Assembly: GCA_006383075.2 (NCBI GenBank) | Contig: SMNH02000002.1 | Span: forward strand, 59,020-123,019 | Reading direction: 5' to 3' | Length of the DNA: 64,000 nt | Source of the DNA: Kordia sp. TARA_039_SRF | Lineage (GTDB): Bacteria > Bacteroidota > Bacteroidia > Flavobacteriales > Flavobacteriaceae | Part shown: positions 1 to 64,000 of the stretch, in pieces | Numbering within the stretch: position 1 is the stretch's first letter | How the letters are laid out: each line of letters begins with the position of its first letter | Translations under genes and position numbers: made by a program | Notes under the pieces: generated by a model | The model's input: only the letters and a program-made list of their open reading frames with translations | What the model was told of the DNA's origin: nothing | The model's database searches: none

Positions 1-204
1 TTGTACGAATTAAAATCATGCGTTTCTTTATACTTCTTGAATTTATGCGGACATAAGATTTTAAAAAGATTGACATCATTAAAATACCAAAGCGAATTCA
101 TTATTGTGCGTTTATTATAAGCTTTATCGAGGTTGTGTTTGAAGTCGCACAAAAAGAAAAGAACTTACAAAAAGGCATAAAAAAAGATTGTTTACGAAGT
201 AGAT

Positions 205-288
205 TTTTCGTCAAACCGAACTTGATTCGGTTTCTCATCCAGATTAGAAATCACTATGATAAGATTCTGAATCAAGTTCAGAATGACG
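205..288. repeat. Palindromic REP-like repeat pair
   Basis: Two related palindromes lie downstream of lpdA: AAACCGAACTTGATTCGGTTT at about 213-233 (quoted here as a 21-base palindrome in pieces: AAACCGAA, CTTGA, TTCGGTTT) and TTCTGAA-TCAAG-TTCAGAA at about 265-283. They are in inverted orientation to each other, as in a BIME-like pair. A third relative sits inside hsdS at 28292-28319. The open frame that runs across this stretch is not supported as a gene. Confidence 0.6.
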
Positions 289-335
289 TTTCCAATTACT
301 TCCTAAACAATCTTCAATTTGTTAGAAACAAACTG

Positions 336-1742
336 TTACACGTGCAACGCTCTGTCTTCCGTAGCAGCCAACGCAGCTTCTTTGATAGCTTCTGCAAATG
401 TTGGATGTGCGTGCGACATACGTGCTACATCTTCCGCAGATGCTCTGTATTCCATTGCTACCACCGCTTCCGCGATTAAATCGGCAGCTCTGGCACCAAT
501 CATGTGAACACCTAAAATTTCGTCTGTAGTTTCGTCTGCTAATATTTTGATAAAACCGTCCAAATCCATACTTGCTCTACTTCTACCTAAAGCACGCATT
601 GGAAATTGTCCCGCCTTGTATGCAATTCCTGCTTCTTTGAGTTGCTCTTCGGTTTTTCCGACAGCAGCAACTTCTGGCCATGTATACACAACGCCTGGAA
701 TTAAATTATAATCGATATGTGGTTTTTGTCCCGCGATAATTTCCGCTACCATAGAGCCTTCTTCCGAAGCTTTGTGCGCCAACATAGCTCCTTTTACAAC
801 ATCTCCAATCGCGTAAATGTTAGAAACATTGGTTTGCAAGTGATCGTTTACCACAACTCTACCACGCTCGTCCAATTGAACGCCAGCAGCTTCTGTGTTT
901 AATCCATCGGTGTACGGACGACGACCAACAGAAACCAAGCAATAATCGCCACGAAATTCTACTTCTTCACCTTTTTTATTGTCTGCTTTTACCACAACCT
1001 CATCACCTACTCGCTCCACAGATTTTACAGCATGCGATGTATTAATTTTGAATTTTTGCTTTTTGAAGACTTTGGTCAGTTCTTTAGAAAGTCCAGCGTC
1101 CATGCCAGCGATGATTCTATCCATATACTCAATAACCGTAACTTCTGCACCCAAACGTCTGTAGACTTGTCCAAGTTCCAAACCAATTACGCCACCACCA
1201 ATCACGAGCATGTGTTTTGGTACTTCTTTTAATTTTAAAGCTTCTGTAGATGTGATAATTCGTTCTTTATCTAAGTTGATAAATGGCAAGTTGGATGGTT
1301 TACTTCCCGTAGCGATGATGATATTTTTCGCTTCTATTTCTTCGTTTGAACCATCATTTTTAGCGATGTTGACATGTGTTGTATCTTTGAAACTTCCCAA
1401 ACCTTCATACACGTCAATTTTGTTCTTTTTCATCAAGAAATCAATTCCGCCCGTGGTTTGATCTACAACAGCTTGCTTACGCGCAATCATTTTTTCAAGA
1501 TTCACTTTTACATCACCTGAAATTTCGATTCCGTGCGTATCAAAATGCTTGATGGCATCTTCGTAATGGTGTGAAGAGTCTAACAACGCTTTTGAAGGAA
1601 TACAACCTACGTTTAGGCAGGTTCCGCCAAGTGTACTATATTTTTCTATGATTGCAGTTTTCATGCCTAGTTGCGCACAACGAATAGCGGCAACATATCC
1701 GCCAGGACCAGAGCCAATTACGGCTACATCGTATGAATTCAT
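336..1742 (-). CDS. lpdA: Dihydrolipoyl dehydrogenase (E3)
   Basis: This 468-residue protein is the E3 flavoenzyme of 2-oxoacid dehydrogenase complexes; it reoxidises dihydrolipoamide with NAD+. The N-terminus has the FAD-binding GSGPGGYVAAIRCAQLG motif (residues 11-27) and the redox disulfide motif GGTCLNVGCIPSK (about 40-52). A second Rossmann motif, GGGVIGLELG, lies near residue 182, and the C-terminal HAHPTFAEA at about 444 carries the catalytic His. Length and motif order are those of a complete E3. It is monocistronic here, with no E1 or E2 nearby, so it probably serves several complexes encoded elsewhere. Confidence 0.97.
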   Translation of the reverse strand: MNSYDVAVIGSGPGGYVAAIRCAQLGMKTAIIEKYSTLGGTCLNVGCIPSKALLDSSHHYEDAIKHFDTHGIEISGDVKVNLEKMIARKQAVVDQTTGGIDFLMKKNKIDVYEGLGSFKDTTHVNIAKNDGSNEEIEAKNIIIATGSKPSNLPFINLDKERIITSTEALKLKEVPKHMLVIGGGVIGLELGQVYRRLGAEVTVIEYMDRIIAGMDAGLSKELTKVFKKQKFKINTSHAVKSVERVGDEVVVKADNKKGEEVEFRGDYCLVSVGRRPYTDGLNTEAAGVQLDERGRVVVNDHLQTNVSNIYAIGDVVKGAMLAHKASEEGSMVAEIIAGQKPHIDYNLIPGVVYTWPEVAAVGKTEEQLKEAGIAYKAGQFPMRALGRSRASMDLDGFIKILADETTDEILGVHMIGARAADLIAEAVVAMEYRASAEDVARMSHAHPTFAEAIKEAALAATEDRALHV

Positions 1743-2130
1743 ATTCTTGTTTTTGAACTAATTTTTGATTGTCAATACTACAAAAGTACAACTATTTTAG
1801 GGTTCGGCAAGACTTTGAAACGAGATTGTTAGATACGCTTTGCTTTTAGATTTTTAGATACGCTTCGCTTTTGGAATGTTCGTATCGGCTTCGCCTCTTG
1901 GTATTTTGGTAGCGCTTTGCTTTTAGCTTCGCTACGCTCAATTCAAGGGTTGTTTGATTTGGGTTTTGGGTGTTAGGTGTTAGGTTTTTGAGTAGTTTAA
2001 AAAAATCATTAGCACATCATCAAATTTTCAAATTAACAAATTAGCTTTTCATTTTAAAGTATGAGAATACTAAGAGAGTTCGTTTCTAAAAATTTTCTAT
2101 GAACAAAACCATTAATACATCGTTACATTT
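1743..2130. other. Intergenic region, low complexity
   Basis: This stretch separates lpdA from the Lrp-type regulator. It holds degenerate copies of a GATACGCTTCGCTTTTG-like phrase (about 1830-1950) and a short heptamer run (GTGTTAG units near 1966-1990). No gene, tRNA or convincing terminator was seen. Confidence 0.5.
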
Positions 2131-2589
2131 TTAAACAGAAATCACCGTTGTATGTTTCACTTCTCCAATGATAAAAATACTATGCGTGTTTCCGATGTTT
2201 GGAATGGCGGTAAGTTTGGCAATCATAAAATCGCGATAGGCTTCCATATCGGTTACCAATACTTTTAAAATATAATCATAATCGCCGCTAACATGGTAAC
2301 ATTCTAATACTTCGTCTAGTTTGATGATTTCACGTTCAAACTGTATCACAAATTCTTTGGAATGTTGTGTTAATTGCACGTGGCAATGTGCTAAGAAACT
2401 TTTATTGATCAATTTTTTGTCGATTAACGCTATATATTTCTGAATGATTCCTGCATTCTCTAACTTTTTGATTCGCTCATAAACCGCCGTTACAGATAGA
2501 TGCAATTTGTTTGACAATTCTTTGTTGGTCTGTTTGCTATCGTTTTGTAAAAGCGTGAGTAATTTTTTGTCTATTTCATCAAGTTTCAT
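2131..2589 (-). CDS. Lrp/AsnC family transcriptional regulator
   Basis: This 152-residue protein has the two-part Lrp layout. An N-terminal winged helix-turn-helix (residues 1-60, with LSVTAVYERIKKLENAGII as the recognition region) is followed by an AsnC-type ligand and oligomerisation domain (about 65-150, including YHVSGDYDYILKVLVTDM). Such proteins are amino-acid-responsive local or global regulators. It is divergently transcribed from the methionine gamma-lyase-like gene at 2748 and shares a 158-bp promoter region with it. That arrangement strongly suggests it controls the enzyme, with an amino acid as the likely effector, although this is inference from position. Confidence 0.93.
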   Translation of the reverse strand: MKLDEIDKKLLTLLQNDSKQTNKELSNKLHLSVTAVYERIKKLENAGIIQKYIALIDKKLINKSFLAHCHVQLTQHSKEFVIQFEREIIKLDEVLECYHVSGDYDYILKVLVTDMEAYRDFMIAKLTAIPNIGNTHSIFIIGEVKHTTVISV

Positions 2590-2747
2590 GGTGTAAAAAA
2601 ATCTAAAATTAGAATTTAAAAATTATCAATTCTGACATATTTTCATTCAAAATACAATTATACAGTTTTATTTTCTATACTTTTTACTATCAATTGATTT
2701 TTATTCCTAATATATCGAATTTTGAATAACATTAAAAAGCAAATCAC

Positions 2748-3962
2748 ATGAAATTTAATCCCGCAAATAATATTCAAGATTTACAGTATTTTGGCGAATT
2801 TGGAGGCGTAAATCCTTCCATTTCCGATTCTTCAACCTATACCTTTTTGTCAGCCAAAACAATGTTTGATACGTTTGAAGGCAATGCAGATGGTTGCTAT
2901 TTGTATTCCAGACATTCATCACCGAGCAATTTATACTTAGGAGAAGCATTGGCAGCTATGGAAGGCACCGAAACGGCAAATGTTTCCGCTTCGGGCATGG
3001 GCGCTATTGCTCCTGTCATTTTACAATTATGCAAAAGTGGCGACCACATTGTATCGAGCAGAACTATTTATGGTGGAACGTATGCGTTTTTAAAGAATTT
3101 TACTCCACGATTTGATATTGAAACTTCTTTTGTTGATATCACAAAACTAGAAACCGTAGAAGCTGCCATTACACCAAAAACGAAAGTGTTATATTGTGAA
3201 ACTGTCAGTAATCCGTTGTTGGAAGTCGCTAATATTCCCGCTTTGGCGGAATTGGCAAAGAAATACAATGTGCAATTGGTGGTTGATAATACTTTTTCTC
3301 CATTATCGATTGCGCCCGCAAAATTAGGTGCGGATATTGTCATTCACAGTTTGACCAAATTTATCAACGGAGCTAGTGATACTGTTGGTGGTGTTGTGTG
3401 TGGAACACAAGCATTGATTGACCAATTACGCAATGTTAACGATGGTGCAAGTATGTTGTTAGGTTCAACGATGGACAGTTTGCGTGCCGCTTCTGTCTTG
3501 AAAAATTTGCGAACACTTCATATTCGCATGAAGCAACACAGTTTCAATGCCATGTATTTGGCAAAAATGTTTGAAGCTGACGGATTAAAAACGGTATATC
3601 CTGGCTTGCCGTCGCATCCTTCACACGATGTTTTTAAACGCATGATGAATTCCGATTATGGTTTTGGCGGCATGTTGACGATTGATGTCGGTTCTATTGA
3701 AAAAGCCAATGAATTAATGGAATTGATGCAAGAGAAAAACTTAGGCTACTTAGCCGTGAGTTTAGGGTTTTACAAAACACTGTTTAGCGCACCTGGCACT
3801 TCCACTTCATCTGAAATTCCAGAAGCTGAACAAGCTGAAATGGGCTTAACTGATGGTTTGATACGTTTTTCTGTCGGATTAGATCATGATATTCAACGCA
3901 CATATCAACTCATGCGCGAGTGTATGGAACAGTTAAATATTTTAGAACCTGCAATGGTATAG
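2748..3962 (+). CDS. PLP-dependent Cys/Met metabolism enzyme, methionine gamma-lyase type
   Basis: This 404-residue protein is a fold-type I PLP enzyme of the Cys/Met metabolism family (methionine gamma-lyase, cystathionine gamma-lyase and gamma-synthase). Visible residues are the phosphate-binding SGMGAI at 82-87, a conserved Tyr in the TIYGGTY segment (106-112), the PLP-nitrogen Asp in VVDNTFSP (Asp180), and the Schiff-base Lys in HSLTKFINGASD (Lys204). The exact reaction cannot be assigned from sequence alone; gamma-lyase is favoured because an amino-acid-type regulator sits divergent to it and no other methionine biosynthesis gene is adjacent. A terminator follows at 3994. Confidence 0.9.
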   Translation: MKFNPANNIQDLQYFGEFGGVNPSISDSSTYTFLSAKTMFDTFEGNADGCYLYSRHSSPSNLYLGEALAAMEGTETANVSASGMGAIAPVILQLCKSGDHIVSSRTIYGGTYAFLKNFTPRFDIETSFVDITKLETVEAAITPKTKVLYCETVSNPLLEVANIPALAELAKKYNVQLVVDNTFSPLSIAPAKLGADIVIHSLTKFINGASDTVGGVVCGTQALIDQLRNVNDGASMLLGSTMDSLRAASVLKNLRTLHIRMKQHSFNAMYLAKMFEADGLKTVYPGLPSHPSHDVFKRMMNSDYGFGGMLTIDVGSIEKANELMELMQEKNLGYLAVSLGFYKTLFSAPGTSTSSEIPEAEQAEMGLTDGLIRFSVGLDHDIQRTYQLMRECMEQLNILEPAMV

Positions 3963-3993
3963 TTTTCATCATTTCATTTTTATAAAAAATAAG

Positions 3994-4017
3994 GAGCGTC
4001 TTTTCGACGCTCTTTTT
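3994..4017 (+). terminator. Rho-independent terminator
   Basis: The stem GAGCGTC/GACGCTC is closed by a TTTTC loop and followed by a T tract. It lies 32 bp after the stop codon of the PLP enzyme gene. Confidence 0.85.
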
Positions 4018-4165
4018 GCTTTTCACGTACATACACTACGGAAATTACCTAAGTAGTTTTACGTTAATCCCGTTAAATTACTACCGATTACGGTTTTCCG
4101 TAATTTTTACCGATAGGTTTTAGTTATTATTGAATCCCAAATAGAACAATACTAGAATTTACTGT

Positions 4166-4417
4166 ATGCGCAAAAATGTTTACATATTACGAGAACGAAA
4201 ATCAGATGGCGAATTGCACCTCTTTTTAGCAAACCCCACAGACCAAAACGAGTGTTATTCAAAACAAAAATCCATTTGTGGCCGTATGGATGTTGAAGAA
4301 GATTCCCGCACTATTTTTTCCTGTCAACCCGAGGAACGTGCGCGAACACAATGTGCCAAAATCGGGCGTACGTTATGTTCTACTTGCGTTAGTCACTTAT
4401 ATATGGACAAAATTTAA
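4166..4417 (+). CDS. Small Cys-rich protein, first of a tandem pair
   Basis: I do not recognise this 83-residue soluble protein. It contains a cysteine pattern shared with the next gene: KSIC followed by a Met two residues on, then FSCQ, then a Lys-Ile-x-Arg stretch leading into LCSTCVSHLYMDK at the C-terminus. The CxxC-x-x-HLY ending and the upstream Cys residues would suit a small zinc site. The pair (this gene and 4512-4757) are clearly paralogues, aligning end to end. The 5' region contains an ATTACGG-TTTT-CCGTAAT palindrome at about 4094-4111, possibly regulatory. Conservation between the two copies supports both as real genes. Confidence 0.7.
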   Translation: MRKNVYILRERKSDGELHLFLANPTDQNECYSKQKSICGRMDVEEDSRTIFSCQPEERARTQCAKIGRTLCSTCVSHLYMDKI

Positions 4418-4511
4418 TAACGAATCGGTCATTTTTTTCACTTACGTGAGAAGTGTATACTGATTCTGACAAATACCAACTATTTTCAGTCTGGTTACTA
4501 TATGTTTATTT

Positions 4512-4757
4512 ATGAGCGAAACGCCACTGTATACACTAAAAGAAAATATAGACGAAGAATTACATCTATTCAAATCCCAAAAAGATACTTCTGGCGAATG
4601 CCTGACGAAAAGTATTTCTATTTGTAAAAAGATGCGATATAACGAAGCTATCAAAACACATTTTGCTTGTCAAGTCAACACGTCTGCACAATTAGAAAGT
4701 ATGAAAATCAACCGAATCATCTGCGAAGTCTGCAAACGACACTTGTATACTGAGTAG
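4512..4757 (+). CDS. Small Cys-rich protein, second of a tandem pair
   Basis: This 81-residue protein is a paralogue of the protein at 4166-4417. It shares an ELHLF segment near residues 16-20, a KSISICKKM segment, FACQ, and the C-terminal ICEVCKRHLYTE. Spacing between the conserved Cys residues is almost the same in both copies, which argues for a metal-binding fold kept under selection after duplication. The two genes are 94 bp apart and may be transcribed separately. A heptanucleotide tandem array begins just after the stop codon. No function is assigned. Confidence 0.7.
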   Translation: MSETPLYTLKENIDEELHLFKSQKDTSGECLTKSISICKKMRYNEAIKTHFACQVNTSAQLESMKINRIICEVCKRHLYTE

Positions 4758-4761
4758 CTTC

Positions 4762-4829
4762 TTGAATATTGAATGTTGAATGTTGAATGTTGAATGTTGA
4801 ATGTTGAATGTTGAATGTTGAATGTTGAA
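4762..4829. repeat. TTGAATG heptamer tandem array
   Basis: Nearly ten copies of the 7-bp unit TTGAATG run head to tail; the first unit reads TTGAATA. The array lies between the convergent 4512 gene and the YdjM-like gene. It is one of several TTG-starting heptamer arrays in intergenic positions of this window. Confidence 0.95.
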
Positions 4830-4869
4830 TAAAAGTTAAAAAACAATTGACAACTAGCAACCAAAAAAA

Positions 4870-5904
4870 CTACTTCCCTTTAATACGTTCCCAGAAGATA
4901 CTTAGTACATCACCAAAAGACGTATTTTCATCAAATCTTGGTCCGCGAAAAGGCTTCATGTTGAGTCGTTCACCATCTTGGAAGATTTTAAACGAAAACA
5001 CCACCGATTTTTCATCATTCACTTTGATAGACGGATAGCGCAAATCCTTATAGATAAAAGCGCCGTCTTCGGCTTTTTCAATCGTATAATAATCATTACT
5101 AAACCATGCCAAACAAGCGATATCAGAATTCGTTTTTGGAAGCAACGCATGATTTTTAGGAATGGTTTCCCAATCGGTAAATACTGCTTTCGTATCAAAC
5201 AGCGAATAAAAAGCCACATGGAAATCTGTGTCTGTTTCTGCAATTCCGTACCACAAAATATTGTTCAAAATGCTGGCTTCTGTATTGTAACGTGTATATT
5301 GAATTCCCTGTTCCGCTAACGATTTTTCAAAAACACTATTGATATAAAATTTATTTCCAATCGTACACAACATATACACAGAGCTGATGCCGACACCTAA
5401 TTTCAGCCAAAATTTTCGTTTCGGATTGTGTCGTTTGTAAAACATAAGAACAATCAAGCAGATTAAAAAAGGCAATGTATACAACGGATCCACAACAGAA
5501 ATATTGCTAAATGCCACGCGATAGTTACTAAAAGGAGAAAATAACAGCGTTCCGTATCCTGTAAAGCAATCTAAAATAGGATGTGTAAAGATGGACAAGA
5601 AAAACAGCCACGTCCAATCTTTTTTGGTCGTTGTGCCACGTCGTTTGCCTTTATCGTACAATTTAAAAACCAGCCAACCGAGTGCAAAAGCCGCTAAAAT
5701 GGCAAAGAGAATTGAATGCATAAAACCTCTATGAAACAGCATAGCATCAATCTTATTGCTGTACAAAAAGTTTCCGATAAAGACGTCCAAATCTGGAATC
5801 GTTCCGCCGATAGCTCCAAAAAGTAAGGCTTTATTTCCTATCTTTTTTCCCATAGCAGCTTCTCCACAAGCAGCACCCAACACAATTTGCGTTAACGAAT
5901 CCAT
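4870..5904 (-). CDS. YdjM-like membrane-bound metal-dependent hydrolase family protein
   Basis: This 344-residue protein matches the YdjM/DUF457 family of inner-membrane proteins annotated as metal-dependent hydrolases. The start MDSLTQIVLGAACGEA, the conserved IPDLDVF segment, HRGFMHS and THPILDCFTGYG are typical, and the His/Asp residues are the supposed metal ligands. About five hydrophobic segments lie between residues 20 and 190. A hydrophilic C-terminal half (about 200-344) has no recognised motif and probably faces one side of the membrane. The biochemical activity of this family is not established. It is monocistronic and divergent from nhaC. Confidence 0.85.
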   Translation of the reverse strand: MDSLTQIVLGAACGEAAMGKKIGNKALLFGAIGGTIPDLDVFIGNFLYSNKIDAMLFHRGFMHSILFAILAAFALGWLVFKLYDKGKRRGTTTKKDWTWLFFLSIFTHPILDCFTGYGTLLFSPFSNYRVAFSNISVVDPLYTLPFLICLIVLMFYKRHNPKRKFWLKLGVGISSVYMLCTIGNKFYINSVFEKSLAEQGIQYTRYNTEASILNNILWYGIAETDTDFHVAFYSLFDTKAVFTDWETIPKNHALLPKTNSDIACLAWFSNDYYTIEKAEDGAFIYKDLRYPSIKVNDEKSVVFSFKIFQDGERLNMKPFRGPRFDENTSFGDVLSIFWERIKGK

Positions 5905-6013
5905 AAATTGACACTAAGTTATAAGTTTGCAAAGGTACGCAACCAAAATGATTTGCATACTAGTTTACAAAATCGTAACATTACGCTTAGAAAAAAACTA
6001 CACCAAAACTACT

Positions 6014-7504
6014 ATGGAAAGTCAGCAAATAAAGCCAAGAGAACCACAGGATGAAAATATCATTGAGAATAAAGAACTAAGTATTTGGGAAGCATTAATT
6101 CCCGTGATAGCGTTGGTAGGAATGTTATTCTACAATGTAAAATATGCTTTTGGCGATGATGCACTTAGTGGAAGTAATCAATTTGTATTATTATTGGGAG
6201 CTGCCGTTGCTGCAATTGTCGGTTTTTACAATAAAGTATCCTATAAACAAATGCTTGATGAGGTTGCCGAAAATGTGAAATCAACCACAGGTGCATTGTT
6301 AATTTTACTTTTTGTAGGTTCATTGGCTGGAACATGGCTCATTAGTGGTATTATTCCATCCATGATTTATTATGGATTACAAATACTAAATCCTACAATA
6401 TTTTTACCTGCATGTGTTATTATTTGTGCTATTATTTCGATTGCTACAGGAAGTAGTTGGACAACTTCCGCTACTGTGGGTATTGCCCTTATCGGGATTG
6501 GAAATGCCTTAGGAATTCACGCTGGAATGACCGCTGGAGCTGTAATTTCGGGAGCGTATTTTGGAGATAAAATGTCACCACTGAGCGACACTACAAACTT
6601 AGCACCTGCGATGGCTGGAGGCGAATTATTTTCTCACATCAAATATATGACATACACAACTGTTCCTACGATAGTAGTAACGCTTATTATATTTGTAATT
6701 ATAAGTTTGTCAATTGATGTTTCTGGAACTGCTGATACTAGTCAAATGTTGGCTTCAATATCAGCTTCTTTCAATATTTCACCTTGGTTATTTTTAGTTC
6801 CGCTAGCTGTTATTATTTTAATTGTTAAAAAAACACCGCCATTAGTCGCATTATTAATTGGGACACTTTTAGGAGGGATTTTTGCCGTGATATTTCAACC
6901 AGAAATCGTTACAAGTATTGGTGGTGGAGACAGCCTTACATTTAATAATGCTTATAAAGGAATTATGAACGCGATGACGGTTGATACAGCGATTGAAACT
7001 AAAAGTGCGCAACTAAACGATTTATTCAGTTCTGGCGGAATGAGTGGTATGTTGGGAACCATCTGGCTCATTGTTTGCGCGATGGTTTTTGGTGGTGTGA
7101 TGGACGCCATTGGAGCATTATCACGTATTAGCAAATCTGTATTGAACTTATTTGACACTATCTTTGGGCTTTTTGCAAGTACTGTTATTAGCTGTGTGGG
7201 ATTGAATGTGTTAGCTTCCGATCAGTATTTGGCAATTGTAATTCCAGGAAGAATGTATAGAAAAGCATTTGAGGATAAAGGCTTAGCGCCAGAAAATTTA
7301 AGCAGAACCTTGGAAGACTCTGGTACGGTTACATCTGTATTAATTCCTTGGAATACGTGCGGTGCTTATCAATCGAGTGTGTTAAATGTTGACACCTTTT
7401 CGTATGCAGGATATGCCTTTTTTAACTGGCTCAGTCCGTTTACGACTTTACTATTTGCCGCTTTCAAAATCAAAATCAAGCAGTTAGCTACGAAAGTTGC
7501 TTAA
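6014..7504 (+). CDS. nhaC: Na+/H+ antiporter, NhaC family
   Basis: This protein has about 496 residues and some twelve hydrophobic segments. It fits the NhaC family of sodium/proton antiporters, with motifs such as ATGSSWTTSATVGIALIGIG, GAYFGDKMSPLSDTTNLAP and SGTVTSVLIPWNTCGAYQ, which carry the polar residues of the transport path. The frame is open upstream to 5927. I chose the ATG at 6014 because the extra 29 residues are basic and unlike the family, and the homologous hydrophilic N-terminus begins there. A terminator follows at 7526. Sodium extrusion fits a marine bacterium. Confidence 0.93.
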   Translation: MESQQIKPREPQDENIIENKELSIWEALIPVIALVGMLFYNVKYAFGDDALSGSNQFVLLLGAAVAAIVGFYNKVSYKQMLDEVAENVKSTTGALLILLFVGSLAGTWLISGIIPSMIYYGLQILNPTIFLPACVIICAIISIATGSSWTTSATVGIALIGIGNALGIHAGMTAGAVISGAYFGDKMSPLSDTTNLAPAMAGGELFSHIKYMTYTTVPTIVVTLIIFVIISLSIDVSGTADTSQMLASISASFNISPWLFLVPLAVIILIVKKTPPLVALLIGTLLGGIFAVIFQPEIVTSIGGGDSLTFNNAYKGIMNAMTVDTAIETKSAQLNDLFSSGGMSGMLGTIWLIVCAMVFGGVMDAIGALSRISKSVLNLFDTIFGLFASTVISCVGLNVLASDQYLAIVIPGRMYRKAFEDKGLAPENLSRTLEDSGTVTSVLIPWNTCGAYQSSVLNVDTFSYAGYAFFNWLSPFTTLLFAAFKIKIKQLATKVA

Positions 7505-7525
7505 CAGACATATAAATTTTAAACT

Positions 7526-7560
7526 AAAAGTCTTGAATCTGTTGTAAATTCAAGGCTTTT
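7526..7560 (+). terminator. Rho-independent terminator after nhaC
   Basis: The stem AAAAGTCTTGAAT / ATTCAAGGCTTTT (one mismatch) has a loop of about 9 nt. It lies 21 bp after the nhaC stop codon. Confidence 0.75.
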
Positions 7561-7667
7561 AGCATTTTATAAGATAATCTTATCGCTTCTTTTTTGCGGT
7601 ATAAATGTTCTCTATTGCTTGATAAATTTTTAAGATTTTATTCACTAAAAACTCCACTAAGGCTTGT

Positions 7668-7675
7668 TACTTTTG
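7668..7675 (+). promoter_or_regulatory. Bacteroidota-type -7 box upstream of the peroxiredoxin gene
   Basis: TACTTTTG matches the TAnnTTTG -7 element of flavobacterial housekeeping promoters and lies 35 bp before the ATG at 7711. No clear -33 TTG was identified, so this is a moderate call. Confidence 0.5.
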
Positions 7676-7710
7676 CACCAATTAATAACATAAATTAAAA
7701 CACAAAAAAT

Positions 7711-8352
7711 ATGGCTTTAGTAGGAAAAAAATTCCCAAACTTGAATGTAGATGCAATGAATGAAATGGGAGACACTTTCAAACTAAATGTTTTGGATGAA
7801 GCAGTAAACAACAAGAAAAAAGTATTGTTATTCTGGTATCCAAAAGATTTTACATTCGTTTGCCCAACTGAATTACACGCTTTTCAAGCAGCTTTGGGAG
7901 AATTTGAAAAAAGAAACACAATTGTAATCGGTGCTTCTTGTGATACTCCAGAAGTACACTTTGCATGGTTAAACACTGAAAAAGATAACGGCGGAATTGA
8001 AGGAGTCACCTATCCTTTATTAGCTGACAGCAACCGTAACTTATCTAGCATCTTAGGAATTTTAGACATCACTAACGAAGTGTACGACGAAGAAACAGGA
8101 ACAGTACAAGTTGAAGGTGACAACGTAACATACAGAGCAACGTATTTGATTGACGAAGAAGGAACTGTTTTCCACGAAGGAATCAACCACATGCCAGTTG
8201 GACGTAACGTAAACGAATTTTTACGTTTGATTGATGCATACACACACGTTCAAGAAAAAGGAGAGGTTTGTCCAGCTAACTGGGAAGAAGGAAAAGAAGC
8301 AATGAACGCGAACAGAGACGGAGTTGCTGAATATTTAGCTTCAAACGTATAA
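7711..8352 (+). CDS. Typical 2-Cys peroxiredoxin (AhpC/Prx1 type)
   Basis: This 213-residue peroxiredoxin reduces hydrogen peroxide and organic hydroperoxides. The peroxidatic Cys51 lies in FTFVCPTELHAF, and the resolving Cys187 lies in the C-terminal EVCPANW motif, the pattern of typical 2-Cys enzymes that form intersubunit disulfides. The thioredoxin-like gene 11 bp downstream is the obvious reductant. Together with the small gene at 8728 this forms a short operon that often recurs in Flavobacteriia. The katG and tpx genes follow nearby, so the region is a peroxide-defence cluster. Confidence 0.96.
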   Translation: MALVGKKFPNLNVDAMNEMGDTFKLNVLDEAVNNKKKVLLFWYPKDFTFVCPTELHAFQAALGEFEKRNTIVIGASCDTPEVHFAWLNTEKDNGGIEGVTYPLLADSNRNLSSILGILDITNEVYDEETGTVQVEGDNVTYRATYLIDEEGTVFHEGINHMPVGRNVNEFLRLIDAYTHVQEKGEVCPANWEEGKEAMNANRDGVAEYLASNV

Positions 8353-8363
8353 ATACAACAATT

Positions 8364-8675
8364 ATGGTTCAAGAATTAAATCAAGACAATTTACAAGAAT
8401 TAGTGGCTAACAACGATACGGTTGTGGTTCAGTACTCAGCATCTTGGTGTGGTAATTGTCGCATCATGAAGCCAAAAGTGAAGAAATTAGCCAAAGAACT
8501 GGAAAACATCACTTTTGTGATTGCAGATGCAGAGAAGTTTCCTGAATCTAGAAAATTAGCAACGGTAGATAATTTACCAACTTTTGCAACGTTCAAAAAT
8601 GGCGAATTTGTGAATCAGGTTCAAACCAATAAATTTGACGTATTGAAAGAATTGGTAGATGAAGTTGCTGCTTAA
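8364..8675 (+). CDS. Thioredoxin family protein
   Basis: This 103-residue thioredoxin-fold protein has the active site ASWCGNCRIMKP (Cys29 and Cys32) and the usual cis-Pro region in DNLPTFATFKNG. The CGNC dipeptide differs from the CGPC of classical thioredoxin, so its redox potential may be tuned. It starts 11 bp after the peroxiredoxin gene and most likely reduces that enzyme. There is no signal peptide, so it acts in the cytoplasm. Confidence 0.93.
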   Translation: MVQELNQDNLQELVANNDTVVVQYSASWCGNCRIMKPKVKKLAKELENITFVIADAEKFPESRKLATVDNLPTFATFKNGEFVNQVQTNKFDVLKELVDEVAA

Positions 8676-8727
8676 TGAATGTAAACAATCAAGATTCCCT
8701 TATGCAAGGGAATAAAAATACTTTTTA

Positions 8728-8985
8728 ATGAAATTACCTGTAATTAAACACTTAACGCAATTTATTGACGAAAATGACGAAGATTACGTAATTGAAACCA
8801 TTGATACTTTGGAAGCACTTACAGAAGTTCCGTCGTTAAAAGATGAAGAACTCGACGTCATTGGCGAACTGATTTCAAACATGTACGGCGCTATTGAAGT
8901 ACATAAAATGGTGAAAGAAGGAACGCCAAAAAAAGAAGCTTTAAACAGCTTTATGCAACGTGTTATGGGTTCCATTGACAAGTAA
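8728..8985 (+). CDS. Small acidic protein of the peroxiredoxin operon (DUF6952-like)
   Basis: This 85-residue acidic protein is all-helical in appearance and starts MKLPVIKHLTQFIDEND. From memory it corresponds to the uncharacterised DUF6952 family, which accompanies ahpC-type and thioredoxin genes in Flavobacteriia. It has no Cys, so it is not itself a thiol enzyme. It is the last gene of the operon, 52 bp after the thioredoxin gene, and a strong terminator follows at 9005. A role as an adaptor of the peroxiredoxin system is inference only. Confidence 0.8.
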   Translation: MKLPVIKHLTQFIDENDEDYVIETIDTLEALTEVPSLKDEELDVIGELISNMYGAIEVHKMVKEGTPKKEALNSFMQRVMGSIDK

Positions 8986-9004
8986 TACAATTTGGTGTAA
9001 AACT

Positions 9005-9036
9005 AAAAAAGTCACTTCTTTCGAAGTGACTTTTTT
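9005..9036. terminator. Bidirectional terminator between the peroxiredoxin operon and katG
   Basis: The perfect stem AAAAAAGTCACTTC / GAAGTGACTTTTTT has a TTTC loop. It has A and T tracts on both sides and sits between convergent genes, so it can end transcription both ways. Confidence 0.92.
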
Positions 9037-9054
9037 TATGGTTTAGAATGCTAT

Positions 9055-11310
<2,256 letters not shown>

Positions 11311-11510
11311 TTATTAGATTGTCTTAAAATTACTTATTAATTTTCTATAATTAGGGTTAAAAAATTGATAATTATTATTTCAAAATAGTTTTTACCTATT
11401 ACACACAAATAATTAATAGTTTTAAATTATTTCATAAAATTTTACAAACTATTATTGAGAGCATTTTTTATTGTGTAATTTTACGGAACAAACCAAAAAA
11501 ACTAAAAAGA

Positions 11511-12017
11511 ATGGCTACAGTTACATTACATGGTACAGCTTTTGAAACTTCAGGAAGCTTGCCAAATGTAGGAGCAAAAGCTCCTGATTTTACATTAGTA
11601 ACCTCAGATTTAAACACAAAGAAATTAGACGATTATAAAGGTTCAAAAGTTGTATTGAACATTTTCCCTAGTGTAGACACAGGTGTTTGCGCAACTTCAG
11701 TAAGAACATTTAACCAAGAAGCGAGCGAGTTGGATAATACAAAAGTATTGTGCGTTTCGCGCGATTTACCATTTGCACAATCACGCTTTTGCGCTGCTGA
11801 AGGCTTAGAAAATGTAGAAACACTGTCTGACTTTAGAGATGGAAGTTTTGGAAAAGCCTATGGTGTTGATATGATAAACGGTCCCATGGAAGCATTGCAC
11901 TCACGTGCTGTTGTTGTTTTGGACGAAAGTGGAAATGTTACTTACACAGAACACATTACCGAAATTGCAGAAGAACCAAATTATAAAGCTGCTTTGGAAG
12001 CATTATTAGATGATTAA
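11511..12017 (+). CDS. tpx: Thiol peroxidase (atypical 2-Cys peroxiredoxin)
   Basis: This 168-residue Tpx-family peroxidase has the peroxidatic Cys60 in SVDTGVCATSVRTFN and the resolving Cys94 in SRFCAAEGLENV, matching the spacing of the well-studied enterobacterial enzyme. An intramolecular disulfide reduced by thioredoxin is expected. The stop codon region overlaps the start of the diacylglycerol kinase-type gene by 8 bp, so the two are co-transcribed. It is divergent from katG, with which it shares a 224-bp A/T-rich intergenic region. Confidence 0.97.
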   Translation: MATVTLHGTAFETSGSLPNVGAKAPDFTLVTSDLNTKKLDDYKGSKVVLNIFPSVDTGVCATSVRTFNQEASELDNTKVLCVSRDLPFAQSRFCAAEGLENVETLSDFRDGSFGKAYGVDMINGPMEALHSRAVVVLDESGNVTYTEHITEIAEEPNYKAALEALLDD

Positions 12018-12369
12018 ATTCATTAAAGGAAGAATAAAAGGAGTCGGATATGCGTGTAAAGGCGCATATCTGCTCATTACTACAGAAGCTAGCTTAAAAG
12101 CACAATTCTTTATCGGTATTGTAGTTACCATTGCTGGATTTTACTTCGAAATTTCCAAAACTGAATGGATATTGCAAACTTTAACTATTGGACTCATTAT
12201 GAGTTTGGAAGGAATCAACACTGCTATTGAGGAAATTGCAGACTTCATACATCCCGAGCATCATAAAAAAATAGGACTCATCAAAGATTTGGCGGCTGGC
12301 GCTGTTTTTATCTTTGCCATTGCTGCCGTAATTATTGGATGCTTTATTTATATTCCTAAGTTTTTATAA
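12010..12369 (+). CDS. dgkA: Diacylglycerol/undecaprenol kinase family protein
   Basis: This 119-residue integral membrane kinase of the DgkA family has three transmembrane helices. The active-site stretch LEGINTAIEEIADFIHPEHH and the KDLAAGAVFI segment are characteristic. Gram-positive and Bacteroidota members often act on undecaprenol rather than diacylglycerol, so the lipid substrate is left open. The ATG overlaps the end of tpx by 8 bp, which indicates translational coupling. Confidence 0.92.
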   Translation: MIKFIKGRIKGVGYACKGAYLLITTEASLKAQFFIGIVVTIAGFYFEISKTEWILQTLTIGLIMSLEGINTAIEEIADFIHPEHHKKIGLIKDLAAGAVFIFAIAAVIIGCFIYIPKFL

Positions 12370-12539
12370 TTCATATTTAAAACTTTCTCTCACTCAAGTC
12401 AACATCTTTTGAATAATTTTCTTTGCATACTTCAGCATCACGCTGCGAAGTAGTTCACTGATAATAATTCACATAAAAACTCCTATCGTTTTCATTTTTT
12501 TCTTACCTTGATGTATTATTAACCATAAAATATTACATC

Positions 12540-12737
12540 ATGAAAAAAAGAGAACTTAAAAATTTGATTCTCAACAAAAAGTCTATCTGTAATTTAGATG
12601 ATTCTATTAAAGGTGGCGCACTTCCGCACACAGAAAAAGAGTGTCCTAATAATACTGGATGCATTGGTCCTGTTAAGGAAACTTGCGGCATTATCAACTG
12701 TCAATTGCTCAGCGATGCAGGTTGTGAAGCTGCTTAA
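12540..12737 (+). CDS. RiPP precursor peptide, GG leader (precursor A)
   Basis: This 65-residue precursor-like peptide has the leader MKKRELKNLILNKKSICNL, ending in SIKGG at residues 25-27 or so, and a Cys-rich core. It belongs with the Bacteroidota leader family associated with class I lanthipeptides. The core motif TGCIGPVKETCGIINC is almost repeated in the next gene. No modifying enzyme or exporter is encoded nearby, so maturation would have to be in trans. A box-like TACCTTG lies upstream near 12500. Confidence 0.8.
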   Translation: MKKRELKNLILNKKSICNLDDSIKGGALPHTEKECPNNTGCIGPVKETCGIINCQLLSDAGCEAA

Positions 12738-12794
12738 AACACAAGCGAAATTACATCGCTTCTTACTAACATTTATTAACGTAAACTTTATATT

Positions 12795-12974
12795 ATGAAA
12801 AAAAGAGAATTTAAAAACTTAGTTTTAAACAAAAAGTCTATTTCCGATCTTGAAAATAAAAAAGGTGGTGCTGTAGATACCATTGTTGGTTGTGCCAACA
12901 CAGGTTGTGTAGGTGAACCAAAACATACCTGCGGAATCATAAATTGTGATTTAACCAAAGATTGGGAAATTTAA
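12795..12974 (+). CDS. RiPP precursor peptide, GG leader (precursor B)
   Basis: This 59-residue peptide, too short for many gene callers, starts at the ATG at 12795. The leader MKKREFKNLVLNKKSISDL leads to KKGG, then a core with GCANTGCVGEPKHTCGIINC. It is a clear paralogue of precursor A, 57 bp upstream: TGC(I/V)G, TCGIINC and a following Leu are kept, while the residues between vary. Conservation of the Cys positions argues that both are expressed and modified in the same way. A terminator follows 8 bp after the stop codon. Confidence 0.8.
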   Translation: MKKREFKNLVLNKKSISDLENKKGGAVDTIVGCANTGCVGEPKHTCGIINCDLTKDWEI

Positions 12975-12982
12975 GTACATAT

Positions 12983-13005
12983 AGCGGGAGCAATCCCGCT
13001 TTTTC
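12983..13005 (+). terminator. Rho-independent terminator after precursor B
   Basis: The stem AGCGGGA/TCCCGCT has a GCAA loop and is followed by TTTTC. Confidence 0.88.
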
Positions 13006-13172
13006 TTTTTAGTTCCTTCGCTTCTCTCCTATTTGCTACACGCATCCTTTTATTTTACGGAAAAACGTTTCGCATAAAGATTAATTTTAAATATCTTGCG
13101 ACTTTAGTGCGATTTGTATTTTACTCGCGAATTTGTTGCGAGTTCATTGATTTATAAACAAGCAATCCCTGA

Positions 13173-15644
13173 ATGGCAAAGAAGAAAACCGTAAAAAAAA
13201 CGAAAAAAACTCCTAGAGTCTCGAAATTCAAAAAACCTGATTTTACGTTTACCCGACAGCATCAAATTATATTGGGTAGCTTACTCATGTTGTTTGCAGT
13301 TGCGTTATTTATTGCGTTTGCTTCGTATTTCTTTACAGGCGAAGTTGACCAAAGTGTGCTCGACAGTAGTGATAGCTCAGTAAAAACACAAAACTGGATG
13401 CAACGTTTTGGCGCCAGTATCAGCGACTTTTTTATTTACAGAGGTTTCGGAATTGCGTCGTTCATTTTTGCTAGTTTACTTTTATGGACAGGATTACACT
13501 TGCTATTGGATACCAAAAAGAAGCTATTTAACCGATGGTTTTGGGGAAGTATTATTGTCATTTGGTTGTCTATCTTTTTAGGATTCTTCTTTAACTCTGC
13601 ACCTATTTTGGGCGGAACGATTGGATATGAAATCAACTCGTATTTGCAAGTATATATTGGTAAAATTGGTGTGGGATTGTTACTCGTTTTTGGAGCGATT
13701 CTGTATGCAGTTTTACGTTTAAAGCTTACGCCAGAAAAAGTATCCGCCTATATTCAAAAGCGAAAAACAGATATAAAGGAAGATTTTGCTATGCAAGAAG
13801 CTTCTAGCGAAACAACTACGGAAACTACTCAAACAGAAGAAACCGAAACTTCCTCTTCTACAGAAGTACAAACAAAGACCAACGAAGACGAAACTTCCTC
13901 TACAGAAAAAGCAAAAAAATCAGAGTTTGAATTATCGGTTGAAAATTTACAACCAACCATCAAAAATCATTCAGGAACGACTTCAGATAAAAAAGATAGC
14001 GAAGTAAAAGACGCGTCTTTCGAAGTAGAAATTGCCAAAGAGGAAGAAGAAACAGCAATTCAAGTTGAAAAGGTTGTTGAAGAAAAAACAGTTGCAGAAA
14101 ATTTATCCGATAAACTTGTAAAAGAACATGGCGAATTTGACCCAACGTTAGAGTTAGGAAACTTCCGTTTTCCAACCATCGATTTACTAAAAGATTACAC
14201 CAACGGTAGTTCTATCACCATCAACCAAGAAGAACTCGAAGAAAATAAAAACCAAATCGTAACGACGCTTCGCAATTATAAAATTGAAATTGCCAGTATT
14301 AAAGCAACGGTTGGTCCAACAGTGACACTGTATGAAATCATCCCAGAAGCTGGTGTACGTATTTCTAAAATTAAAAACTTAGAAGACGATATTGCACTTT
14401 CGCTAGCCGCATTGGGAATTCGTATCATTGCGCCCATGCCAGGAAAAGGAACGATTGGAATTGAAGTACCAAATAAAAAACCTGCTATCGTTTCCATGCG
14501 CTCTGCCATTGCTTCCAAGAAGTTTCAAGAAGCAGAAATGCAATTACCAATTGCTTTCGGAAAAACGATTAGCAACGAAACATTGGTGGTCGATTTGGCA
14601 AAAATGCCACACTTGTTAATGGCTGGTGCTACGGGACAAGGAAAGTCGGTGGGACTGAATTGTATTTTAACTTCGATTCTCTACAAAAAACATCCAGCAG
14701 AAGTCAAATTTGTATTGGTTGATCCGAAAAAAGTAGAATTGACACTTTTTAACAAAATAGAACGTCACTATTTGGCAAAACTTCCCGATTCGGAAGAAGC
14801 GATTATCACGGACAATTCCAAAGTAATCAACACGTTGAATTCGCTTTGTATTGAAATGGACCAACGCTATGATATGCTGAAAAACGCGATGTGTCGTAAT
14901 ATTGTGGAATACAATGCCAAATTCAAAGCACGAAAACTCAATCCTAATGACGGACATAAGTTTTTACCCTATATTGTATTGGTGGTGGATGAATTTGCCG
15001 ATTTAATCATGACAGCTGGAAAAGAAGTTGAAACACCGATTGCGCGTTTGGCACAGTTGGCACGTGCGATTGGAATTCACTTAATCATCGCTACACAACG
15101 TCCGTCTGTAAACGTTATTACGGGAATGATAAAAGCGAATTTCCCTGCCAGAGTGGCGTTTAGAGTAATGTCGAAAATAGATTCGCGCACCATTTTAGAT
15201 AATTCTGGAGCTGATCAATTAATTGGTCGCGGAGACATGCTGTACACACAAGGAAACGATTTAATACGTATTCAATGTGCGTTTGTTGATACGCCAGAAG
15301 TGGAGAAAATTACAGACTTTATTGGCGCACAAAAAGCCTATCCAGATGCTTTTATGCTGCCTGAATATGTAGGTGAAGAAAGTGGCACAAGTCTTGATAT
15401 AGACATCGCAGATAGAGACAAACTATTCCCACAAGCAGCAGAAATCATTGTGGTTGCACAACAAGGTTCGGCTTCGTTATTACAGCGAAAACTCAAACTT
15501 GGGTACAATCGTGCTGGACGAATTATAGACCAATTAGAAGCTGCAGGAATTGTAGGTCCTTTTGAAGGAAGCAAAGCACGACAAGTATTGGTTCCAGACA
15601 TTTTAGCTTTAGAACAATTATTAGAAAATGAAAAAAATGGATAA
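13173..15644 (+). CDS. ftsK: DNA translocase FtsK
   Basis: This 823-residue septal DNA translocase couples chromosome segregation to cell division. The N-terminus carries four transmembrane segments (about residues 30-175). A Glu/Thr/Lys-rich linker follows (about 190-330), then the RecA-like motor with Walker A in GATGQGKSVGLN near residue 487 and Walker B in IVLVVDEFADLI near residue 605. The C-terminal gamma winged-helix (about 755-810, ending IIDQLEAAGIVGP) reads polar KOPS-type sequences. lolA and an LptF-type permease follow in the same operon, as is common in Bacteroidota. Confidence 0.98.
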   Translation: MAKKKTVKKTKKTPRVSKFKKPDFTFTRQHQIILGSLLMLFAVALFIAFASYFFTGEVDQSVLDSSDSSVKTQNWMQRFGASISDFFIYRGFGIASFIFASLLLWTGLHLLLDTKKKLFNRWFWGSIIVIWLSIFLGFFFNSAPILGGTIGYEINSYLQVYIGKIGVGLLLVFGAILYAVLRLKLTPEKVSAYIQKRKTDIKEDFAMQEASSETTTETTQTEETETSSSTEVQTKTNEDETSSTEKAKKSEFELSVENLQPTIKNHSGTTSDKKDSEVKDASFEVEIAKEEEETAIQVEKVVEEKTVAENLSDKLVKEHGEFDPTLELGNFRFPTIDLLKDYTNGSSITINQEELEENKNQIVTTLRNYKIEIASIKATVGPTVTLYEIIPEAGVRISKIKNLEDDIALSLAALGIRIIAPMPGKGTIGIEVPNKKPAIVSMRSAIASKKFQEAEMQLPIAFGKTISNETLVVDLAKMPHLLMAGATGQGKSVGLNCILTSILYKKHPAEVKFVLVDPKKVELTLFNKIERHYLAKLPDSEEAIITDNSKVINTLNSLCIEMDQRYDMLKNAMCRNIVEYNAKFKARKLNPNDGHKFLPYIVLVVDEFADLIMTAGKEVETPIARLAQLARAIGIHLIIATQRPSVNVITGMIKANFPARVAFRVMSKIDSRTILDNSGADQLIGRGDMLYTQGNDLIRIQCAFVDTPEVEKITDFIGAQKAYPDAFMLPEYVGEESGTSLDIDIADRDKLFPQAAEIIVVAQQGSASLLQRKLKLGYNRAGRIIDQLEAAGIVGPFEGSKARQVLVPDILALEQLLENEKNG

Positions 15645-15645
15645 C

Positions 15646-16284
15646 ATGAAAAAACTAGTTTTAGTGTTGGTATTAGGCATATTCACATGCACTGTAAATG
15701 CGCAAAATACAGCAAAAGCAAAAAAACTATTAGATGAAGTTTCTGCAAAAGTCAACAGTTATGACAATATTCAAATTGACTTTAAATATGAATTGAACAA
15801 CAAAGAAGCAAATACAAAGCAAGAATCCAAAGGAAATGTAACGTTGGAAGGTCAAAAATACTACCTAAACTTCTTAGGCTTCACCAAAATTTACGACACT
15901 AAAAAAGTATACACCATCGTTCCTGCCAATGAAGAGGTTACGATTTCCGACGTAGAAGATGACGAAACAGGCTTATCTCCTTCTGAAATGTTGACATTCT
16001 ACAAAAAAGGATATACCTATGCGTGGGACATTTTACAAAACGTTCGCGGTAGAAAAATTCAATACATCAAACTAACGCCGACAAGTCCAACATCAGATAT
16101 TAAAAGTGTATTGTTGGGAATTGATGAAAAAACAAAACACATCTACAACTTAATCGAAACAGGAAAAAACGGTACAATTACTACTTTAACTGTTAATTCT
16201 TTTAAAACGAATCAGCCATTATCAAAAAGCTTATTTATATTTGACGAATCGAAATACGAGGATTATTATATAGATAAAAACTAG
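15646..16284 (+). CDS. lolA: LolA-like outer-membrane lipoprotein carrier protein
   Basis: This LolA-family periplasmic protein has about 212 residues and ferries lipoproteins to the outer membrane. It has a typical signal peptide, MKKLVLVLVLGIFTCTVNAQ, and the LolA core (VSAKVNSYDNIQIDFKYEL and the later SPSEMLTFYKKGY region). The frame also has an ATG at 15628 inside the end of ftsK. I prefer 15646 because the signal peptide begins there, one base after the ftsK stop codon. The next gene starts 5 bp after its stop codon. Confidence 0.88.
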   Translation: MKKLVLVLVLGIFTCTVNAQNTAKAKKLLDEVSAKVNSYDNIQIDFKYELNNKEANTKQESKGNVTLEGQKYYLNFLGFTKIYDTKKVYTIVPANEEVTISDVEDDETGLSPSEMLTFYKKGYTYAWDILQNVRGRKIQYIKLTPTSPTSDIKSVLLGIDEKTKHIYNLIETGKNGTITTLTVNSFKTNQPLSKSLFIFDESKYEDYYIDKN

Positions 16285-16289
16285 GCTAC

Positions 16290-18284
16290 TTGAAAATACT
16301 AGATAGATACATACTTAAGAGTTACTTCTTAACGTTTCTTACCGTGTTTGTAATATTTATGTTCATATTTATATTACAAACCGTTTGGCTTTTTATAGGC
16401 GAATTGGCTGGAAAAGGATTGGACGTCAGCATCATTTTAAAATTCTTGCTGTATACTGCTCCTAAGTTGATTCCACTAGTATTGCCGTTAAGTATTTTAG
16501 TATCTTCTATTATGACTTTTGGTCGCTTTGCGGAAAGCTACGAGTTTGCCGCAATGAAATCAACAGGAATCTCCTTGCAACGCGCCATGCGTAGTTGTAT
16601 TATTTTTATTGTTTTGTTGGGAATTGGAACGTTTTTCTTTAGTAATAATGTCATTCCTTGGTCAGAATTTAAACAATACAATCTGCGTAAAAACCTAGCA
16701 AAGAAAAAGCCTGCATTGGCAATCGGCGAAGGTGTTTTTAATGACATTGCGGATATCAATATTAAGGTTGATAAAAAATATGGTAACAATGACCAACTGT
16801 TGGATAAAGTAATTATTCACCAAAAATCCAATGACAGAAGAAATCGGATTGTTATCAAATCGAAAAATGGCGAACTTAAAAGCAGTCCTGATTCTGACAT
16901 TCTACAAATGGTCTTATTTGATGGAAATCGCTACGAAGATGTCAAATCCACCGACCCGAAAGATGCCTTGCGCGAACAACACGCCAAAGTTTCCTTTGAA
17001 AAATACATCATGAATGTGGATTTGCGCGAAATCAACGATGTCGATTTAGACGCGACTGACCACAACACATACAAAATGTTCAACGTGCAGCAGCTTTATG
17101 ATACCATCAACAAGTTTGAAAACAAATACGACCAAGAAAAAGTTGGTTTTGGTGAAAACATGTACAAGCGTACGGGAATGGTAATCATCGAAAAAGATTC
17201 CACCAATCGCGTGCCGTTAGATTCTATCAACAACTCAGAAAATGTTCTAGAATTATTATCACTCAAAAATCAAAAACGTGCGTTAGATATTTCCATCACC
17301 AACATCAAAGGTCGTCGCACAACGCTTGAAAACACCGAAAATCGTTTCAAGCGCATGGAGAAAAAAATCAATCACCAAAAAATATACATGCACGACAAAT
17401 TTGCCGTTGCCATTGCCTGTATCATTCTGTTCTTTGTGGGCGCACCGTTAGGAGCCATCATTCGCAAAGGAGGAATTGGTTTGCCAATGGTCATAGCTGT
17501 TTGTCTGTTTTTAGTTTATCACTTTATCGGAATCTTTGGAAAAAACAGTGCCGAAGATGGCAGTATTCCTCCATGGTTAGGCACTTGGATGTCGACGATG
17601 ATTATGTTTCCGCTGAGTATCTATTTTACCAAACGTGCCACTTCCGACCAAGGATTGTTTAGTTTTTCTTTAAAAGAGCTTTTTGTTCGACTGAAAGAAG
17701 ATGAAAACGAAGAAAAAACACATGAATTGGCTGAAATAACAACAACTGACCGTGAAAGCACTGAAAAACTAAAAGCGTTGAGCGATTCGCAACTGATGGA
17801 TGTGGTTCAAAATTATCGTGATTATAATTACAGTGACGGTGAACGAAGTTTAGCAATAAGCATTTTGGAAGAACGAGGAATTTCACAAAGACGCTTAAAA
17901 GTATTAGGTGTTTTTGAAAATGACACCAATAAAGACATAGAAAAGATATATATATCATATATAAAAGCATCTAAATTCGCTTTTATATACTATGTTCCTT
18001 TTATAGTTTCTGCACTTTCATTGCCTATTTTGAATAATAATATAGAAATGGAAAACTGGATGTTTTACAGTTTATTAGCAAGTGCTATTATTTTTGGAAT
18101 TCTATTTATATATAGATTTGTTCGCTCCAACATATTCTTACGCAATATTATGGATGGAATTGGAGTAAAACCGTCCAAGAAATCAACGATTCAAGCTATC
18201 TCCATTCTTGGATTTGTTTTTTACTTTGTAACGTTTTTTATAGTAAAAGCGCGCATTAAAAAAGAAATAAAGAGTAAGCGATAA
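16290..18284 (+). CDS. LptF/LptG family permease with C-terminal extension
   Basis: This 664-residue protein of the LptF/G (YjgP/YjgQ) family belongs to the LPS transport complex LptB2FG. The transmembrane core is at residues 1-120, a periplasmic domain spans about 130-370, and further membrane segments run from about 373 to 455, including GAPLGAIIRKGGIGLPM. A hydrophilic stretch and about three more hydrophobic segments (about 560-655) extend it beyond the usual length of 360-480 residues. It uses a TTG start codon 5 bp after lolA. Co-transcription with ftsK and lolA puts it in an envelope-biogenesis operon. Confidence 0.9.
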   Translation: MKILDRYILKSYFLTFLTVFVIFMFIFILQTVWLFIGELAGKGLDVSIILKFLLYTAPKLIPLVLPLSILVSSIMTFGRFAESYEFAAMKSTGISLQRAMRSCIIFIVLLGIGTFFFSNNVIPWSEFKQYNLRKNLAKKKPALAIGEGVFNDIADINIKVDKKYGNNDQLLDKVIIHQKSNDRRNRIVIKSKNGELKSSPDSDILQMVLFDGNRYEDVKSTDPKDALREQHAKVSFEKYIMNVDLREINDVDLDATDHNTYKMFNVQQLYDTINKFENKYDQEKVGFGENMYKRTGMVIIEKDSTNRVPLDSINNSENVLELLSLKNQKRALDISITNIKGRRTTLENTENRFKRMEKKINHQKIYMHDKFAVAIACIILFFVGAPLGAIIRKGGIGLPMVIAVCLFLVYHFIGIFGKNSAEDGSIPPWLGTWMSTMIMFPLSIYFTKRATSDQGLFSFSLKELFVRLKEDENEEKTHELAEITTTDRESTEKLKALSDSQLMDVVQNYRDYNYSDGERSLAISILEERGISQRRLKVLGVFENDTNKDIEKIYISYIKASKFAFIYYVPFIVSALSLPILNNNIEMENWMFYSLLASAIIFGILFIYRFVRSNIFLRNIMDGIGVKPSKKSTIQAISILGFVFYFVTFFIVKARIKKEIKSKR

Positions 18285-18291
18285 TATTATA

Positions 18292-18450
18292 GAAGTGATT
18301 TAAACTTTTTCTTCTGGCTGCAAATTCATCTTATTTTACCCTGATTTTGACTTTTTTTATGCCGTAGCTATGCTATGCCACTCAAAAAAGGCTTCATCAG
18401 ACTAAGAAATCTTAAATTTTCGCTACAAAACAAAAAGTTTAAATCACTTC
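18292..18450. mobile_element. 159-bp MITE-like element with perfect 19-bp terminal inverted repeats
   Basis: Left arm GAAGTGATTTAAACTTTTT at 18292-18310 is the exact reverse complement of the right arm at 18432-18450. The interior has no open frame of note. A related 50-bp hairpin (AGTGATTT...AAATCACT) occurs at 40024-40073, so this is a repeat family. No transposase is nearby and no clear target-site duplication was identified. Confidence 0.6.
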
Positions 18451-18516
18451 ATATAGAAAAGCAACTACAACCTTACAATACTTTACACATTCTTTAATTT
18501 TTCCCGTGAGAATGAT

Positions 18517-18524
18517 TATTTTTG
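18517..18524 (+). promoter_or_regulatory. -7 box upstream of ribBA
   Basis: TATTTTTG fits the TAnnTTTG consensus and lies 19 bp before the ATG at 18544. The -33 element is not obvious. Confidence 0.4.
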
Positions 18525-18543
18525 CGATTAAATACTGAAAAAC

Positions 18544-19695
18544 ATGACAACGTCAACTACAAAAGTGAAAACGAATACACAATTAGACAGCATTCACGCA
18601 GCCATTGAAGATATCCGTCAAGGAAAAGTAATTATTGTAGTGGACGATGAAAATCGTGAAAATGAAGGTGATTTTTTAGCTGCGGCTGAAATGGTAACGC
18701 CAGAAATGATCAACTTTATGGCAACACATGGTCGCGGACTGATTTGCGCACCTTTGACCGAAAATCGTTGTAAAGAATTGCAACTTGGCATGATGGTGAG
18801 TAATAATACCGATCCGATGGAAACTGCATTCACCATTTCGGTAGATTTGAAAGGAAACGGTGTTACAACAGGAATTTCCGCTTCTGACCGCGCTAAAACC
18901 GTTCAAGCATTAATTGACAAAAGCACACGTCCATTCGATTTGGCGCGTCCAGGACATATATTTCCATTAAAAGCAAAAGAAGGTGGCGTACTTCGTAGAA
19001 CAGGTCATACAGAAGCTGCGATTGACTTTGCGCGCTTGGCAGGACTACAACCTGCGGGTGTTATTGTGGAAATCATGAACGAAGACGGAACCATGGCGCG
19101 TTTGCCACAATTGCTTGAAGTCGCTAAAAATTTTGACTTAAAAATTGTATCTATTGAAGATTTGGTTGCCTACCGAATGGAACACGATTCTTTGATTGAA
19201 AAGAAAGAAGACTTTAACGTACAAACACGTTTTGGAGATTTCCGTATGCGAGCCTATTTACAAACAACCAACAATCGTGTGCACATTGCATTGACCAAAG
19301 GAAGTTGGTCTGCTGATGAACCTGTACTAACACGTATCAATTCAACATTGGTAAACGACGATATTTTAGGAACCTTGACAAATAACGCCGATAAAAAGCT
19401 GGATGATATGTTTCGTTTGGTCAATGAAGAAGGAAAAGGCGCGATTGTATTTATCAACCAAGATCACAGTTCGTTGAATTTATTACACAGAATCAAAGAA
19501 TTAAAAGCATTACAAACCGACGGCGAACACAAAGCTCCAAAAATTAAAATGGATTCCAAAGACTTCGGAATTGGAGCGCAAATTCTGCACGATATCAACA
19601 TTAGTAAAATTCGTTTGGTTACGAACACACATCAAGAAAAACGTGTGGGAATGATTGGGTACGGTTTAGAGATTGTAGATTATGTATCGTATTAA
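18544..19695 (+). CDS. ribB: 3,4-dihydroxy-2-butanone 4-phosphate synthase with degenerate GTP cyclohydrolase II domain
   Basis: This 383-residue protein has the RibBA layout of riboflavin synthesis. The N-terminal synthase half (about 1-215) keeps its catalytic motifs, including DDENRENEGDF at about 33-43 and GHTEAA near 155, and should make dihydroxybutanone phosphate from ribulose 5-phosphate. The C-terminal half aligns with GTP cyclohydrolase II but has no Cys at all. The zinc motif region reads TLVNDDILGTLTNNADKKLD, and the usual HEGRG loop reads NQDHSSL. The cyclohydrolase activity is therefore almost surely absent, and another RibA should exist elsewhere. Confidence 0.93.
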   Translation: MTTSTTKVKTNTQLDSIHAAIEDIRQGKVIIVVDDENRENEGDFLAAAEMVTPEMINFMATHGRGLICAPLTENRCKELQLGMMVSNNTDPMETAFTISVDLKGNGVTTGISASDRAKTVQALIDKSTRPFDLARPGHIFPLKAKEGGVLRRTGHTEAAIDFARLAGLQPAGVIVEIMNEDGTMARLPQLLEVAKNFDLKIVSIEDLVAYRMEHDSLIEKKEDFNVQTRFGDFRMRAYLQTTNNRVHIALTKGSWSADEPVLTRINSTLVNDDILGTLTNNADKKLDDMFRLVNEEGKGAIVFINQDHSSLNLLHRIKELKALQTDGEHKAPKIKMDSKDFGIGAQILHDINISKIRLVTNTHQEKRVGMIGYGLEIVDYVSY

Positions 19696-19727
19696 GTATA
19701 CTATAATACGTATATCAAATATTTAAA

Positions 19728-19761
19728 AAAATCCAGAAAGTCATAGACTCTCTGGATTTTT
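19728..19761. terminator. Terminator between ribBA and precursor C
   Basis: The hairpin ATCCAGA/TCTGGAT has inner AGTC/GACT pairing, flanked by A and T tracts. It sits between convergent genes and probably works in both directions. Confidence 0.8.
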
Positions 19762-19767
19762 TGATTA

Positions 19768-20037
19768 TTAGCATTTTATATTAGTAATATCACAACCAAT
19801 AGTTCTAATCGTTGTATCTATCGGTTTTGTTGGACCTCCTGTATACAAACAGGTTACATTGTCCATTCTTGTATTACAAGCATTCCAAGAAACACAAAAG
19901 TTTTCACCTGTCAAGTCGCATCTTTCTGCAGTTGCAGGGTTCGGAAGAGAAACATCTCCTCCCGTAACAAACTGCTCGTTAATTTTAGAAATTGCTCTCT
20001 TGTTTAATGCTAGTTTTTTTAAATCACTTTTTTTCAT
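19768..20037 (-). CDS. RiPP precursor peptide, GG leader (precursor C)
   Basis: This 89-residue peptide has the family leader MKKSDLKKLALNKRAISKI, ending FVTGG near residue 27, and a long core with six Cys (in ERCDLTGENFCVSW, NACNTR, VTCLYTGG, IGCDI and a C-terminal KC) plus many Thr. It is the longest precursor in the window, with the highest Cys and Thr content, which suits lanthionine-type crosslinking, though that is inference. It stands alone, between ribBA and the aminotransferase, with no maturation genes. Confidence 0.78.
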   Translation of the reverse strand: MKKSDLKKLALNKRAISKINEQFVTGGDVSLPNPATAERCDLTGENFCVSWNACNTRMDNVTCLYTGGPTKPIDTTIRTIGCDITNIKC

Positions 20038-20164
20038 GTTATAAATTTTAATTGTTGATTACGCAACACTATAAAAATATAACAAGAGAAAACTTTCTTT
20101 TTGTATAATCTACACTGAAAACTGTATGAATTGTTTTAAAATAAGTCGTTTAAAATTTAGCAAA

Positions 20165-21370
20165 CTACACAAACGATGAAACAACGTTCAAAATTACTTC
20201 GCGCATTTTTATAGCTCTGCTTCTTACCTCTTCTTCTGTCCATGACATTTTAATCAAACATGAAATGTTTCGCGCAATATACTGATCGGATTGTTCGAAA
20301 GTTTTGGTTTCTAAATATTGCATGCCGTCACGCACTTCTTGAGAAATTGGATATAAAGACTTTAAATCTTTTAAGTGTTCCCACTTACGAATGTAATGCC
20401 AATTGTTGTCGTAGTAATTGAAACAAACATCAATTCCGTTTTCTTTAAAACCAGTCATGACGCTTTTTGCAGTATCTAAATCTGGTAAGAAGAAATTGAG
20501 AAAAGCACAACTTTCCACGCCACCTTCAGGAACCGTTCTAAAGGTTACTTGTGGAATATCTGCCAAAGCTTCTCGAAGTATGTCGTAATGTTTTTTCTGA
20601 ATCTCTAAAAATTCTGGCAAGCGTCGAACTTGCGCCAATCCGACTGCAGCATTGAGTTCTGAAATTCGGAAGTTGTATCCCAAAAACGGATGCGTTTCTG
20701 CTCCTCTATCATTTCCAACATGGTCATGTCCGTGGTCACTGTAATGGTCTGCATTTGTATAGAAATCACTGTTGTTAGTAATAATAGCGCCGCCTTCACC
20801 ACAGGTCATCGTTTTCACAAAATCGAACGAAAAACATCCTACATCACCAATAGTTCCTAGTGCTTTTCCTTTATAAGTTCCGCCTATTGCTTGACAAGCA
20901 TCTTCTACCAAAATCAGATTATGTTCGTCACAAATCGCTTTGATTTCGTCTAAATTCGCCATGCTTCCGCACATGTGTACAGGCATGATGGCTTTAGTTT
21001 TAGGTGTAATTGCTTTTCGAATCGCGGCTGGATCTAACGTAAGTGTATCGTCAATATCTACCAATACTGGAATCGCACCCAACATCATTATTGCTTCAAA
21101 ACTAGCCACAAACGTAAATGTTGGCATAATAACTTCATCGCCCGCACCAATACCTGTAATTGCCAAAGCTACCGAAACCGCTGCCGTTCCGCTAGAAACC
21201 AATTGCGCATGCTGTACGTTGAATTGTGTTTGCAATGCTGCTTCTAATTCTTTTGCTTTCCAATGTCCGTTTCGCATTCCGTCAAATCCGTAGCGCATTA
21301 AAACACCACTGTCCAATACATCATGTACTTCTTTACGTTCGGCATCACCAAATAATTCAAATCCAGGCAT
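20165..21370 (-). CDS. DegT/DnrJ/EryC1/StrS family aminotransferase
   Basis: This 401-residue PLP-dependent aminotransferase of the sugar aminotransferase family (DegT/DnrJ/EryC1/StrS) has the internal aldimine Lys186 in FSFDFVKTMTCGEGGAI, the PLP-contacting VEDACQAIG at about 155-163, and SSGTAAVSVAL at 59-69. Such enzymes aminate keto-sugars for surface polysaccharides or secondary metabolites. No sugar pathway gene is next to it, so the substrate is unknown. It is preceded by a terminator of the upstream gene and appears monocistronic. Confidence 0.92.
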   Translation of the reverse strand: MPGFELFGDAERKEVHDVLDSGVLMRYGFDGMRNGHWKAKELEAALQTQFNVQHAQLVSSGTAAVSVALAITGIGAGDEVIMPTFTFVASFEAIMMLGAIPVLVDIDDTLTLDPAAIRKAITPKTKAIMPVHMCGSMANLDEIKAICDEHNLILVEDACQAIGGTYKGKALGTIGDVGCFSFDFVKTMTCGEGGAIITNNSDFYTNADHYSDHGHDHVGNDRGAETHPFLGYNFRISELNAAVGLAQVRRLPEFLEIQKKHYDILREALADIPQVTFRTVPEGGVESCAFLNFFLPDLDTAKSVMTGFKENGIDVCFNYYDNNWHYIRKWEHLKDLKSLYPISQEVRDGMQYLETKTFEQSDQYIARNISCLIKMSWTEEEVRSRAIKMREVILNVVSSFV

Positions 21371-21413
21371 ATGTTATTTTTTTGTTTGTTATAAAGAAAT
21401 TATCCCAAAGAAA

Positions 21414-21451
21414 AACCTCTTTTCCAACTACAAAAGTATAGAAAAGAGGTT
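21414..21451 (-). terminator. Terminator after the thioredoxin-fold gene
   Basis: The stem AACCTCTTTTC/GAAAAGAGGTT has a loop of about 16 nt and A/T tracts on both sides. It lies directly downstream of the minus-strand gene ending at 21470. Confidence 0.8.
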
Positions 21452-21469
21452 GTTTTTAAGAGTTTCGTA

Positions 21470-21925
21470 TTAATAGTTTTTCAATATTTTTTCAAGAAAC
21501 TTATAATGACGCTTGGTGTTACGCATCATGTTGTACGACATAATGTTGTCTAATTCTTTTCCTTTATGATTGACCGCTACAATGTTGGGAAACTTCCCTT
21601 GTTTGTTATATTCCTGCAACAATTTTATATTGGCTTGACGCTGTTCTGGCGTAATGATATCTACACGTCTTGGAATATCCGCCATCACCAATACAAAATC
21701 TTTTGATTTTTCTTGGAATTTTTTCGTGTAGAAGAAATCTTCTTTCAACATTTTACACGGCGGACACCAATCGCTTCCCGTAAAATAAATTAGGATTGGC
21801 TTTTTTTCTTTTTTAGAAATTTTCTTCGCTTCGTCAAAATCGGTAAGCCAATTGAGCTTGATATCTTCTTGCGCTACAGTGGAAAATCCAACAAAAAAAA
21901 CCGCTAGTAAAAGTAATTTCTTCAT
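21470..21925 (-). CDS. Secreted thioredoxin-fold protein
   Basis: This protein of about 151 residues has a signal peptide (MKKLLLLAVFFVGFSTVAQ) followed by a thioredoxin-like domain with GSDWCPPCKMLKED as its active site. The WCPPC pair points to a periplasmic disulfide reductase or isomerase. The frame extends to 21952, but I chose 21925 because the signal peptide begins there. The later VNHKGKELD segment is the usual thioredoxin C-terminal half. It is unlinked to a cytochrome maturation operon, so its target is unknown. Confidence 0.88.
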   Translation of the reverse strand: MKKLLLLAVFFVGFSTVAQEDIKLNWLTDFDEAKKISKKEKKPILIYFTGSDWCPPCKMLKEDFFYTKKFQEKSKDFVLVMADIPRRVDIITPEQRQANIKLLQEYNKQGKFPNIVAVNHKGKELDNIMSYNMMRNTKRHYKFLEKILKNY

Positions 21926-21990
21926 CTGTTTAGGTGTTACGGTGTGAAACAAATATAAATGTTTCTGTTTTAAAACAACAATCCTGCCAA

Positions 21991-22163
21991 ATTATTATAC
22001 CAATTTAATTGTAAGATGCGACTTTAGAAGCGAAGTTGCTTTGGTAGCTAAGAACGCTGTAAATGGTTTGCATAGCATGAGCTACGGAAAGTTTTAACAA
22101 GGTACTTAGATGCCAAATAAACAAGCTTATATGTTGCATTTTAGGGTTGAATTGGTATTATAA
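21991..22163. mobile_element. MITE-like element with TATACCAATT-type inverted ends
   Basis: The left end ATTATTATACCAATTTAA (21991-22008) is mirrored by the right end, whose reverse complement reads ATTATAATACCAATTCAA (22146-22163), with a non-coding interior of about 140 bp. The right end reaches into the stop codon region of the nitroreductase gene (stop at 22158). No transposase is present. It is a repeat candidate only. Confidence 0.5.
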
Positions 22164-22787
22164 TTCCAACACACTTTCTGCAACAGATTTGCGCACTTTT
22201 TTCATACTTGAAAACATGTCGTCTTCCGCTCTATATCCTACCGGAAGCACCAATACAGAGGAAAGTCCGTGTGCTTCCAAGCCTAAAACCTCATCATATT
22301 TTTCTGGGATGAATCCTTCCATTGGACACGCGTCAATTTTTTCCAAACCACATACCGTTAATAAGTTTCCGAGTGCGATATACGCTTGTTTGGACGCCCA
22401 TGTTTTTAATTCTTCATCTGATTTTTTTGAGAACGTATCTACCATAAAATCTTTAAACGGCGCTAAAATTTCATCAGGTGTATTGCGAATGTCTTTTACA
22501 CGTTGAAAATAGCTTTCTACCGTTTCGCGGTTTACTTTATTTTCAATACACAATACCAACACGTGTGAAGCATCTACAACTTGGCGCTGGTTCCACGAAT
22601 GCTCTACTAATTTTTCTTGCAGTTCTTTGTTTTGAATCACCACCAAACGAATCGGTTGCAATCCATAAGACGTTGCGGTAAGATTGAAGGCTTCTTTTAA
22701 AATTGCTATCTGATTGGCATCTAAAAAACGATTGGCATCAAACTTTTTTGTGGCATATCGCCATTTTAGACTTTCTATTATTTGCAT
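22158..22787 (-). CDS. NAD(P)H-dependent nitroreductase-family oxidoreductase
   Basis: This 209-residue flavin oxidoreductase of the NfsB/nitroreductase fold has N-terminal LKWRYATKKFDANR, then ATSYGLQPIRLVVIQN, which are the FMN-binding segments, and the C-terminal LPVGYRAEDD motif. It probably reduces quinones or nitro compounds with NAD(P)H. It is cytoplasmic, dimeric in this family, and monocistronic here. The last codons overlap the end of a repeat-like inverted element, which may have supplied the stop codon. Confidence 0.92.
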   Translation of the reverse strand: MQIIESLKWRYATKKFDANRFLDANQIAILKEAFNLTATSYGLQPIRLVVIQNKELQEKLVEHSWNQRQVVDASHVLVLCIENKVNRETVESYFQRVKDIRNTPDEILAPFKDFMVDTFSKKSDEELKTWASKQAYIALGNLLTVCGLEKIDACPMEGFIPEKYDEVLGLEAHGLSSVLVLPVGYRAEDDMFSSMKKVRKSVAESVLEL

Positions 22788-22900
22788 ATACGCTATCTTT
22801 GAGTTGAAAATTTATTTTATCAAAAATACGCAATACCGCAAAAGGAATATGAGTCTTGCCATAAAATAAACTAATTGCTACATAATAAAATCTATTAACG

Positions 22901-23302
22901 ATGACTTCACAACTAAAAAAACGAATTGAAAACTCTGAAACCCACATTTTTAAAGCGGTTTTCCCGAATACGACCAATCATTACGATACCTTGTTTGGCG
23001 GAACCGCATTGCAATTGATGGATGAAGCTTCGTTTATTTGCGCTACGCGTTTCAGTCGAAAGAAAGTAGTCACCGTTTCTACTGATAAGATAGATTTTAC
23101 AGAACCCATCCCGCAAGGAACATTGGTAGAATTGATTGCGAAAGTCGATAAAGTCGGAACTACCAGTTGCGTGGTAAAAGTGGATATTTTTATGGAGAAT
23201 ATGTATGAAGAAGGAAGAACCAAAGTGGTGACTGGTTTTTTCACTTTTGTAGCCATCGATGATGCTAAAAATCCTGTGAAAATTGTAGATGCTATAGGTT
23301 AA
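22901..23302 (+). CDS. Acyl-CoA thioesterase (hotdog fold)
   Basis: This 133-residue single hotdog-domain protein of the YciA/BACH type has NHYDTLFGGTALQLMDEASF, which carries the catalytic Asp/Asn region, and the dimer-forming STDKIDFTEPI strand. It would hydrolyse acyl-CoA. A second, longer hotdog thioesterase is found at 51582. It is divergent from the nitroreductase gene. Confidence 0.9.
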   Translation: MTSQLKKRIENSETHIFKAVFPNTTNHYDTLFGGTALQLMDEASFICATRFSRKKVVTVSTDKIDFTEPIPQGTLVELIAKVDKVGTTSCVVKVDIFMENMYEEGRTKVVTGFFTFVAIDDAKNPVKIVDAIG

Positions 23303-23483
23303 AACACGTCTTTATCTTCCCAATAGACAGTCATTCTTGCCAAAATTCTGAGTATTTGGACTTCTGTACCATTGCGGTATTAGAAGAGATATTTGTTTCG
23401 TGATTTCAATATACACGTAACTAATTTTGAGTTTGTTGAAACTTTACTTCTTCAAGCTCAATCACTAAAAAACAATATCATAA

Positions 23484-23645
23484 AAAAAAAGAAATTTACA
23501 AACATTGAAATTGAACAAAAAGACCATTTCTACATTCGAATTAGAAGAAGTAAAAGGTGGCGTGACTCCTATTGCGACTTGGATGTATTCAGAAATTTTT
23601 GACTGTAAGAAAGAAGAGAAAAGTAATCATCTATCTATAGATTGA
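23484..23645 (+). pseudogene. Decayed RiPP precursor, start codon lost
   Basis: In this frame the translation reads KKRNLQTLKLNKKTISTFE, then LEEVKGG and a short tail with a single Cys, which is the family leader with its GG site. The position where ATG should be (compare the ATCATGAAAAAAAGA context of the other precursors) reads ATCATAAAAAAAAAGA: the G is gone, the A run is longer, and a TAA stop (23481-23483) precedes the first leader codon in frame. The apparent longer open frame across this region is out of register with the leader. Confidence 0.7.
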
Positions 23646-23704
23646 TTTGTGAAAGGTACTATTTGAGCTATAGTTCTGTCAACCATTCTTACACCTGAAA
23701 AACA

Positions 23705-23736
23705 AAACCCTTGCAAACAGTACGTTTACAAGGGTT
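23705..23736 (-). terminator. Terminator of the tRNA-Ser transcript
   Basis: The stem AAAACCCTTG/CAAGGGTTTT has a loop of about 15 nt and lies directly downstream (minus strand) of the tRNA. Confidence 0.8.
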
Positions 23737-23740
23737 TTAG

Positions 23741-23825
23741 CGGAGAAAGAGGGATTCGAACCCCCGGACCTGTTACAGTCAACAGTTTTCAAGACTGCCG
23801 CATTCGACCACTCTGCCATTTCTCC
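23741..23825 (-). tRNA. tRNA-Ser (anticodon UGA)
   Basis: The 85-nt reverse strand folds as a class II tRNA. The acceptor stem GGAGAAA pairs with TTTCTCC and is followed by discriminator G. A long variable arm is present, and the T arm contains GGTTCGAATCC. The anticodon loop CTTGAAAA gives anticodon TGA, which reads UCA. The CCA end is not encoded. Confidence 0.95.
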
Positions 23826-24300
23826 GAGTGTCTCATCGGGTATTTCCCGATTGCGGATGCAAATATAGAAAGCTTTTTTTATTCTGAAAATTATTTCTAC
23901 TGTTTTTTTGAGACTTTTTTGTAGGTTGCTGTGCTTGTGGAGGTTATTTTTTTGTTGTTCGTTATTTGTTGTTTGTTATTCGTTGTTTGTTTTTTTTGTC
24001 TATTCGTTGATTTGTTAATTCGTTTATTCATCTCAAACCGTGATTCCTGACTCTTGATTCCTTATTTGTGACTTTCAGTTCTACCTAAAACCAAAAAACA
24101 TTCTTCCTACGGACAAATTTTATGTGACATTTACAAAAGCTAGTTGATTTTCAAAAAAATTCTTTCAAAGAAAAGCCACTGCTACATTGGTACATCAAAA
24201 ACACGTCCGCGTGCGTACACGTACCCATTTTGAAGGTTTTTTCACGCTGAAGGTCAAATAATTTTCTAGTTTTATCACACAAACATTAAAACAGAGTATT
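23826..24300. other. Intergenic region with low-complexity T/G runs
   Basis: This stretch upstream of the tRNA and of precursor E holds degenerate TTGTT/TTCGTTATT runs at about 23930-24060 and then A/T-rich DNA. A possible -7-like TAGTTTTA lies near 24268, before precursor E. No gene was seen. Confidence 0.4.
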
Positions 24301-24441
24301 ATGAAAAAGCAACAATTAAAAACGTTACAGTTAGGAAAAAAAGCAATTTCTACATTAACCACCACAAAGGTAAAAGGTGGAAGTTATTCGCATTCTAATG
24401 CGCAGAATGGTACTCAGGAACATTGTTGTTTTCCACTGTAA
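24301..24441 (+). CDS. RiPP precursor peptide, GG leader (precursor E)
   Basis: This 46-residue peptide starts at the ATG at 24301. The leader MKKQQLKTLQLGKKAISTL is followed by a KVKGG site and a 17-residue core rich in Ser, Asn and Gln that ends EHCCFPL. The adjacent Cys pair and short core make it distinct from the others in the window. It has its own terminator and sits convergent to the type I restriction operon. Confidence 0.75.
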   Translation: MKKQQLKTLQLGKKAISTLTTTKVKGGSYSHSNAQNGTQEHCCFPL

Positions 24442-24488
24442 CATCCAAAGAATAATTTCAGAGCGTTACCAACTCTGACATTATGAAC

Positions 24489-24520
24489 AAAAGCGAACTA
24501 TTTTACAGTTCGCTTTTTTG
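24489..24520. terminator. Bidirectional terminator between precursor E and hsdR
   Basis: The stem AAAAGCGAACT/AGTTCGCTTTT has an ATTTTAC loop and T tracts both ways. It probably ends the hsd operon on the minus strand as well. Confidence 0.85.
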
Positions 24521-24551
24521 TTATATATAAATATGTTATTGTGCCTTTGCT

Positions 24552-27500
24552 TTAAGCACTCCAATCACTGAATTGACCTTCGGCTTGTTGCATGATTTCT
24601 TCTAAGATGTCATTGAGTTTTGATAAACTCACTTTTTTGCGTAGTTCTTTTTTTACTGCTAAGCGTATCGCAGCTTTGGCATTTTCTTTTTTAGTCCAAT
24701 CTAGCTGAAGATTCAATTTTACAGCTTCTACCACTCCATGTACGATGTCTTGAATAGGCCCTTCTTCCTTGATAAGTTCTTTTTTCGCAGCCAATATATC
24801 ATAAAAAGCAAGTTCTTCTTCGCTTAGCCCTAATTCCTCTGTACGCTTGTTCTCGTTTTGTAGTTCTTGAGCGCGCTCTACCAATTCAGCAATAGTCGCG
24901 TAACTATCTAACGCATTGTTATGATACTTGTCAATTACTTTTTCAAGTTCTTCTTTGAGTGAGGTGTATTTTTTGATGTTTTTGCGGAGTCGTAGTTTTA
25001 TTTCATCTTTTAAAATGTTTTTTATGATTTCTATTTTTAGCGCATGTCCATCTTTTTCTTGCTTTGCTCCTAGTAAAAAGGTTTCGTCTAAAATTGAAAT
25101 GTCTGGTTTTTTGATTCCTGCCATAGCAAATACATCTACAATATCTTCCGATTCGATGCTTTGACTGATGAGTTCTTTTATTTGTTCTTTTTGTTCGCTT
25201 CTGGTCGATTTGACCGATTTTGCATTGCGTACGGCTTTTGATAGATGCTGTATAAACAATACATCAATTTGAACATCTTGTATTTCAGATCGACTTTTCA
25301 CGATAGATAACAAACTCGACAAGGTTTTCTCTGCCTTCATGAAATCGTGAGCATCTTCATCATGCTTAATAATAGCACCCAATGTGTTTTTTACCAACAA
25401 AAATTTTTCACCGTGGCGCAAACGTCTCCACTCACTGTAATCAGTTGTAGCAGGAATATACCCTTTGCAGATTTCTAGTTGATTGTAAAACATTTCCAAG
25501 GCTTGCTCTGGATCAATGGTAGGCTTTCCTTTGCCGCCGCTTCTTGTATATTTATTAGTGGCTGCTTTTAAGTTATCACCAATACCAATATAATCAACCA
25601 CAACACCGTTTTTCTTGTCTTTTAAAACTCGGTTGGTTCTGGTGATGGCTTGCATTAAGTTATGCCCTTTCATGATTTTATCAACGTACATGGTATGGAC
25701 ACACGGCGCGTCAAATCCTGTGAGCCACATATCTCGTACAATCACAATTTTTAACGGATCGTCTTCTTTTTTAAACCGTGCTTTGATAGCTTCCGTAGCT
25801 GCTTTGGTTCTAAAATGTGGATTCCACTCCACAGGATCTTTAGAAATGTTTCCCGTCATCACCACTGCCACTTCTGGACAAGCTTCTAATGCCGTCAACG
25901 CATTGTACATTTTAACACAATTACGTCGGCTCATACACACCACCATGGCTTTCCCTTTCAAGGTTTCTGTTCTGTTTGTGTAATGATATAAGATGTCTTT
26001 TGCTATTTTTTGTACGCGTTCTTCGCTACCTGCCGCATCTTCAATAGCTGCCCATTTTAAGTTTCCACTGTCTTCATTAGCTTCCGTAATGGCGTCTGCG
26101 TCTGCGTCTATATCTTCATTCCATAAGTGTAATTTTGCCAAACGCGGTTCGTAAAAGATACTAACCGTGGCATTGTCGGCTACCGATTGTTTAATGTCGT
26201 AGGTATGAATGACATGCCCAAATACTTCTTCCGTATCGGCATCTTTACTATCGACAGGCGTTCCCGTGAAACCAATAAATGAAGCTTTGGGTAGTGCTTT
26301 CCGCATGTTGGACGCAAAACCGTCTAATAAACCGTATTGGGTTCTGTGAGCTTCGTCTGCAATGACAATGATGTTTTCGCGTTCTGATAATACAGGATGC
26401 TCCAATTCGCCTAAGGTTTCTTCGGTAGTTTGCTTTAATCGAAACTTTTCAATGGTTGTAAACACTACGCCGCCCGCACCTGCGCTTAGCAATTGTCGTA
26501 AGTCATCGGTCGACTCGGCATGTTGTACATCTCCTACCAAATCTTTTGCCAAGACAAAGTTTTCATGGAGTTGCATGTCTAAATCGCTGCGATCTACTTG
26601 TACGACAATGGTTGGGTTTTTGAGTTCGGGCAGACTTCGTAAGATACCTGTATATATTGCCATTGAAATGCTTTTCCCTGAACCTTGCGTATGCCAAATA
26701 ACGCCAATACGACCGTCTCCATACGGACGAACAGACTTTTTAGCAGCAGCTACCGCAAAGTTGACTCCAAAAAACTGATGGTATTTTGCTCCTTTTTTGA
26801 TGAGTGTTCCGTTATGGTCTTCATGAAAGATAAAGTTTTTAAGATAGTTGAGAATTCTATCTTTTGGAAACAATCCCATCAACAAGGTATGCATTTGAAA
26901 GTCATCTTCTTGTACCGTTTCGCGTCCGTTGATGCTTTTCCAAGCCGCAAACCATTCCATTCCGCTGCTGAACATTCCATGATGTGCTTCATTGCCATCA
27001 CTGATAACACACATCGCGTTGTATTCAAATAATAAAGGAATGTCTTTTATGTAATGTTGTAGCTGGTTGTAGGCTTCTTTGATGTTGGTATTTTCGTCAA
27101 ACCAATTTTTAAGCTCAAATACAATGAGTGGCAAACCGTTGATGTAAATGATAATATCAGGTCTGCGTTTGTTTTTGCCCGTAATACTGAATTGATTCAC
27201 GCCCCAAAAGCTATTGTTTTCTGGATTGTCATAGTCAATTGGGTACATATGAACTGCTTTTTCGTTACCCGAAGCATCTTCATAGGCAAACTCAATACCT
27301 TTGGTGAGTTTGAGATGAAAACTACGATTGCGATGTTCCAAGTCTGCACCTGCGTTGTTGGTAAACTCTGCAACAGCTAAGTCTTGTATTTCCTTTGGAA
27401 TGCTAGGATATTGTGTTTGTATAAATTGAAGCAACCTATCTTTTAGCACGACTTCTTTGGTATGATTTTGCGCTAAGCCAGTACCCAAATGATGTGTATA

Positions 27501-27623
27501 TCCCAAATCGGTTAGCCAGTCGATGGCAGCTTGTTCTATGGTTGCTTCTGTGGTCATATTTATGTCATTGCGAGGAGGAACGACGGCAATCTGTTGTATC
27601 ATTACTCCTACTGTTTTCGTCAT
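24552..27623 (-). CDS. hsdR: Type I restriction enzyme, R subunit
   Basis: This 1023-residue HsdR is the motor and nuclease subunit of the type I complex. The PD-(D/E)xK nuclease is visible as RRPDIIIYINGLPLIVFELK near residues 152-171. The SF2 helicase has Walker A in WHTQGSGKSISM near 315 and DEAH in IVIADEAHRTQYG near 424. The ATG at 27623 overlaps the hsdS stop as ATGA, but the first 22 residues are encoded by a REP-like repeat (TTGCGAGGAGGAACGACGG on the plus strand). The ancestral start is probably the Met at 27557 (MTTEATIEQAAIDWL). Confidence 0.95.
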   Translation of the reverse strand: MTKTVGVMIQQIAVVPPRNDINMTTEATIEQAAIDWLTDLGYTHHLGTGLAQNHTKEVVLKDRLLQFIQTQYPSIPKEIQDLAVAEFTNNAGADLEHRNRSFHLKLTKGIEFAYEDASGNEKAVHMYPIDYDNPENNSFWGVNQFSITGKNKRRPDIIIYINGLPLIVFELKNWFDENTNIKEAYNQLQHYIKDIPLLFEYNAMCVISDGNEAHHGMFSSGMEWFAAWKSINGRETVQEDDFQMHTLLMGLFPKDRILNYLKNFIFHEDHNGTLIKKGAKYHQFFGVNFAVAAAKKSVRPYGDGRIGVIWHTQGSGKSISMAIYTGILRSLPELKNPTIVVQVDRSDLDMQLHENFVLAKDLVGDVQHAESTDDLRQLLSAGAGGVVFTTIEKFRLKQTTEETLGELEHPVLSERENIIVIADEAHRTQYGLLDGFASNMRKALPKASFIGFTGTPVDSKDADTEEVFGHVIHTYDIKQSVADNATVSIFYEPRLAKLHLWNEDIDADADAITEANEDSGNLKWAAIEDAAGSEERVQKIAKDILYHYTNRTETLKGKAMVVCMSRRNCVKMYNALTALEACPEVAVVMTGNISKDPVEWNPHFRTKAATEAIKARFKKEDDPLKIVIVRDMWLTGFDAPCVHTMYVDKIMKGHNLMQAITRTNRVLKDKKNGVVVDYIGIGDNLKAATNKYTRSGGKGKPTIDPEQALEMFYNQLEICKGYIPATTDYSEWRRLRHGEKFLLVKNTLGAIIKHDEDAHDFMKAEKTLSSLLSIVKSRSEIQDVQIDVLFIQHLSKAVRNAKSVKSTRSEQKEQIKELISQSIESEDIVDVFAMAGIKKPDISILDETFLLGAKQEKDGHALKIEIIKNILKDEIKLRLRKNIKKYTSLKEELEKVIDKYHNNALDSYATIAELVERAQELQNENKRTEELGLSEEELAFYDILAAKKELIKEEGPIQDIVHGVVEAVKLNLQLDWTKKENAKAAIRLAVKKELRKKVSLSKLNDILEEIMQQAEGQFSDWSA

Positions 27624-28927
27624 TGTAACACTTCTTCTTCAAACGCTGTTAACCGCACTTCCCCACTGATGAGTTTGGGTAAGAGTGTGTCTCGGAGTTT
27701 GGTTAGGGTTTGGTTTTCTTTTAGGTTGTTTTCCACTTTTTCAAATATATTCCTAGATTCTTTTAAAAACGGTTTTACATCTTTCCCTACGATAATTTTT
27801 AAATTCCTAAAATTTGTTTTACTTATCTCTTTAAATGTACTTCCATTTGCTTTTGAAATAATTAAATCCATATTGTCTTTCACCCAAGAATATAACTGAT
27901 AAATTGAAATTTGATCATTTGGAATCATTGTTATGAATCCTTGATTTGTTGATGCCTGAACCGTATTTATAGTCAATGCTCCTATTGTTGCTCTACTAGA
28001 CATTAGCAAAGAATATGGAGGAAATAATTTGGCAGAACTTTTTGACAAGCCCAAGCTGTTTATTTTTTTTGATGAATCAAATGAAAACATTGCATTATTT
28101 CTAGTTAAATCAGTTGGAGAATACCATAATATATTTCCGTTTTCCCAATAACTTTTTTCCGAAGTTTTTGGAGTTCCTCCTCCAAGAGTTTCAATCAAAT
28201 CTCCTATTTTTTTTACTTCCCAACCTTTCGGAATCATTCCCAGTTCGCTTTCTATAAATTTACCACCAGCCGTTTTGTAACCAACTGGTTGAGATCCTGA
28301 AACAAGTTCAGGATGACTTTCCTTGGTAATAGGAAAGTCAAAGTCTACAAACCAATGTTTGTAGAGAGCCATAGCCATCTCTTCCAAGGTGTTGTTGATG
28401 GCGAGATTGTTTTCTATTTTGTCGTCAATAGCAGAGAGGATTTCGGCGATGGCTTTTTGTTCTTTTAGCGGTGGTAATTGAATTTCTATATTAAATAACC
28501 TATCGCTGTTAAATTTTCCTGCTCCAATACTAGTAGCCTCAAGCATATTTGTAAAAGTTTGCTTACTGCCTTTAAACCAGTAAAGTAGAAACATTTTTGC
28601 CATATCAGTTCTTTTAGACATGACACATTTGATGTCCTGATTAAATGCTACTTCTTTAGTTACCATTGCAACTGGTATATCATTATATAAACCACTTCCT
28701 CTGACTAAAAAAAGTAAACTACCTAATGGAGCTATTTTACCTCCTTTACCCAAAGCTGCTTTTGTGATTTTTAGATTCGAATCAAATACGTATCTTCCTT
28801 TTAAAGTTTTTGCACTAATCCAAGGGATTTTACCATTCCAATACTCTGGTTTTGATTTTGATGGTGTTCCTCCTGATTTCCATAAAGTAATTTCTCCAAG
28901 TTTGTATGTTTTCCAATTTTTGAGCAT
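27620..28927 (-). CDS. hsdS: Type I restriction enzyme, S (specificity) subunit
   Basis: This 435-residue HsdS has two target-recognition domains. The first begins WKTYKLGEITLWKSGGTPSK, and the second, near residue 237, begins WEVKKIGDLIETLGGGTPKT, so each opens with the same GGTP motif. Central and C-terminal conserved helices (LPPLKEQKAIAEILSAIDDK and LTKLRDTLLPKLISGEV) space the two domains. A palindromic REP-like repeat is translated in frame in the linker (about residues 203-213, HPELVSGSQPVG). The start overlaps the stop of the upstream ATPase gene by one base (TAATG). Confidence 0.95.
   Translation of the reverse strand: MLKNWKTYKLGEITLWKSGGTPSKSKPEYWNGKIPWISAKTLKGRYVFDSNLKITKAALGKGGKIAPLGSLLFLVRGSGLYNDIPVAMVTKEVAFNQDIKCVMSKRTDMAKMFLLYWFKGSKQTFTNMLEATSIGAGKFNSDRLFNIEIQLPPLKEQKAIAEILSAIDDKIENNLAINNTLEEMAMALYKHWFVDFDFPITKESHPELVSGSQPVGYKTAGGKFIESELGMIPKGWEVKKIGDLIETLGGGTPKTSEKSYWENGNILWYSPTDLTRNNAMFSFDSSKKINSLGLSKSSAKLFPPYSLLMSSRATIGALTINTVQASTNQGFITMIPNDQISIYQLYSWVKDNMDLIISKANGSTFKEISKTNFRNLKIIVGKDVKPFLKESRNIFEKVENNLKENQTLTKLRDTLLPKLISGEVRLTAFEEEVLQ
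28292..28319. repeat. REP-like palindrome within the hsdS coding sequence
   Basis: ATCCTGAA-(6 nt)-TTCAGGAT is a perfect 8-bp stem. The same family (CATCCTGAACTTG...) occurs at 205-288. It is in frame and adds residues to the linker between the two recognition domains of HsdS. Confidence 0.65.
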
Positions 28928-30690
28928 TACACACTAAGTTTTAATACGCGTTCTTGAATCAATAATAAAAGGTTTTTTAAATCTTTGTACACTTCGACAT
29001 TTTCTTCGTATGGATTTAGTTCCGTGAATTTTCTTAAAACAGCAATCTTATTGACTCCTGAATCAGAGAAACCTTTGAAATGTGTGTTAATATTATCTAA
29101 GATTGGCGTTACAAAGTTCTCGACCGACAATGGCTTGAAGTCTTTCTTCCAGTCTACAGCATCTTCCTCTTGATAATAATTGTTATAAGCTTCAATGTAT
29201 TTTGTATTTATAATCATATCTTCAATAGTCCGTTTTTCACCATCTTTAAAAACTTCATCCAGGGTTAGATGATTCCAGTTTTTGGTATCAAGAATATACT
29301 TTTTAAACTTAGGTTTTTTTATTTCTTTTAATCCAGCATCATCAGAGTCTAATAAAACAACTCCCTTAAGATTCAAACTACTAAGATATCGAACAGATGG
29401 TATAATCTCCGTTGCTGAATCCGCACTAAATATGTGTGTCCATGTCAAAGCTTCTAAATCATCATCTTCATGTATAACATAATGTAATATCCATTTATCA
29501 GCGTTTCCTTCAACAACTAAGTTAATATCATTTACTAAAAAAGAATCATTTAATAAAAGGCCTAATTCTTTACGTAATATTTGATACTTATTTGTATAAA
29601 CCTTGGTTAAAAGTTCAGTTCCTTTAGCTCCTGTTTTCTTAACCAATATAAGATTATCAGGCTTTTTCTTAAAAGTTAAAAAAGGATTATGAGTAGAGTA
29701 AAGTACCTGATCTATTTTAGCAATATCTTCAAAAATTGCTACTAGATTCCTTGCGCCTTCGGGATGCAAATTATTTCCAGGTTCATCAAGTAAAAAAACA
29801 TAATTTCTTTTATCAACTTTGTTAAAATATGTTTTGTTTATAAGAAATGCGAAAAAATATTGAAACCCAAGGCTTCTTTCCGTTAAATCGTAGGGTCTTT
29901 CGGAATCATCTTCGAAACTAATTATGAATTTATCACCGTGATAATCAAGCTTAACTTCCAATGATTCATCTTGTTTATAAGCTTGTTTAAGAATTTTAGT
30001 TAGTTCCCTCTCTGCCATTCTAAGCTTATGTCTAAATTTTAGAGGATTTGCTGTTAGTGTCTGAATATTATTCAAATTTGCTATTCGAAATAATCTGTTA
30101 AAAGATTGATAGGACCCTAGTTTTTGTTGATATTGTGGTAAGGTAATAGGAGCCAATGTCAATTCATCACTAGTAAACAGCTCTATTAAAGGAACATATT
30201 CAGTAAAAACTTTATTTTTAAGAACATTAAGTTGACTCTTTTTTTGATTTTCATTTATTACAACATTTAAATGGTTTTCATAAACACGCGTCAAATTAAC
30301 TCCTTTATTATTGCCATGTAACAACTCAAAGTTTATATCATCAAGTTTATCAGACTTTACAGTAATTCTAAGCCATTTATAAGGCTTAGAGGATTCACCT
30401 TCTATTATATCATCATTTGAAAATATCGTATACAACTCATCACTTTCATCATCTTCCAATAAAAAGTATCCTTTAATTTCAGGAAAATCATCATTTTCAA
30501 ATTTTTTTGAAGTTTTATTCGTTAGGTCTATTTTGAGTTTTTTTGCTGGAAAATTCAGATAACTAATAGCTTCTAATATTGCAGATTTCCCAGACTCATT
30601 TTTTCCAACAAAACAGGTCAGCTTATGTAAATCAACCGTTAATGCCTTGATTGACTTAAAATCTTCAATTCTTACTTTATCTAATATCAT
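28927..30690 (-). CDS. AAA-TOPRIM (OLD-like) ATPase/nuclease embedded in the type I RM operon
   Basis: This 587-residue protein has an SMC/ABC-type ATPase with Walker A GKNESGKS (29-36), Walker B FLLDEPGNNLHPEG near 300 and an H-loop STHNPF near 328. A C-terminal TOPRIM domain follows, with Glu in VVEGNADKW near 393, the acidic DSDDAG near 442 and TIEDMI near 490. This is the OLD-nuclease layout. The gene starts 2 bp after hsdM and overlaps hsdS by 1 bp, so it is expressed with the RM system. Its A/T content appears higher than that of hsdM and hsdR. A defence, guard or regulatory role is inference; nuclease activity is not shown. Confidence 0.88.
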   Translation of the reverse strand: MILDKVRIEDFKSIKALTVDLHKLTCFVGKNESGKSAILEAISYLNFPAKKLKIDLTNKTSKKFENDDFPEIKGYFLLEDDESDELYTIFSNDDIIEGESSKPYKWLRITVKSDKLDDINFELLHGNNKGVNLTRVYENHLNVVINENQKKSQLNVLKNKVFTEYVPLIELFTSDELTLAPITLPQYQQKLGSYQSFNRLFRIANLNNIQTLTANPLKFRHKLRMAERELTKILKQAYKQDESLEVKLDYHGDKFIISFEDDSERPYDLTERSLGFQYFFAFLINKTYFNKVDKRNYVFLLDEPGNNLHPEGARNLVAIFEDIAKIDQVLYSTHNPFLTFKKKPDNLILVKKTGAKGTELLTKVYTNKYQILRKELGLLLNDSFLVNDINLVVEGNADKWILHYVIHEDDDLEALTWTHIFSADSATEIIPSVRYLSSLNLKGVVLLDSDDAGLKEIKKPKFKKYILDTKNWNHLTLDEVFKDGEKRTIEDMIINTKYIEAYNNYYQEEDAVDWKKDFKPLSVENFVTPILDNINTHFKGFSDSGVNKIAVLRKFTELNPYEENVEVYKDLKNLLLLIQERVLKLSV

Positions 30691-30692
30691 TT

Positions 30693-32324
30693 TTAAAATT
30701 TATCAAAGTTATCTAAAATTCGCTGTTGCAATTCGTTCCCTTTGGCAAACTGTTCTTGCAGTTGCGCTTGTAAGATTTCCATTTTTTCTTCAAACGGAAT
30801 GCCGTCGTCTTGTATGGCTTCGGTTCCAACATAAATCCCTGGCGTGAGTTTGTAATCTTGTTTTTGTACTTCTTCTATGGTGGCGCTGTAGCAGAAGCCA
30901 GGAATATTTTCATAAGAAACAGATTGCTTTACTTCACTACGCTCCGCTCGCAATAACGAATCAGAGATGTTTCGCCAAGCGTGATAGGTTTCGGTTACTT
31001 TATCAATGTCATCATCCGTAAATACGCGGAGTTTTCGGCTTTCCATGGTTCCCATTTTGGAAGTGTCAATGAAAAGAATTTCATTGCTACGCTCTCGGTG
31101 GATGCCATCGTTACCGTCTCTATTTTTACTGAGAATGAAAATACAGGCGGGAATTCCCGTGGTTAGGAATAATTTGTCCGGAAGTCGCACGATACAATCT
31201 ACCATGCTATGGTCTACCATGTGTTGGCGTACATTTTTTTCGCCTTTGTTATTGGAAGTCATGGCACCATTTGCCATCACGACACTAGCTGTTCCTGTAT
31301 CGCTGAGGTGACTCCAAAAGGTTTGCATCCACATGTAGTTGGCGTTTCCGTCGGTAGTGAATTCGTCTTTGGGTCCAAAGAGTCGCGGATCGTTTTCCGG
31401 CAAATCTTCTGGATGCCATTGGCTGACATTGAACGGTGGATTTACAATGATAAAATCTGCTTTTAGGTCTGGAAATTTATCTTGCAATAGCGAATCGCCC
31501 AAGCGAACATCAAACGACAAATCGCGCAAAGCGAGATTCATTTTACACAGTCGCAACGTACCGTCATAGCGTTCTTGACCGTAAATGGAAATATTCTTTT
31601 TATCGCCGTTGTGTGCTTGTAAGAATTTTAACGATTGTACAAACATTCCGCCCGAACCACAGGCAGCATCAAAGATTTTCCCCTCGTAGGGTTCTATCAT
31701 TTCTACCAATAAACGTACAATACTTCCAGGTGTAAAGAACTGTCCTGCACCGGAACCTTCTGCAATGGCAAACTTTCCAATATAATATTCATACACACGC
31801 CCGAGAATATCGCTATCTGGATTTTCTTTTTCAGACAGCTTCGGGTTTGCCAATAAATTGATGAGTCCTGCAACTTGTTTGGCGGTTAGTTGACTTTTTA
31901 CAAATATTCTTGGTAAAATTCCTTTGAGGTCTGGTCGGTAACTTCCTAAGGTTTCATCTAATAAATCGAAAGCATCATCTACCAATACTTTGATATCATC
32001 TTGCTCGGCGTTGTCTTGTAGATATTGCCACGTTGCTTTTTCGGGAATAATATATGTGTTTTTGGAAAGATATTCATCAGGATCTTCCAATACATAGTTT
32101 TGTTCTTCTATATCTTCCGTATAATAGTCGGAAGATGTATCATTTAGCATATTTTTTAACGTTTCTCTTCGCACTTCGTAGCGTTCGGAAATATGTTTTA
32201 AAAATATCAGTGGTAATACATAGTCTTTGTATTGATTTTCGGCAACAGCTCCTCTAAGTTCGTTGGCTGCTTTCCATAACTCTTTTTCAAAGTTAATGTC
32301 TGCTTTTGCTTGTTTTTTGGGCAT
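30693..32324 (-). CDS. hsdM: Type I restriction enzyme, M (N6-adenine methyltransferase) subunit
   Basis: This 543-residue HsdM has an N-terminal helical HsdM_N domain (ELRGAVAENQYKDYVLPLIF at about 17-36) followed by a SAM-dependent methyltransferase with motif I in DAACGSGGMFVQS near 220 and the catalytic NPPF in IIVNPPFNVSQW near 293. It is the first gene of the tightly packed order hsdM, AAA-TOPRIM, hsdS, hsdR, all on the minus strand. Its promoter must lie in the 100-bp gap before the 131-bp repeat array or within that array. Confidence 0.96.
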   Translation of the reverse strand: MPKKQAKADINFEKELWKAANELRGAVAENQYKDYVLPLIFLKHISERYEVRRETLKNMLNDTSSDYYTEDIEEQNYVLEDPDEYLSKNTYIIPEKATWQYLQDNAEQDDIKVLVDDAFDLLDETLGSYRPDLKGILPRIFVKSQLTAKQVAGLINLLANPKLSEKENPDSDILGRVYEYYIGKFAIAEGSGAGQFFTPGSIVRLLVEMIEPYEGKIFDAACGSGGMFVQSLKFLQAHNGDKKNISIYGQERYDGTLRLCKMNLALRDLSFDVRLGDSLLQDKFPDLKADFIIVNPPFNVSQWHPEDLPENDPRLFGPKDEFTTDGNANYMWMQTFWSHLSDTGTASVVMANGAMTSNNKGEKNVRQHMVDHSMVDCIVRLPDKLFLTTGIPACIFILSKNRDGNDGIHRERSNEILFIDTSKMGTMESRKLRVFTDDDIDKVTETYHAWRNISDSLLRAERSEVKQSVSYENIPGFCYSATIEEVQKQDYKLTPGIYVGTEAIQDDGIPFEEKMEILQAQLQEQFAKGNELQQRILDNFDKF

Positions 32325-32449
32325 TTATACTATCGGGGTATGAATTGAAAGTCTATTAAAACTTAAAAGTAACAAAATCATCGGACATTGGATTTATTTT
32401 TTCAAGAATTATATTACAAAATTTGTAAAATGTCCTAAAACTAGGATAC

Positions 32450-33213
32450 GTCATTGCGAAGAATAAAGGGAAGAAGCAATATGTTGCTTCAAATAACGAA
32501 AATATACTATGACAAATAGGTTGCCGCGCGTTTTGCAAACGCTAGCAAAGACGGTTCTTAGAAATAGAAAAGAATACAAGACGTCTTTGCGAGGACGAAG
32601 AACGAAGCAATCCGTGACTTCAAATAACGAAAATATACTATGACAAACAGATTGCCGCGCGTTCTACAAACGCTCGCAAAGACGGTTCTTAGAAATAGAA
32701 AAGAATACAAGACGTCTTTGCAAGGACGAAGGACGAAGCAATCTGTTGCTTCAAATAACGAAAATGTACTATGACACACAGATTGCCACGCGTTCTACAA
32801 ACGCTCGCAAAGACGGTTCTTAGAAACAGAAAAGAATACAAGACGTCTTTGCAAGGACGAAGGACGAATCAATCCCTGACTTTAAATAACGAAAATGTAC
32901 TGTAACAAACAGATTGCCGCGCGTTTTGCAAACGCTCGCAAAGACGGTTCTTAGAAACAGAAAAGAATACAAGACGTCTTTGCAAGGACGAAGGACGAAG
33001 CAATCTGTTGCTCCAAATAACGAAAATGTACTGTAACAAACAGATTGCCGCGCGTTTTGCAAACGGTCGCAAAGACGGTTCTTAGAAATAGAAAAGACGA
33101 CAAGACGTCTTTGCGAGGACGAAGGACGAAGCAATCCCTGACTTCAAATAACGAAAATATACTATGACAAACAGGTTGCCGCGCGTTCTACAAACGCTCG
33201 CAAAGACGTTTCT
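32450..33213. repeat. 131-bp tandem repeat array, six units
   Basis: Units begin with ACGTCTTTGC at 32581, 32712, 32843, 32974 and 33105; a diverged unit at 32450 precedes them and the last unit is partial. Period is exactly 131 bp between the five starts. Each unit contains GTCTTTGCGAGG...GAAGCAATC and, about 60 bp on, GATTGCCGCGCG...CTCGCAAAGAC, so it is a large imperfect inverted repeat related to the REP-like half-site in hsdR. The open frames across it are by-products of the repeat. Confidence 0.93.
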
Positions 33214-33350
33214 TAGATTTTTTAGTTTTTATCGACTCCTTTCTACATCAAAACCTTTTTATGCTACTACACATACCAAAAAAACAAAGCCTCAGCTGCT
33301 TAGCATCAAAACCAAAGGAGGTTTTGTACAAAAGTACCGCAGGAAAACAC

Positions 33351-33392
33351 AAAAAGCAGCGGAGGTTTTGGGGAAAACCTCCGCTGCTTTTT
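33351..33392. terminator. Perfect 19-bp bidirectional terminator hairpin
   Basis: The stem AAAAAGCAGCGGAGGTTTT pairs perfectly with AAAACCTCCGCTGCTTTTT across a GGGG loop. The A and T tracts are part of the stem, so it works in both directions. It stands between the repeat array and the HU-like gene. Confidence 0.92.
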
Positions 33393-33401
33393 GTAAAAAA
33401 T

Positions 33402-33433
33402 AACCGAGAAATTTAAAAAACTTCTCGGTTTTT
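33402..33433 (-). terminator. Terminator of the HU-like gene
   Basis: The stem AACCGAGAA/TTCTCGGTT has a loop of about 11 nt and lies 37 bp downstream of the minus-strand gene ending at 33470. Confidence 0.8.
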
Positions 33434-33469
33434 ACGGTAACATACGTTGAAATTAATGTACTGCCTTAC

Positions 33470-33856
33470 TTAAGCACTGATTTTAGTATATGTTAAGGTT
33501 TTGAGCATGTTTTTAATTTCTTTTCCTGGACGGTAGTTCACTTTTGCACTTTTAATGTTGCTTGCGTTCACTTCCTCCGCTGTGTCAGAGCCTACACTAC
33601 TTAAAGAAACAGAAAACGTTCCTAATTTTCCTAAGTTGACACTTCTTCCTTCTTTCAATTCTCCTTGAATTACGTTGACCAATCCAATGATTACAGCGTA
33701 GATGTCATTTTGACGAACAGTAGAACCATCGGCTACCAACTCTGATAATCGGTCAATGTCTACAATACCATCACTGATAGCGATGGCATAGTTTTTTGGA
33801 GTTGCCTCAAGGTCTTGAGGATTCTTCTTTTGAATTACTTTAAATTTTACAGACAT
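33470..33856 (-). CDS. HU-like DNA-binding protein (Bacteroidota type)
   Basis: This 128-residue protein is a long HU/IHF-related DNA-binding protein of the Bacteroidota-specific group. The N-terminal half holds helices (RLSELVADGSTVRQNDIYAVI). The GRSVNLGKLGTFSVSL segment is the HU signature, and the DNA-binding arm region ends in VNYRPGKEIKNMLKTL. It is likely a nucleoid-associated or architectural protein. The A/T-rich upstream region contains a -7-like TACATTTA near 33885. It has no operon partner. Confidence 0.87.
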   Translation of the reverse strand: MSVKFKVIQKKNPQDLEATPKNYAIAISDGIVDIDRLSELVADGSTVRQNDIYAVIIGLVNVIQGELKEGRSVNLGKLGTFSVSLSSVGSDTAEEVNASNIKSAKVNYRPGKEIKNMLKTLTYTKISA

Positions 33857-34245
33857 AATACTGGTTTTAATGTTAATGTGAACTAAATGTATTGCAGCTT
33901 TTCTGAGAATCCAAGAGCCACACTCAATTACCGTGATAATACCAACCGTTCATAGGGAAAACATCCGAAAGTAGTAACGCCTTTTCTTACAGCTTTCCTT
34001 CTTTGATTATTACCAAGCTAGTATTATGTTGTTTATCTGCATAGTACGGAAGGTTTTCAATACTGATCTATATTTTTATAAAGCATTGAATTTATCATTA
34101 TACTTCCTATTAAACCATATTTTTTCAGAAGAACTCACAAAACCCTAACAAACTCATCTACAATACTTACCAGTACTTTTACGGGAAAACCGTAGCAGAG
34201 TTTATACACTTCTTTTTATCTTGAAATACTTAAAATTTTAGCATT
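33857..34245. other. Intergenic region between the HU-like gene and precursor F
   Basis: This divergent promoter region is A/T-rich, with no gene seen. A short palindrome-like ACGGGAAAACCGTA phrase lies near 34178-34194 and resembles the ATTACGG-TTTT-CCGTAAT palindrome upstream of the 4166 gene. Confidence 0.4.
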
Positions 34246-34404
34246 ATGAAAAAAAGAAACACATACAAATTGAGCTTAAACAAAAAAGCAATTTCCTCTT
34301 TAGAATATTCAAAAATTACGGGAGGAGAAACGCAACGAACAGACTGTACCATGTGCTGCTGGATTGACAAAACGTTTCCTTGCGATTCGTATATGAGTTG
34401 CTAG
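34246..34404 (+). CDS. RiPP precursor peptide, GG leader (precursor F)
   Basis: This 52-residue peptide starts at the ATG at 34246. The leader MKKRNTYKLSLNKKAISSL is followed by KITGG and a 25-residue core with five Cys (in DCTMCCWIDK, FPCDS and the C-terminal SC), several Thr and Ser, and a Trp. It heads a plus-strand group of three precursors (F, G, H) separated by 29 and 46 bp, probably one transcript that ends at the 34996 terminator. Confidence 0.78.
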   Translation: MKKRNTYKLSLNKKAISSLEYSKITGGETQRTDCTMCCWIDKTFPCDSYMSC

Positions 34405-34433
34405 AAATATTTATAAAACTTAATACGTATATC

Positions 34434-34679
34434 ATGAAAAAAAAGAATCTTAAAAGCTTACGCTTACAAAAATCGAAAGTTTCTCGTTTAAATCAACATT
34501 CGGTTTCAGGTGGTGATATTATCATTATTGCAACATTGCGTCGTCCATGTCCGGTACCTGTACCTCAGCAAACGGTTACTACATGTTCAGGAGCCGCAGA
34601 ATGTGACTCTAGACAAATTTGCACAGCGAATATTTGTAAAACCAATGAACTAGACACCAATACACGTCCAATTTGCTAA
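34434..34679 (+). CDS. RiPP precursor peptide, GG leader (precursor G)
   Basis: This 81-residue peptide starts at the ATG at 34434; the upstream in-frame extension runs back into precursor F and is not family-like. The leader MKKKNLKSLRLQKSKVSRL ends SVSGG. The core has a Pro-rich stretch, RRPCPVPVPQQTVTTC, then further Cys, and ends CKTNELDTNTRPIC. That ending is nearly the same in precursor H, so the two are paralogues whose central core has diverged. Confidence 0.78.
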   Translation: MKKKNLKSLRLQKSKVSRLNQHSVSGGDIIIIATLRRPCPVPVPQQTVTTCSGAAECDSRQICTANICKTNELDTNTRPIC

Positions 34680-34725
34680 TCTTTTATACCTAGAAAAATT
34701 ATCAAACCATTTTAAATATACTATC

Positions 34726-34971
34726 ATGAAAAAAAAGAATTTTAAAAATTTAAGCGTAAAGAAATCTACCATTTCTAATTTGAATAAAGATTTCGCAAAA
34801 GGTGGAGCTGCTGTTCCTAAAACAGATTATCGTGTTTGTGGAACTGGTCCTGCAACAATTTACACTTGTCAAACAGTATATTGTTCTGTATTTGTACAAT
34901 GTGATACCTACAACTCTATGAATCGTTGTAAAACGATTGAAGTAGACGCGAATACAGTTCCTATTTGTTAA
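34726..34971 (+). CDS. RiPP precursor peptide, GG leader (precursor H)
   Basis: This 81-residue peptide has leader MKKKNFKNLSVKKSTISNL and an FAKGG site near residue 27. The core carries Cys in YRVCGTG, YTCQTVYCSVFVQC and RCKT, and ends in the conserved CKTIEVDANTVPIC. It is the same length as precursor G and shares its C-terminal Cys-x-x-x-x-Asp pattern. A strong terminator follows 24 bp after the stop codon. Confidence 0.78.
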   Translation: MKKKNFKNLSVKKSTISNLNKDFAKGGAAVPKTDYRVCGTGPATIYTCQTVYCSVFVQCDTYNSMNRCKTIEVDANTVPIC

Positions 34972-34995
34972 AAATATGTACATTTACCAGAGAAA

Positions 34996-35027
34996 AGAGC
35001 AAACTGTTAGGGTTTGCTCTTTTTTTG
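34996..35027 (+). terminator. Terminator of the F-G-H precursor group
   Basis: The stem AGAGCAAAC/GTTTGCTCT is followed by a run of T. Confidence 0.9.
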
Positions 35028-35203
35028 TTTTTTAACACCAACTTCTCAATACTCAATACTCAATACTAATCCCTAAAAAATAGAAAAATAAAAATCCGTA
35101 CTTTTATCGTTTTAAATTAAAGTATATTTCTACGACGACGACACATACCATTTTAGAAGTTTCTTCGCTGTGTATTGGCTATCAAGAGAAAGCGAACCAG
35201 AAA

Positions 35204-35929
35204 GTGATTGCCGAAGCGATTTATTTTAAGATTTCGAAAGGAAAACTGGTTGCGTTGGTTGGTGCTAATGGTATCGGAAAATCTACGCTGTTGCGCACGT
35301 TGGCGAAGATTCAAGCGCCACTTTCAGGCGAAATTGTGTTGCAAAACAAGTCGCTTCACGCCTATTCTAATGCGGAATTGGCAAAAGAGATTAGTTTGGT
35401 GTTAACGGAACAGATTCCTTCTAAAAATTTAACTGTCGTTGAATTGATTGCCTTAGGTCGTCAACCGTATACCAATTGGATTGGAAATCTTTCTAAAAAC
35501 GATTACACAATTATCGAAAATGCTTTGCAAAAAACCAATTTGCTCGATTTGAAGCATCGCAAGTGCTATACCCTTAGTGACGGACAGTTGCAAAAAGTAA
35601 TGATTGCACGTGCTTTGGCGCAAGATACTTCCATGATTATTTTGGATGAACCTACGACACATTTAGACATGTATCACAAAGCGTATGTGTTGAATTTACT
35701 CAAAAATTTGGCTCACGATACGCAAAAAACGATGGTTTTCTCAACGCATGAAATTGATTTGGCAATTCAGTTGTGCGATGAAATGATTGTGATGAACAAC
35801 GGCAATGTATTTTCAGGAACACCTTGCGAACTTATTGAACAAGGCGTTTTTGAACAATTATTCCCGAATGATTTGATTGCTTTTGATGCAAGTTCGGGTA
35901 GTTTTAAAGTCAAAAATACGATGTCATAA
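35204..35929 (+). CDS. FecE/BtuD-like ABC transporter ATP-binding protein
   Basis: This 241-residue ATPase of the iron-siderophore/B12 importer type has Walker A GANGIGKST, the signature LSDGQLQKV, Walker B MIILDEPTTHLD and a switch His in FSTHEIDLA. The called start is a GTG, but family-like sequence continues upstream in the same frame (LEVSSLCIGYQEKANQK from about 35153) with no ATG before the TAG at 35081. The true start is therefore a rare codon such as ATT (35126 or 35150), or the original start was lost. No permease or binding protein is adjacent, which is unusual for this family. Confidence 0.85.
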   Translation: MIAEAIYFKISKGKLVALVGANGIGKSTLLRTLAKIQAPLSGEIVLQNKSLHAYSNAELAKEISLVLTEQIPSKNLTVVELIALGRQPYTNWIGNLSKNDYTIIENALQKTNLLDLKHRKCYTLSDGQLQKVMIARALAQDTSMIILDEPTTHLDMYHKAYVLNLLKNLAHDTQKTMVFSTHEIDLAIQLCDEMIVMNNGNVFSGTPCELIEQGVFEQLFPNDLIAFDASSGSFKVKNTMS

Positions 35930-36050
35930 AAAAAACGCCCTATCCAAACGGATAAAGCGTTTTTTATAAAAACTAACCAACCAAAAAAATGTAGTACGAC
36001 TCTCTTTACGCAAGTAACCAACTCTTTGTACTGTCATCATCGTAATACAC
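35928..36050 (-). ncRNA. Structured small RNA, copy 1, sigma-54-type promoter
   Basis: The minus-strand transcript would run from about 36050 to a terminator (stem 35934-35945 / 35950-35961) followed by U. Shared with the copies at 36142 and 39820 are GATGAC, GAGYTGGTTACT, AGAGAGTC (partly) and TTTTGGTTGGTTAGTT before the terminator. A closing stem, TGTATTAC/GTACTACA, differs in sequence from the other two copies yet still pairs, apart from one mismatch. The hairpin also serves as the terminator of the ABC ATPase gene. Confidence 0.7.
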
Positions 36051-36060
36051 ACTATATAAG

Positions 36061-36076
36061 ACAATATCTGTGCCAA
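36061..36076 (-). promoter_or_regulatory. Sigma-54-type -24/-12 promoter of small RNA copy 1
   Basis: On the minus strand it reads TTGGCAC-AGATA-TTGT, matching TTGGCAc-N5-TTGc with exact spacing. Confidence 0.6.
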
Positions 36077-36141
36077 AACGTTACACTAGTTCTTAAAAAG
36101 TGATGTAATTCTGTTAAACAATGTGAAAATTGATGGCATAA

Positions 36142-36255
36142 AAAATGCCCCGCAAGTGCGAGGCATTCTTTTAACTAAACTAACCAACCAAAATTGTACT
36201 AAGACTCTCTGTACGCAAGTAACCAGCTCTTTGTAAGGTCATCATCAGAGTACAA
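36142..36255 (-). ncRNA. Structured small RNA, copy 2, sigma-54-type promoter
   Basis: The minus-strand transcript runs from about 36255 to the terminator AATGCCCCGC-AAGT-GCGAGGCATT (36144-36167). It has the best closing stem of the three copies, TTGTACT/AGTACAA, seven perfect pairs around the conserved GATGATGAC, GAGCTGGTTACT and AGAGAGTC block. The conserved TTTTGGTTGGTTAG follows the stem. It lies about 230 bp from copy 1 in the same orientation and upstream of the minus-strand precursors' opposite flank. Confidence 0.7.
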
Positions 36256-36265
36256 TAATTATAAA

Positions 36266-36281
36266 CCAACTTTTATGCCAA
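36266..36281 (-). promoter_or_regulatory. Sigma-54-type -24/-12 promoter of small RNA copy 2
   Basis: On the minus strand it reads TTGGCAT-AAAAG-TTGG, with the same spacing as copies 1 and 3. Confidence 0.55.
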
Positions 36282-36361
36282 ATATTGTTTAGAAAGCTGA
36301 ATTCTAACTAATTTTTAAGAAATAAATTGTTTTTGATTGGTAAAGTATAAAATAGTATGTT

Positions 36362-36559
36362 TTAGCTTGGTTCTGCTGGACATTCATCACCAACTGTAAG
36401 ACAATCTCCATTACACGAAACATTGTTTGTGTTTACAGTAGTTGTTGTTGGACAATAAACAATGCATGTTAAAATTGACCTAGCATCACTCGATCCACCT
36501 TTTATGGTAGAAATCACTTTTTTATTTAACTGTAATGTAGTCAGGTTCTTTTTTTTCAT
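36362..36559 (-). CDS. RiPP precursor peptide, GG leader (precursor I)
   Basis: This 65-residue peptide has leader MKKKNLTTLQLNKKVISTI ending directly in KGG at residues 20-22 or so, shorter than its relatives. The core contains a run of Thr (CPTTTTVNTNNVSC), five Cys in all, and ends ECPAEPS. The Thr/Ser and Cys mix is suitable for thioether bridging, though no modifying enzyme is in the window. It is the third of three minus-strand precursors (K, J, I in transcription order). Confidence 0.78.
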   Translation of the reverse strand: MKKKNLTTLQLNKKVISTIKGGSSDARSILTCIVYCPTTTTVNTNNVSCNGDCLTVGDECPAEPS

Positions 36560-36598
36560 AATTTTAATTGTTTTAGTTAAAATCTACTAATGTGCAAT

Positions 36599-36766
36599 CT
36601 AGCAGCCTTCAATAGTGGCTGGAACACATTTCGTAGAAGGCGGACACGTATCTGTATAGCATTCTGCATTTAACCACGTGATTCTTCCTCCTTTCAATTC
36701 ATGTACTTGCAAATTGGAAATTGACTTTTTGTTAAGTTTGAGCGATTTAATTTGTTGTTTTTTCAT
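36599..36766 (-). CDS. RiPP precursor peptide, GG leader (precursor J)
   Basis: This 55-residue peptide starts at the ATG at 36766 and stops at 36599. The leader MKKQQIKSLKLNKKSISNL is followed by the ELKGG site and a 28-residue core with four Cys (in NAECYTDTCPPSTKC and the C-terminal EGC), plus Thr and Ser. It lies between precursors I and K in the same orientation, 39 and 26 bp from each neighbour, so the three are probably one transcript. It is too short for many gene callers. Confidence 0.78.
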   Translation of the reverse strand: MKKQQIKSLKLNKKSISNLQVHELKGGRITWLNAECYTDTCPPSTKCVPATIEGC

Positions 36767-36792
36767 TTGTTTAGAATTTTAAGATTAAAGAA

Positions 36793-37002
36793 TTAATTTT
36801 TTGTGGGGAGTGTTTGATGCGTGTCATCATCTAGTGGCGTAGTATCTTCTCCAGAAGCTGGCGTATCTGCCGGAGCTCCCGCACAATCCGCATCAGGATC
36901 TAAAGTTGGGTCGGTAATGTCTCTAGTTCCACCTTTTAAGGATTCATCATTTGTAATGATACGCTTGTTGAGTTTTAACGATTTTAGATTTCGTTTTTTC
37001 AT
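36793..37002 (-). CDS. RiPP precursor peptide, GG leader (precursor K)
   Basis: This 69-residue peptide starts at the ATG at 37002; the longer in-frame extension to 37053 runs through the promoter box and is not leader-like. The leader MKKRNLKSLKLNKRIITND has the SLKGG site. The core is unusual: Asp-, Thr- and Pro-rich (TDPTLDPDADCAGAPADTPA) with only one Cys. If it is modified, its chemistry must differ from that of its Cys-rich neighbours. A -7 box, TACATTTG on the minus strand, lies at 37029-37036. Confidence 0.75.
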   Translation of the reverse strand: MKKRNLKSLKLNKRIITNDESLKGGTRDITDPTLDPDADCAGAPADTPASGEDTTPLDDDTHQTLPTKN

Positions 37003-37028
37003 AATTGTAAAAGTTTTAGTTAACGATT

Positions 37029-37036
37029 CAAATGTA
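37029..37036 (-). promoter_or_regulatory. -7 box of the K-J-I precursor transcript
   Basis: The minus strand reads TACATTTG, an exact TAnnTTTG match, 26 bp before the ATG at 37002. Confidence 0.55.
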
Positions 37037-37042
37037 GATTTC

Positions 37043-37075
37043 TGAAAAAACAAAAAGCCCTATTTACAAGGCTTT
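37043..37075 (-). terminator. Terminator of the LytTR regulator gene
   Basis: On the minus strand, AAAGCC and GGCTTT pair around a loop of about 10 nt, followed by a T-rich run. Confidence 0.75.
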
Positions 37076-37097
37076 GTGACCGTTTACCATCAAAATA

Positions 37098-37126
37098 GTG
37101 ACGAATAAAAAGTGAGATGTGACGAA
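37098..37126. promoter_or_regulatory. Direct repeat GTGACGAA with 21-bp period
   Basis: GTGACGAA occurs at 37098-37105 and again at 37119-37126, exactly 21 bp apart. The ACGAA core and spacing resemble the repeats upstream of 44943 and 48260. It lies between the LytTR gene and precursor K, but its distance to the -7 box differs from those two, so it is a weaker candidate. Confidence 0.4.
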
Positions 37127-37157
37127 ACAATGTATTTTTGGGATGGTTTTTTTGAGA

Positions 37158-39746
37158 TTAAAAGATTAGTTTCTGCAATTCATCCACATACGAATTACTT
37201 ACAGGAATTTTTTCTCCCTTTACGGTGACTTCTTTATTGTTCTTTTCTTCCACTTTATCAATCCGAACGATATATGAACGATGAATTCGAATGTATTCTA
37301 GCGGATCGGGCATTAAATTGATAAACTCACCAATTTTAGTGCGAATGGTGTAATTTTTTTGCTCCGTTACAACTTCCACATAATTCCCTGCTGATTTTAC
37401 ATATAAAATCGTATCTGTTTTAATGCGGATTTCTTTTCCTGCTTCTTTAAACGAGAAATAACGTTCTTTGCGCTTTATTTTTTTCATCAGTAAACGCAGC
37501 AATTCGCCAATAATATGTTGGTTGTACGATAAAATTCGATATTTAAAGAATAGATAAATCAAGGTGATTACTGCTACAATTAGAGATATTACAAACCACG
37601 TTTGTTTCCAAAATGGCGCATGAATGTGTACTGGGATTTCTATAAAATTAAGCGTTTCTTCGTTTGAAGTGGTTGCAGCTACTTTAAACGTATAACTTCC
37701 GTACGGCAACGCTGAATACGAGATTTTTCTGTTTTTTGTGGTGTATAGTTTGGTGTCCAATCCTTCCATTTGATAGCTGTACACGATGTCTTTTGTATTT
37801 TTAAAAGAAATTGCTTCTACCCTAAAGTCTATTCTATTTTCTTTATGCGATAGTTTTGTGAGTTTATCAAACTTGTATAAAGAATCGTTTACATAACTCG
37901 CTTTGATTTTTAAGAAATTATCTGGGAAAATTTTAGATGTTTCAAAAATGCGTTTCGGTACGTAGGTAAGTCCTTTTATAGAAGCAATCCAAACTGTGTC
38001 GTTGATGATTTCTATGTCGTTAATACCGTCGTTTAATAAACCTTTTGAGCTTTTGAGTCCCGAAATATGAAAATTCCCTGCTGCGTTGAATGTTATTTTA
38101 TCCACACCATGATTGGTACAAACCCAAAGTTCATTATTATTGGTAATTTTCAATTCATTGATAATATTACTCGATAACCCTTGCGAAGTATCAATAGTTT
38201 TGACTTTTCCTGTGGTTGGATTGTAAATAATGATGCCTTTTCCCAAGGTGGCAAAATAGATTTCATTACGAACCTTATTGATATCAATGTCTTCTATTCT
38301 ATGTTTAAAGATAGGATGATGCGTAGACAATGCCGTTGTTTGCTCATTTTTCATTGTAAATGCTCCTAATGGCGTTCCTATATAATAAGTGTCGTTTAAA
38401 AAAGCAACATCGTGAATTCGCTGTGACAACACTGTTTTTTTAATACCAACAGAATCCACCACCACAAAACCTGATTGATTGGAAATTATAATTTTATGAT
38501 CTGTAGGTTCAGAAAATTTTATAAAAAAACTTCCTGATATTGAATCTGAAAAGTATGTTTTTTGATGATTTCTGTTTTTTTTGTAAAACCGCTCATCCGA
38601 CTTCACATATAACAATTCAGATACCGAATCATACGCCACCAACGCTTCTTGTTCTACTTCTGAACTCGCTTCACGAAACAGTTTTCGATTTTGATCTAAC
38701 TTGAGAACGTCTCCCGTACGATAGCTGATGTATAATTCGTCTTTGTTGGTTTTTGCCAAGTTCATTACGGGACTTTTCAATCCAGTGTCAAACACTTTTA
38801 TATTGGGTTCTTTTACATAAAAAACGCCCGAATGCAAGGTAGAAAACCAATAACCACCCTCGTGATCTATTAAGAAATCAGTAACGGATTCGTTGGGTAA
38901 AAAATGAGCCTTGATGTTTCCTTCAATATCCATAATAACACCTCCGCCAAATTCAAAGCCCACAAAAAAAGTAGTCGGACTTAGCGCTTTTAATACAATA
39001 GGAATTGTTGCAGTTTCTATACTATTGATGTGCTTTCCGTTTGTATCTAAAACAGTCAAAGTATTGCTATCAAAAAACACAATATAATTTGCTTCATCTA
39101 AAAATATCACTTCTTTATCAAGTGTATAATTAACTTTAGAAACTATGGTGTTTTTGCTGTTTGGCAAAGAATCTTTTTCAAATGAAAAGAAGAGAATTTC
39201 ATCATTTTTTTTCTCCAATTTCATCCACTTATCTTGTTCTGAAGTTACCCTTTCTTTGCTTGGGCTTTTTAAAATGTTTCCATCTTTTGAAATAATGAGT
39301 TTTCCAAACATATATTCGCAAGCAATGTGCATATTCCCTTCGGCATCTACATACAAACTCATAATATGCTGTTTAAATTCTAATTTTTCTCGAAGAATAT
39401 TGTTGTATTTATACGCTACAAAGCCTTTAAATACTTCATCAAAATAAAATAACTGATTGTTAAACGTAGCTGCATAAATGGTTCCATTAGACTGCGGAAA
39501 AAGGTCTAACACAACAGCATTGGAAATGCTATTTTCAAAATGGAAACGTTTCATTTCGTATCCGTTGGTATGTACCAAACCTCTATCGGTGGCAAACCAT
39601 ATCAGTCCACTTTTATCTTGGTACATTCCGTGAACTTCCAAACTTGGCAAACCTTCGTTAATTCCGAATTCTTCGTAAATATATTGTTGAGAAAATAAAA
39701 AACTATAAAAGCCTAGAAAGAAGCACAAAGCTAGTTTGGTTTTCAT
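37158..39746 (-). CDS. Membrane-anchored one-component regulator: beta-propeller sensor with LytTR output
   Basis: This 862-residue protein has a signal peptide (about 1-19), then regulator-propeller repeats such as GLPSLEVHGMYQDKSGLIWF, a Y_Y_Y-type domain at about 630-700, one transmembrane helix at about 715-738, and a C-terminal LytTR DNA-binding domain at about 765-860 (ILYVKSAGNYVEVVTEQ and EYIRIHRSYIVRID). There is no histidine kinase, so sensing outside and DNA binding inside are in one chain. Bacteroidota use such proteins to respond to periplasmic ligands. It is flanked by precursor genes and small RNA copy 3; its targets may be the 21-bp-period direct repeats noted here, which is inference. 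Confidence 0.93.
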   Translation of the reverse strand: MKTKLALCFFLGFYSFLFSQQYIYEEFGINEGLPSLEVHGMYQDKSGLIWFATDRGLVHTNGYEMKRFHFENSISNAVVLDLFPQSNGTIYAATFNNQLFYFDEVFKGFVAYKYNNILREKLEFKQHIMSLYVDAEGNMHIACEYMFGKLIISKDGNILKSPSKERVTSEQDKWMKLEKKNDEILFFSFEKDSLPNSKNTIVSKVNYTLDKEVIFLDEANYIVFFDSNTLTVLDTNGKHINSIETATIPIVLKALSPTTFFVGFEFGGGVIMDIEGNIKAHFLPNESVTDFLIDHEGGYWFSTLHSGVFYVKEPNIKVFDTGLKSPVMNLAKTNKDELYISYRTGDVLKLDQNRKLFREASSEVEQEALVAYDSVSELLYVKSDERFYKKNRNHQKTYFSDSISGSFFIKFSEPTDHKIIISNQSGFVVVDSVGIKKTVLSQRIHDVAFLNDTYYIGTPLGAFTMKNEQTTALSTHHPIFKHRIEDIDINKVRNEIYFATLGKGIIIYNPTTGKVKTIDTSQGLSSNIINELKITNNNELWVCTNHGVDKITFNAAGNFHISGLKSSKGLLNDGINDIEIINDTVWIASIKGLTYVPKRIFETSKIFPDNFLKIKASYVNDSLYKFDKLTKLSHKENRIDFRVEAISFKNTKDIVYSYQMEGLDTKLYTTKNRKISYSALPYGSYTFKVAATTSNEETLNFIEIPVHIHAPFWKQTWFVISLIVAVITLIYLFFKYRILSYNQHIIGELLRLLMKKIKRKERYFSFKEAGKEIRIKTDTILYVKSAGNYVEVVTEQKNYTIRTKIGEFINLMPDPLEYIRIHRSYIVRIDKVEEKNNKEVTVKGEKIPVSNSYVDELQKLIF

Positions 39747-39819
39747 AAATGGTAATCGGTTTTAGTTTAGAAGTAAGGCTAATATATTAAAAACTTCGCA
39801 AGATGTTGTGCTTCCAAAA

Positions 39820-39941
39820 AAGAAGAAACACTCCACAAGCGTGAAGTGTTTCTATAAACTAACTAACCAACCAAAATTGTAATCACGACTCTTGTATGTA
39901 GAGTAACCAGCTCGTTTAATACCGTCATTGCCGTGTTACAT
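39820..39941 (-). ncRNA. Structured small RNA, copy 3, sigma-54-type promoter
   Basis: The minus-strand transcript runs from about 39941 to a terminator with stem AGAAACACTcCAC/GTGaAGTGTTTCT (39824-39853). It shares GAGCTGGTTACT, AAGAGTCGT and the TTTTGGTTGGTTAGTT lead into the terminator. Its closing stem, TGTAA-CAC / GTG-(A)-TTACA, has a sequence of its own, which gives compensatory change relative to copies 1 and 2. It lies 74 bp upstream of the LytTR regulator gene. Confidence 0.7.
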
Positions 39942-39951
39942 TCTATATAAA

Positions 39952-39967
39952 CCAAGTATTGTGCCAA
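39952..39967 (-). promoter_or_regulatory. Sigma-54-type -24/-12 promoter of small RNA copy 3
   Basis: On the minus strand it reads TTGGCAC-AATAC-TTGG, with spacing identical to the other two copies. Confidence 0.6.
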
Positions 39968-40023
39968 AATGTATTTTTAATTGTTTTTTATTTGGGCTTT
40001 AATTCGATAATTTTACCTTGTGT

Positions 40024-40073
40024 AGTGATTTACACTTTTCGCCTTGCAGCCATAAGAAAAAGTCAAAATCACT
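40024..40073. repeat. 50-bp hairpin, short relative of the 18292 element
   Basis: The arms AGTGATTT and AAATCACT enclose a second stem, ACTTTTC/GAAAAGT-like, and a loop containing CCTTGCAGCC. It lies just upstream of the GNAT start and could form in its 5' UTR. It resembles the end sequence of the 159-bp element at 18292. Confidence 0.5.
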
Positions 40074-40090
40074 TCTATAAATCATTTTTA

Positions 40091-40591
40091 TTGAAAACTA
40101 TACTACAAACCGAACGTTTACGCTTGCGCGAATTTACCGCTGATGATGCAGCATTTATTCTCAAATTGGTAAACACGCCTGAATGGATTGAATTTATTGG
40201 CAATCGTAAAATTCATACACCTGGCGTTGCGGAAGAATACATTCATAAGACACTCCAAAAAAGTTACGCAGAAAATGATTTCGGATTGTGGTGCATGGAG
40301 TTAAAAGATACAGAAGAAGCCATTGGCATGTGCGGATTGGTTAAACGAGAAAATTTGGAGTATCCAGATATTGGTTTCGCTATACTTCCAGAATATACCC
40401 GAAAAGGGTATACCTTTGAAGCCGCTAAAGCCACACTCAAATACGCAAAAGAAGAACTAAAATTGAATACCATTGTAGCCATTACAAAATCAGAAAATAA
40501 AGCTTCTATCGGATTGTTACACAAATTGGGGATGCAGTACAATCAAAAACTAAAAATCTCTGAAGATAATACCGTACTTTTATTTTCTTAA
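40091..40591 (+). CDS. GNAT family N-acetyltransferase (RimJ/RimL type)
   Basis: This protein of about 166 residues fits the RimJ/RimL-type GNAT acetyltransferases. It opens MKTILQTERLRLREFTADD and has the acetyl-CoA-binding region IGFAILPEYTRKGYTFEAAK. The frame runs upstream to 39959, but that part overlaps the promoter of small RNA copy 3 and a hairpin, and the family's N-terminus begins at the TTG codon at 40091. The acceptor substrate is unknown. Two paralogous membrane proteins follow. Confidence 0.85.
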   Translation: MKTILQTERLRLREFTADDAAFILKLVNTPEWIEFIGNRKIHTPGVAEEYIHKTLQKSYAENDFGLWCMELKDTEEAIGMCGLVKRENLEYPDIGFAILPEYTRKGYTFEAAKATLKYAKEELKLNTIVAITKSENKASIGLLHKLGMQYNQKLKISEDNTVLLFS

Positions 40592-40603
40592 TTACGCTCA
40601 CCT

Positions 40604-41083
40604 ATGAAAAAAGAACTTTTAATTCTCGCAGCTATTGTCCTTGCTGCATTTTTACTAACCATTGCATTGTTTGGATTTGATAATTTAACCAGCGACGCAA
40701 CGTTTGAAGTTTCCATTTACAATACCAATTTTGGAATTCCATCACAATGTATCATGCTTGGTTTTATGGCGTTGTTGACCACAGGAGCTTATTTTGTACG
40801 CATCCTATTTGAGCGATTTCAAAACCAATTTGCCAATGTTGCCTTTCTTGTTTTCAATACTGCCTTAATTATCTGTATTCTATTGGTATGTGACGCGTTA
40901 TATGCGTTGGAAGATGTAATTCGAGAAAAAATGGCAAAAACGACGACGCAAGAAATGACAACTTCCACCAATAAAGTTGTTGCAAACCTGATAGAATCAG
41001 CGTATTTTATGATAGTACTGGCAATTTTTGTGAAACTTTTGGTGATTTTTAAGATGAGAAATGCACAAAAAGTCAATCGATAA
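40604..41083 (+). CDS. Four-helix membrane protein, first of a paralogous pair
   Basis: This 159-residue integral membrane protein of unknown function has four hydrophobic segments, at about 5-25, 48-68, 78-100 and 130-152. After the first helix comes DATFEVSIYNTNFGIPS, which aligns with DATIDLNVHDTYFVIPK of the next protein. Helix order and length are the same in both, so they are a tandem duplication. It starts 12 bp after the GNAT gene and overlaps the next open frame slightly. No function is assigned. Confidence 0.75.
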   Translation: MKKELLILAAIVLAAFLLTIALFGFDNLTSDATFEVSIYNTNFGIPSQCIMLGFMALLTTGAYFVRILFERFQNQFANVAFLVFNTALIICILLVCDALYALEDVIREKMAKTTTQEMTTSTNKVVANLIESAYFMIVLAIFVKLLVIFKMRNAQKVNR

Positions 41084-41108
41084 TTTTGATGTTTCTAAAC
41101 CTGTTGCC

Positions 41109-41576
41109 ATGAAAAAAGAACTTCTTTTTATCCTGTTTATAATACTATTATTCTTCGCGATTCATGGTTTTCAGATAAATACAACCTCCATTTTGGAAGA
41201 TGCTACTATTGACCTCAACGTGCACGATACGTATTTCGTAATTCCGAAAGTATATTATTGGACATATACACTTCTTTTCCTGTTTTCAATATGTTACTTG
41301 ATTCGTATTCTTGTTTTAAGATTTGCAAACCGACTTGCTAATTATATATATGTAATCGTAAATGCTTTGTTGATTGTGTGGCTGATATTTGAAATACATG
41401 CTTTGAATGTCTTGTTTAGAGATTTTCAACAAAATTCCATCGAGATAGACCAACTCTTTTATTACTTCTTTTACTTTATCACTACTGCTTTGATTTTCTC
41501 CGTAATTTTTGAGGTGTATGTTTTGTATAAAGTGTGGAATCAAAAACAGGAAACTTCAAAAATTCACACAAAATAG
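41109..41576 (+). CDS. Four-helix membrane protein, second of a paralogous pair
   Basis: This paralogue of the protein at 40604 has about 155 residues with four hydrophobic segments. The start at 41109 (MKKELLFILF) is preferred over the upstream codon at 41061 because it aligns with the start of its twin. The segment NVHDTYFVIPKVYYW between helices 1 and 2 resembles the HDTYFVV motif of haem-copper oxidase subunit I. The rest of that fold is absent, so I do not assign any oxidase role. Confidence 0.75.
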   Translation: MKKELLFILFIILLFFAIHGFQINTTSILEDATIDLNVHDTYFVIPKVYYWTYTLLFLFSICYLIRILVLRFANRLANYIYVIVNALLIVWLIFEIHALNVLFRDFQQNSIEIDQLFYYFFYFITTALIFSVIFEVYVLYKVWNQKQETSKIHTK

Positions 41577-41599
41577 TATCTTTACGCAAAAATTAATTC

Positions 41600-43030
41600 A
41601 TGTCAGACATCGTCATTTATATTATACTTATTGTTGTTTTTTTAGCGATTGGAATTTTCTTAGGAATGTACATCGGAAACCTGAAAACAAAAGCACAACA
41701 AGAAGGTTTACAGGAACGCAATCGCCAATTGCAATCACAGTTTGACGATTTTAAACTACAAATGCATGCTGAGAATGAAAAACAAAACGAGTCGTTTCAA
41801 CAGCAATTGCAAGCGCTTAAAGAAAGTTTAGACAACACAGCACAAGAACGCGAAGACATCCGACGAGAGAAAGATAATCTAAACATCGAACTCGCACGAA
41901 AAAACTCCGAATTTGAAAGTCTACACGAAAAATTCAAGGAACGCGACGAAACCATCAAAGTACAGCAAGAACAACTCCGCAAAGATTTTGAATTGCTCGC
42001 CAATAAAATTCTCGAAGAGAAATCGACCAAGTTTACCGAGCAGAACAAAGAAAATATCAAAAACATTTTAACGCCGCTTCAAGAGAAAATTCAGCATTTT
42101 GAAAAGAAAGTAGAAGATTCTCAGAAGGAAAATATCAGTATTCATTCTGCCTTGCGCGAAAAATTATCCGAACTCAGCAAAGCCAATATACAAATCAGTC
42201 AAGAAGCCATCAACTTGACCAAAGCCTTGAAAGGTGATAGTAAAATGCAAGGAAATTGGGGAGAATTGGTGCTAGAACGCGTTTTGGAAAAAAGTGGTTT
42301 GGAAAAAGACCGCGAATATGTGGTACAGCAAAATTTTACGCTGGCAGACGGTTCGCGCGTATTGCCTGATGTCATTATCAATCTGCCAAACAACAAAAAA
42401 ATGGTAATTGATTCCAAAGTATCACTTACCGCGTACGAACGTTATGTAAATAGTGAAGATGAAGAAAAAGAAAGCAATCTGAAAGAGCATTTAATTTCTA
42501 TCAAACGCCATGTAGATCAGCTATCTGACAAAAAATACGAAGACTTATACGAAATTGAAAGTCCTGACTTCGTGTTGATGTTTATTCCGATAGAACCTGC
42601 GTTTGCCATTGCCGTTAACGAAGATTCAACTTTATACAGCAAAGCATTTGAAAAAAATATCGTCATTGTAACGCCTACAACACTTTTGGCAACTTTACGC
42701 ACCATTGATACAATGTGGAATAATGAAAAGCAGCAGCGAAACGCCATTGAAATTGCGCGACAAGCAGGCGCGTTGTATGACAAATTTGAAGGTTTTATGA
42801 ACGATTTAATCGGAATTGGAAAAAAGATTGATGCAACTAAATCTGACTATTCTGCCGCGATGAATAAACTGTTTGAAGGACGTGGTAACATCATCAAAAG
42901 TATTGAAAAAATCAAGAAAATGGGCGCGAAAGCCAAAAAGTCGCTTCCTGAATCTATTTTAAAACGCGCAGAAACGGAATTGGAAACTGATGAGGTTTCT
43001 GGAAATGAAGAACCGAAGAAGCTGTTTTAG
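41600..43030 (+). CDS. rmuC: DNA recombination protein RmuC
   Basis: This 476-residue RmuC-family protein has an N-terminal membrane anchor (residues 4-24, YIILIVVFLAIGIFLGMYI), a long coiled coil (about 30-190), and the RmuC core (about 195-440) with GNWGELVLERVLEKSGLE and DVIINLPNNKKMVIDSKVSL. The core is a PD-(D/E)xK-type nuclease-like domain; the VIDSKV stretch would be its acidic-Lys site. RmuC limits DNA inversion and rearrangement. It starts 23 bp after the membrane-protein pair, so a shared transcript is possible. Confidence 0.95.
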   Translation: MSDIVIYIILIVVFLAIGIFLGMYIGNLKTKAQQEGLQERNRQLQSQFDDFKLQMHAENEKQNESFQQQLQALKESLDNTAQEREDIRREKDNLNIELARKNSEFESLHEKFKERDETIKVQQEQLRKDFELLANKILEEKSTKFTEQNKENIKNILTPLQEKIQHFEKKVEDSQKENISIHSALREKLSELSKANIQISQEAINLTKALKGDSKMQGNWGELVLERVLEKSGLEKDREYVVQQNFTLADGSRVLPDVIINLPNNKKMVIDSKVSLTAYERYVNSEDEEKESNLKEHLISIKRHVDQLSDKKYEDLYEIESPDFVLMFIPIEPAFAIAVNEDSTLYSKAFEKNIVIVTPTTLLATLRTIDTMWNNEKQQRNAIEIARQAGALYDKFEGFMNDLIGIGKKIDATKSDYSAAMNKLFEGRGNIIKSIEKIKKMGAKAKKSLPESILKRAETELETDEVSGNEEPKKLF

Positions 43031-43131
43031 GTTTTGGGTGTTAGGTGTTAGGTGTTGGATTACAAGTTTAATTCTTGATTCTTAATTATTGGTTCAAACA
43101 AAAAAAGAGAATTTCATAAAGCATACGTATA

Positions 43132-43950
43132 TTGAAAAATACACAAATTAGCATATTGGGTTGTGGTTGGTTGGGTTTTCCGCTGGCAAAACATTTTATA
43201 GCAGAAAAAAACGTAGTTAAAGGCTCTACGACTTCTGTGGATAAAGTGGCTACTTTGAAAAAAGCAGGCATTCAGCCGTATGTATTTACGCTTGGCACTA
43301 CCAATAATGACGATTTGTACCGTGATTTTATCGCTGAAAGTGATGTTATCATTATCAACTTTCCACCAAAAAGAGTTGAAAATATTGAAACGCTGTATCC
43401 AGCGCAGATACAGGAAATTGTATCACATATTCGTTCCAGACAAAAGGTGATTTTTATAAGTTCTACAGCTGTATATCAAAATACAAACGATTGGGTTTAC
43501 GAAGAGTTGGAAAGTGTTCCTGAAAAAGCATCTGGAAAAGCAGTATTGGCGGCTGAAAACATACTTCGTGAACAACTTCAAAACAAACTTACGATTCTGC
43601 GGTTTGCGGGACTTTTTGGTTATGACAGAGCACCTGGACGTTTTTTAGCTAACAAAAAAGGACTTTCCAACGGAAATGCCCCTATCAATATGATTCATCA
43701 AGATGATTGTATTCGTTTGATTTCTGCTGTGATTCGAAAAAATGTTTGGGGAGAAATCATCAACGGTTGCGCCGACGTACATCCAATTCGCAAAAGATTC
43801 TACAAACTTGCCGCAAAAAAACTAGGACTTCAACCACCAGAATTTAAAGAAGAAACGACTCTTTCGTTTAAAAAAATATCAAACCTCAAAAGTAAAATGT
43901 TACTGCAATCCACTTATAAATACCCGAATCCGTTGGTGTTTGTGTTGTAG
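43132..43950 (+). CDS. NAD(P)-binding YeeZ-like epimerase family protein
   Basis: This 272-residue protein has an N-terminal Rossmann motif (ILGCGWLGFPLAKHF) and layout as in YeeZ-type relatives of NAD-dependent epimerases. The Ser-Ser-Thr of FISSTAVYQNT near residue 105 is the extended SDR catalytic region, and a RFAGLFGYDRAPGRF segment follows. The substrate is unknown. It starts with TTG at 43132, because the Rossmann motif needs that N-terminus and no ATG is available nearby. It is monocistronic. Confidence 0.85.
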   Translation: MKNTQISILGCGWLGFPLAKHFIAEKNVVKGSTTSVDKVATLKKAGIQPYVFTLGTTNNDDLYRDFIAESDVIIINFPPKRVENIETLYPAQIQEIVSHIRSRQKVIFISSTAVYQNTNDWVYEELESVPEKASGKAVLAAENILREQLQNKLTILRFAGLFGYDRAPGRFLANKKGLSNGNAPINMIHQDDCIRLISAVIRKNVWGEIINGCADVHPIRKRFYKLAAKKLGLQPPEFKEETTLSFKKISNLKSKMLLQSTYKYPNPLVFVL

Positions 43951-44298
43951 GGATTGGTTGTTTTTTGTTTTTTGTTCTTCGTTATTTGTCTATTTGTTAC
44001 TCTTAACTATTCATTCATAACTTTTAACTTAGTTGTCGGTTGTCGGTTGTCGGTTGTCGGTTGTCGGTTAAAATACTTTTTCATTTTATATTTTTAGCTT
44101 TACATTTTAAATTTCGTTATTCGTTATTCGTTATTTGTTATTTGTTGATTTGTCTGTTTGCTACTTTTGACTATCTAATAGCAAAGCAAGTCTAAACTTC
44201 TAACAATCTAAACTTCTAAGCGCAAAGCAAGCCTAGCATAAAACCTTCAATCATTGAATTTTTAAATCTTTAAATTGAGCGAAGCGAAGCGAACAAAA
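43951..44298. other. Intergenic region with heptamer repeats
   Basis: It contains about five GTTGTCG units at 44033-44069 and degenerate TTCGTTATT/TTTGTTATT runs at about 43970-44160. No gene was found. The end is a terminator at 44299. Confidence 0.55.
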
Positions 44299-44333
44299 AA
44301 CACCTTATCCGTTTGTATAGATAAGGTGTTTTT
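44299..44333. terminator. Bidirectional terminator before the lipoprotein gene's 3' end
   Basis: The stem AACACCTTATC/GATAAGGTGTT has a 10-nt loop and A/T tracts on both sides. Confidence 0.88.
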
Positions 44334-44367
44334 GTCACGTTCTCTTTGATGGAATTTCCAACTCATA

Positions 44368-44943
44368 TTACGCGTTTTTTACAGTGATGGCTACCGCTTT
44401 TCCTGGTGCAAATTCGTTGGTCACTTCTACTTTTTCCAATTGTTTTAATAACTTTTCATCTTGCTTCCACTCTCCATTTTCAAAAACTAATACTTCGTAA
44501 ATGTTTCCTTCAGTGGTCATTTTTACTTGCAATCCTTCAAAGTTTGCGTTGTATGCTTTTACCGCACTTTCGTAGTTGGCTTTAAACCATAATTCTGCTT
44601 CTTTTGCTTTTTGCGCAATGTATGCTGGAGATGATTCTCTTTTCTTTCTGGCTGCTTCTGCTTTTGCTAAGGCTTCTTTCAATTCCAATTCGGCTTTGGC
44701 AATACTGTCTGCTTTGCGTTGTGCTTCTGCCGCTTCCATCAATTTGATTTCATCTTGAATCTTTGCGTACGCAATACACTCTTCTAATGCTTTTTCTTCA
44801 AATTGTGTCGTTGTTTGTTCGGCTACATTTTCGGTGTTTTGAAGTTCTTTTACTTCTTCTACATTGTTTTCTTTGGTTGTAGTGTTGCATGCTAAAAATG
44901 TGATTGCTGCGAGTCCTAATACTGTGAATGTTGTACGTTTCAT
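44368..44943 (-). CDS. Lipoprotein with a C-terminal domain shared with the VIT/vWA protein
   Basis: This 191-residue lipoprotein has lipobox TFLAC (Cys19), a Glu/Lys-rich coiled-coil-like region at about 45-115 (ELKEALAKAEAARKKRES), and a C-terminal domain at about 118-191. The domain runs from LWFKANYESAVKAY to KAVAITVKN and aligns along its length with the last 75 residues of the VIT/vWA protein at 46101. The promoter shares the direct-repeat architecture of that gene. The function is unknown; an envelope role is likely from the lipobox. Confidence 0.8.
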   Translation of the reverse strand: MKRTTFTVLGLAAITFLACNTTTKENNVEEVKELQNTENVAEQTTTQFEEKALEECIAYAKIQDEIKLMEAAEAQRKADSIAKAELELKEALAKAEAARKKRESSPAYIAQKAKEAELWFKANYESAVKAYNANFEGLQVKMTTEGNIYEVLVFENGEWKQDEKLLKQLEKVEVTNEFAPGKAVAITVKNA

Positions 44944-44980
44944 AATGATTTGTTTTAATTGTTATACTTGATTTATACTT

Positions 44981-45051
44981 CAAATATCGAACGAAATACA
45001 GTGATAATTTGGGTAGCTTTAGTATTCGTTAGGAACTATCTAGAATTCGTT
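44981..45051 (-). promoter_or_regulatory. Direct-repeat promoter of the lipoprotein gene
   Basis: On the minus strand, AACGAATTC (45051-45043) and AACGAATAC (45030-45022) lie 21 bp apart. A -7-like GATATTTG (44988-44981) follows 34 bp on. The same repeat, period and distance occur upstream of 48260. Confidence 0.7.
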
Positions 45052-45088
45052 TAGTAGTATTGAAATTGTTTGTCTTTTTTGATGTTTT

Positions 45089-46099
45089 TCACACTTTCGT
45101 GTAACTGATTCCGTTTACAATAACAGGCGAATATTCATGTTGGGCATGCTGTTTCATAATCGGTTGCATGACACATAAAACCGTCGTTTTCCCTTTGATA
45201 GATAACGTGTTGCCACGCACTTTGGTTAACCATCTAAATTTTTCTATCGGAATATTAAACGCGTTGATGGTACTGAGTAATTGTTCATCTTCCGAAATCC
45301 AATCGATGATTTCTTGCGTGTTGCGAAAGTTGGGAATGTCTGCACTATCTTCAAACTCAAATTCCCACTCAATCGGAATATTAAAGCGGTAGGTATACAA
45401 ATCGCCAGGCAATTGTTCGGTTCTCGTTTTTAATACCGTTTCCCAATCTGCCTTCACATTTGGGTATTTCTTTTTAAATTCCATCGCCAACGCTCTCGGT
45501 CCAGGCGAATGTGCTGTTGGATAGTATCCGTAATAGGTTTTTGCCAAATAATGCGCCGCGTACTTTCCACCAAAAACATTGAAAAATTCAGAAGCATATA
45601 ACGGAATGTTTCTATCGTTGGTAAATGCTTTTTTCAAACATTGTAATAGTACTGTATTTGTGCCCAAACCACAGGAATGAAATATGATGTTGGTGTCTTT
45701 TCGCAAAAAGTTGTTGTCCAACGGCATAATTTCATTCGTTTGCAACGCATCTTCTAAAGTCGCTGTGGTAATTCTGTCGCTTTCGCTCGTTACTTTTAAC
45801 GACAAGCCGCGCCACGGATTGCTGTGACTCACAATATGAATATCTCCATACACATTCGCATCGTAATGCAAACGCAACCACGCTAAGATTTCATCCAAAC
45901 TCTGCGCCTCTTCTACCACTTGAAAATGCTGATTCACAAAGTAATTTTTAGCATTCGTGTAATAGCTATTATCACCTTCATCAAAACCTGCGATAAACAC
46001 CAACGGTTGTCCTTTTTTCGTATTTTGTAAAGCTGTGTCAGTTCCCGCGAAAGCGAGAACTGCACAGCAAAAACACACTATAAAACTTAACTTTTTCAT
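45089..46099 (-). CDS. Secreted caspase-like (clan CD) peptidase candidate
   Basis: This 336-residue protein has a signal peptide (about 1-19). It has two motifs spaced like the clan CD His-Cys dyad: DIHIVSHSNPW (His92) and NIIFHSCGLGTNT (Cys143), with a hydrophobic strand before each. This resembles the DUF4347 and gingipain/caspase-like layout, but I cannot confirm the fold. Its ATG follows the stop of the VIT/vWA gene by one base, so the two are co-translated. Co-expression with a vWA protein suggests processing of, or partnership with, that protein. Confidence 0.65.
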   Translation of the reverse strand: MKKLSFIVCFCCAVLAFAGTDTALQNTKKGQPLVFIAGFDEGDNSYYTNAKNYFVNQHFQVVEEAQSLDEILAWLRLHYDANVYGDIHIVSHSNPWRGLSLKVTSESDRITTATLEDALQTNEIMPLDNNFLRKDTNIIFHSCGLGTNTVLLQCLKKAFTNDRNIPLYASEFFNVFGGKYAAHYLAKTYYGYYPTAHSPGPRALAMEFKKKYPNVKADWETVLKTRTEQLPGDLYTYRFNIPIEWEFEFEDSADIPNFRNTQEIIDWISEDEQLLSTINAFNIPIEKFRWLTKVRGNTLSIKGKTTVLCVMQPIMKQHAQHEYSPVIVNGISYTKV

Positions 46100-46100
46100 C

Positions 46101-48260
46101 TTAGTTATTTTTTAGCGTAATGGTTACTTTTTGTCCAAAATGATAGGCTTCATTCACATCTAATAAGTTGATTCGTTCCAACAATACTTCGTTTACAATC
46201 CAACTGCCGTTGATGAGGATTTCTACTTTTTCTATCGTACCGTCTTTTGCGATTTGCACACGAATTCCGTCATAGGTTTTTAAATATTTTTCTATGATTT
46301 TTGTGTAATTTTCACGAAACCAAATCGTTGCTTTTTCATGTAGATTTTTTGTATCTGTTTTCGCAATTTTCGTGCGTTTTTTTCGTTTTACAAAAGTTTT
46401 TCCTTTTACAGAAGCTTCTGCTCCAACCGCGCTGTTATTCACATTTTTCGGCATTGGCAACGGTTGTTTTACCGTAGTTCGTTTTCCGTTTTTGTTGACA
46501 ACTTCATGATCAACCGCTACAAACGACGTGTATTGCGTCACCAAATTGTATTGCAATCCTAACTTGATAACTTCTTGTTTGGTCTTATCACCAAAACGTC
46601 TTTTATAATCATCCAATCGTTCAATCTTTTTTCGTGCCCATAAATATTTTAGTGCTTCGTTGTCACTGCTTAAAATACCATCTGCAATATTGAATTCTTT
46701 TTGAAAAACACCGTTTCCTGTCTGTCCCGTAATGGTCAACGTTCCTTTAGCATCGCCTTTGTATTTTCCAAAAACCAAAATTGGTCGCGATGTAAACACA
46801 TCAGGAATACTGCTTGGCGTTACGTCATACGCGTTGAAACCGTCTGCTTTGATGCGTATTTGCGTCAATAATGGCGATTTGATATAGTTTCTAAACTTTT
46901 CTGCCACGGCATCCGCTTCATTCTTTCCAGTGGCAATAAACGATTCGCTATTGCTGACTTTTGCCATGCCTTCTAGCAAATATCTATTCACGCCAGCGCC
47001 AATTCCGAACGTAAATACATTGGCTTGTCCCAAGTTTTTTTCTATCATTTCAAAAGCTTCACGCTCTATACTTACATAACCGTCGGTAATCACAACCATA
47101 GAACGCGCGCTCGTTTTGTCCATTCGCGGTAACGCATACGCTTTTTTGAGTGCACTTAACAAATTTGTACCACCACCACCGCGAATATTGCTTAAAAAGT
47201 TAATTCCTTTTTGGATATTTTCTGGCGTGCATGGTAACGGTTTGCTTGCTAATGTACTTGAACCGCCTGCAAAAAATAGAATGTTGTAATGGTCGGTTTG
47301 TGGAAGATTTACCAATAAGTTGCGCAATAATTTTTTAGAAACTTCCATCGGATATCCGTTCATGGAACCTGAAACATCTACCACAAATAGATATTCTTTC
47401 GCGGTAGGTTGCATGTTTACAGACGCTTTAGGCGGCTCCATCATGTACGCAAAGAATTGTTCATCGTTTTCTTCATACAGTAATAATCCGGACTGAATTT
47501 CTTTGCCGCGCATGCTGTATTGTAAAATGAAATCGCGATTGGAAGGATTTTGATTTGCAATTGTCAACGAAACTTCCGCTTTTCGTGTTATTGGATAGTG
47601 TACTTTGATGTCGTGCGTGTTGGAAGAAACATCTGCAATCGGAATTCCCGAATTGATTTGTACGTTTATATCGTAGTCAAAAGTATCTGCAACTCCTTTT
47701 TTTGTATACGGTTGACTGAAAGTTGTTTCTCCAGAAGTTTGTTCGCCAGTATAACGCGGTCCGACCACACCTGGAAAGACAAATTCGTAGCTTCCAGCCA
47801 ATGGAACTAGTATTTCAGTGTAATAAATATCTATTGTTACGAGGTCGTTTTTCAAGATGTTTCCCACGTTCATTTGAAATACATTTGGACGCTGCTGATC
47901 GAGTTTTGCGGCTCTTTTTCCTTCTTTGAGTGCTTTGTCATAAACACGTTGTGCTTCTTGCTTTTCAAAAATTTGCGCATTGATGGTACGATTGCCAATC
48001 GTCATTTGCATTTTGTGTACTGCAGCTTGTGTAGACAGTGGAAATAGGTATTTGGCTTCAATCGGAGTTTTTCCTGTGTTTTGATAGGTTTGCGCAATAT
48101 GCACATGTGCAATGTTTCCCGAAATTTTCACGTTCGCTTTGGTAGATTTTAACGGAATTACCGCATTTGGCGTAAGGATTTCTAGGTATGGACTTTCTGT
48201 TTTTTGTGCGAAGCTACTAATCGAAATTAGCAATAGTAAGAAGATACAAAAGTGTTTCAT
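46101..48260 (-). CDS. Secreted VIT and vWA domain protein
   Basis: This 719-residue protein has a signal peptide (1-18), a VIT domain at about 22-150 (HVHIAQTYQNTGKTPIEAKY), a von Willebrand A domain at about 285-450 with the MIDAS motif DVSGSMNG near 292, and a C-terminal domain at about 640-719. That last domain (IWFRENYTKIIEKYLKTYDG to KVTITLKNN) is shared with the lipoprotein at 44368. VIT/vWA proteins act in surface adhesion or complex assembly. The peptidase candidate lies directly downstream. Promoter: see 48299-48369. Confidence 0.88.
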   Translation of the reverse strand: MKHFCIFLLLLISISSFAQKTESPYLEILTPNAVIPLKSTKANVKISGNIAHVHIAQTYQNTGKTPIEAKYLFPLSTQAAVHKMQMTIGNRTINAQIFEKQEAQRVYDKALKEGKRAAKLDQQRPNVFQMNVGNILKNDLVTIDIYYTEILVPLAGSYEFVFPGVVGPRYTGEQTSGETTFSQPYTKKGVADTFDYDINVQINSGIPIADVSSNTHDIKVHYPITRKAEVSLTIANQNPSNRDFILQYSMRGKEIQSGLLLYEENDEQFFAYMMEPPKASVNMQPTAKEYLFVVDVSGSMNGYPMEVSKKLLRNLLVNLPQTDHYNILFFAGGSSTLASKPLPCTPENIQKGINFLSNIRGGGGTNLLSALKKAYALPRMDKTSARSMVVITDGYVSIEREAFEMIEKNLGQANVFTFGIGAGVNRYLLEGMAKVSNSESFIATGKNEADAVAEKFRNYIKSPLLTQIRIKADGFNAYDVTPSSIPDVFTSRPILVFGKYKGDAKGTLTITGQTGNGVFQKEFNIADGILSSDNEALKYLWARKKIERLDDYKRRFGDKTKQEVIKLGLQYNLVTQYTSFVAVDHEVVNKNGKRTTVKQPLPMPKNVNNSAVGAEASVKGKTFVKRKKRTKIAKTDTKNLHEKATIWFRENYTKIIEKYLKTYDGIRVQIAKDGTIEKVEILINGSWIVNEVLLERINLLDVNEAYHFGQKVTITLKNN

Positions 48261-48298
48261 GATATTGGATTTTGATAGTTTTTGTGTGTTTGTTGTAC

Positions 48299-48369
48299 CA
48301 AATATCCTTTGAAACTGCTGTAAAATTTGGACTGTTTTAGAATTCGTTGCAAGCTATCTAGAATTCGTT
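48299..48369 (-). promoter_or_regulatory. Direct-repeat promoter of the VIT/vWA operon
   Basis: On the minus strand, AACGAATTC occurs at 48369-48361 and at 48348-48340, 21 bp apart. A -7-like GATATTTG (48306-48299) lies 34 bp further on, the same distance as in the 44981-45051 element. Confidence 0.72.
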
Positions 48370-48469
48370 CTGCACCATTTCATTTCTCACGAAAGTGAAA
48401 AAAAAATACAAATTAGGTAGTTATTTAGTTTTAATAGTATTTTTACTCCATTCAAAATTGAATAAAAAC

Positions 48470-49711
48470 ATGTGCCAAGCTAAAGAACATTTTATTTTTT
48501 GCTCTTGTGTAGATAAAAAGAAAGATATTTCTAAAGGAACACGAAACCATTACTATTCGTGGAGACTAATGAAATACATAGGTTCAAAAAAGACTCGTAT
48601 TATGGGAAAAATTAAAATCCCACATAAGGCGCTTGGAAATGGAGTTAGTATTGATGCTATTTGCCAACAATTGAATTCAAATTTTCAATCTTTTGATTTT
48701 GAGTACACACCTTCAGAAAGAGACAGCTTACACATAAAAGTTTCACATCCTTTTGAAGATTTTAAATATTTTACGCTGATTTTTAAAGATAATGTATGGC
48801 AAAGTGGAAGTAATCCTGTTTTTACCTCAATTACAGAAAAAATTGCCAGCGGACGATTTAAAAAACAAACTATAGAAAAACAATATATTTCTAAACAGAA
48901 TGACTACTTAAAAGCAGAAGCGGATGATTTAGAAACTATTTTTTCTCAAATAATCACTAATAAAAGCACGTATCAATCTTGGAAAAGATTGCAAAGAAAA
49001 ATACAGCAAGAGCCACATTTTTTTCTTCCAAAGGTTGCCAAACTTTATCAATCAAAAATCCAAGAAAAACGACTTACAGCGAGCTTTATCTTAATTCTTC
49101 TATATTATTATAATTTTAAAGCACAGCAAGTCAAAAAAATGTTATATGATTTACTGCAAACAGAACATGTTGAAGAAATTATCAGTTTAGTGATAAGAGC
49201 ATTTAGCATTCGTAAAGAAGGTTTATCAGAAGAATATATTAATTTAATTTACAATTTTAAATTTTGTGAAAATGATGTAAAGCATAGTATTATGTTCGCG
49301 TTTGCTGGACTAAAACATGAAAAAGTTGTGGATGTTTTTATCGAATTTTCTAATGATTCAAATTCTGAAATTCGAAAAACTGCTCTTTTTAATTTAAGAC
49401 AAATCAACAAACTTACAAACACTAATAAAATAAAAAATGTATTTCAGAAACGTGTTGGAGATACTTATCAACCAGCGCGACTCGAAGCTATTTTAGGATT
49501 AGCAGAACTCAAAGATGAAAATAGTGCGAATTATATTCTGAAAGAACTCGAAACGCTGAATACTCAAAGTGCATTACTTTTGGATGCTATAGCCATCTTA
49601 GGAGATACTGATTTTATTCCGCATCTTGAATCTCAAATTGAGAAACACAAAAACTCCGACACACGCCTTTCCAAATTAATTCAACAAACTATAGAATATT
49701 TAAAGAAGTAA
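48470..49711 (+). CDS. HEAT-repeat-like protein of unknown function
   Basis: I do not recognise this protein of about 413 residues. The C-terminal half (about 240-410) looks like HEAT or HEAT-like helical repeats, for example SEIRKTALFNLRQINKL and PARLEAILGLAELKDENSA. The N-terminus begins MCQAKEHFIFCSCV with Cys residues that may bind metal. The frame extends back to a GTG at 48395, but that part reads as a short hydrophobic stretch without family support, so I chose the ATG at 48470. It is divergent from the VIT/vWA gene. Confidence 0.65.
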   Translation: MCQAKEHFIFCSCVDKKKDISKGTRNHYYSWRLMKYIGSKKTRIMGKIKIPHKALGNGVSIDAICQQLNSNFQSFDFEYTPSERDSLHIKVSHPFEDFKYFTLIFKDNVWQSGSNPVFTSITEKIASGRFKKQTIEKQYISKQNDYLKAEADDLETIFSQIITNKSTYQSWKRLQRKIQQEPHFFLPKVAKLYQSKIQEKRLTASFILILLYYYNFKAQQVKKMLYDLLQTEHVEEIISLVIRAFSIRKEGLSEEYINLIYNFKFCENDVKHSIMFAFAGLKHEKVVDVFIEFSNDSNSEIRKTALFNLRQINKLTNTNKIKNVFQKRVGDTYQPARLEAILGLAELKDENSANYILKELETLNTQSALLLDAIAILGDTDFIPHLESQIEKHKNSDTRLSKLIQQTIEYLKK

Positions 49712-49847
49712 ACTCTGTATAAACCCCTTAATAATACAGGTGTTTTTACCTGATTTACAGTGAATTGACTTCAGTTTCAACAGTTTTCATGTGTTTTTCT
49801 ACTATATTTAGTTGCAAGAAAAACAAACCAACTTTAATTGATACGCC

Positions 49848-51512
49848 ATGAAACGTCTCTTTTTTTATTTTTTAATCGCTAGTATCGGATTGCAAATTTC
49901 CTGTAAAACAGATAAAGAGCCGATAGTCCTTTTTAAAACAACGTACAGCACCGCAACAGATTCCCTCACAGTGATTGATGATGAAAATGCATTATTGACG
50001 GTTTCGTTAGCAGATACAGATGCTTTTTCAAAATATACCTACACGATAAGTGACGAAGGAAAAACGCTGTATACAAATGACACAGTTCAACTTACCAAAG
50101 AGTTTACTATTGATGTTAAAAAACTGGCAAAACTTAAACCATTTTCCAGTGAAGACGTGGATGTGAATGTAACGCTTTTAGGCGATGACACTAGCAAAAC
50201 AATCACACGTGATGTTGATTATTTGTATGATGCCACTTCGCCTATTCCGTATGTAGTGATTACTGTAAAAAATGGTGATTTCCCTGTAGACAGAACACGA
50301 CTAGATGCCGATTTTAAGTTTTATGACGTTCCGATGCCAAATGGTTGGTATAGCTTGTCTGGCGCACATCAAACAGCTTCTGGAACGATTCACGCGCGCG
50401 GTCAGGGAAGTATGGCATTTCCTAAAAAGAGTTTTTCATTAAATTTTGGAAAAGACAATCCACTGTCAATTATGGGCATGCCTGACAGTCATAAATGGGT
50501 GATGATTGCCAATTGGGTAGATACCTCGCAATTGTGTAATAAAGTAGCGTATGACAGTTATGCTGAAATGGGACATTACGGCGCACAAAGCAGACATGTG
50601 CAAGTGTTTTTGAATGGTGAATATTGGGGATTGTACACGTATGGTGAAAAAATTCAACAAGGAAAAAATCATGTCAATACACCTAAGAAAAGTGATGGCG
50701 GATTTATCGTAAAAGAAGTTGACAATTCACCCGATTTTACCACCTATACAGGAAGAACTTTTCAATATGAATATCCTGATAATGAAGATGCTACCGACAA
50801 ACAAAAAGCGCATATCCAAGAAACCATCAATGCCTATGAAATTAAAGTAAAAAAAGGGGAAAACTGGGAAGCAAGCGTCGCTGAAGAAGCGGAGATTGAT
50901 TATTTTATCATGACGGATGTTTTTGCCAATCCTGACAGTTATTACAATGGAAAAAATGTATTCTACTTCCTCAATCAGGAAAATCAATTAGAACCTGTAA
51001 TTTGGGACTTTATTTGGGCATTTGGAACACCGTATTATGTGTGTTATGGCAACAATCCTTGGTGTTATATTTATTCGCCTGTAGGTACGCAATATTGCAG
51101 TGCTGAAACACCTTGCTCTTCTTGGGCTGGCAGCAGAATTTATAATCCCGACAGTGAACTCATGTACGGAAATCCGAAATACGAAAATCAACTTGGATTC
51201 AACCGTTTTTTATTAATGGAAGAATATATGAAAACCGCACAAAATGTCAACATGTTTAAAGATCGTTATTTTGAATGGAGAAATGGAACGAATGGCAAAA
51301 AAGCGGTATTATCTGATGAAAATATTTTAAGAAGAACCGAAGAGTTGATTCAAATTTTACGCTCTGGCGAAATTTATAAAAAAGACAGTCTGCGTTGGTC
51401 TGTATATCCTGATTTTCAGAAAAAAAGGTTCTCTCCTGAAGATGTTCGCAACAAAATTAAAGAGCGCTTAGAGTTTATGGACAACGCCGTAAAAGCGTTG
51501 AAAGTACAATAA
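49848..51512 (+). CDS. CotH kinase family lipoprotein
   Basis: This 554-residue lipoprotein has lipobox LQISC (Cys19) and a CotH-family kinase-like core. Key stretches are HARGQGSMAFPKKSFSLNFG at about 182-201, NGEYWGLYTYGEKI near 260 and PVIWDFIWAFG near 383, which match the conserved CotH blocks. Some CotH proteins are protein kinases in spore coats; in Bacteroidota the substrate is unknown. It is anchored in the cell envelope. It is monocistronic, with a clear gap before the thioesterase gene. Confidence 0.9.
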   Translation: MKRLFFYFLIASIGLQISCKTDKEPIVLFKTTYSTATDSLTVIDDENALLTVSLADTDAFSKYTYTISDEGKTLYTNDTVQLTKEFTIDVKKLAKLKPFSSEDVDVNVTLLGDDTSKTITRDVDYLYDATSPIPYVVITVKNGDFPVDRTRLDADFKFYDVPMPNGWYSLSGAHQTASGTIHARGQGSMAFPKKSFSLNFGKDNPLSIMGMPDSHKWVMIANWVDTSQLCNKVAYDSYAEMGHYGAQSRHVQVFLNGEYWGLYTYGEKIQQGKNHVNTPKKSDGGFIVKEVDNSPDFTTYTGRTFQYEYPDNEDATDKQKAHIQETINAYEIKVKKGENWEASVAEEAEIDYFIMTDVFANPDSYYNGKNVFYFLNQENQLEPVIWDFIWAFGTPYYVCYGNNPWCYIYSPVGTQYCSAETPCSSWAGSRIYNPDSELMYGNPKYENQLGFNRFLLMEEYMKTAQNVNMFKDRYFEWRNGTNGKKAVLSDENILRRTEELIQILRSGEIYKKDSLRWSVYPDFQKKRFSPEDVRNKIKERLEFMDNAVKALKVQ

Positions 51513-51581
51513 TCGTTTCTACATGCTACGATTTTAATGAAAGAAGCTGTATTTTTATGGTATCTTCTTAAAAAAGTCACT

Positions 51582-52127
51582 ATGAGCATACATTACAAAT
51601 CTGCGTCTGAATCGCGCGTGGCAATTTCAGAATTGATGTTGCCTTCGTATTCCAATTTTAATGGTAAAATTCATGGAGGTTATATTCTTTCGCTGTTAGA
51701 TCAAATTGCTTTTGCTTGCGCTTCCAAACATTCAAGAACGTATTGCGTCACTGCTTCGGTAGATACGGTTGATTTCCTAAATCCGATTGAAGTGGGCGAA
51801 TTGGTTACGATGAAAGCTTCTATCAATTATGTAGGACGTACGTCAATGGTTGTAGGTATTCGCGTTGAAGCGGAAAATATTCAAACAGGCAACGTCAAGC
51901 ATTGCAACTCTTCCTATTTTACGATGGTGGCACGTGACGATAAAGGAAACGGCGTAGAAGTAGACGGTTTACTATTAGAAGATACTACTGCCATCAAACG
52001 TTTTTTAAAAGCAGTAAAACGTATCGAAATGAAACGTAAACGAAAAGAGGAATTTGACCGAGAAGATTTTGTCCCGAACGATTATTTAGCTGATTTGGAA
52101 AAGTATAAAGTGAAGGTTACTTGTTAG
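51582..52127 (+). CDS. Acyl-CoA thioesterase (hotdog, long form)
   Basis: This protein of about 181 residues has the hotdog fold with SNFNGKIHGGYILSLLDQIAF and ASVDTVDFLNPIEVGELV, as in YciA/BACH acyl-CoA thioesterases. A basic and acidic tail of about 45 residues after the domain (RIEMKRKRKEEFDRED) is longer than in the 22901 enzyme. The start at 51582 is preferred: the extra 15 residues upstream, from 51537, are not family-like. Confidence 0.9.
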   Translation: MSIHYKSASESRVAISELMLPSYSNFNGKIHGGYILSLLDQIAFACASKHSRTYCVTASVDTVDFLNPIEVGELVTMKASINYVGRTSMVVGIRVEAENIQTGNVKHCNSSYFTMVARDDKGNGVEVDGLLLEDTTAIKRFLKAVKRIEMKRKRKEEFDREDFVPNDYLADLEKYKVKVTC

Positions 52128-52175
52128 GTGTTGGGTCTTTGGTGTTGGATGTTGGGTTTAGTTCTAAACCAGCTA

Positions 52176-52505
52176 CTATTTTTTCACAAAACGCTTGGTA
52201 ATTGATTTTTTTTCAGTGATAACTTTCACTAAATAAATACCTGATTTCCACGAAGAGATATCAATTGCGTTGTGAATTGTGGTTAATTTTCCTGTGTAAA
52301 TTTTTCTTCCTAGCAAATTATACACTTCAACAGCTGCATCTGATTTTTGAGAAAGTCGAATGTTTAATTCATTCACTCCAGGATTGGGAGAAATGGTAAA
52401 AACTGTTTCCGAAGTTGAAGCAAATTGCGTAGTCGCAGTACTTTGGGCAACAGTTGCCGTACTGAAAGATACTAGTAAAATAAGTAAAAGTAGTGTTCGC
52501 TTCAC
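52176..52505 (-). CDS. Small secreted protein consisting almost only of a T9SS type A sorting domain
   Basis: This 109-residue protein has a signal peptide (about 1-20) and then about 75 residues that match the type IX secretion C-terminal sorting domain: TISPNPGVNELNIRLSQ, then VEVYNLLGRKIYTGKL, and SGIYLVKVITEKKSITKRFV at the end. Nothing else is left for a cargo domain. It would pass to the surface and carry no passenger. It is convergent with the thioesterase gene and marks the host as T9SS-positive. Confidence 0.88.
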   Translation of the reverse strand: MKRTLLLLILLVSFSTATVAQSTATTQFASTSETVFTISPNPGVNELNIRLSQKSDAAVEVYNLLGRKIYTGKLTTIHNAIDISSWKSGIYLVKVITEKKSITKRFVKK

Positions 52506-52702
52506 TAGTTATTGATTTGGTGTATTACACAAATGTAATAATTATTTAGAAAAATGACCTTTTTTTAACATTCATTGTCTAAATTTTAATATATCAGTAA
52601 AACTACGTGGTTCTATATTCGCGTGAAAATCTTCTATTCCTTCTTTTTTTTTAGCTGTTAATTTGTGAGTACTAGTATTAATTCTCACAATGAAAAAACA
52701 CA

Positions 52703-53986
52703 ATGAATCCATCAACACAACTACTCCAGCAGATATATAGTCTGTCCTTTTCCGTTAATTCTGCTTCTGGACTATCTTGGTCACAAACTGATTGTAAAAG
52801 CGGCATGATTGAAATGCAAAATTACGTGACCAAAGTTGCACATGATGTCCTTACAGAAACAAGCGCGATTATTGGTGACTGGAAAGCTATTTGGGGACCT
52901 ATTGTGTACGCAAACAACGCAACTTCTCAATCAGTTCATGCGGATAATACGATGGGAATGTACTACAACGAAGCGGAAAATACCATTGTGATTGCCATTG
53001 CTGGCACCAATATCAATTCTCCGTATGGCTGGTTGGTGGAAGATTTTTCCGTGCATAAAACTGTTTCATGGGAATTGGTTACGGGCGTGCCAAGCTCAGG
53101 TAATATTTCTACAGGAACGCATACAGGACTCAATATTTTATTGAACATGACCGACAAAGCAACTGAAACTTTAGTAACTGCTTTAAAAAATTTTGTCAGC
53201 AATCAAACTTCTACTGAAAAGATACAAATCGCTGTGGCTGGACACAGTTTGGGCGGAGCGCTCTCTCCTACACTTGCCATGTATTTAGTCGATACCAAAA
53301 GTGAATGGGATGCTGCAAATAAAACAACTATCGGAGCGTTTCCAACAGCAGGACCAACACCTGGCGATGAAGGATTTGCTTCGTATTACGAAAAGCAAAT
53401 TAAAGCGAAAAATATTTACTATTTGAGTCAACACAATGCGTTGGATATTGTGCCACATGCGTGGGAAAAGGGCGATTTGGCAAAAATACCCACCATTTAT
53501 AACAAATACATCAAGCAACCTAATGATGCCAATCCTGCGGAAGTGTTGACAGGAACATTGGCTACCGTAGCAGCGTTAAATGCGTTGTCTTCTAAAAACA
53601 TTGCAGGCATTCCTGTAAATCGCTACAAACAAATTTCACCATCAACAACGTTACAAGGAACTTTTAATCATGATATTGATGATAAAATTTCCAAAAAATT
53701 AAAGTACATCCGATTGGTCTTGCCACTCGCCTTGGGGAAATATGCAGTATACTTACGGAATTTAGTTCGATTTGCCGCTCAGGCGGGAACGCAGCATGTT
53801 TCGGAATATTACAAGTTGCTCAATATTGAGGAATTTATGTACGCTTACAAAGAAATTTTACAAAAAAATAAACCTACATCAGAGATCACACTAGAACCGT
53901 ACGAACAAGCGGTAAAATCGATTGCAAAAATTGATTTACAAAAAATTGATGAAGCCGCTATGCAGCTTGCGCAAGAGCATCATTAA
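52703..53986 (+). CDS. Class 3 lipase-like alpha/beta hydrolase
   Basis: This 427-residue protein has the nucleophile elbow AGHSLGGALSP near residues 177-187 in the middle of an alpha/beta-hydrolase core that looks like fungal-type class 3 lipases. The NTIVIAIAGTNINSP strand is the preceding core, and NALDIVPHAW near 253 may carry the catalytic His. There is no signal peptide, so it is cytoplasmic, or secreted by another route. The C-terminal 120 residues are helical and unassigned. Confidence 0.82.
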   Translation: MNPSTQLLQQIYSLSFSVNSASGLSWSQTDCKSGMIEMQNYVTKVAHDVLTETSAIIGDWKAIWGPIVYANNATSQSVHADNTMGMYYNEAENTIVIAIAGTNINSPYGWLVEDFSVHKTVSWELVTGVPSSGNISTGTHTGLNILLNMTDKATETLVTALKNFVSNQTSTEKIQIAVAGHSLGGALSPTLAMYLVDTKSEWDAANKTTIGAFPTAGPTPGDEGFASYYEKQIKAKNIYYLSQHNALDIVPHAWEKGDLAKIPTIYNKYIKQPNDANPAEVLTGTLATVAALNALSSKNIAGIPVNRYKQISPSTTLQGTFNHDIDDKISKKLKYIRLVLPLALGKYAVYLRNLVRFAAQAGTQHVSEYYKLLNIEEFMYAYKEILQKNKPTSEITLEPYEQAVKSIAKIDLQKIDEAAMQLAQEHH

Positions 53987-54095
53987 AATACTTTTGCACC
54001 ATCAATACATTTATTCTTTTATTGTTAAAAAAATGTTTCCAATAAATCAACTGATTTTGCGGAAACATTTTTGTGTGATTTTATACGTTGTATTT

Positions 54096-55550
54096 TTATC
54101 TAAAAAAGTGTTTTCCAAATCCGGCAGAATCAATGGTAAATGCGGAACTGTTCTCAGAACGGTCTAATTTATTATTGATGGTCAGCGCCCATAAAATCAA
54201 TTCTTTACAAAAAACTTTATCTTCTTTACTGTAGTCAGCAGCATATTCTTTAATGATTTCATTTAAAGGTGTTACGGCATTGATACTTGCGTAGAATTCT
54301 TCATCCGTATCGGTATAATTTAGCTCGATAAAATTGTCTTCAAACCAATTTACAACATCTGTATACGTAGTTTTTACACCTTCTTTTTCGAGTTTAGGCA
54401 CAAGCGGAAAGATATCTTCAAACTGTGTCATAATTGCGTTATCAATGAGGATTTTCGCGACTTCATCCGCGCCTTCTTGTTCGCCTTCGTACACCAATTC
54501 TATTTTTCCCGTGATGGATGGAATAATCGACATGAAGTCTACTAAGCGAATGGTAGTTTGCGCAGCGTTGGTTTCTATCAAACGTAATTTGGCAGCAGCC
54601 ATCAAGTTTTCCATCGCACTTATCGTCAAACGCGCACTTACGCCACTTTTGGCATCTACGTATTCACTATTTCGCGCCGCAAAGGCTACTTCTTCCAGTA
54701 AATCTTTTGCCAAATTTGGAATTTTAATTGCCGATTTATCTTCTTCAGCAACTTTGGCTTCTTGCTCCGTAATTTGTCGCGCCAACGCAATCGATTTTGG
54801 ATAATGTGTAAATATTTGCGAGCCGATTCTATCTTTTAACGGCGTAACAATGCTTCCACGATTCGTGTAATCTTCCGGATTTGCCGTAAATACAAATTGA
54901 ATATCCAACGGCATTCTGAGCTGAAAACCGCGAATTTGCACATCGCCTTCTTGCAAAATATTAAACAACGACACTTGAATGCGCGCTTGCAAATCAGGCA
55001 ACTCATTTATTACAAATATCGAACGGTTTGCTCGTGGAATCATTCCGTAATGCAACACACGTTCGTCTGAATATGGTAATTTCAACGTCGCTGCTTTTAT
55101 CGGATCAATATCACCAATCAAATCTGAAACATTTACATCAGGCGTGGCTAATTTTTCAAAGAAACGCTCCGAACGATGTACCCACGAAATTGGCGTTTCA
55201 TCACCGTGTTCCGCCAATAAATCTTTTGCGTATCTTGAAATCGGCACAAACGGACTGTCGTTGATTTCAGAGCCTTTTACAATCGGCATGTATTCGTCTA
55301 ACAAATCAACCATACTACGCGCAATACGTGTTTTGGCTTGTCCGCGCAATCCTAATAAGTTAATATGATGTCCCGCCAACAATGCTTTTTTCAATTGTGG
55401 AATGACCGTGTCTTCATAACCTAACAAACCTTCAAAAATAGGTTCGTTGGCTTTGATACGCGCAATGAGATTCGCCTGAATTTCCTCGCTGATAGCTTTG
55501 TGTTTGTAACCAGCGTTTTTTAGTTCTTTGAATGTGATTTCTTGTTTCAT
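54096..55550 (-). CDS. MoxR-type AAA+ ATPase (magnesium chelatase-like)
   Basis: This protein of about 484 residues has Walker A GLRGQAKTRIARSMVDL near residues 65-81, the FVINELPDLQARIQ Walker B region near 180, and the sensor region FTANPEDYTNRG. It lies 7 bp after the vWA gene, so it forms a MoxR-vWA chaperone pair. The start was taken at 55550 (MKQEITFKEL), since the upstream residues are charged and unlike the family. Such pairs assist metal insertion or remodelling of a client; none is recognised here. Confidence 0.9.
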   Translation of the reverse strand: MKQEITFKELKNAGYKHKAISEEIQANLIARIKANEPIFEGLLGYEDTVIPQLKKALLAGHHINLLGLRGQAKTRIARSMVDLLDEYMPIVKGSEINDSPFVPISRYAKDLLAEHGDETPISWVHRSERFFEKLATPDVNVSDLIGDIDPIKAATLKLPYSDERVLHYGMIPRANRSIFVINELPDLQARIQVSLFNILQEGDVQIRGFQLRMPLDIQFVFTANPEDYTNRGSIVTPLKDRIGSQIFTHYPKSIALARQITEQEAKVAEEDKSAIKIPNLAKDLLEEVAFAARNSEYVDAKSGVSARLTISAMENLMAAAKLRLIETNAAQTTIRLVDFMSIIPSITGKIELVYEGEQEGADEVAKILIDNAIMTQFEDIFPLVPKLEKEGVKTTYTDVVNWFEDNFIELNYTDTDEEFYASINAVTPLNEIIKEYAADYSKEDKVFCKELILWALTINNKLDRSENSSAFTIDSAGFGKHFFR

Positions 55551-55557
55551 GCTTTTT

Positions 55558-56703
55558 TTATCGTATTCTTCTTTTTCTATTTTTTTCGTAATCTTCAAAA
55601 ATCATTTGTCCCAAACCTGACAAGCCTGTGAGAAATGCTTTTCCCCTGTTTTGTTCGGTGAAAATCTCTACAAAACGTCGTAAATACGGATCTTGAGCAA
55701 TCATAAAGGTTGTGATAGGAATTTTGAGTTTTCGTGCCTGTGCGGCTTTGGTTAAACATTTAGATACGATACGTTCGTCTAAACCGAAACTGTTTTTGTA
55801 AAATTCGCCATTCGGTAGCGTTAAACAACTTGGTTTTCCGTCGGTAATCATAAAAATTTGCTTGTTGGTATTTCGCTTACGGCGGAGAATGTCCATCGCC
55901 AATTCCAATCCCGCAACGGTGTTTGTATGATACGGTCCGACTTTTAAATAAGGTAAATCTTTGATTTTAATTGGCCACGCTTCGTTTCCAAATACAATCA
56001 CGTCAATGGAGTCTTTTGGATATTTTCTGTGAATCAATTCCACCAACGCCATTGCGACTTTTTTGGCTGGTGTAATGCGGTCTTCTCCGTACAAAATCAT
56101 GGAATGACTGATGTCAATCATCAACACCGTACTCATTTGCGATTTATGTTTGGTTTCTTCAACGATGAGGTCGTTTTCTGTGATGCGTAAATCGCCAATA
56201 CCGTTATTGACTTGTGCATTTTTGATGCTTTCCGTCATGTTAATCATATTCAAATCGTCGCCAAATTGAAACGCACGATGATCGCCGACTTTTTCATCGC
56301 CAGCTCCTTGTTTGGACGTTTTATGATTTCCCAAACCGCTTTTTTTCAGTTTCCCAAAAATCTGATCCAACGCATACGAGCGCAAAGCAGCTTCTAGTTT
56401 TGCTGTTAGGAGCTTCTTCCCTTTTCCATGTCCGTCACCTTGATTTCCTTGTTGATTCGGGTCAATTTCTTCTTTGATATAGCCGCGTTTTTTCAAATCA
56501 TTTTCAAAATCTTGCAGCGTATAGTCTTCGTTAAAAATATCGTATTCTGTATCGAGCGTTTTCAGCCAATCGAACGCTTCGTCAATATCGCCCGACGTAT
56601 GCGTGAGGATATCTTTAAAAATATCAAACACACGCTCAAAATGCGATACTTCTTCGGGAATGTGTTTACTAAAAGTAAAACCTTTCCCATAATTAAAATT
56701 CAT
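55558..56703 (-). CDS. vWA domain protein partnered with MoxR ATPase
   Basis: This protein of about 381 residues has a C-terminal vWA domain carrying the MIDAS motif VLMIDISHSMILYG near 200 and a later TDGKPSC loop. The N-terminal half is helical, with a Gly-rich stretch, QQGNQGDGHGKGKKL, near 85-99. The start was taken at 56703 (MNFNYGKGF) because MoxR-associated relatives begin there; in-frame codons exist up to 56733. It is transcribed first, and the MoxR ATPase gene follows. Confidence 0.88.
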   Translation of the reverse strand: MNFNYGKGFTFSKHIPEEVSHFERVFDIFKDILTHTSGDIDEAFDWLKTLDTEYDIFNEDYTLQDFENDLKKRGYIKEEIDPNQQGNQGDGHGKGKKLLTAKLEAALRSYALDQIFGKLKKSGLGNHKTSKQGAGDEKVGDHRAFQFGDDLNMINMTESIKNAQVNNGIGDLRITENDLIVEETKHKSQMSTVLMIDISHSMILYGEDRITPAKKVAMALVELIHRKYPKDSIDVIVFGNEAWPIKIKDLPYLKVGPYHTNTVAGLELAMDILRRKRNTNKQIFMITDGKPSCLTLPNGEFYKNSFGLDERIVSKCLTKAAQARKLKIPITTFMIAQDPYLRRFVEIFTEQNRGKAFLTGLSGLGQMIFEDYEKNRKRRIR

Positions 56704-56805
56704 AGTAGTCATTCGGATTCCTTTCTCGTTCAAGCTAGCAAAATGATGAAGTGTTTGCTAGTTTTTCTTTTTTCTATAAAAATACGGAAAAGATTTGGGA
56801 AATGG

Positions 56806-56875
56806 TTGTTTGTTGTTTGTTGTTTGTTGTTTGTTGTTTGTTGTTTGTTGTTTGTTGTTTGTTGTTTGTTGTTTA
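56806..56875. repeat. TTGTTTG heptamer tandem array
   Basis: About ten head-to-tail TTGTTTG units lie upstream of the vWA gene. This is the same repeat length as the TTGAATG array at 4762. Confidence 0.95.
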
Positions 56876-57016
56876 GTAAAATAACTTTTTATTCAAACTA
56901 TAAACATCTAAACCTATAAACTCATCAACTTCTTATTGATTTTGGATGTTGGATTGAGCTTTGATGCTAAGCTTTTTATGAATGGTAAGCACTGTTAATT
57001 TTAGGATAATAGTTAA

Positions 57017-57057
57017 AAAAAAGACATTCTTAAAAGTGTTAAGAATGTCTTTTTTTA
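57017..57057 (-). terminator. Terminator of the proCBA operon
   Basis: The stem AAAAAGACATTCTTA/TAAGAATGTCTTTTT has an 8-nt loop and follows proA on the minus strand. A degenerate look-alike lies near 60159-60200. Confidence 0.92.
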
Positions 57058-57078
57058 TAAAATTATTAGGAGTGTTTT

Positions 57079-58278
57079 TTAAACTCTTACATGTCCGTCG
57101 CCGAAAACATAGTATTTATTGGTTACCAGTTGCTTTAATCCTAAAGGACCTCTGTGGTGAAGTTTGTCGGTACTGATTGCCAATTCTGCGCCAACGCCCA
57201 TTTGTCCACCATCTGTAAATCGTGTGGAAGCGTTGTGATATACCGCTGCACTGTCCACATTATGCATAAAGTTCATAGCTTCAGTTTTGTCTTCAGTTAT
57301 GATGGATGCAGAGTGTTTTCCAGAGAATTTATTGATAATATCAACAGCCTCGTCTAGCGTATTTACTTCTCCAATTAATAGTTTTAACGCTAAAAATTCT
57401 TCATACCAAACATCCGTATTTTTTACTTTTTCTTTTTGAGAAAGAATATCAGAGACTTTATCATCCACCAAAATTTCAACTTGATGCTTTTCTAGTTTCT
57501 CTTGAAGCATTTTTAGCTTTATTTCGTATTCTGGAAGGTTTTTGTTGATTAAAACTTTGTCCAATGCATTGCAGCCTGAAATTTTATCGGTTTTGGCATT
57601 GATGATGACGTTGACAGCTTTGCTCCAATCTGCATGTTCAGAAACGTATAAAAAGTTGTTTCCTCTACCGCTAACTAAAACAGCACACGTTGCGTGTGTT
57701 TTTACAAAATTAATGAGTCGCTCACCACCGCGCGGAACTATTAAATCTAACGGCTCTGTTGGATTTCTTAAAAATTCTTGGGTTTCTTCACGTTTTAGGT
57801 GTAATAGTTGTATCCATTCTTTAGAAAGTCCATTCGCTTCTAAAGCTTCGTGCCAGCATTTTTCTAAAATAACATTGCTGTTATAGGCTTCTTTTCCACC
57901 TTTTAGTAAGATTTTGTTATTGGCTTTAAATGCTAATACTGCTGCTTCTATGGTCACATCTGGTCTGGATTCGTAAATGATAAGAATGGTACCAAAAGGA
58001 GCTGTCGTATTGACAATGTTCAGATTGTTTTTTAAGGTTCTGTTCGATATTTCCTGACCAACTGGGTCATCTTGACTCATCACATCCTTCACCGCCGTAA
58101 TCATTTCATCTACTTTTTTGTCATTAACGACCAATCTATCATAGAGTGCTTGATCTTCTCGTTGAAAAGCGTCTAAGTCCTTTTTGTTTTCTGTAATTAT
58201 AGTTTTTCGTTCACGCTCTAAAATTTCAATCATGGATTTTAAAACGTTATTTTTTTTAGCTGTTTTTAAAAGTTTCAT
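57079..58278 (-). CDS. proA: Gamma-glutamyl phosphate reductase
   Basis: This 399-residue ProA converts gamma-glutamyl phosphate to glutamate semialdehyde with NADPH in proline synthesis. The active-site Cys is in SGCNALDKVLIN near residue 240, and the coenzyme-binding LIVPRGGERLINF segment lies near 182. It is the third gene of proC-proB-proA, 27 bp after proB, and a terminator follows. Confidence 0.97.
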   Translation of the reverse strand: MKLLKTAKKNNVLKSMIEILERERKTIITENKKDLDAFQREDQALYDRLVVNDKKVDEMITAVKDVMSQDDPVGQEISNRTLKNNLNIVNTTAPFGTILIIYESRPDVTIEAAVLAFKANNKILLKGGKEAYNSNVILEKCWHEALEANGLSKEWIQLLHLKREETQEFLRNPTEPLDLIVPRGGERLINFVKTHATCAVLVSGRGNNFLYVSEHADWSKAVNVIINAKTDKISGCNALDKVLINKNLPEYEIKLKMLQEKLEKHQVEILVDDKVSDILSQKEKVKNTDVWYEEFLALKLLIGEVNTLDEAVDIINKFSGKHSASIITEDKTEAMNFMHNVDSAAVYHNASTRFTDGGQMGVGAELAISTDKLHHRGPLGLKQLVTNKYYVFGDGHVRV

Positions 58279-58305
58279 TTACTCAATTTTTTTTTAAAGA
58301 TTATT

Positions 58306-59085
58306 TTAGGCATTTATAAACTTGGTACCTACTTCTTTATCATTTACAATATCTACAATGACATTTTCTCTTTTCCCGTTAGCGATATATGTTGTAATGT
58401 CTTTGTTGGCAGTACCTTTGGCTACTTTTAGTTTTGAAGCCATTCCACCACGTCCTTCTCCTTCTACTTTTTTAGAAGATTGCACATACTTTTCCACATT
58501 TTCATGTGTTTTTACTTCGTTTATAATTTCAGATTCATCATCATCTGGATGTCCTGTATATAAACCGTCAGTATCGGATAGAATAATTAATCGGTCAGCA
58601 TCTAAGAGTTCTGCAACCAAACTAGCCAATTCATCATTATCCGAAAACATAGACATGGTTAATGATACGGCATCATCTTCATTCGCAATTGGTATGATTC
58701 CTTCTGATAGTAATCCTTCATAGCAGCTTATCATATTATCACGGTGTTTACCAGGGTCAAAATCACGTTTAGTCGCCAAAACTTGTGCGCATCGCAATCC
58801 ATAATCGTGAACGGTTTTGTAATAATGGTGCATCATACGTGGTTGTCCCACAGAAGAATACACTTGTCGTCTGACAGATTTGTCTTTTATGGCGATGTCT
58901 CCCAACACTTCCTTTCCTGCTATCACAGAACCTGAGGATACAAGAATAACACTAATGTCTTCTTCATGTAGAACCGCGATTTGTCGTACGAGTTCTCGCA
59001 GTACAGGCCCTAATATTCGATTGTCTTTATTTGTCAGTACATTGGTTCCTACTTTTACAACCACACGTTTTATGTCTTTGCTCAT
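58306..59085 (-). CDS. proB: Glutamate 5-kinase, short form
   Basis: This 259-residue ProB phosphorylates glutamate in the first step of proline synthesis. The amino-acid kinase fold starts RVVVKVGTNVLTN, and ILSDTDGLYTG near 161 is the substrate loop. It lacks the C-terminal PUA domain found in enterobacterial ProB, as is normal for short forms. It begins one base after the proC stop codon, so it is translationally coupled. Confidence 0.96.
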   Translation of the reverse strand: MSKDIKRVVVKVGTNVLTNKDNRILGPVLRELVRQIAVLHEEDISVILVSSGSVIAGKEVLGDIAIKDKSVRRQVYSSVGQPRMMHHYYKTVHDYGLRCAQVLATKRDFDPGKHRDNMISCYEGLLSEGIIPIANEDDAVSLTMSMFSDNDELASLVAELLDADRLIILSDTDGLYTGHPDDDESEIINEVKTHENVEKYVQSSKKVEGEGRGGMASKLKVAKGTANKDITTYIANGKRENVIVDIVNDKEVGTKFINA

Positions 59086-59086
59086 A

Positions 59087-59896
59087 TTATTCGTTTTCTT
59101 TACCTAATTCTACAGCTCTTTCAAAGGCAGCATACGCCGCTTCTTTAATGAGCTGATTTACATTATTATCTTCCATAGAATCAATTGCTGCCTGTGTTGT
59201 ACCTCCTTTTGAAGCCACACGATCAATCCATTTTTCTAGTGAGAGATCCGATTGGTTAAATAATTCTATTGCGCCTTTAAAGGTATTAGCCACCAATACT
59301 TTTGAATCGTAATCGGAGAAGCCCATTTTTAAGGCAGCTTCTAACATGGATTGCATAAAATAAAACACATACGCCGGACCACTTCCAGAGATACCTGTAG
59401 ACTTGTTAATAAAAGTTTCGTTTTGAACATGAATCGTAACGCCTGTAGAGTCTAGCAAATTTCGTATCATTACTTGTTCTACTTTAGAAACTTCGCTTGT
59501 TTCTGTAAATGCCGTTACGCCTTTACTAACTTTTGCTGGAAGATTTGGCATTGCTCTTACGACTTTTTGTAAACCAGTTGCGCTCGTTATAAAATCTAAC
59601 GTTACACCAGCCATTAAGGAAACAATGATTTGTTGTTCATTTAGATACGGTTTCATTTCTTCAAATACCGCTTCGCAGTGATAAGGCTTTACGGCAATAA
59701 AAATGATATGTGCTATTTTTACAGCATCTTCAAGATTGTCATACACACGAAATCGTGTATCATCATTCAGCGAATCTACTACGTCTTTACTTTTATCATA
59801 TATTAATAAATAGCCATTTTTAAGGTATGGAGAAGAAACCATGCCTTCGGCAAAGGTGAGTCCCATATTACCGGCACCAATCATTAAAACTTTCAT
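59087..59896 (-). CDS. proC: Pyrroline-5-carboxylate reductase
   Basis: This 269-residue ProC makes proline from pyrroline-5-carboxylate with NAD(P)H. The N-terminal Rossmann motif is MIGAGNMGLTFAEGM, and the signature region is TGISGSGPAYVFYFMQSM near 168-185. It is the first gene of a proC-proB-proA operon that supplies the whole pathway from glutamate. Confidence 0.97.
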   Translation of the reverse strand: MKVLMIGAGNMGLTFAEGMVSSPYLKNGYLLIYDKSKDVVDSLNDDTRFRVYDNLEDAVKIAHIIFIAVKPYHCEAVFEEMKPYLNEQQIIVSLMAGVTLDFITSATGLQKVVRAMPNLPAKVSKGVTAFTETSEVSKVEQVMIRNLLDSTGVTIHVQNETFINKSTGISGSGPAYVFYFMQSMLEAALKMGFSDYDSKVLVANTFKGAIELFNQSDLSLEKWIDRVASKGGTTQAAIDSMEDNNVNQLIKEAAYAAFERAVELGKENE

Positions 59897-60247
59897 TATG
59901 TTACATTTGATTTATATGACATATATGCCACAAGAACTATACGGAAGCCCGTATTTGAAGTATTCATTTCGAAAATTATGATATCCTAAACAATACGTTC
60001 AAATAGTTAAAAGATTCGAAAGTTTCACCGTAAATGTTAATGATGTGATAAATTGACTTCAAAGGTTTGCGACAATTTGTCAGTGTCAAAATGTAATAAA
60101 ATTACTATGTAACCTTGATTGTAAGTGGAGTTTATTTTAAGATTCTATAACTAGCATTAAAAGAAAGGTGCTCTTAAAAGTGCTAGGAATTTGGTGTTTT
60201 TTTATAAAGTTATGGGGTTGAGGAATAGTTGCTGTTGTTGTAAAACG
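59897..60247. other. Intergenic region upstream of proC and downstream of the signal peptidase-like gene
   Basis: It is A/T-rich and has no open frame of note. A degenerate copy of the proA terminator (CTTAAAAGTG...TTTTTTTATAAA) lies at about 60159-60200. Confidence 0.45.
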
Positions 60248-60928
60248 TTATTTATTTATTACTGTTCCAACAATATGTTTTTCGTCAATCAAGCCAACAA
60301 ATCGGGAATCTTTAGCAGTAGCTCTATTGTCACCCAAGACGAAGAACTTGTTTTCTGGAATTTTTAATGGTCCAAAATTATCCAAATTCCAATTTTCATT
60401 GAATAGATTTTGAACGATACTATTTTGTTCAAACTTTCCAGCCACATTACGCCTTTTGTCAAAATTATTTTCGAGAGCGTATTTATATGGCAAAAGAACC
60501 ATTATTGAATCTTTTTTATTTCCATTTGTGGTGTGGAATCGAATATCTTCTTTTAATTCAGACTTCACTTTTTTGTATTCAGTTTTTGACAATACATAAA
60601 AGTGCATTAATTCAAGTTGATTATCGAAATTTTCTCCATTAATAAACAATGTTCCATTTCTGATTTCAACAGTATCATTTTCTGTCCCACAAACTCTATT
60701 AATTGCAGTTTTCGTTTGGACATTTTTTTCGTTGTAATAACAAATAAAATCTCCGTTGTCCGGTTCGACCAAATTCGTAAGAATCAAATTCGAGTTTTGT
60801 TTTAACGTTGGGAAATTTGAGGTTGATTGGTAATCGTAAACTTTAAGAATTCCTGTCCAATTTAAAAACAGGTATAAACTGAAAATAATTCCAATAAACA
60901 TCAATGCTATTTTCAGTATTTTCTTCAT
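60248..60928 (-). CDS. Signal peptidase I-like (S26) protein, catalytic Lys replaced
   Basis: This 226-residue protein has an N-terminal membrane helix (about 5-24) and S26 signal peptidase boxes. The nucleophile box STSNFPTL holds Ser37, and box E, VLGDNRATAKDSRFVG near 200, is well kept. The box that normally reads I-K-R-V-x-G reads AINRVCG, with Asn77 where the general-base Lys should be; a Lys lies four residues before. It may be inactive, use another base, or be a specialised form. It is the lowest gene of a run separated by palindromic sites. Confidence 0.82.
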   Translation of the reverse strand: MKKILKIALMFIGIIFSLYLFLNWTGILKVYDYQSTSNFPTLKQNSNLILTNLVEPDNGDFICYYNEKNVQTKTAINRVCGTENDTVEIRNGTLFINGENFDNQLELMHFYVLSKTEYKKVKSELKEDIRFHTTNGNKKDSIMVLLPYKYALENNFDKRRNVAGKFEQNSIVQNLFNENWNLDNFGPLKIPENKFFVLGDNRATAKDSRFVGLIDEKHIVGTVINK

Positions 60929-60937
60929 AATGTTTTA

Positions 60938-60994
60938 CAACGGATTGGCTATGGTGTGTGTCCCGAAGGGCATGCACTATAGCCGTTGTTGTGT
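60938..60994. repeat. Covarying palindromic element, copy 1 (attC-like)
   Basis: ACAACGG...CCGTTGT ends enclose GGCTAT-GTG / CAC-TATAGCC, a loop of CCCGAAGGG, and an unpaired triplet. Copy 2 at 61658 has GGGTAT / ATACCC and CCCGCAGGG at the same places, so paired bases change together. It resembles an integron attC site in shape, but the ends do not match RYYYAAC/GTTRRRY. Confidence 0.6.
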
Positions 60995-61003
60995 GTAGTT
61001 TTT

Positions 61004-61621
61004 TTATTTCAATACTATGAAGAAGTCTTTTAGTCCACTTAGAATACTTTGAACAGCATAAGCAGCAAGAATCAATCCCATTACTTTACTAATTACAGTG
61101 ATTCCGTATTCCCCAATTCTTTTTTGAACGATGTTCGCGGCTAATAATATTACCATTGTAAGTGCTACCACAATCGATACGAGCATTGTTGTCATTGCTT
61201 GTTGTTGGATTGAATAAAGATTATTGTCAGTTAATAATACAACTGCCATAATTGCACCTGGTGATGCTATTGAAGGAATAGCTACAGGAAAAATTGTGAC
61301 ATGTTTATAATCTTTTATCAAATGCTTTTCAGACTCTGGTTTACCTTCACCGAATATCATCGTCAAGGCAAAAAGAAACAAGATAACACCGCCAGAAATT
61401 TGAAAAGCGTCTAGGGTTACATCCATGCCTTCGAGAATAAGCTGGCCTACAACGATGAAAAAAAGCAAAATCATGAATGCAATAAAAGAGGCTCTTATAG
61501 CTACTTTTTTCTTATGCTTCTGATCTAGTTGTTTAGTAGCTTCTAAGTATACCGGTACCGATCCAAGAGGGTCGATAACAGCAATTAAAAAAAATATTTT
61601 GGTAAGTATTTCAGTTATCAT
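61004..61621 (-). CDS. MarC family integral membrane protein
   Basis: This 205-residue MarC-family protein has six hydrophobic segments and the opening LTKIFFLIAVIDPLGSVPVYL. The SIASPGAIMAVVLL and IAEAVV-like blocks of the family are partly visible. MarC proteins are of unknown function despite the name. It lies between two palindromic elements and is transcribed on the minus strand like its neighbours. Confidence 0.88.
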   Translation of the reverse strand: MITEILTKIFFLIAVIDPLGSVPVYLEATKQLDQKHKKKVAIRASFIAFMILLFFIVVGQLILEGMDVTLDAFQISGGVILFLFALTMIFGEGKPESEKHLIKDYKHVTIFPVAIPSIASPGAIMAVVLLTDNNLYSIQQQAMTTMLVSIVVALTMVILLAANIVQKRIGEYGITVISKVMGLILAAYAVQSILSGLKDFFIVLK

Positions 61622-61654
61622 TTATAGTTGATTCTTTTAACCTGTTTTTCAAAT

Positions 61655-61713
61655 TACACACAACGGTTTGGGTATGGTGCGTGTCCCGCAGGGCATGCAC
61701 TATACCCGTTGTT
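61655..61713. repeat. Covarying palindromic element, copy 2 (attC-like)
   Basis: ACAACGG-TTTGGGTATGGTG...CACTATACCC-GTTGT pairs end to end around a CCCGCAGGG loop stem. Differences from copy 1 are compensatory, for example GGC/GCC becoming GGG/CCC. It lies between MarC and the AAA-TOPRIM gene. Confidence 0.6.
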
Positions 61714-61727
61714 GTGCTTTCGTGCTT

Positions 61728-63551
61728 TTAATTTAATAGTTCATTAATTTTTTCAAACCACCCTTTAACTTCATTATTTGGGTCACGCTCTTCAATCATT
61801 TCTGCTGTCATATTTGGAAATGCTCGCTCGGCTAAAAACTTCTTTGCTTTAGTATCTTTTATTGGATTTGGAAGTCCAACTTTTAGAGAGTACGCTTCTG
61901 CGAAAATTCGTGGTGTTGCTTTACCATCAGCATTTAACTGGTCAGGAACTTCGATTTCTATATTAAATCCTGCATTAACAGCATCTTTATGTAAATAGCT
62001 CTCTATTTCTAGTTTTTGAGTAAGTTGTCCACAAGAGTTGTCACCTCTACTGTTTACTTGGTCGATTGACTGTTGATATGTACTAACATCATTATCGTAC
62101 AAGTGGAACTCAGGTTTTCCAAGTCCTTTTAAGTAATTCTGATTGACCCAATGTTTTAAAGTAGAACCGCCCATTAAGATAAATGCTACTCTTTGGTCAT
62201 TGGTTAAGTCTGGAATTTCAGGGTATTTATTATTCATTGCCTTGCTTAAGGAGCAAAGTGCATCAACATCAGTAGGACCTTCCACACAAAATAAAACCTT
62301 AACTCTACTGTCAGGAGTTACTCCTAAAGTTTGAGCAATTTTTGGAAAAACATCTTCTCCTTGTTCAATTTTTAAGTTACCCGAATCGTGATAGACAAAT
62401 CTTAAACTTTCTATGGGAAGTTCTGAAGCTAAACCTGGACTATGTGTTGTAAGAATGATTTGACAATCGCTTTCATTTGCTAAAGATTTAAATGATTCTA
62501 TTAACACCTTTTGATTATTTGGATGTTGAGCTGTTTCTGGTTCTTCTATTGCATAGATTATATTTTGCTTAGACGAAGACTTTAAACGTCTTTCTGCTTC
62601 TGCTTTAAAGAAACTAACAAGAATCATTCTTCTAACTCCACTTCCTCTCTTGTTTAAGGGAATTCCATCATCTGTGTCAAGTTGAATGGAAAACAATCCA
62701 TTCCATTTTGCTGGTGTAGGTGGGTTAAATTTAGGATCCAATTTGCTTGCTAAATTTTCATCGATCTCTTTTAATGCATTATGAGTATTATTAGCTATTT
62801 CTTCTGCTTTTTCCCTTACCTTTTGCTGAATGTCATTTATTTCTTTTTGAACTTCAGACATTGCAGTGGCAATTGCTGCTTTCATTGGGTCTTGTACTTC
62901 ACTATCTGAATCACTGCTACTTCTGTCACTTTGAAATAAGGCGAAAATTGGAAGGTATCCGTCTATTTGCTCCCAAATTCTTTTAGCGTCCTCCTTTGGT
63001 TTGGAAACTGGAATTTCAACAGTTTGTAATTTCAAATCACCCACAGAATCCCAAATTGCCTTTCGCATTGTTGGATTTCCTTTTAATTTGGAGTCAAGAG
63101 ATTTTGATTTAATAATAGCTTGGAGTTCTTTTTCTTTTAATTCCAATAGGTTTGATACTTCTTTTTCTGTTGGATGATTTGCTACGATGAATATTTCTAC
63201 ACTTGGTGTTTTCTTTCCACAATCAATTCGTTTCTTAATTACAAGAGTGTTTTCAGCGGACAATAAATATTCATCTTTCAGATTTGTTGGTGAAGAAGTG
63301 TCTATTGATAATTGTGCTGGATAGTCGGTGAATTCACATGTAATTTCAACAGTTTTTATTGTAGAATGTATGTTAGCATCTGAGGAGTCAATTTTTACAG
63401 TTTGATTATTGAAAAATATTTCTAATGCCTCTAAAATTGTTGATTTGCCAATATCGTTTTTTCCGATAATAGTAGTCAGTTCGTCAAATCCGATTTTCGT
63501 TTCAGATTGATAGGCTCTGAAATTTTTTATTGTTAGCGATTTTAATTTCAT
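61728..63551 (-). CDS. OLD-family AAA ATPase with TOPRIM domain
   Basis: This 607-residue protein has Walker A GKNDIGKST (30-38), a long coiled-coil insertion at about 215-265, a Walker B region IYAIEEPETAQHP near 336, an H-loop TTHSPG near 368, and a C-terminal TOPRIM domain with FCVEGPTDVDAL near 420 and HLYDND near 483. This is the OLD/GajA-type nuclease layout. There is no UvrD-like partner gene, so it is not a Gabija pair here. A defence role is inferred from the family. The flanking palindromic sites suggest it moved as a unit. Confidence 0.88.
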   Translation of the reverse strand: MKLKSLTIKNFRAYQSETKIGFDELTTIIGKNDIGKSTILEALEIFFNNQTVKIDSSDANIHSTIKTVEITCEFTDYPAQLSIDTSSPTNLKDEYLLSAENTLVIKKRIDCGKKTPSVEIFIVANHPTEKEVSNLLELKEKELQAIIKSKSLDSKLKGNPTMRKAIWDSVGDLKLQTVEIPVSKPKEDAKRIWEQIDGYLPIFALFQSDRSSSDSDSEVQDPMKAAIATAMSEVQKEINDIQQKVREKAEEIANNTHNALKEIDENLASKLDPKFNPPTPAKWNGLFSIQLDTDDGIPLNKRGSGVRRMILVSFFKAEAERRLKSSSKQNIIYAIEEPETAQHPNNQKVLIESFKSLANESDCQIILTTHSPGLASELPIESLRFVYHDSGNLKIEQGEDVFPKIAQTLGVTPDSRVKVLFCVEGPTDVDALCSLSKAMNNKYPEIPDLTNDQRVAFILMGGSTLKHWVNQNYLKGLGKPEFHLYDNDVSTYQQSIDQVNSRGDNSCGQLTQKLEIESYLHKDAVNAGFNIEIEVPDQLNADGKATPRIFAEAYSLKVGLPNPIKDTKAKKFLAERAFPNMTAEMIEERDPNNEVKGWFEKINELLN

Positions 63552-63577
63552 GGTTTGTGTTTATTCTGCATGAAGCA

Positions 63578-63614
63578 CAACGTATGTATAACAGGAATTC
63601 CTGTTTACATACCA
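63578..63614. repeat. Palindrome upstream of the AAA-TOPRIM gene
   Basis: AACGTATGTA...TACATAC surrounds the perfect palindrome AACAGGAATTCCTGTT. It has the ACAACG beginning of the two attC-like copies but lacks the matching right end, so it may be a partial third element. Confidence 0.45.
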
Positions 63615-63746
63615 AATTTAGTAAATAACAGGAACTAAATTATAAACAACTTCCCATTATTCCCTTTAAATGTAAAACAAAACTCACACATACACAATGA
63701 GGTTTTCCGTAAAGGGTAATCATTTCAAATAAAAAACTTTAAAAAT

Positions 63747-63956
63747 GGGGAATTCCTTCCTGCTGATGTGCAACAACCTTTCCCCCACGGGGAATTCCTT
63801 CTCGCTGACGTGCAACACCCTTTCCCCCACGGGGAATTCCTTCCCGCTGATGTGCAACAACCTTTCTCTCACGGGGAATTCCCTCCTGCTGACGTGCGAC
63901 AACCTTTCCCCCACGGAGAATTCCTTCCCGCTGACATGCGACAACCTTCCGTCAAC
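63747..63956. repeat. 42-bp tandem repeat array, five units
   Basis: Units start with GGGGAATTCC at 63747, 63789, 63831 and 63873, and with GGAGAATTCC at 63915. Period is exactly 42 bp, with an internal CTGAyGTGCrACAACCTTTC phrase. Because 42 is a multiple of three, several frames on both strands stay open with 14-residue repeats. Whether any is coded is unclear, and the array may continue past the window. Confidence 0.9.
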
Positions 63957-64000
63957 AAGCAAAGGCATCTCGCAGCAGTGCGACTAGCTTCTGTCTAAGA

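Follow-up and report, generated by a model that had tools for sequence, protein, structure and literature searches.

We identified three structured elements on the minus strand of the window (the whole stretch of DNA that was analysed, 64 kb), and the best explanation of their sequences is that they are paralogues of one Flavobacteriaceae small-RNA (sRNA) family. Comparison of homologues strongly supports a family of structured, terminator-ended RNAs preceded by a sigma-54-type promoter, and we regard it as very probable that the members are sigma-54-type sRNAs. Our preferred reading of the whole, with a probability of roughly 0.6, is that they are sigma-54-driven, trans-acting sRNAs that would work through a 3' tag.

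Three elements in the window and the spread of their family

The original prediction had described three promoter-led elements, and these are confirmed as real. The 64 kb contain exactly three matches to the pattern TTGGCAYN5TTGK, each at a predicted site (3 matches versus 0.20 expected; three were reached in 0 of 100 shuffles). The elements, at 39967-39824, 36281-36140 and 36076-35930, each begin with this box, followed by a body that folds, the TTTTGGTTGGTTAGTT linker and, last, a terminator. Their parts and neighbours are as follows.

39952..39967 (-), copy 1, sigma-54-type -24/-12 box TTGGCACAATACTTGG, by pattern scan
39824..39941 (-), copy 1, predicted sRNA, start near 39941, terminator hairpin 39853-39824
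39861..39876 (-), copy 1, conserved linker TTTTGGTTGGTTAGTT, genome position G000:C2:98880-98895
36266..36281 (-), copy 2, sigma-54-type box TTGGCATAAAAGTTGG, by pattern scan
36140..36255 (-), copy 2, predicted sRNA, start near 36255, terminator hairpin 36171-36140
36178..36193 (-), copy 2, conserved linker, by exact linker search of the genome
36061..36076 (-), copy 3, sigma-54-type box TTGGCACAGATATTGT, by pattern scan
35930..36050 (-), copy 3, predicted sRNA, start near 36050, terminator hairpin 35965-35930
35971..35986 (-), copy 3, conserved linker, by exact linker search of the genome
37158..39746 (-), neighbour, 862-aa two-component-propeller / Y_Y_Y / LytTR protein, by adjacency only
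36362..37002 (-), neighbours, three short ORFs with GG-type leaders, RiPP-precursor-like by eye

The genome holds a fourth family copy beyond the window (G000:C2:644282-644383), and the exact 16-nt linker occurs four times in this genome, always inside an sRNA. The RiPP/LytTR locus in which the elements had originally been set looks incidental, because family members most often sit beside other genes: relatives of D-Ala-D-Ala dipeptidase, of an AlkB-type oxygenase and of a Band 7 protein. Genes of these types flank the fourth copy and not the three in the window, and the three short GG-leader ORFs are not among the common neighbours. The RiPP label itself is tentative, given by eye from the leaders; none of the three ORFs matched an NCBIfam model at E <=0.01.

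All 11 Kordia genomes searched contain the family (50 matches of at least 68 bits). Across the Flavobacteriaceae it is present in 119 of 397 genomes, representing 82 of 237 genera. An exact-pattern scan beyond the family returned at least 117 stretches, all titled Flavobacteriaceae or broader Bacteroidota. The prediction had staked its sequence side on homologues that retain covariation and the -24/-12 boxes; the homologues retain both, and since they keep box, stems and terminator, that half of it withstood the comparison. A known Rfam RNA was considered and rejected: covariance-model scanning of the window gave no match at threshold, and in a scan of 11 loci at E <=5 none reached the gathering score.

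Promoter, fold and terminator

Counts of the box depend on how copies were found. The box is part of model R1 and is required by the extraction pattern, and model R2 was trained on copies so extracted (48 of 52 transcripts used). Eleven copies (E <=1e-6) were found by R2 alone, nine with the box and two without; the latter are homologous middle members of tandem arrays (G078 and G291). With a promoter-blind model, the box was present in 103 of 106 distinct copies (97 sources, loci examined), as compared to 66 of 5300 random stretches. L334, the third exception among the 106 beside the two tandem-array copies, carries a decayed box, as does the Kordia locus L480. The sigma-54-type promoter of the original prediction is kept in homologues, in the conserved form TTTGGCAYR-N4-TTG (110 non-redundant copies), but the -12 element mostly lacks its usual C: it reads TTGN family-wide, with C as the fourth letter in just 21% of the 110.

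In Flavobacterium psychrophilum, mutagenesis of promoters has lent support to a -24/-12 motif, which lies ahead of genes for chaperones, Lon and gliding (PMC9723704). The original prediction had cautioned that sigma-54 control needs an activator and that the window encodes none. The window does lack one, but this is no obstacle, because the genome elsewhere encodes RpoN (rpoN) and two clear sigma-54 enhancer-binding activators. Judged by sequence, the elements are probably transcribed and sigma-54 dependent.

The closing stems had been said to pair in all three copies. Their letters can indeed pair, but in single-sequence folding copy 3 alone has the stem in its minimum-energy structure; it appears partly in the centroid of copy 1, and copy 2 folds otherwise. 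Folding z-scores, terminator included, were -2.70, -1.96 and -3.26 for the three window copies, and the mean for 110 non-redundant bodies was -2.21. RNAalifold predicted no pairs on a mixed set, in our view because the alignment slips, and pairs were therefore counted in two narrower sets: A8, all 36 Kordia copies, and A7, 41 of 55 group-B copies (the 14 left out mostly have a differently shaped body). A further set, A9, was aligned with 47 of 49 copies; the covariation counts cover A7 and A8. This comparison speaks for the stem. In A8 the closing stem pairs in 84.8% of cells, and 42 cells carried two-sided changes versus 13.5 (sd 2.9) in shuffles and 1-18 in slid controls. The corresponding count in A7 was 65 versus 25.5 expected, with lower slid controls. 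Both sets exceeded all 500 shuffles in cells changed on both sides, while the number of pairs with a two-sided change was barely above shuffles (7 vs 5.1 in A8; 10 vs 8.9 in A7).

Each of the three window copies has a predicted terminator hairpin, as originally claimed, but a simple scan found a full-length one only at the 39.9-kb copy; across the family a simple scan placed a hairpin after 211 of 230 copies. The argument that RNA rather than peptide is conserved held up, with a closed ATG ORF of at least 15 aa in 16 of 110 transcripts versus 24% of shuffles. Peptide coding was rejected on this count. We also weighed a two-tier G-quadruplex, purely as a paper exercise, and discarded it.

A linker shared with mRNA 3' ends, and rival readings

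The most constrained part of the element, which the original prediction had not singled out, is the TTTTGGTTGGTTAGTT linker before the terminator. It is mostly single-stranded (unpaired fraction 0.66, versus 0.39 in the body; 110 non-redundant copies), nearly invariant, and holds two UGGUU motifs, a further UGGUU being present in only 55 of 110 bodies. Linker and terminator together also form the 3' UTR of mRNAs: we found 36 such genes in 36 chosen genomes, and in 33 of the 36 tagged ORFs the tag follows within 16 nt (0-16) of the stop codon. A strict box lies upstream of 29 of the 36, versus 9 of 419 control ORFs. These 29 belong to two protein families; the other seven, from six other families, have no box. 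Some tagged mRNAs encode exported proteins. This linker/terminator module common to sRNAs and mRNA 3' UTRs, as read from the sequences, is new here, and a 14-letter tag common to sRNAs and exported-protein mRNAs suggests a shared layer of RNA control.

Such a linker could instead be a base-pairing seed, with UUGGUUGGUUAG recognising CUAACCAACC-type sites near target start codons in the manner of FopS, Qrr or CpxQ. This reading is possible, though somewhat doubtful. The exposure and near-invariance of the linker beside the terminator suit it, as do seven of the 49 listed CTAACCAACCA sites outside clear sRNA genes in Kordia, which lie near an ORF start; L496 and L498, in two genomes, precede homologous-looking ORFs of 192 aa each. 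However, perfect antisense sites of the linker were not enriched in the 11 Kordia genomes (100 matches versus 92 for the reversed pattern, counting exact 11-nt sites only, with about half of the 100 being the sRNA genes themselves), and we therefore lean towards a protein-binding tag. A seed alone also leaves unexplained the identical letters in mRNA 3' UTRs. Those letters would follow if linker and terminator were a 3'-end element only, setting the stability or processing of sigma-54 transcripts, with the free-standing RNAs as by-products of tagged genes that have no role in trans. The close spacing of the module behind stop codons is in keeping with this, as are genera in which an sRNA gene immediately precedes a tagged gene (L131, L139, L142) and a minimal box-linker-terminator unit at L311. 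We nevertheless consider it unlikely: the body covaries and the stand-alone gene has recurrent neighbours, which points to selection on the sRNA itself, and the four exact linkers of the window's genome all fall in sRNAs.

Cis-acting leaders or attenuators of downstream genes are most improbable. Copy 1 would suit such a role, its terminator ending about 80 nt before the start codon of the LytTR gene, but the next element after copy 2 is copy 3, and a convergent ABC ATPase gene comes after copy 3. The fourth copy has the Band 7 gene behind it and is transcribed in the direction of the oxygenase gene's end; the predicted terminators are also complete. That the promoters belong to another sigma factor, with TTGGCA arising by chance, is very unlikely. 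The missing -12 C would fit, and loose sigma-70 hexamers can be placed on copies 1 and 2, where such matches are no commoner than in shuffles. Against it, nothing else that is conserved occupies a constant position after the TTG in 110 copies, and the unforced box positions fit sigma-54 (T before TTGGCA in 99%, a purine after CAY in 100%). A search of 121 genomes of genus g128 with model R3 also argues against it: among the 14 matches examined, 12 were such boxes before genes with signal-peptide-like starts.

Relation to known sRNAs and proposed role

The Qrr sRNAs of Vibrio are Hfq- and LuxO-dependent quorum-sensing RNAs, several similar ones per genome, with sigma-54 promoters, terminators and a conserved part in the body. 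The family described here resembles them in copy number, promoter type and terminator; it differs in phylum and in having its conserved linker in common with mRNA 3' UTRs. CpxQ is a 3'-UTR-derived sRNA, and an RpoN-dependent sRNA from the glnA 3' UTR has reportedly been found; in both, as here, a regulon mRNA and an sRNA have a common 3' end. In contrast to these, our family has widespread stand-alone genes with their own promoter, and its tag is common to unrelated mRNAs. Closer in phylogeny are FopS and GibS, Bacteroides thetaiotaomicron sRNAs that act with RbpB. They are likewise multicopy Bacteroidota sRNAs with a conserved single-stranded segment and an intrinsic terminator, one member derives from an mRNA 3' end, and their link to bile-salt (membrane) stress and RNA-binding-protein partner recall the role we propose (PMC11697453). 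FopS genes, however, have canonical sigma-ABfr promoters rather than the TTGGCAY type, the FopS seed is 5' rather than beside the terminator, and FopS is deposited in Rfam, whereas our Rfam scans of the window and 11 loci gave no threshold match (PMC11697453). Within Flavobacteriaceae, Table 2A of a F. psychrophilum study lists a putative regulatory RNA, Rfp36, behind a sigma-54-type (SM4) promoter, a likeness that we draw by description only (PMC9723704). Among the 14 genus-g128 matches examined, only L361 was a clear, though divergent, member of our family.

In the mechanism that we propose, each sRNA gene would be a free-standing unit with a -24/-12 promoter needing an enhancer-binding activator. 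Next would come the body, typically some 65 nt long, whose closing stem begins close to the predicted +1; it would guard the 5' end and, in about half of the copies, present an additional UGGUU on a hairpin. The mostly unpaired UUUUGGUUGGUUAG linker and intrinsic terminator would follow. The linker would be the working part, common to the 3' UTRs of exported-protein mRNAs with the same promoter type, and the tag may be where a conserved RNA-binding protein docks; such docking is a plausible mode of action, and we put it forward tentatively. Sigma-54 activation in envelope or protein-folding stress would produce the RNAs, which would then compete for, or work with, the tag-binding protein. By analogy with F. 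psychrophilum, from which we borrow the stress role, the sRNAs may form the noncoding branch of a response to envelope or protein-quality stress. More specifically, and doubtfully, UUUUGGUUGGUUAG plus terminator could be the 3' tag of the Flavobacteriaceae sigma-54 regulon, read by an RNA-binding protein, with the multicopy sRNAs, induced through sigma-54, serving as decoys or partners and so deciding what becomes of tagged mRNAs.

The bacteria concerned are marine relatives of Flavobacterium, in which RNA regulation is little known, and for the Bacteroidota as a whole little is understood of how small RNAs and their partners are brought together. Conserved in sRNAs across dozens of genera, and present at the 3' ends of some mRNAs as well, the 14-nt tag offers a bait with which to look for a missing RNA-binding protein. 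It would also supply the flavobacterial sigma-54 response with a noncoding arm open to testing.

Copies in the genome and spread through the family

The window is part of contig 2 in a Kordia genome (Flavobacteriaceae) of 4.59 Mb. Each of three elements on its minus strand opens with a sigma-54-type -24/-12 box (TTGGCAYN5TTGK), followed after about 10 nt by a closing stem and a small hairpin, then by the linker TTTTGGTTGGTTAGTT and finally by a terminator. A pattern scan of the window found the box at three sites only, which are the three elements. The same genome holds a fourth copy and a two-mismatch linker that is a candidate fifth, more distant copy, inferred because it resembles a conserved element in other Kordia genomes (L502, L503, L505 and L506).

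39967-39824 of the window, minus strand: copy 1
36281-36140 of the window, minus strand: copy 2
36076-35930 of the window, minus strand: copy 3
C2:644282-644383: fourth copy
C6:71883: two-mismatch linker, candidate fifth copy

The element in L502, L503, L505 and L506 is itself a further conserved, predicted sigma-54-type RNA, with the linker TTTTGGATTGGTTAGTT; in L502 and L506, UUGGUUA lies in the terminator hairpin loop itself.

A covariance search of Flavobacteriaceae had been proposed as a check, and a model built from the four copies (R1) matched 119 of 397 family genomes and 82 of 237 genera at E up to 0.01. Within Kordia, 50 matches scored at least 68 bits, in 11/11 genomes, and six more were weak (30-35 bits). 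An exact-pattern scan of a named genome collection gave at least 117 stretches. Those listed come from genera that we take to be Flavobacteriaceae (Winogradskyella, Algibacter, Lacinutrix, Olleya, Bizionia, Psychroserpens, Nonlabens, Mesonia, Salinimicrobium and others) and from metagenome bins titled Flavobacteriaceae or broader Bacteroidota; Flavobacterium is in no title among the 117 matches listed. We took 230 distinct copies from the loci by a pattern demanding box and linker, so both are present in 230/230 by construction. Judged from sequence, this is a real, widespread family of predicted sRNAs with a sigma-54-type promoter.

Promoter and structure

Because we wished to lessen circularity, a second covariance model (R2) was built from the transcripts without the promoter. 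The box test ran from 60 nt upstream to 25 nt inside each match, with Kordia represented by the window and L026, and short-bodied-type loci, which R2 covers poorly, set aside. TGGCAYN5TTG occurred in 103 of 106 distinct R2 matches (97 chosen sources) versus 66 of 5300 random stretches of the same loci. Comparing the R1 and R2 lists gave eleven R2-only copies at E up to 1e-6: eight in genomes missed by R1 (L301-L308), all with the box, and three further tandem copies, with the box in genome G355 and without it in G078 and G291. Among 110 non-redundant copies, unforced positions also agree with sigma-54, TTGGCA being preceded by T in 99% and CAY followed by a purine in 100%, but the base after TTG was C in only 21%.

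Sigma-54 control had been said to need an activator, with none in the window. The need stands, but the gap is no obstacle, as the genome carries rpoN and, elsewhere, two proteins that match activators strongly (E 1.1e-71 and 1.1e-67). Seven further proteins match less well and probably belong to other AAA groups.

Folded singly, copies 1 and 2 preferred other folds and only copy 3 formed the closing stem at minimum energy, so the stem rests on comparison. There the predicted pairing held up: 42 cells changed on both sides in the Kordia-type set (all 36 copies) versus 13.5 (sd 2.9) when shuffled and 1-18 in slid controls, and 65 in 41 of the 55 group-B copies, taken as a second set, versus 25.5 (sd 5.0) and 10-24, in a kind of test that relatedness can inflate, by the tool's own warning. 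The number of pairs with two-sided change was less clear (7 versus 5.1 and 10 versus 8.9, respectively). Across the 110 non-redundant copies the body folded with a mean z of -2.21 (58 copies below -2), and the unpaired fraction was 0.66 in the linker versus 0.39 in the body. A simple scan detected a terminator hairpin downstream of 211 of the 230 copies, and inspection of the remaining 19 shows that many have one with a bulge or a long loop.

Two middle copies of tandem arrays, in L073 (1318-1398) and L061 (1317-1397), have body, linker and terminator without the box, and are probably decaying or read-through copies. A minimal unit on the minus strand of L311 (about 65-150) consists of a sigma-54-type box, about 10 nt, linker and terminator; its predicted RNA would be little more than linker and terminator.

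Genomic setting and known relatives

Among 88 family loci (genome G355 counted twice), relatives of a D-Ala-D-Ala dipeptidase occurred in 69, of an AlkB-type oxygenase in 41 and of a Band 7 protein in 24. These three proteins flank the fourth copy, which thus keeps the commonest neighbourhood. The window's three copies have a different setting, next to a LytTR protein and to short ORFs with GG leaders. Of the RiPP/LytTR locus originally described, the LytTR neighbour is present; for the RiPP part, none of five scanned GG-leader ORFs reached an NCBIfam cut-off. Those beside the three copies matched no NCBIfam model at E up to 0.01, and one plus-strand ORF matched a class I lanthipeptide leader below threshold.

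34246-34971 (plus) and 36362-37002 (minus) of the window: six short ORFs with GG-type leaders, RiPP-precursor-like, around the sRNA cluster and an ABC ATPase gene
32451-33403 of the window, both strands: near-identical ORF fragments (RLPRVLQTLAKTVLRNRKEYKTS-like) at about 131 bp spacing, which point to a tandem repeat, adjoining genes that by eye resemble a type I restriction system

We take genus g128 to be Flavobacterium (89% identity to a GldM chain of PDB 6YS8). A further model (R3), run on 121 genomes of this genus, hit 96 of them at E up to 0.1, and no match was better than 7e-4. Of 14 inspected, 12 were boxes upstream of genes whose starts resemble signal peptides, one lay in a coding region and one was a divergent member (L361).

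In F. psychrophilum, one study describes a -24/-12 motif, SM4, found from mapped starts, with its role confirmed at the remF operon by promoter mutagenesis; the motif lies upstream of GroESL, Lon, DnaK, GrpE, HtpG and ClpB, and also of a single putative regulatory RNA named Rfp36 (PMC9723704). Rfp36 may be a counterpart of this family. A subsequent survey, based on sigma-54 regulons predicted from sequence, likewise has chaperones enriched in Flavobacteriia and makes no use of the word sRNA (PMC12316311). The nearest analogue in the phylum is FopS/GibS with RbpB, which differs in promoter and seed position (PMC11697453). A description of the present family was not found in the open-licence papers searched.

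A 3' tag shared with mRNAs

R2 also returned linker-only matches, and the twelve inspected all lay 3' of stop codons. In 36 genomes, each chosen for an R1 or R2 match, exact TTTTGGTTGGTTAG occurred at 78 places in 35 genomes, versus 18 for the reversed pattern. Of the 76 distinct contexts, 24 were sRNA genes in which a relaxed pattern finds the box and 36 were 3' UTRs; five had only a terminator-like hairpin and 11 had none, after ten were re-sorted by eye for hairpins that the scan missed. A strict box lay near the start of 29 of the 36 tagged genes versus 9 of 419 control ORFs. Of these 29, 22 encode one family of secreted basic proteins and seven encode a family of lipoproteins; the single member scanned from each family had no Pfam match. 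The seven tagged genes without a box fall into six families; their products include an EF-hand protein, one with a DUF6515 domain and one whose Metal_resist match is sub-threshold.

A secreted Arg/Ser-rich family with an FSVFPDGQFDF-like motif (L309-L320 and L376-L432; scanned member without a Pfam match) combines a sigma-54-type promoter with a tagged 3' UTR in many genera.

The linker, mostly unpaired and nearly invariant, could be a base-pairing seed, but its 11-nt complement occurred 100 times in the 11 Kordia genomes versus 92 for the reversed pattern, and about half of those 100 matches are the sRNA genes themselves. Of 49 listed complement contexts, which include at least one decayed sRNA copy (L480), seven lie near an ORF start, two of these preceding similar 192-aa ORFs. 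Because the tag is identical across sRNAs and mRNAs, we propose that it would dock a protein, which we judge somewhat likelier than a seed. At least two UGGUU precede the terminator in 106 of 110 transcripts; as two come from the linker itself, with another in 55 of 110 bodies, this repetition supports a protein site less than it might appear to. Limited in breadth to these families for now, the predicted link between sRNAs and mRNA 3' ends is new and the most unexpected result of the analysis.
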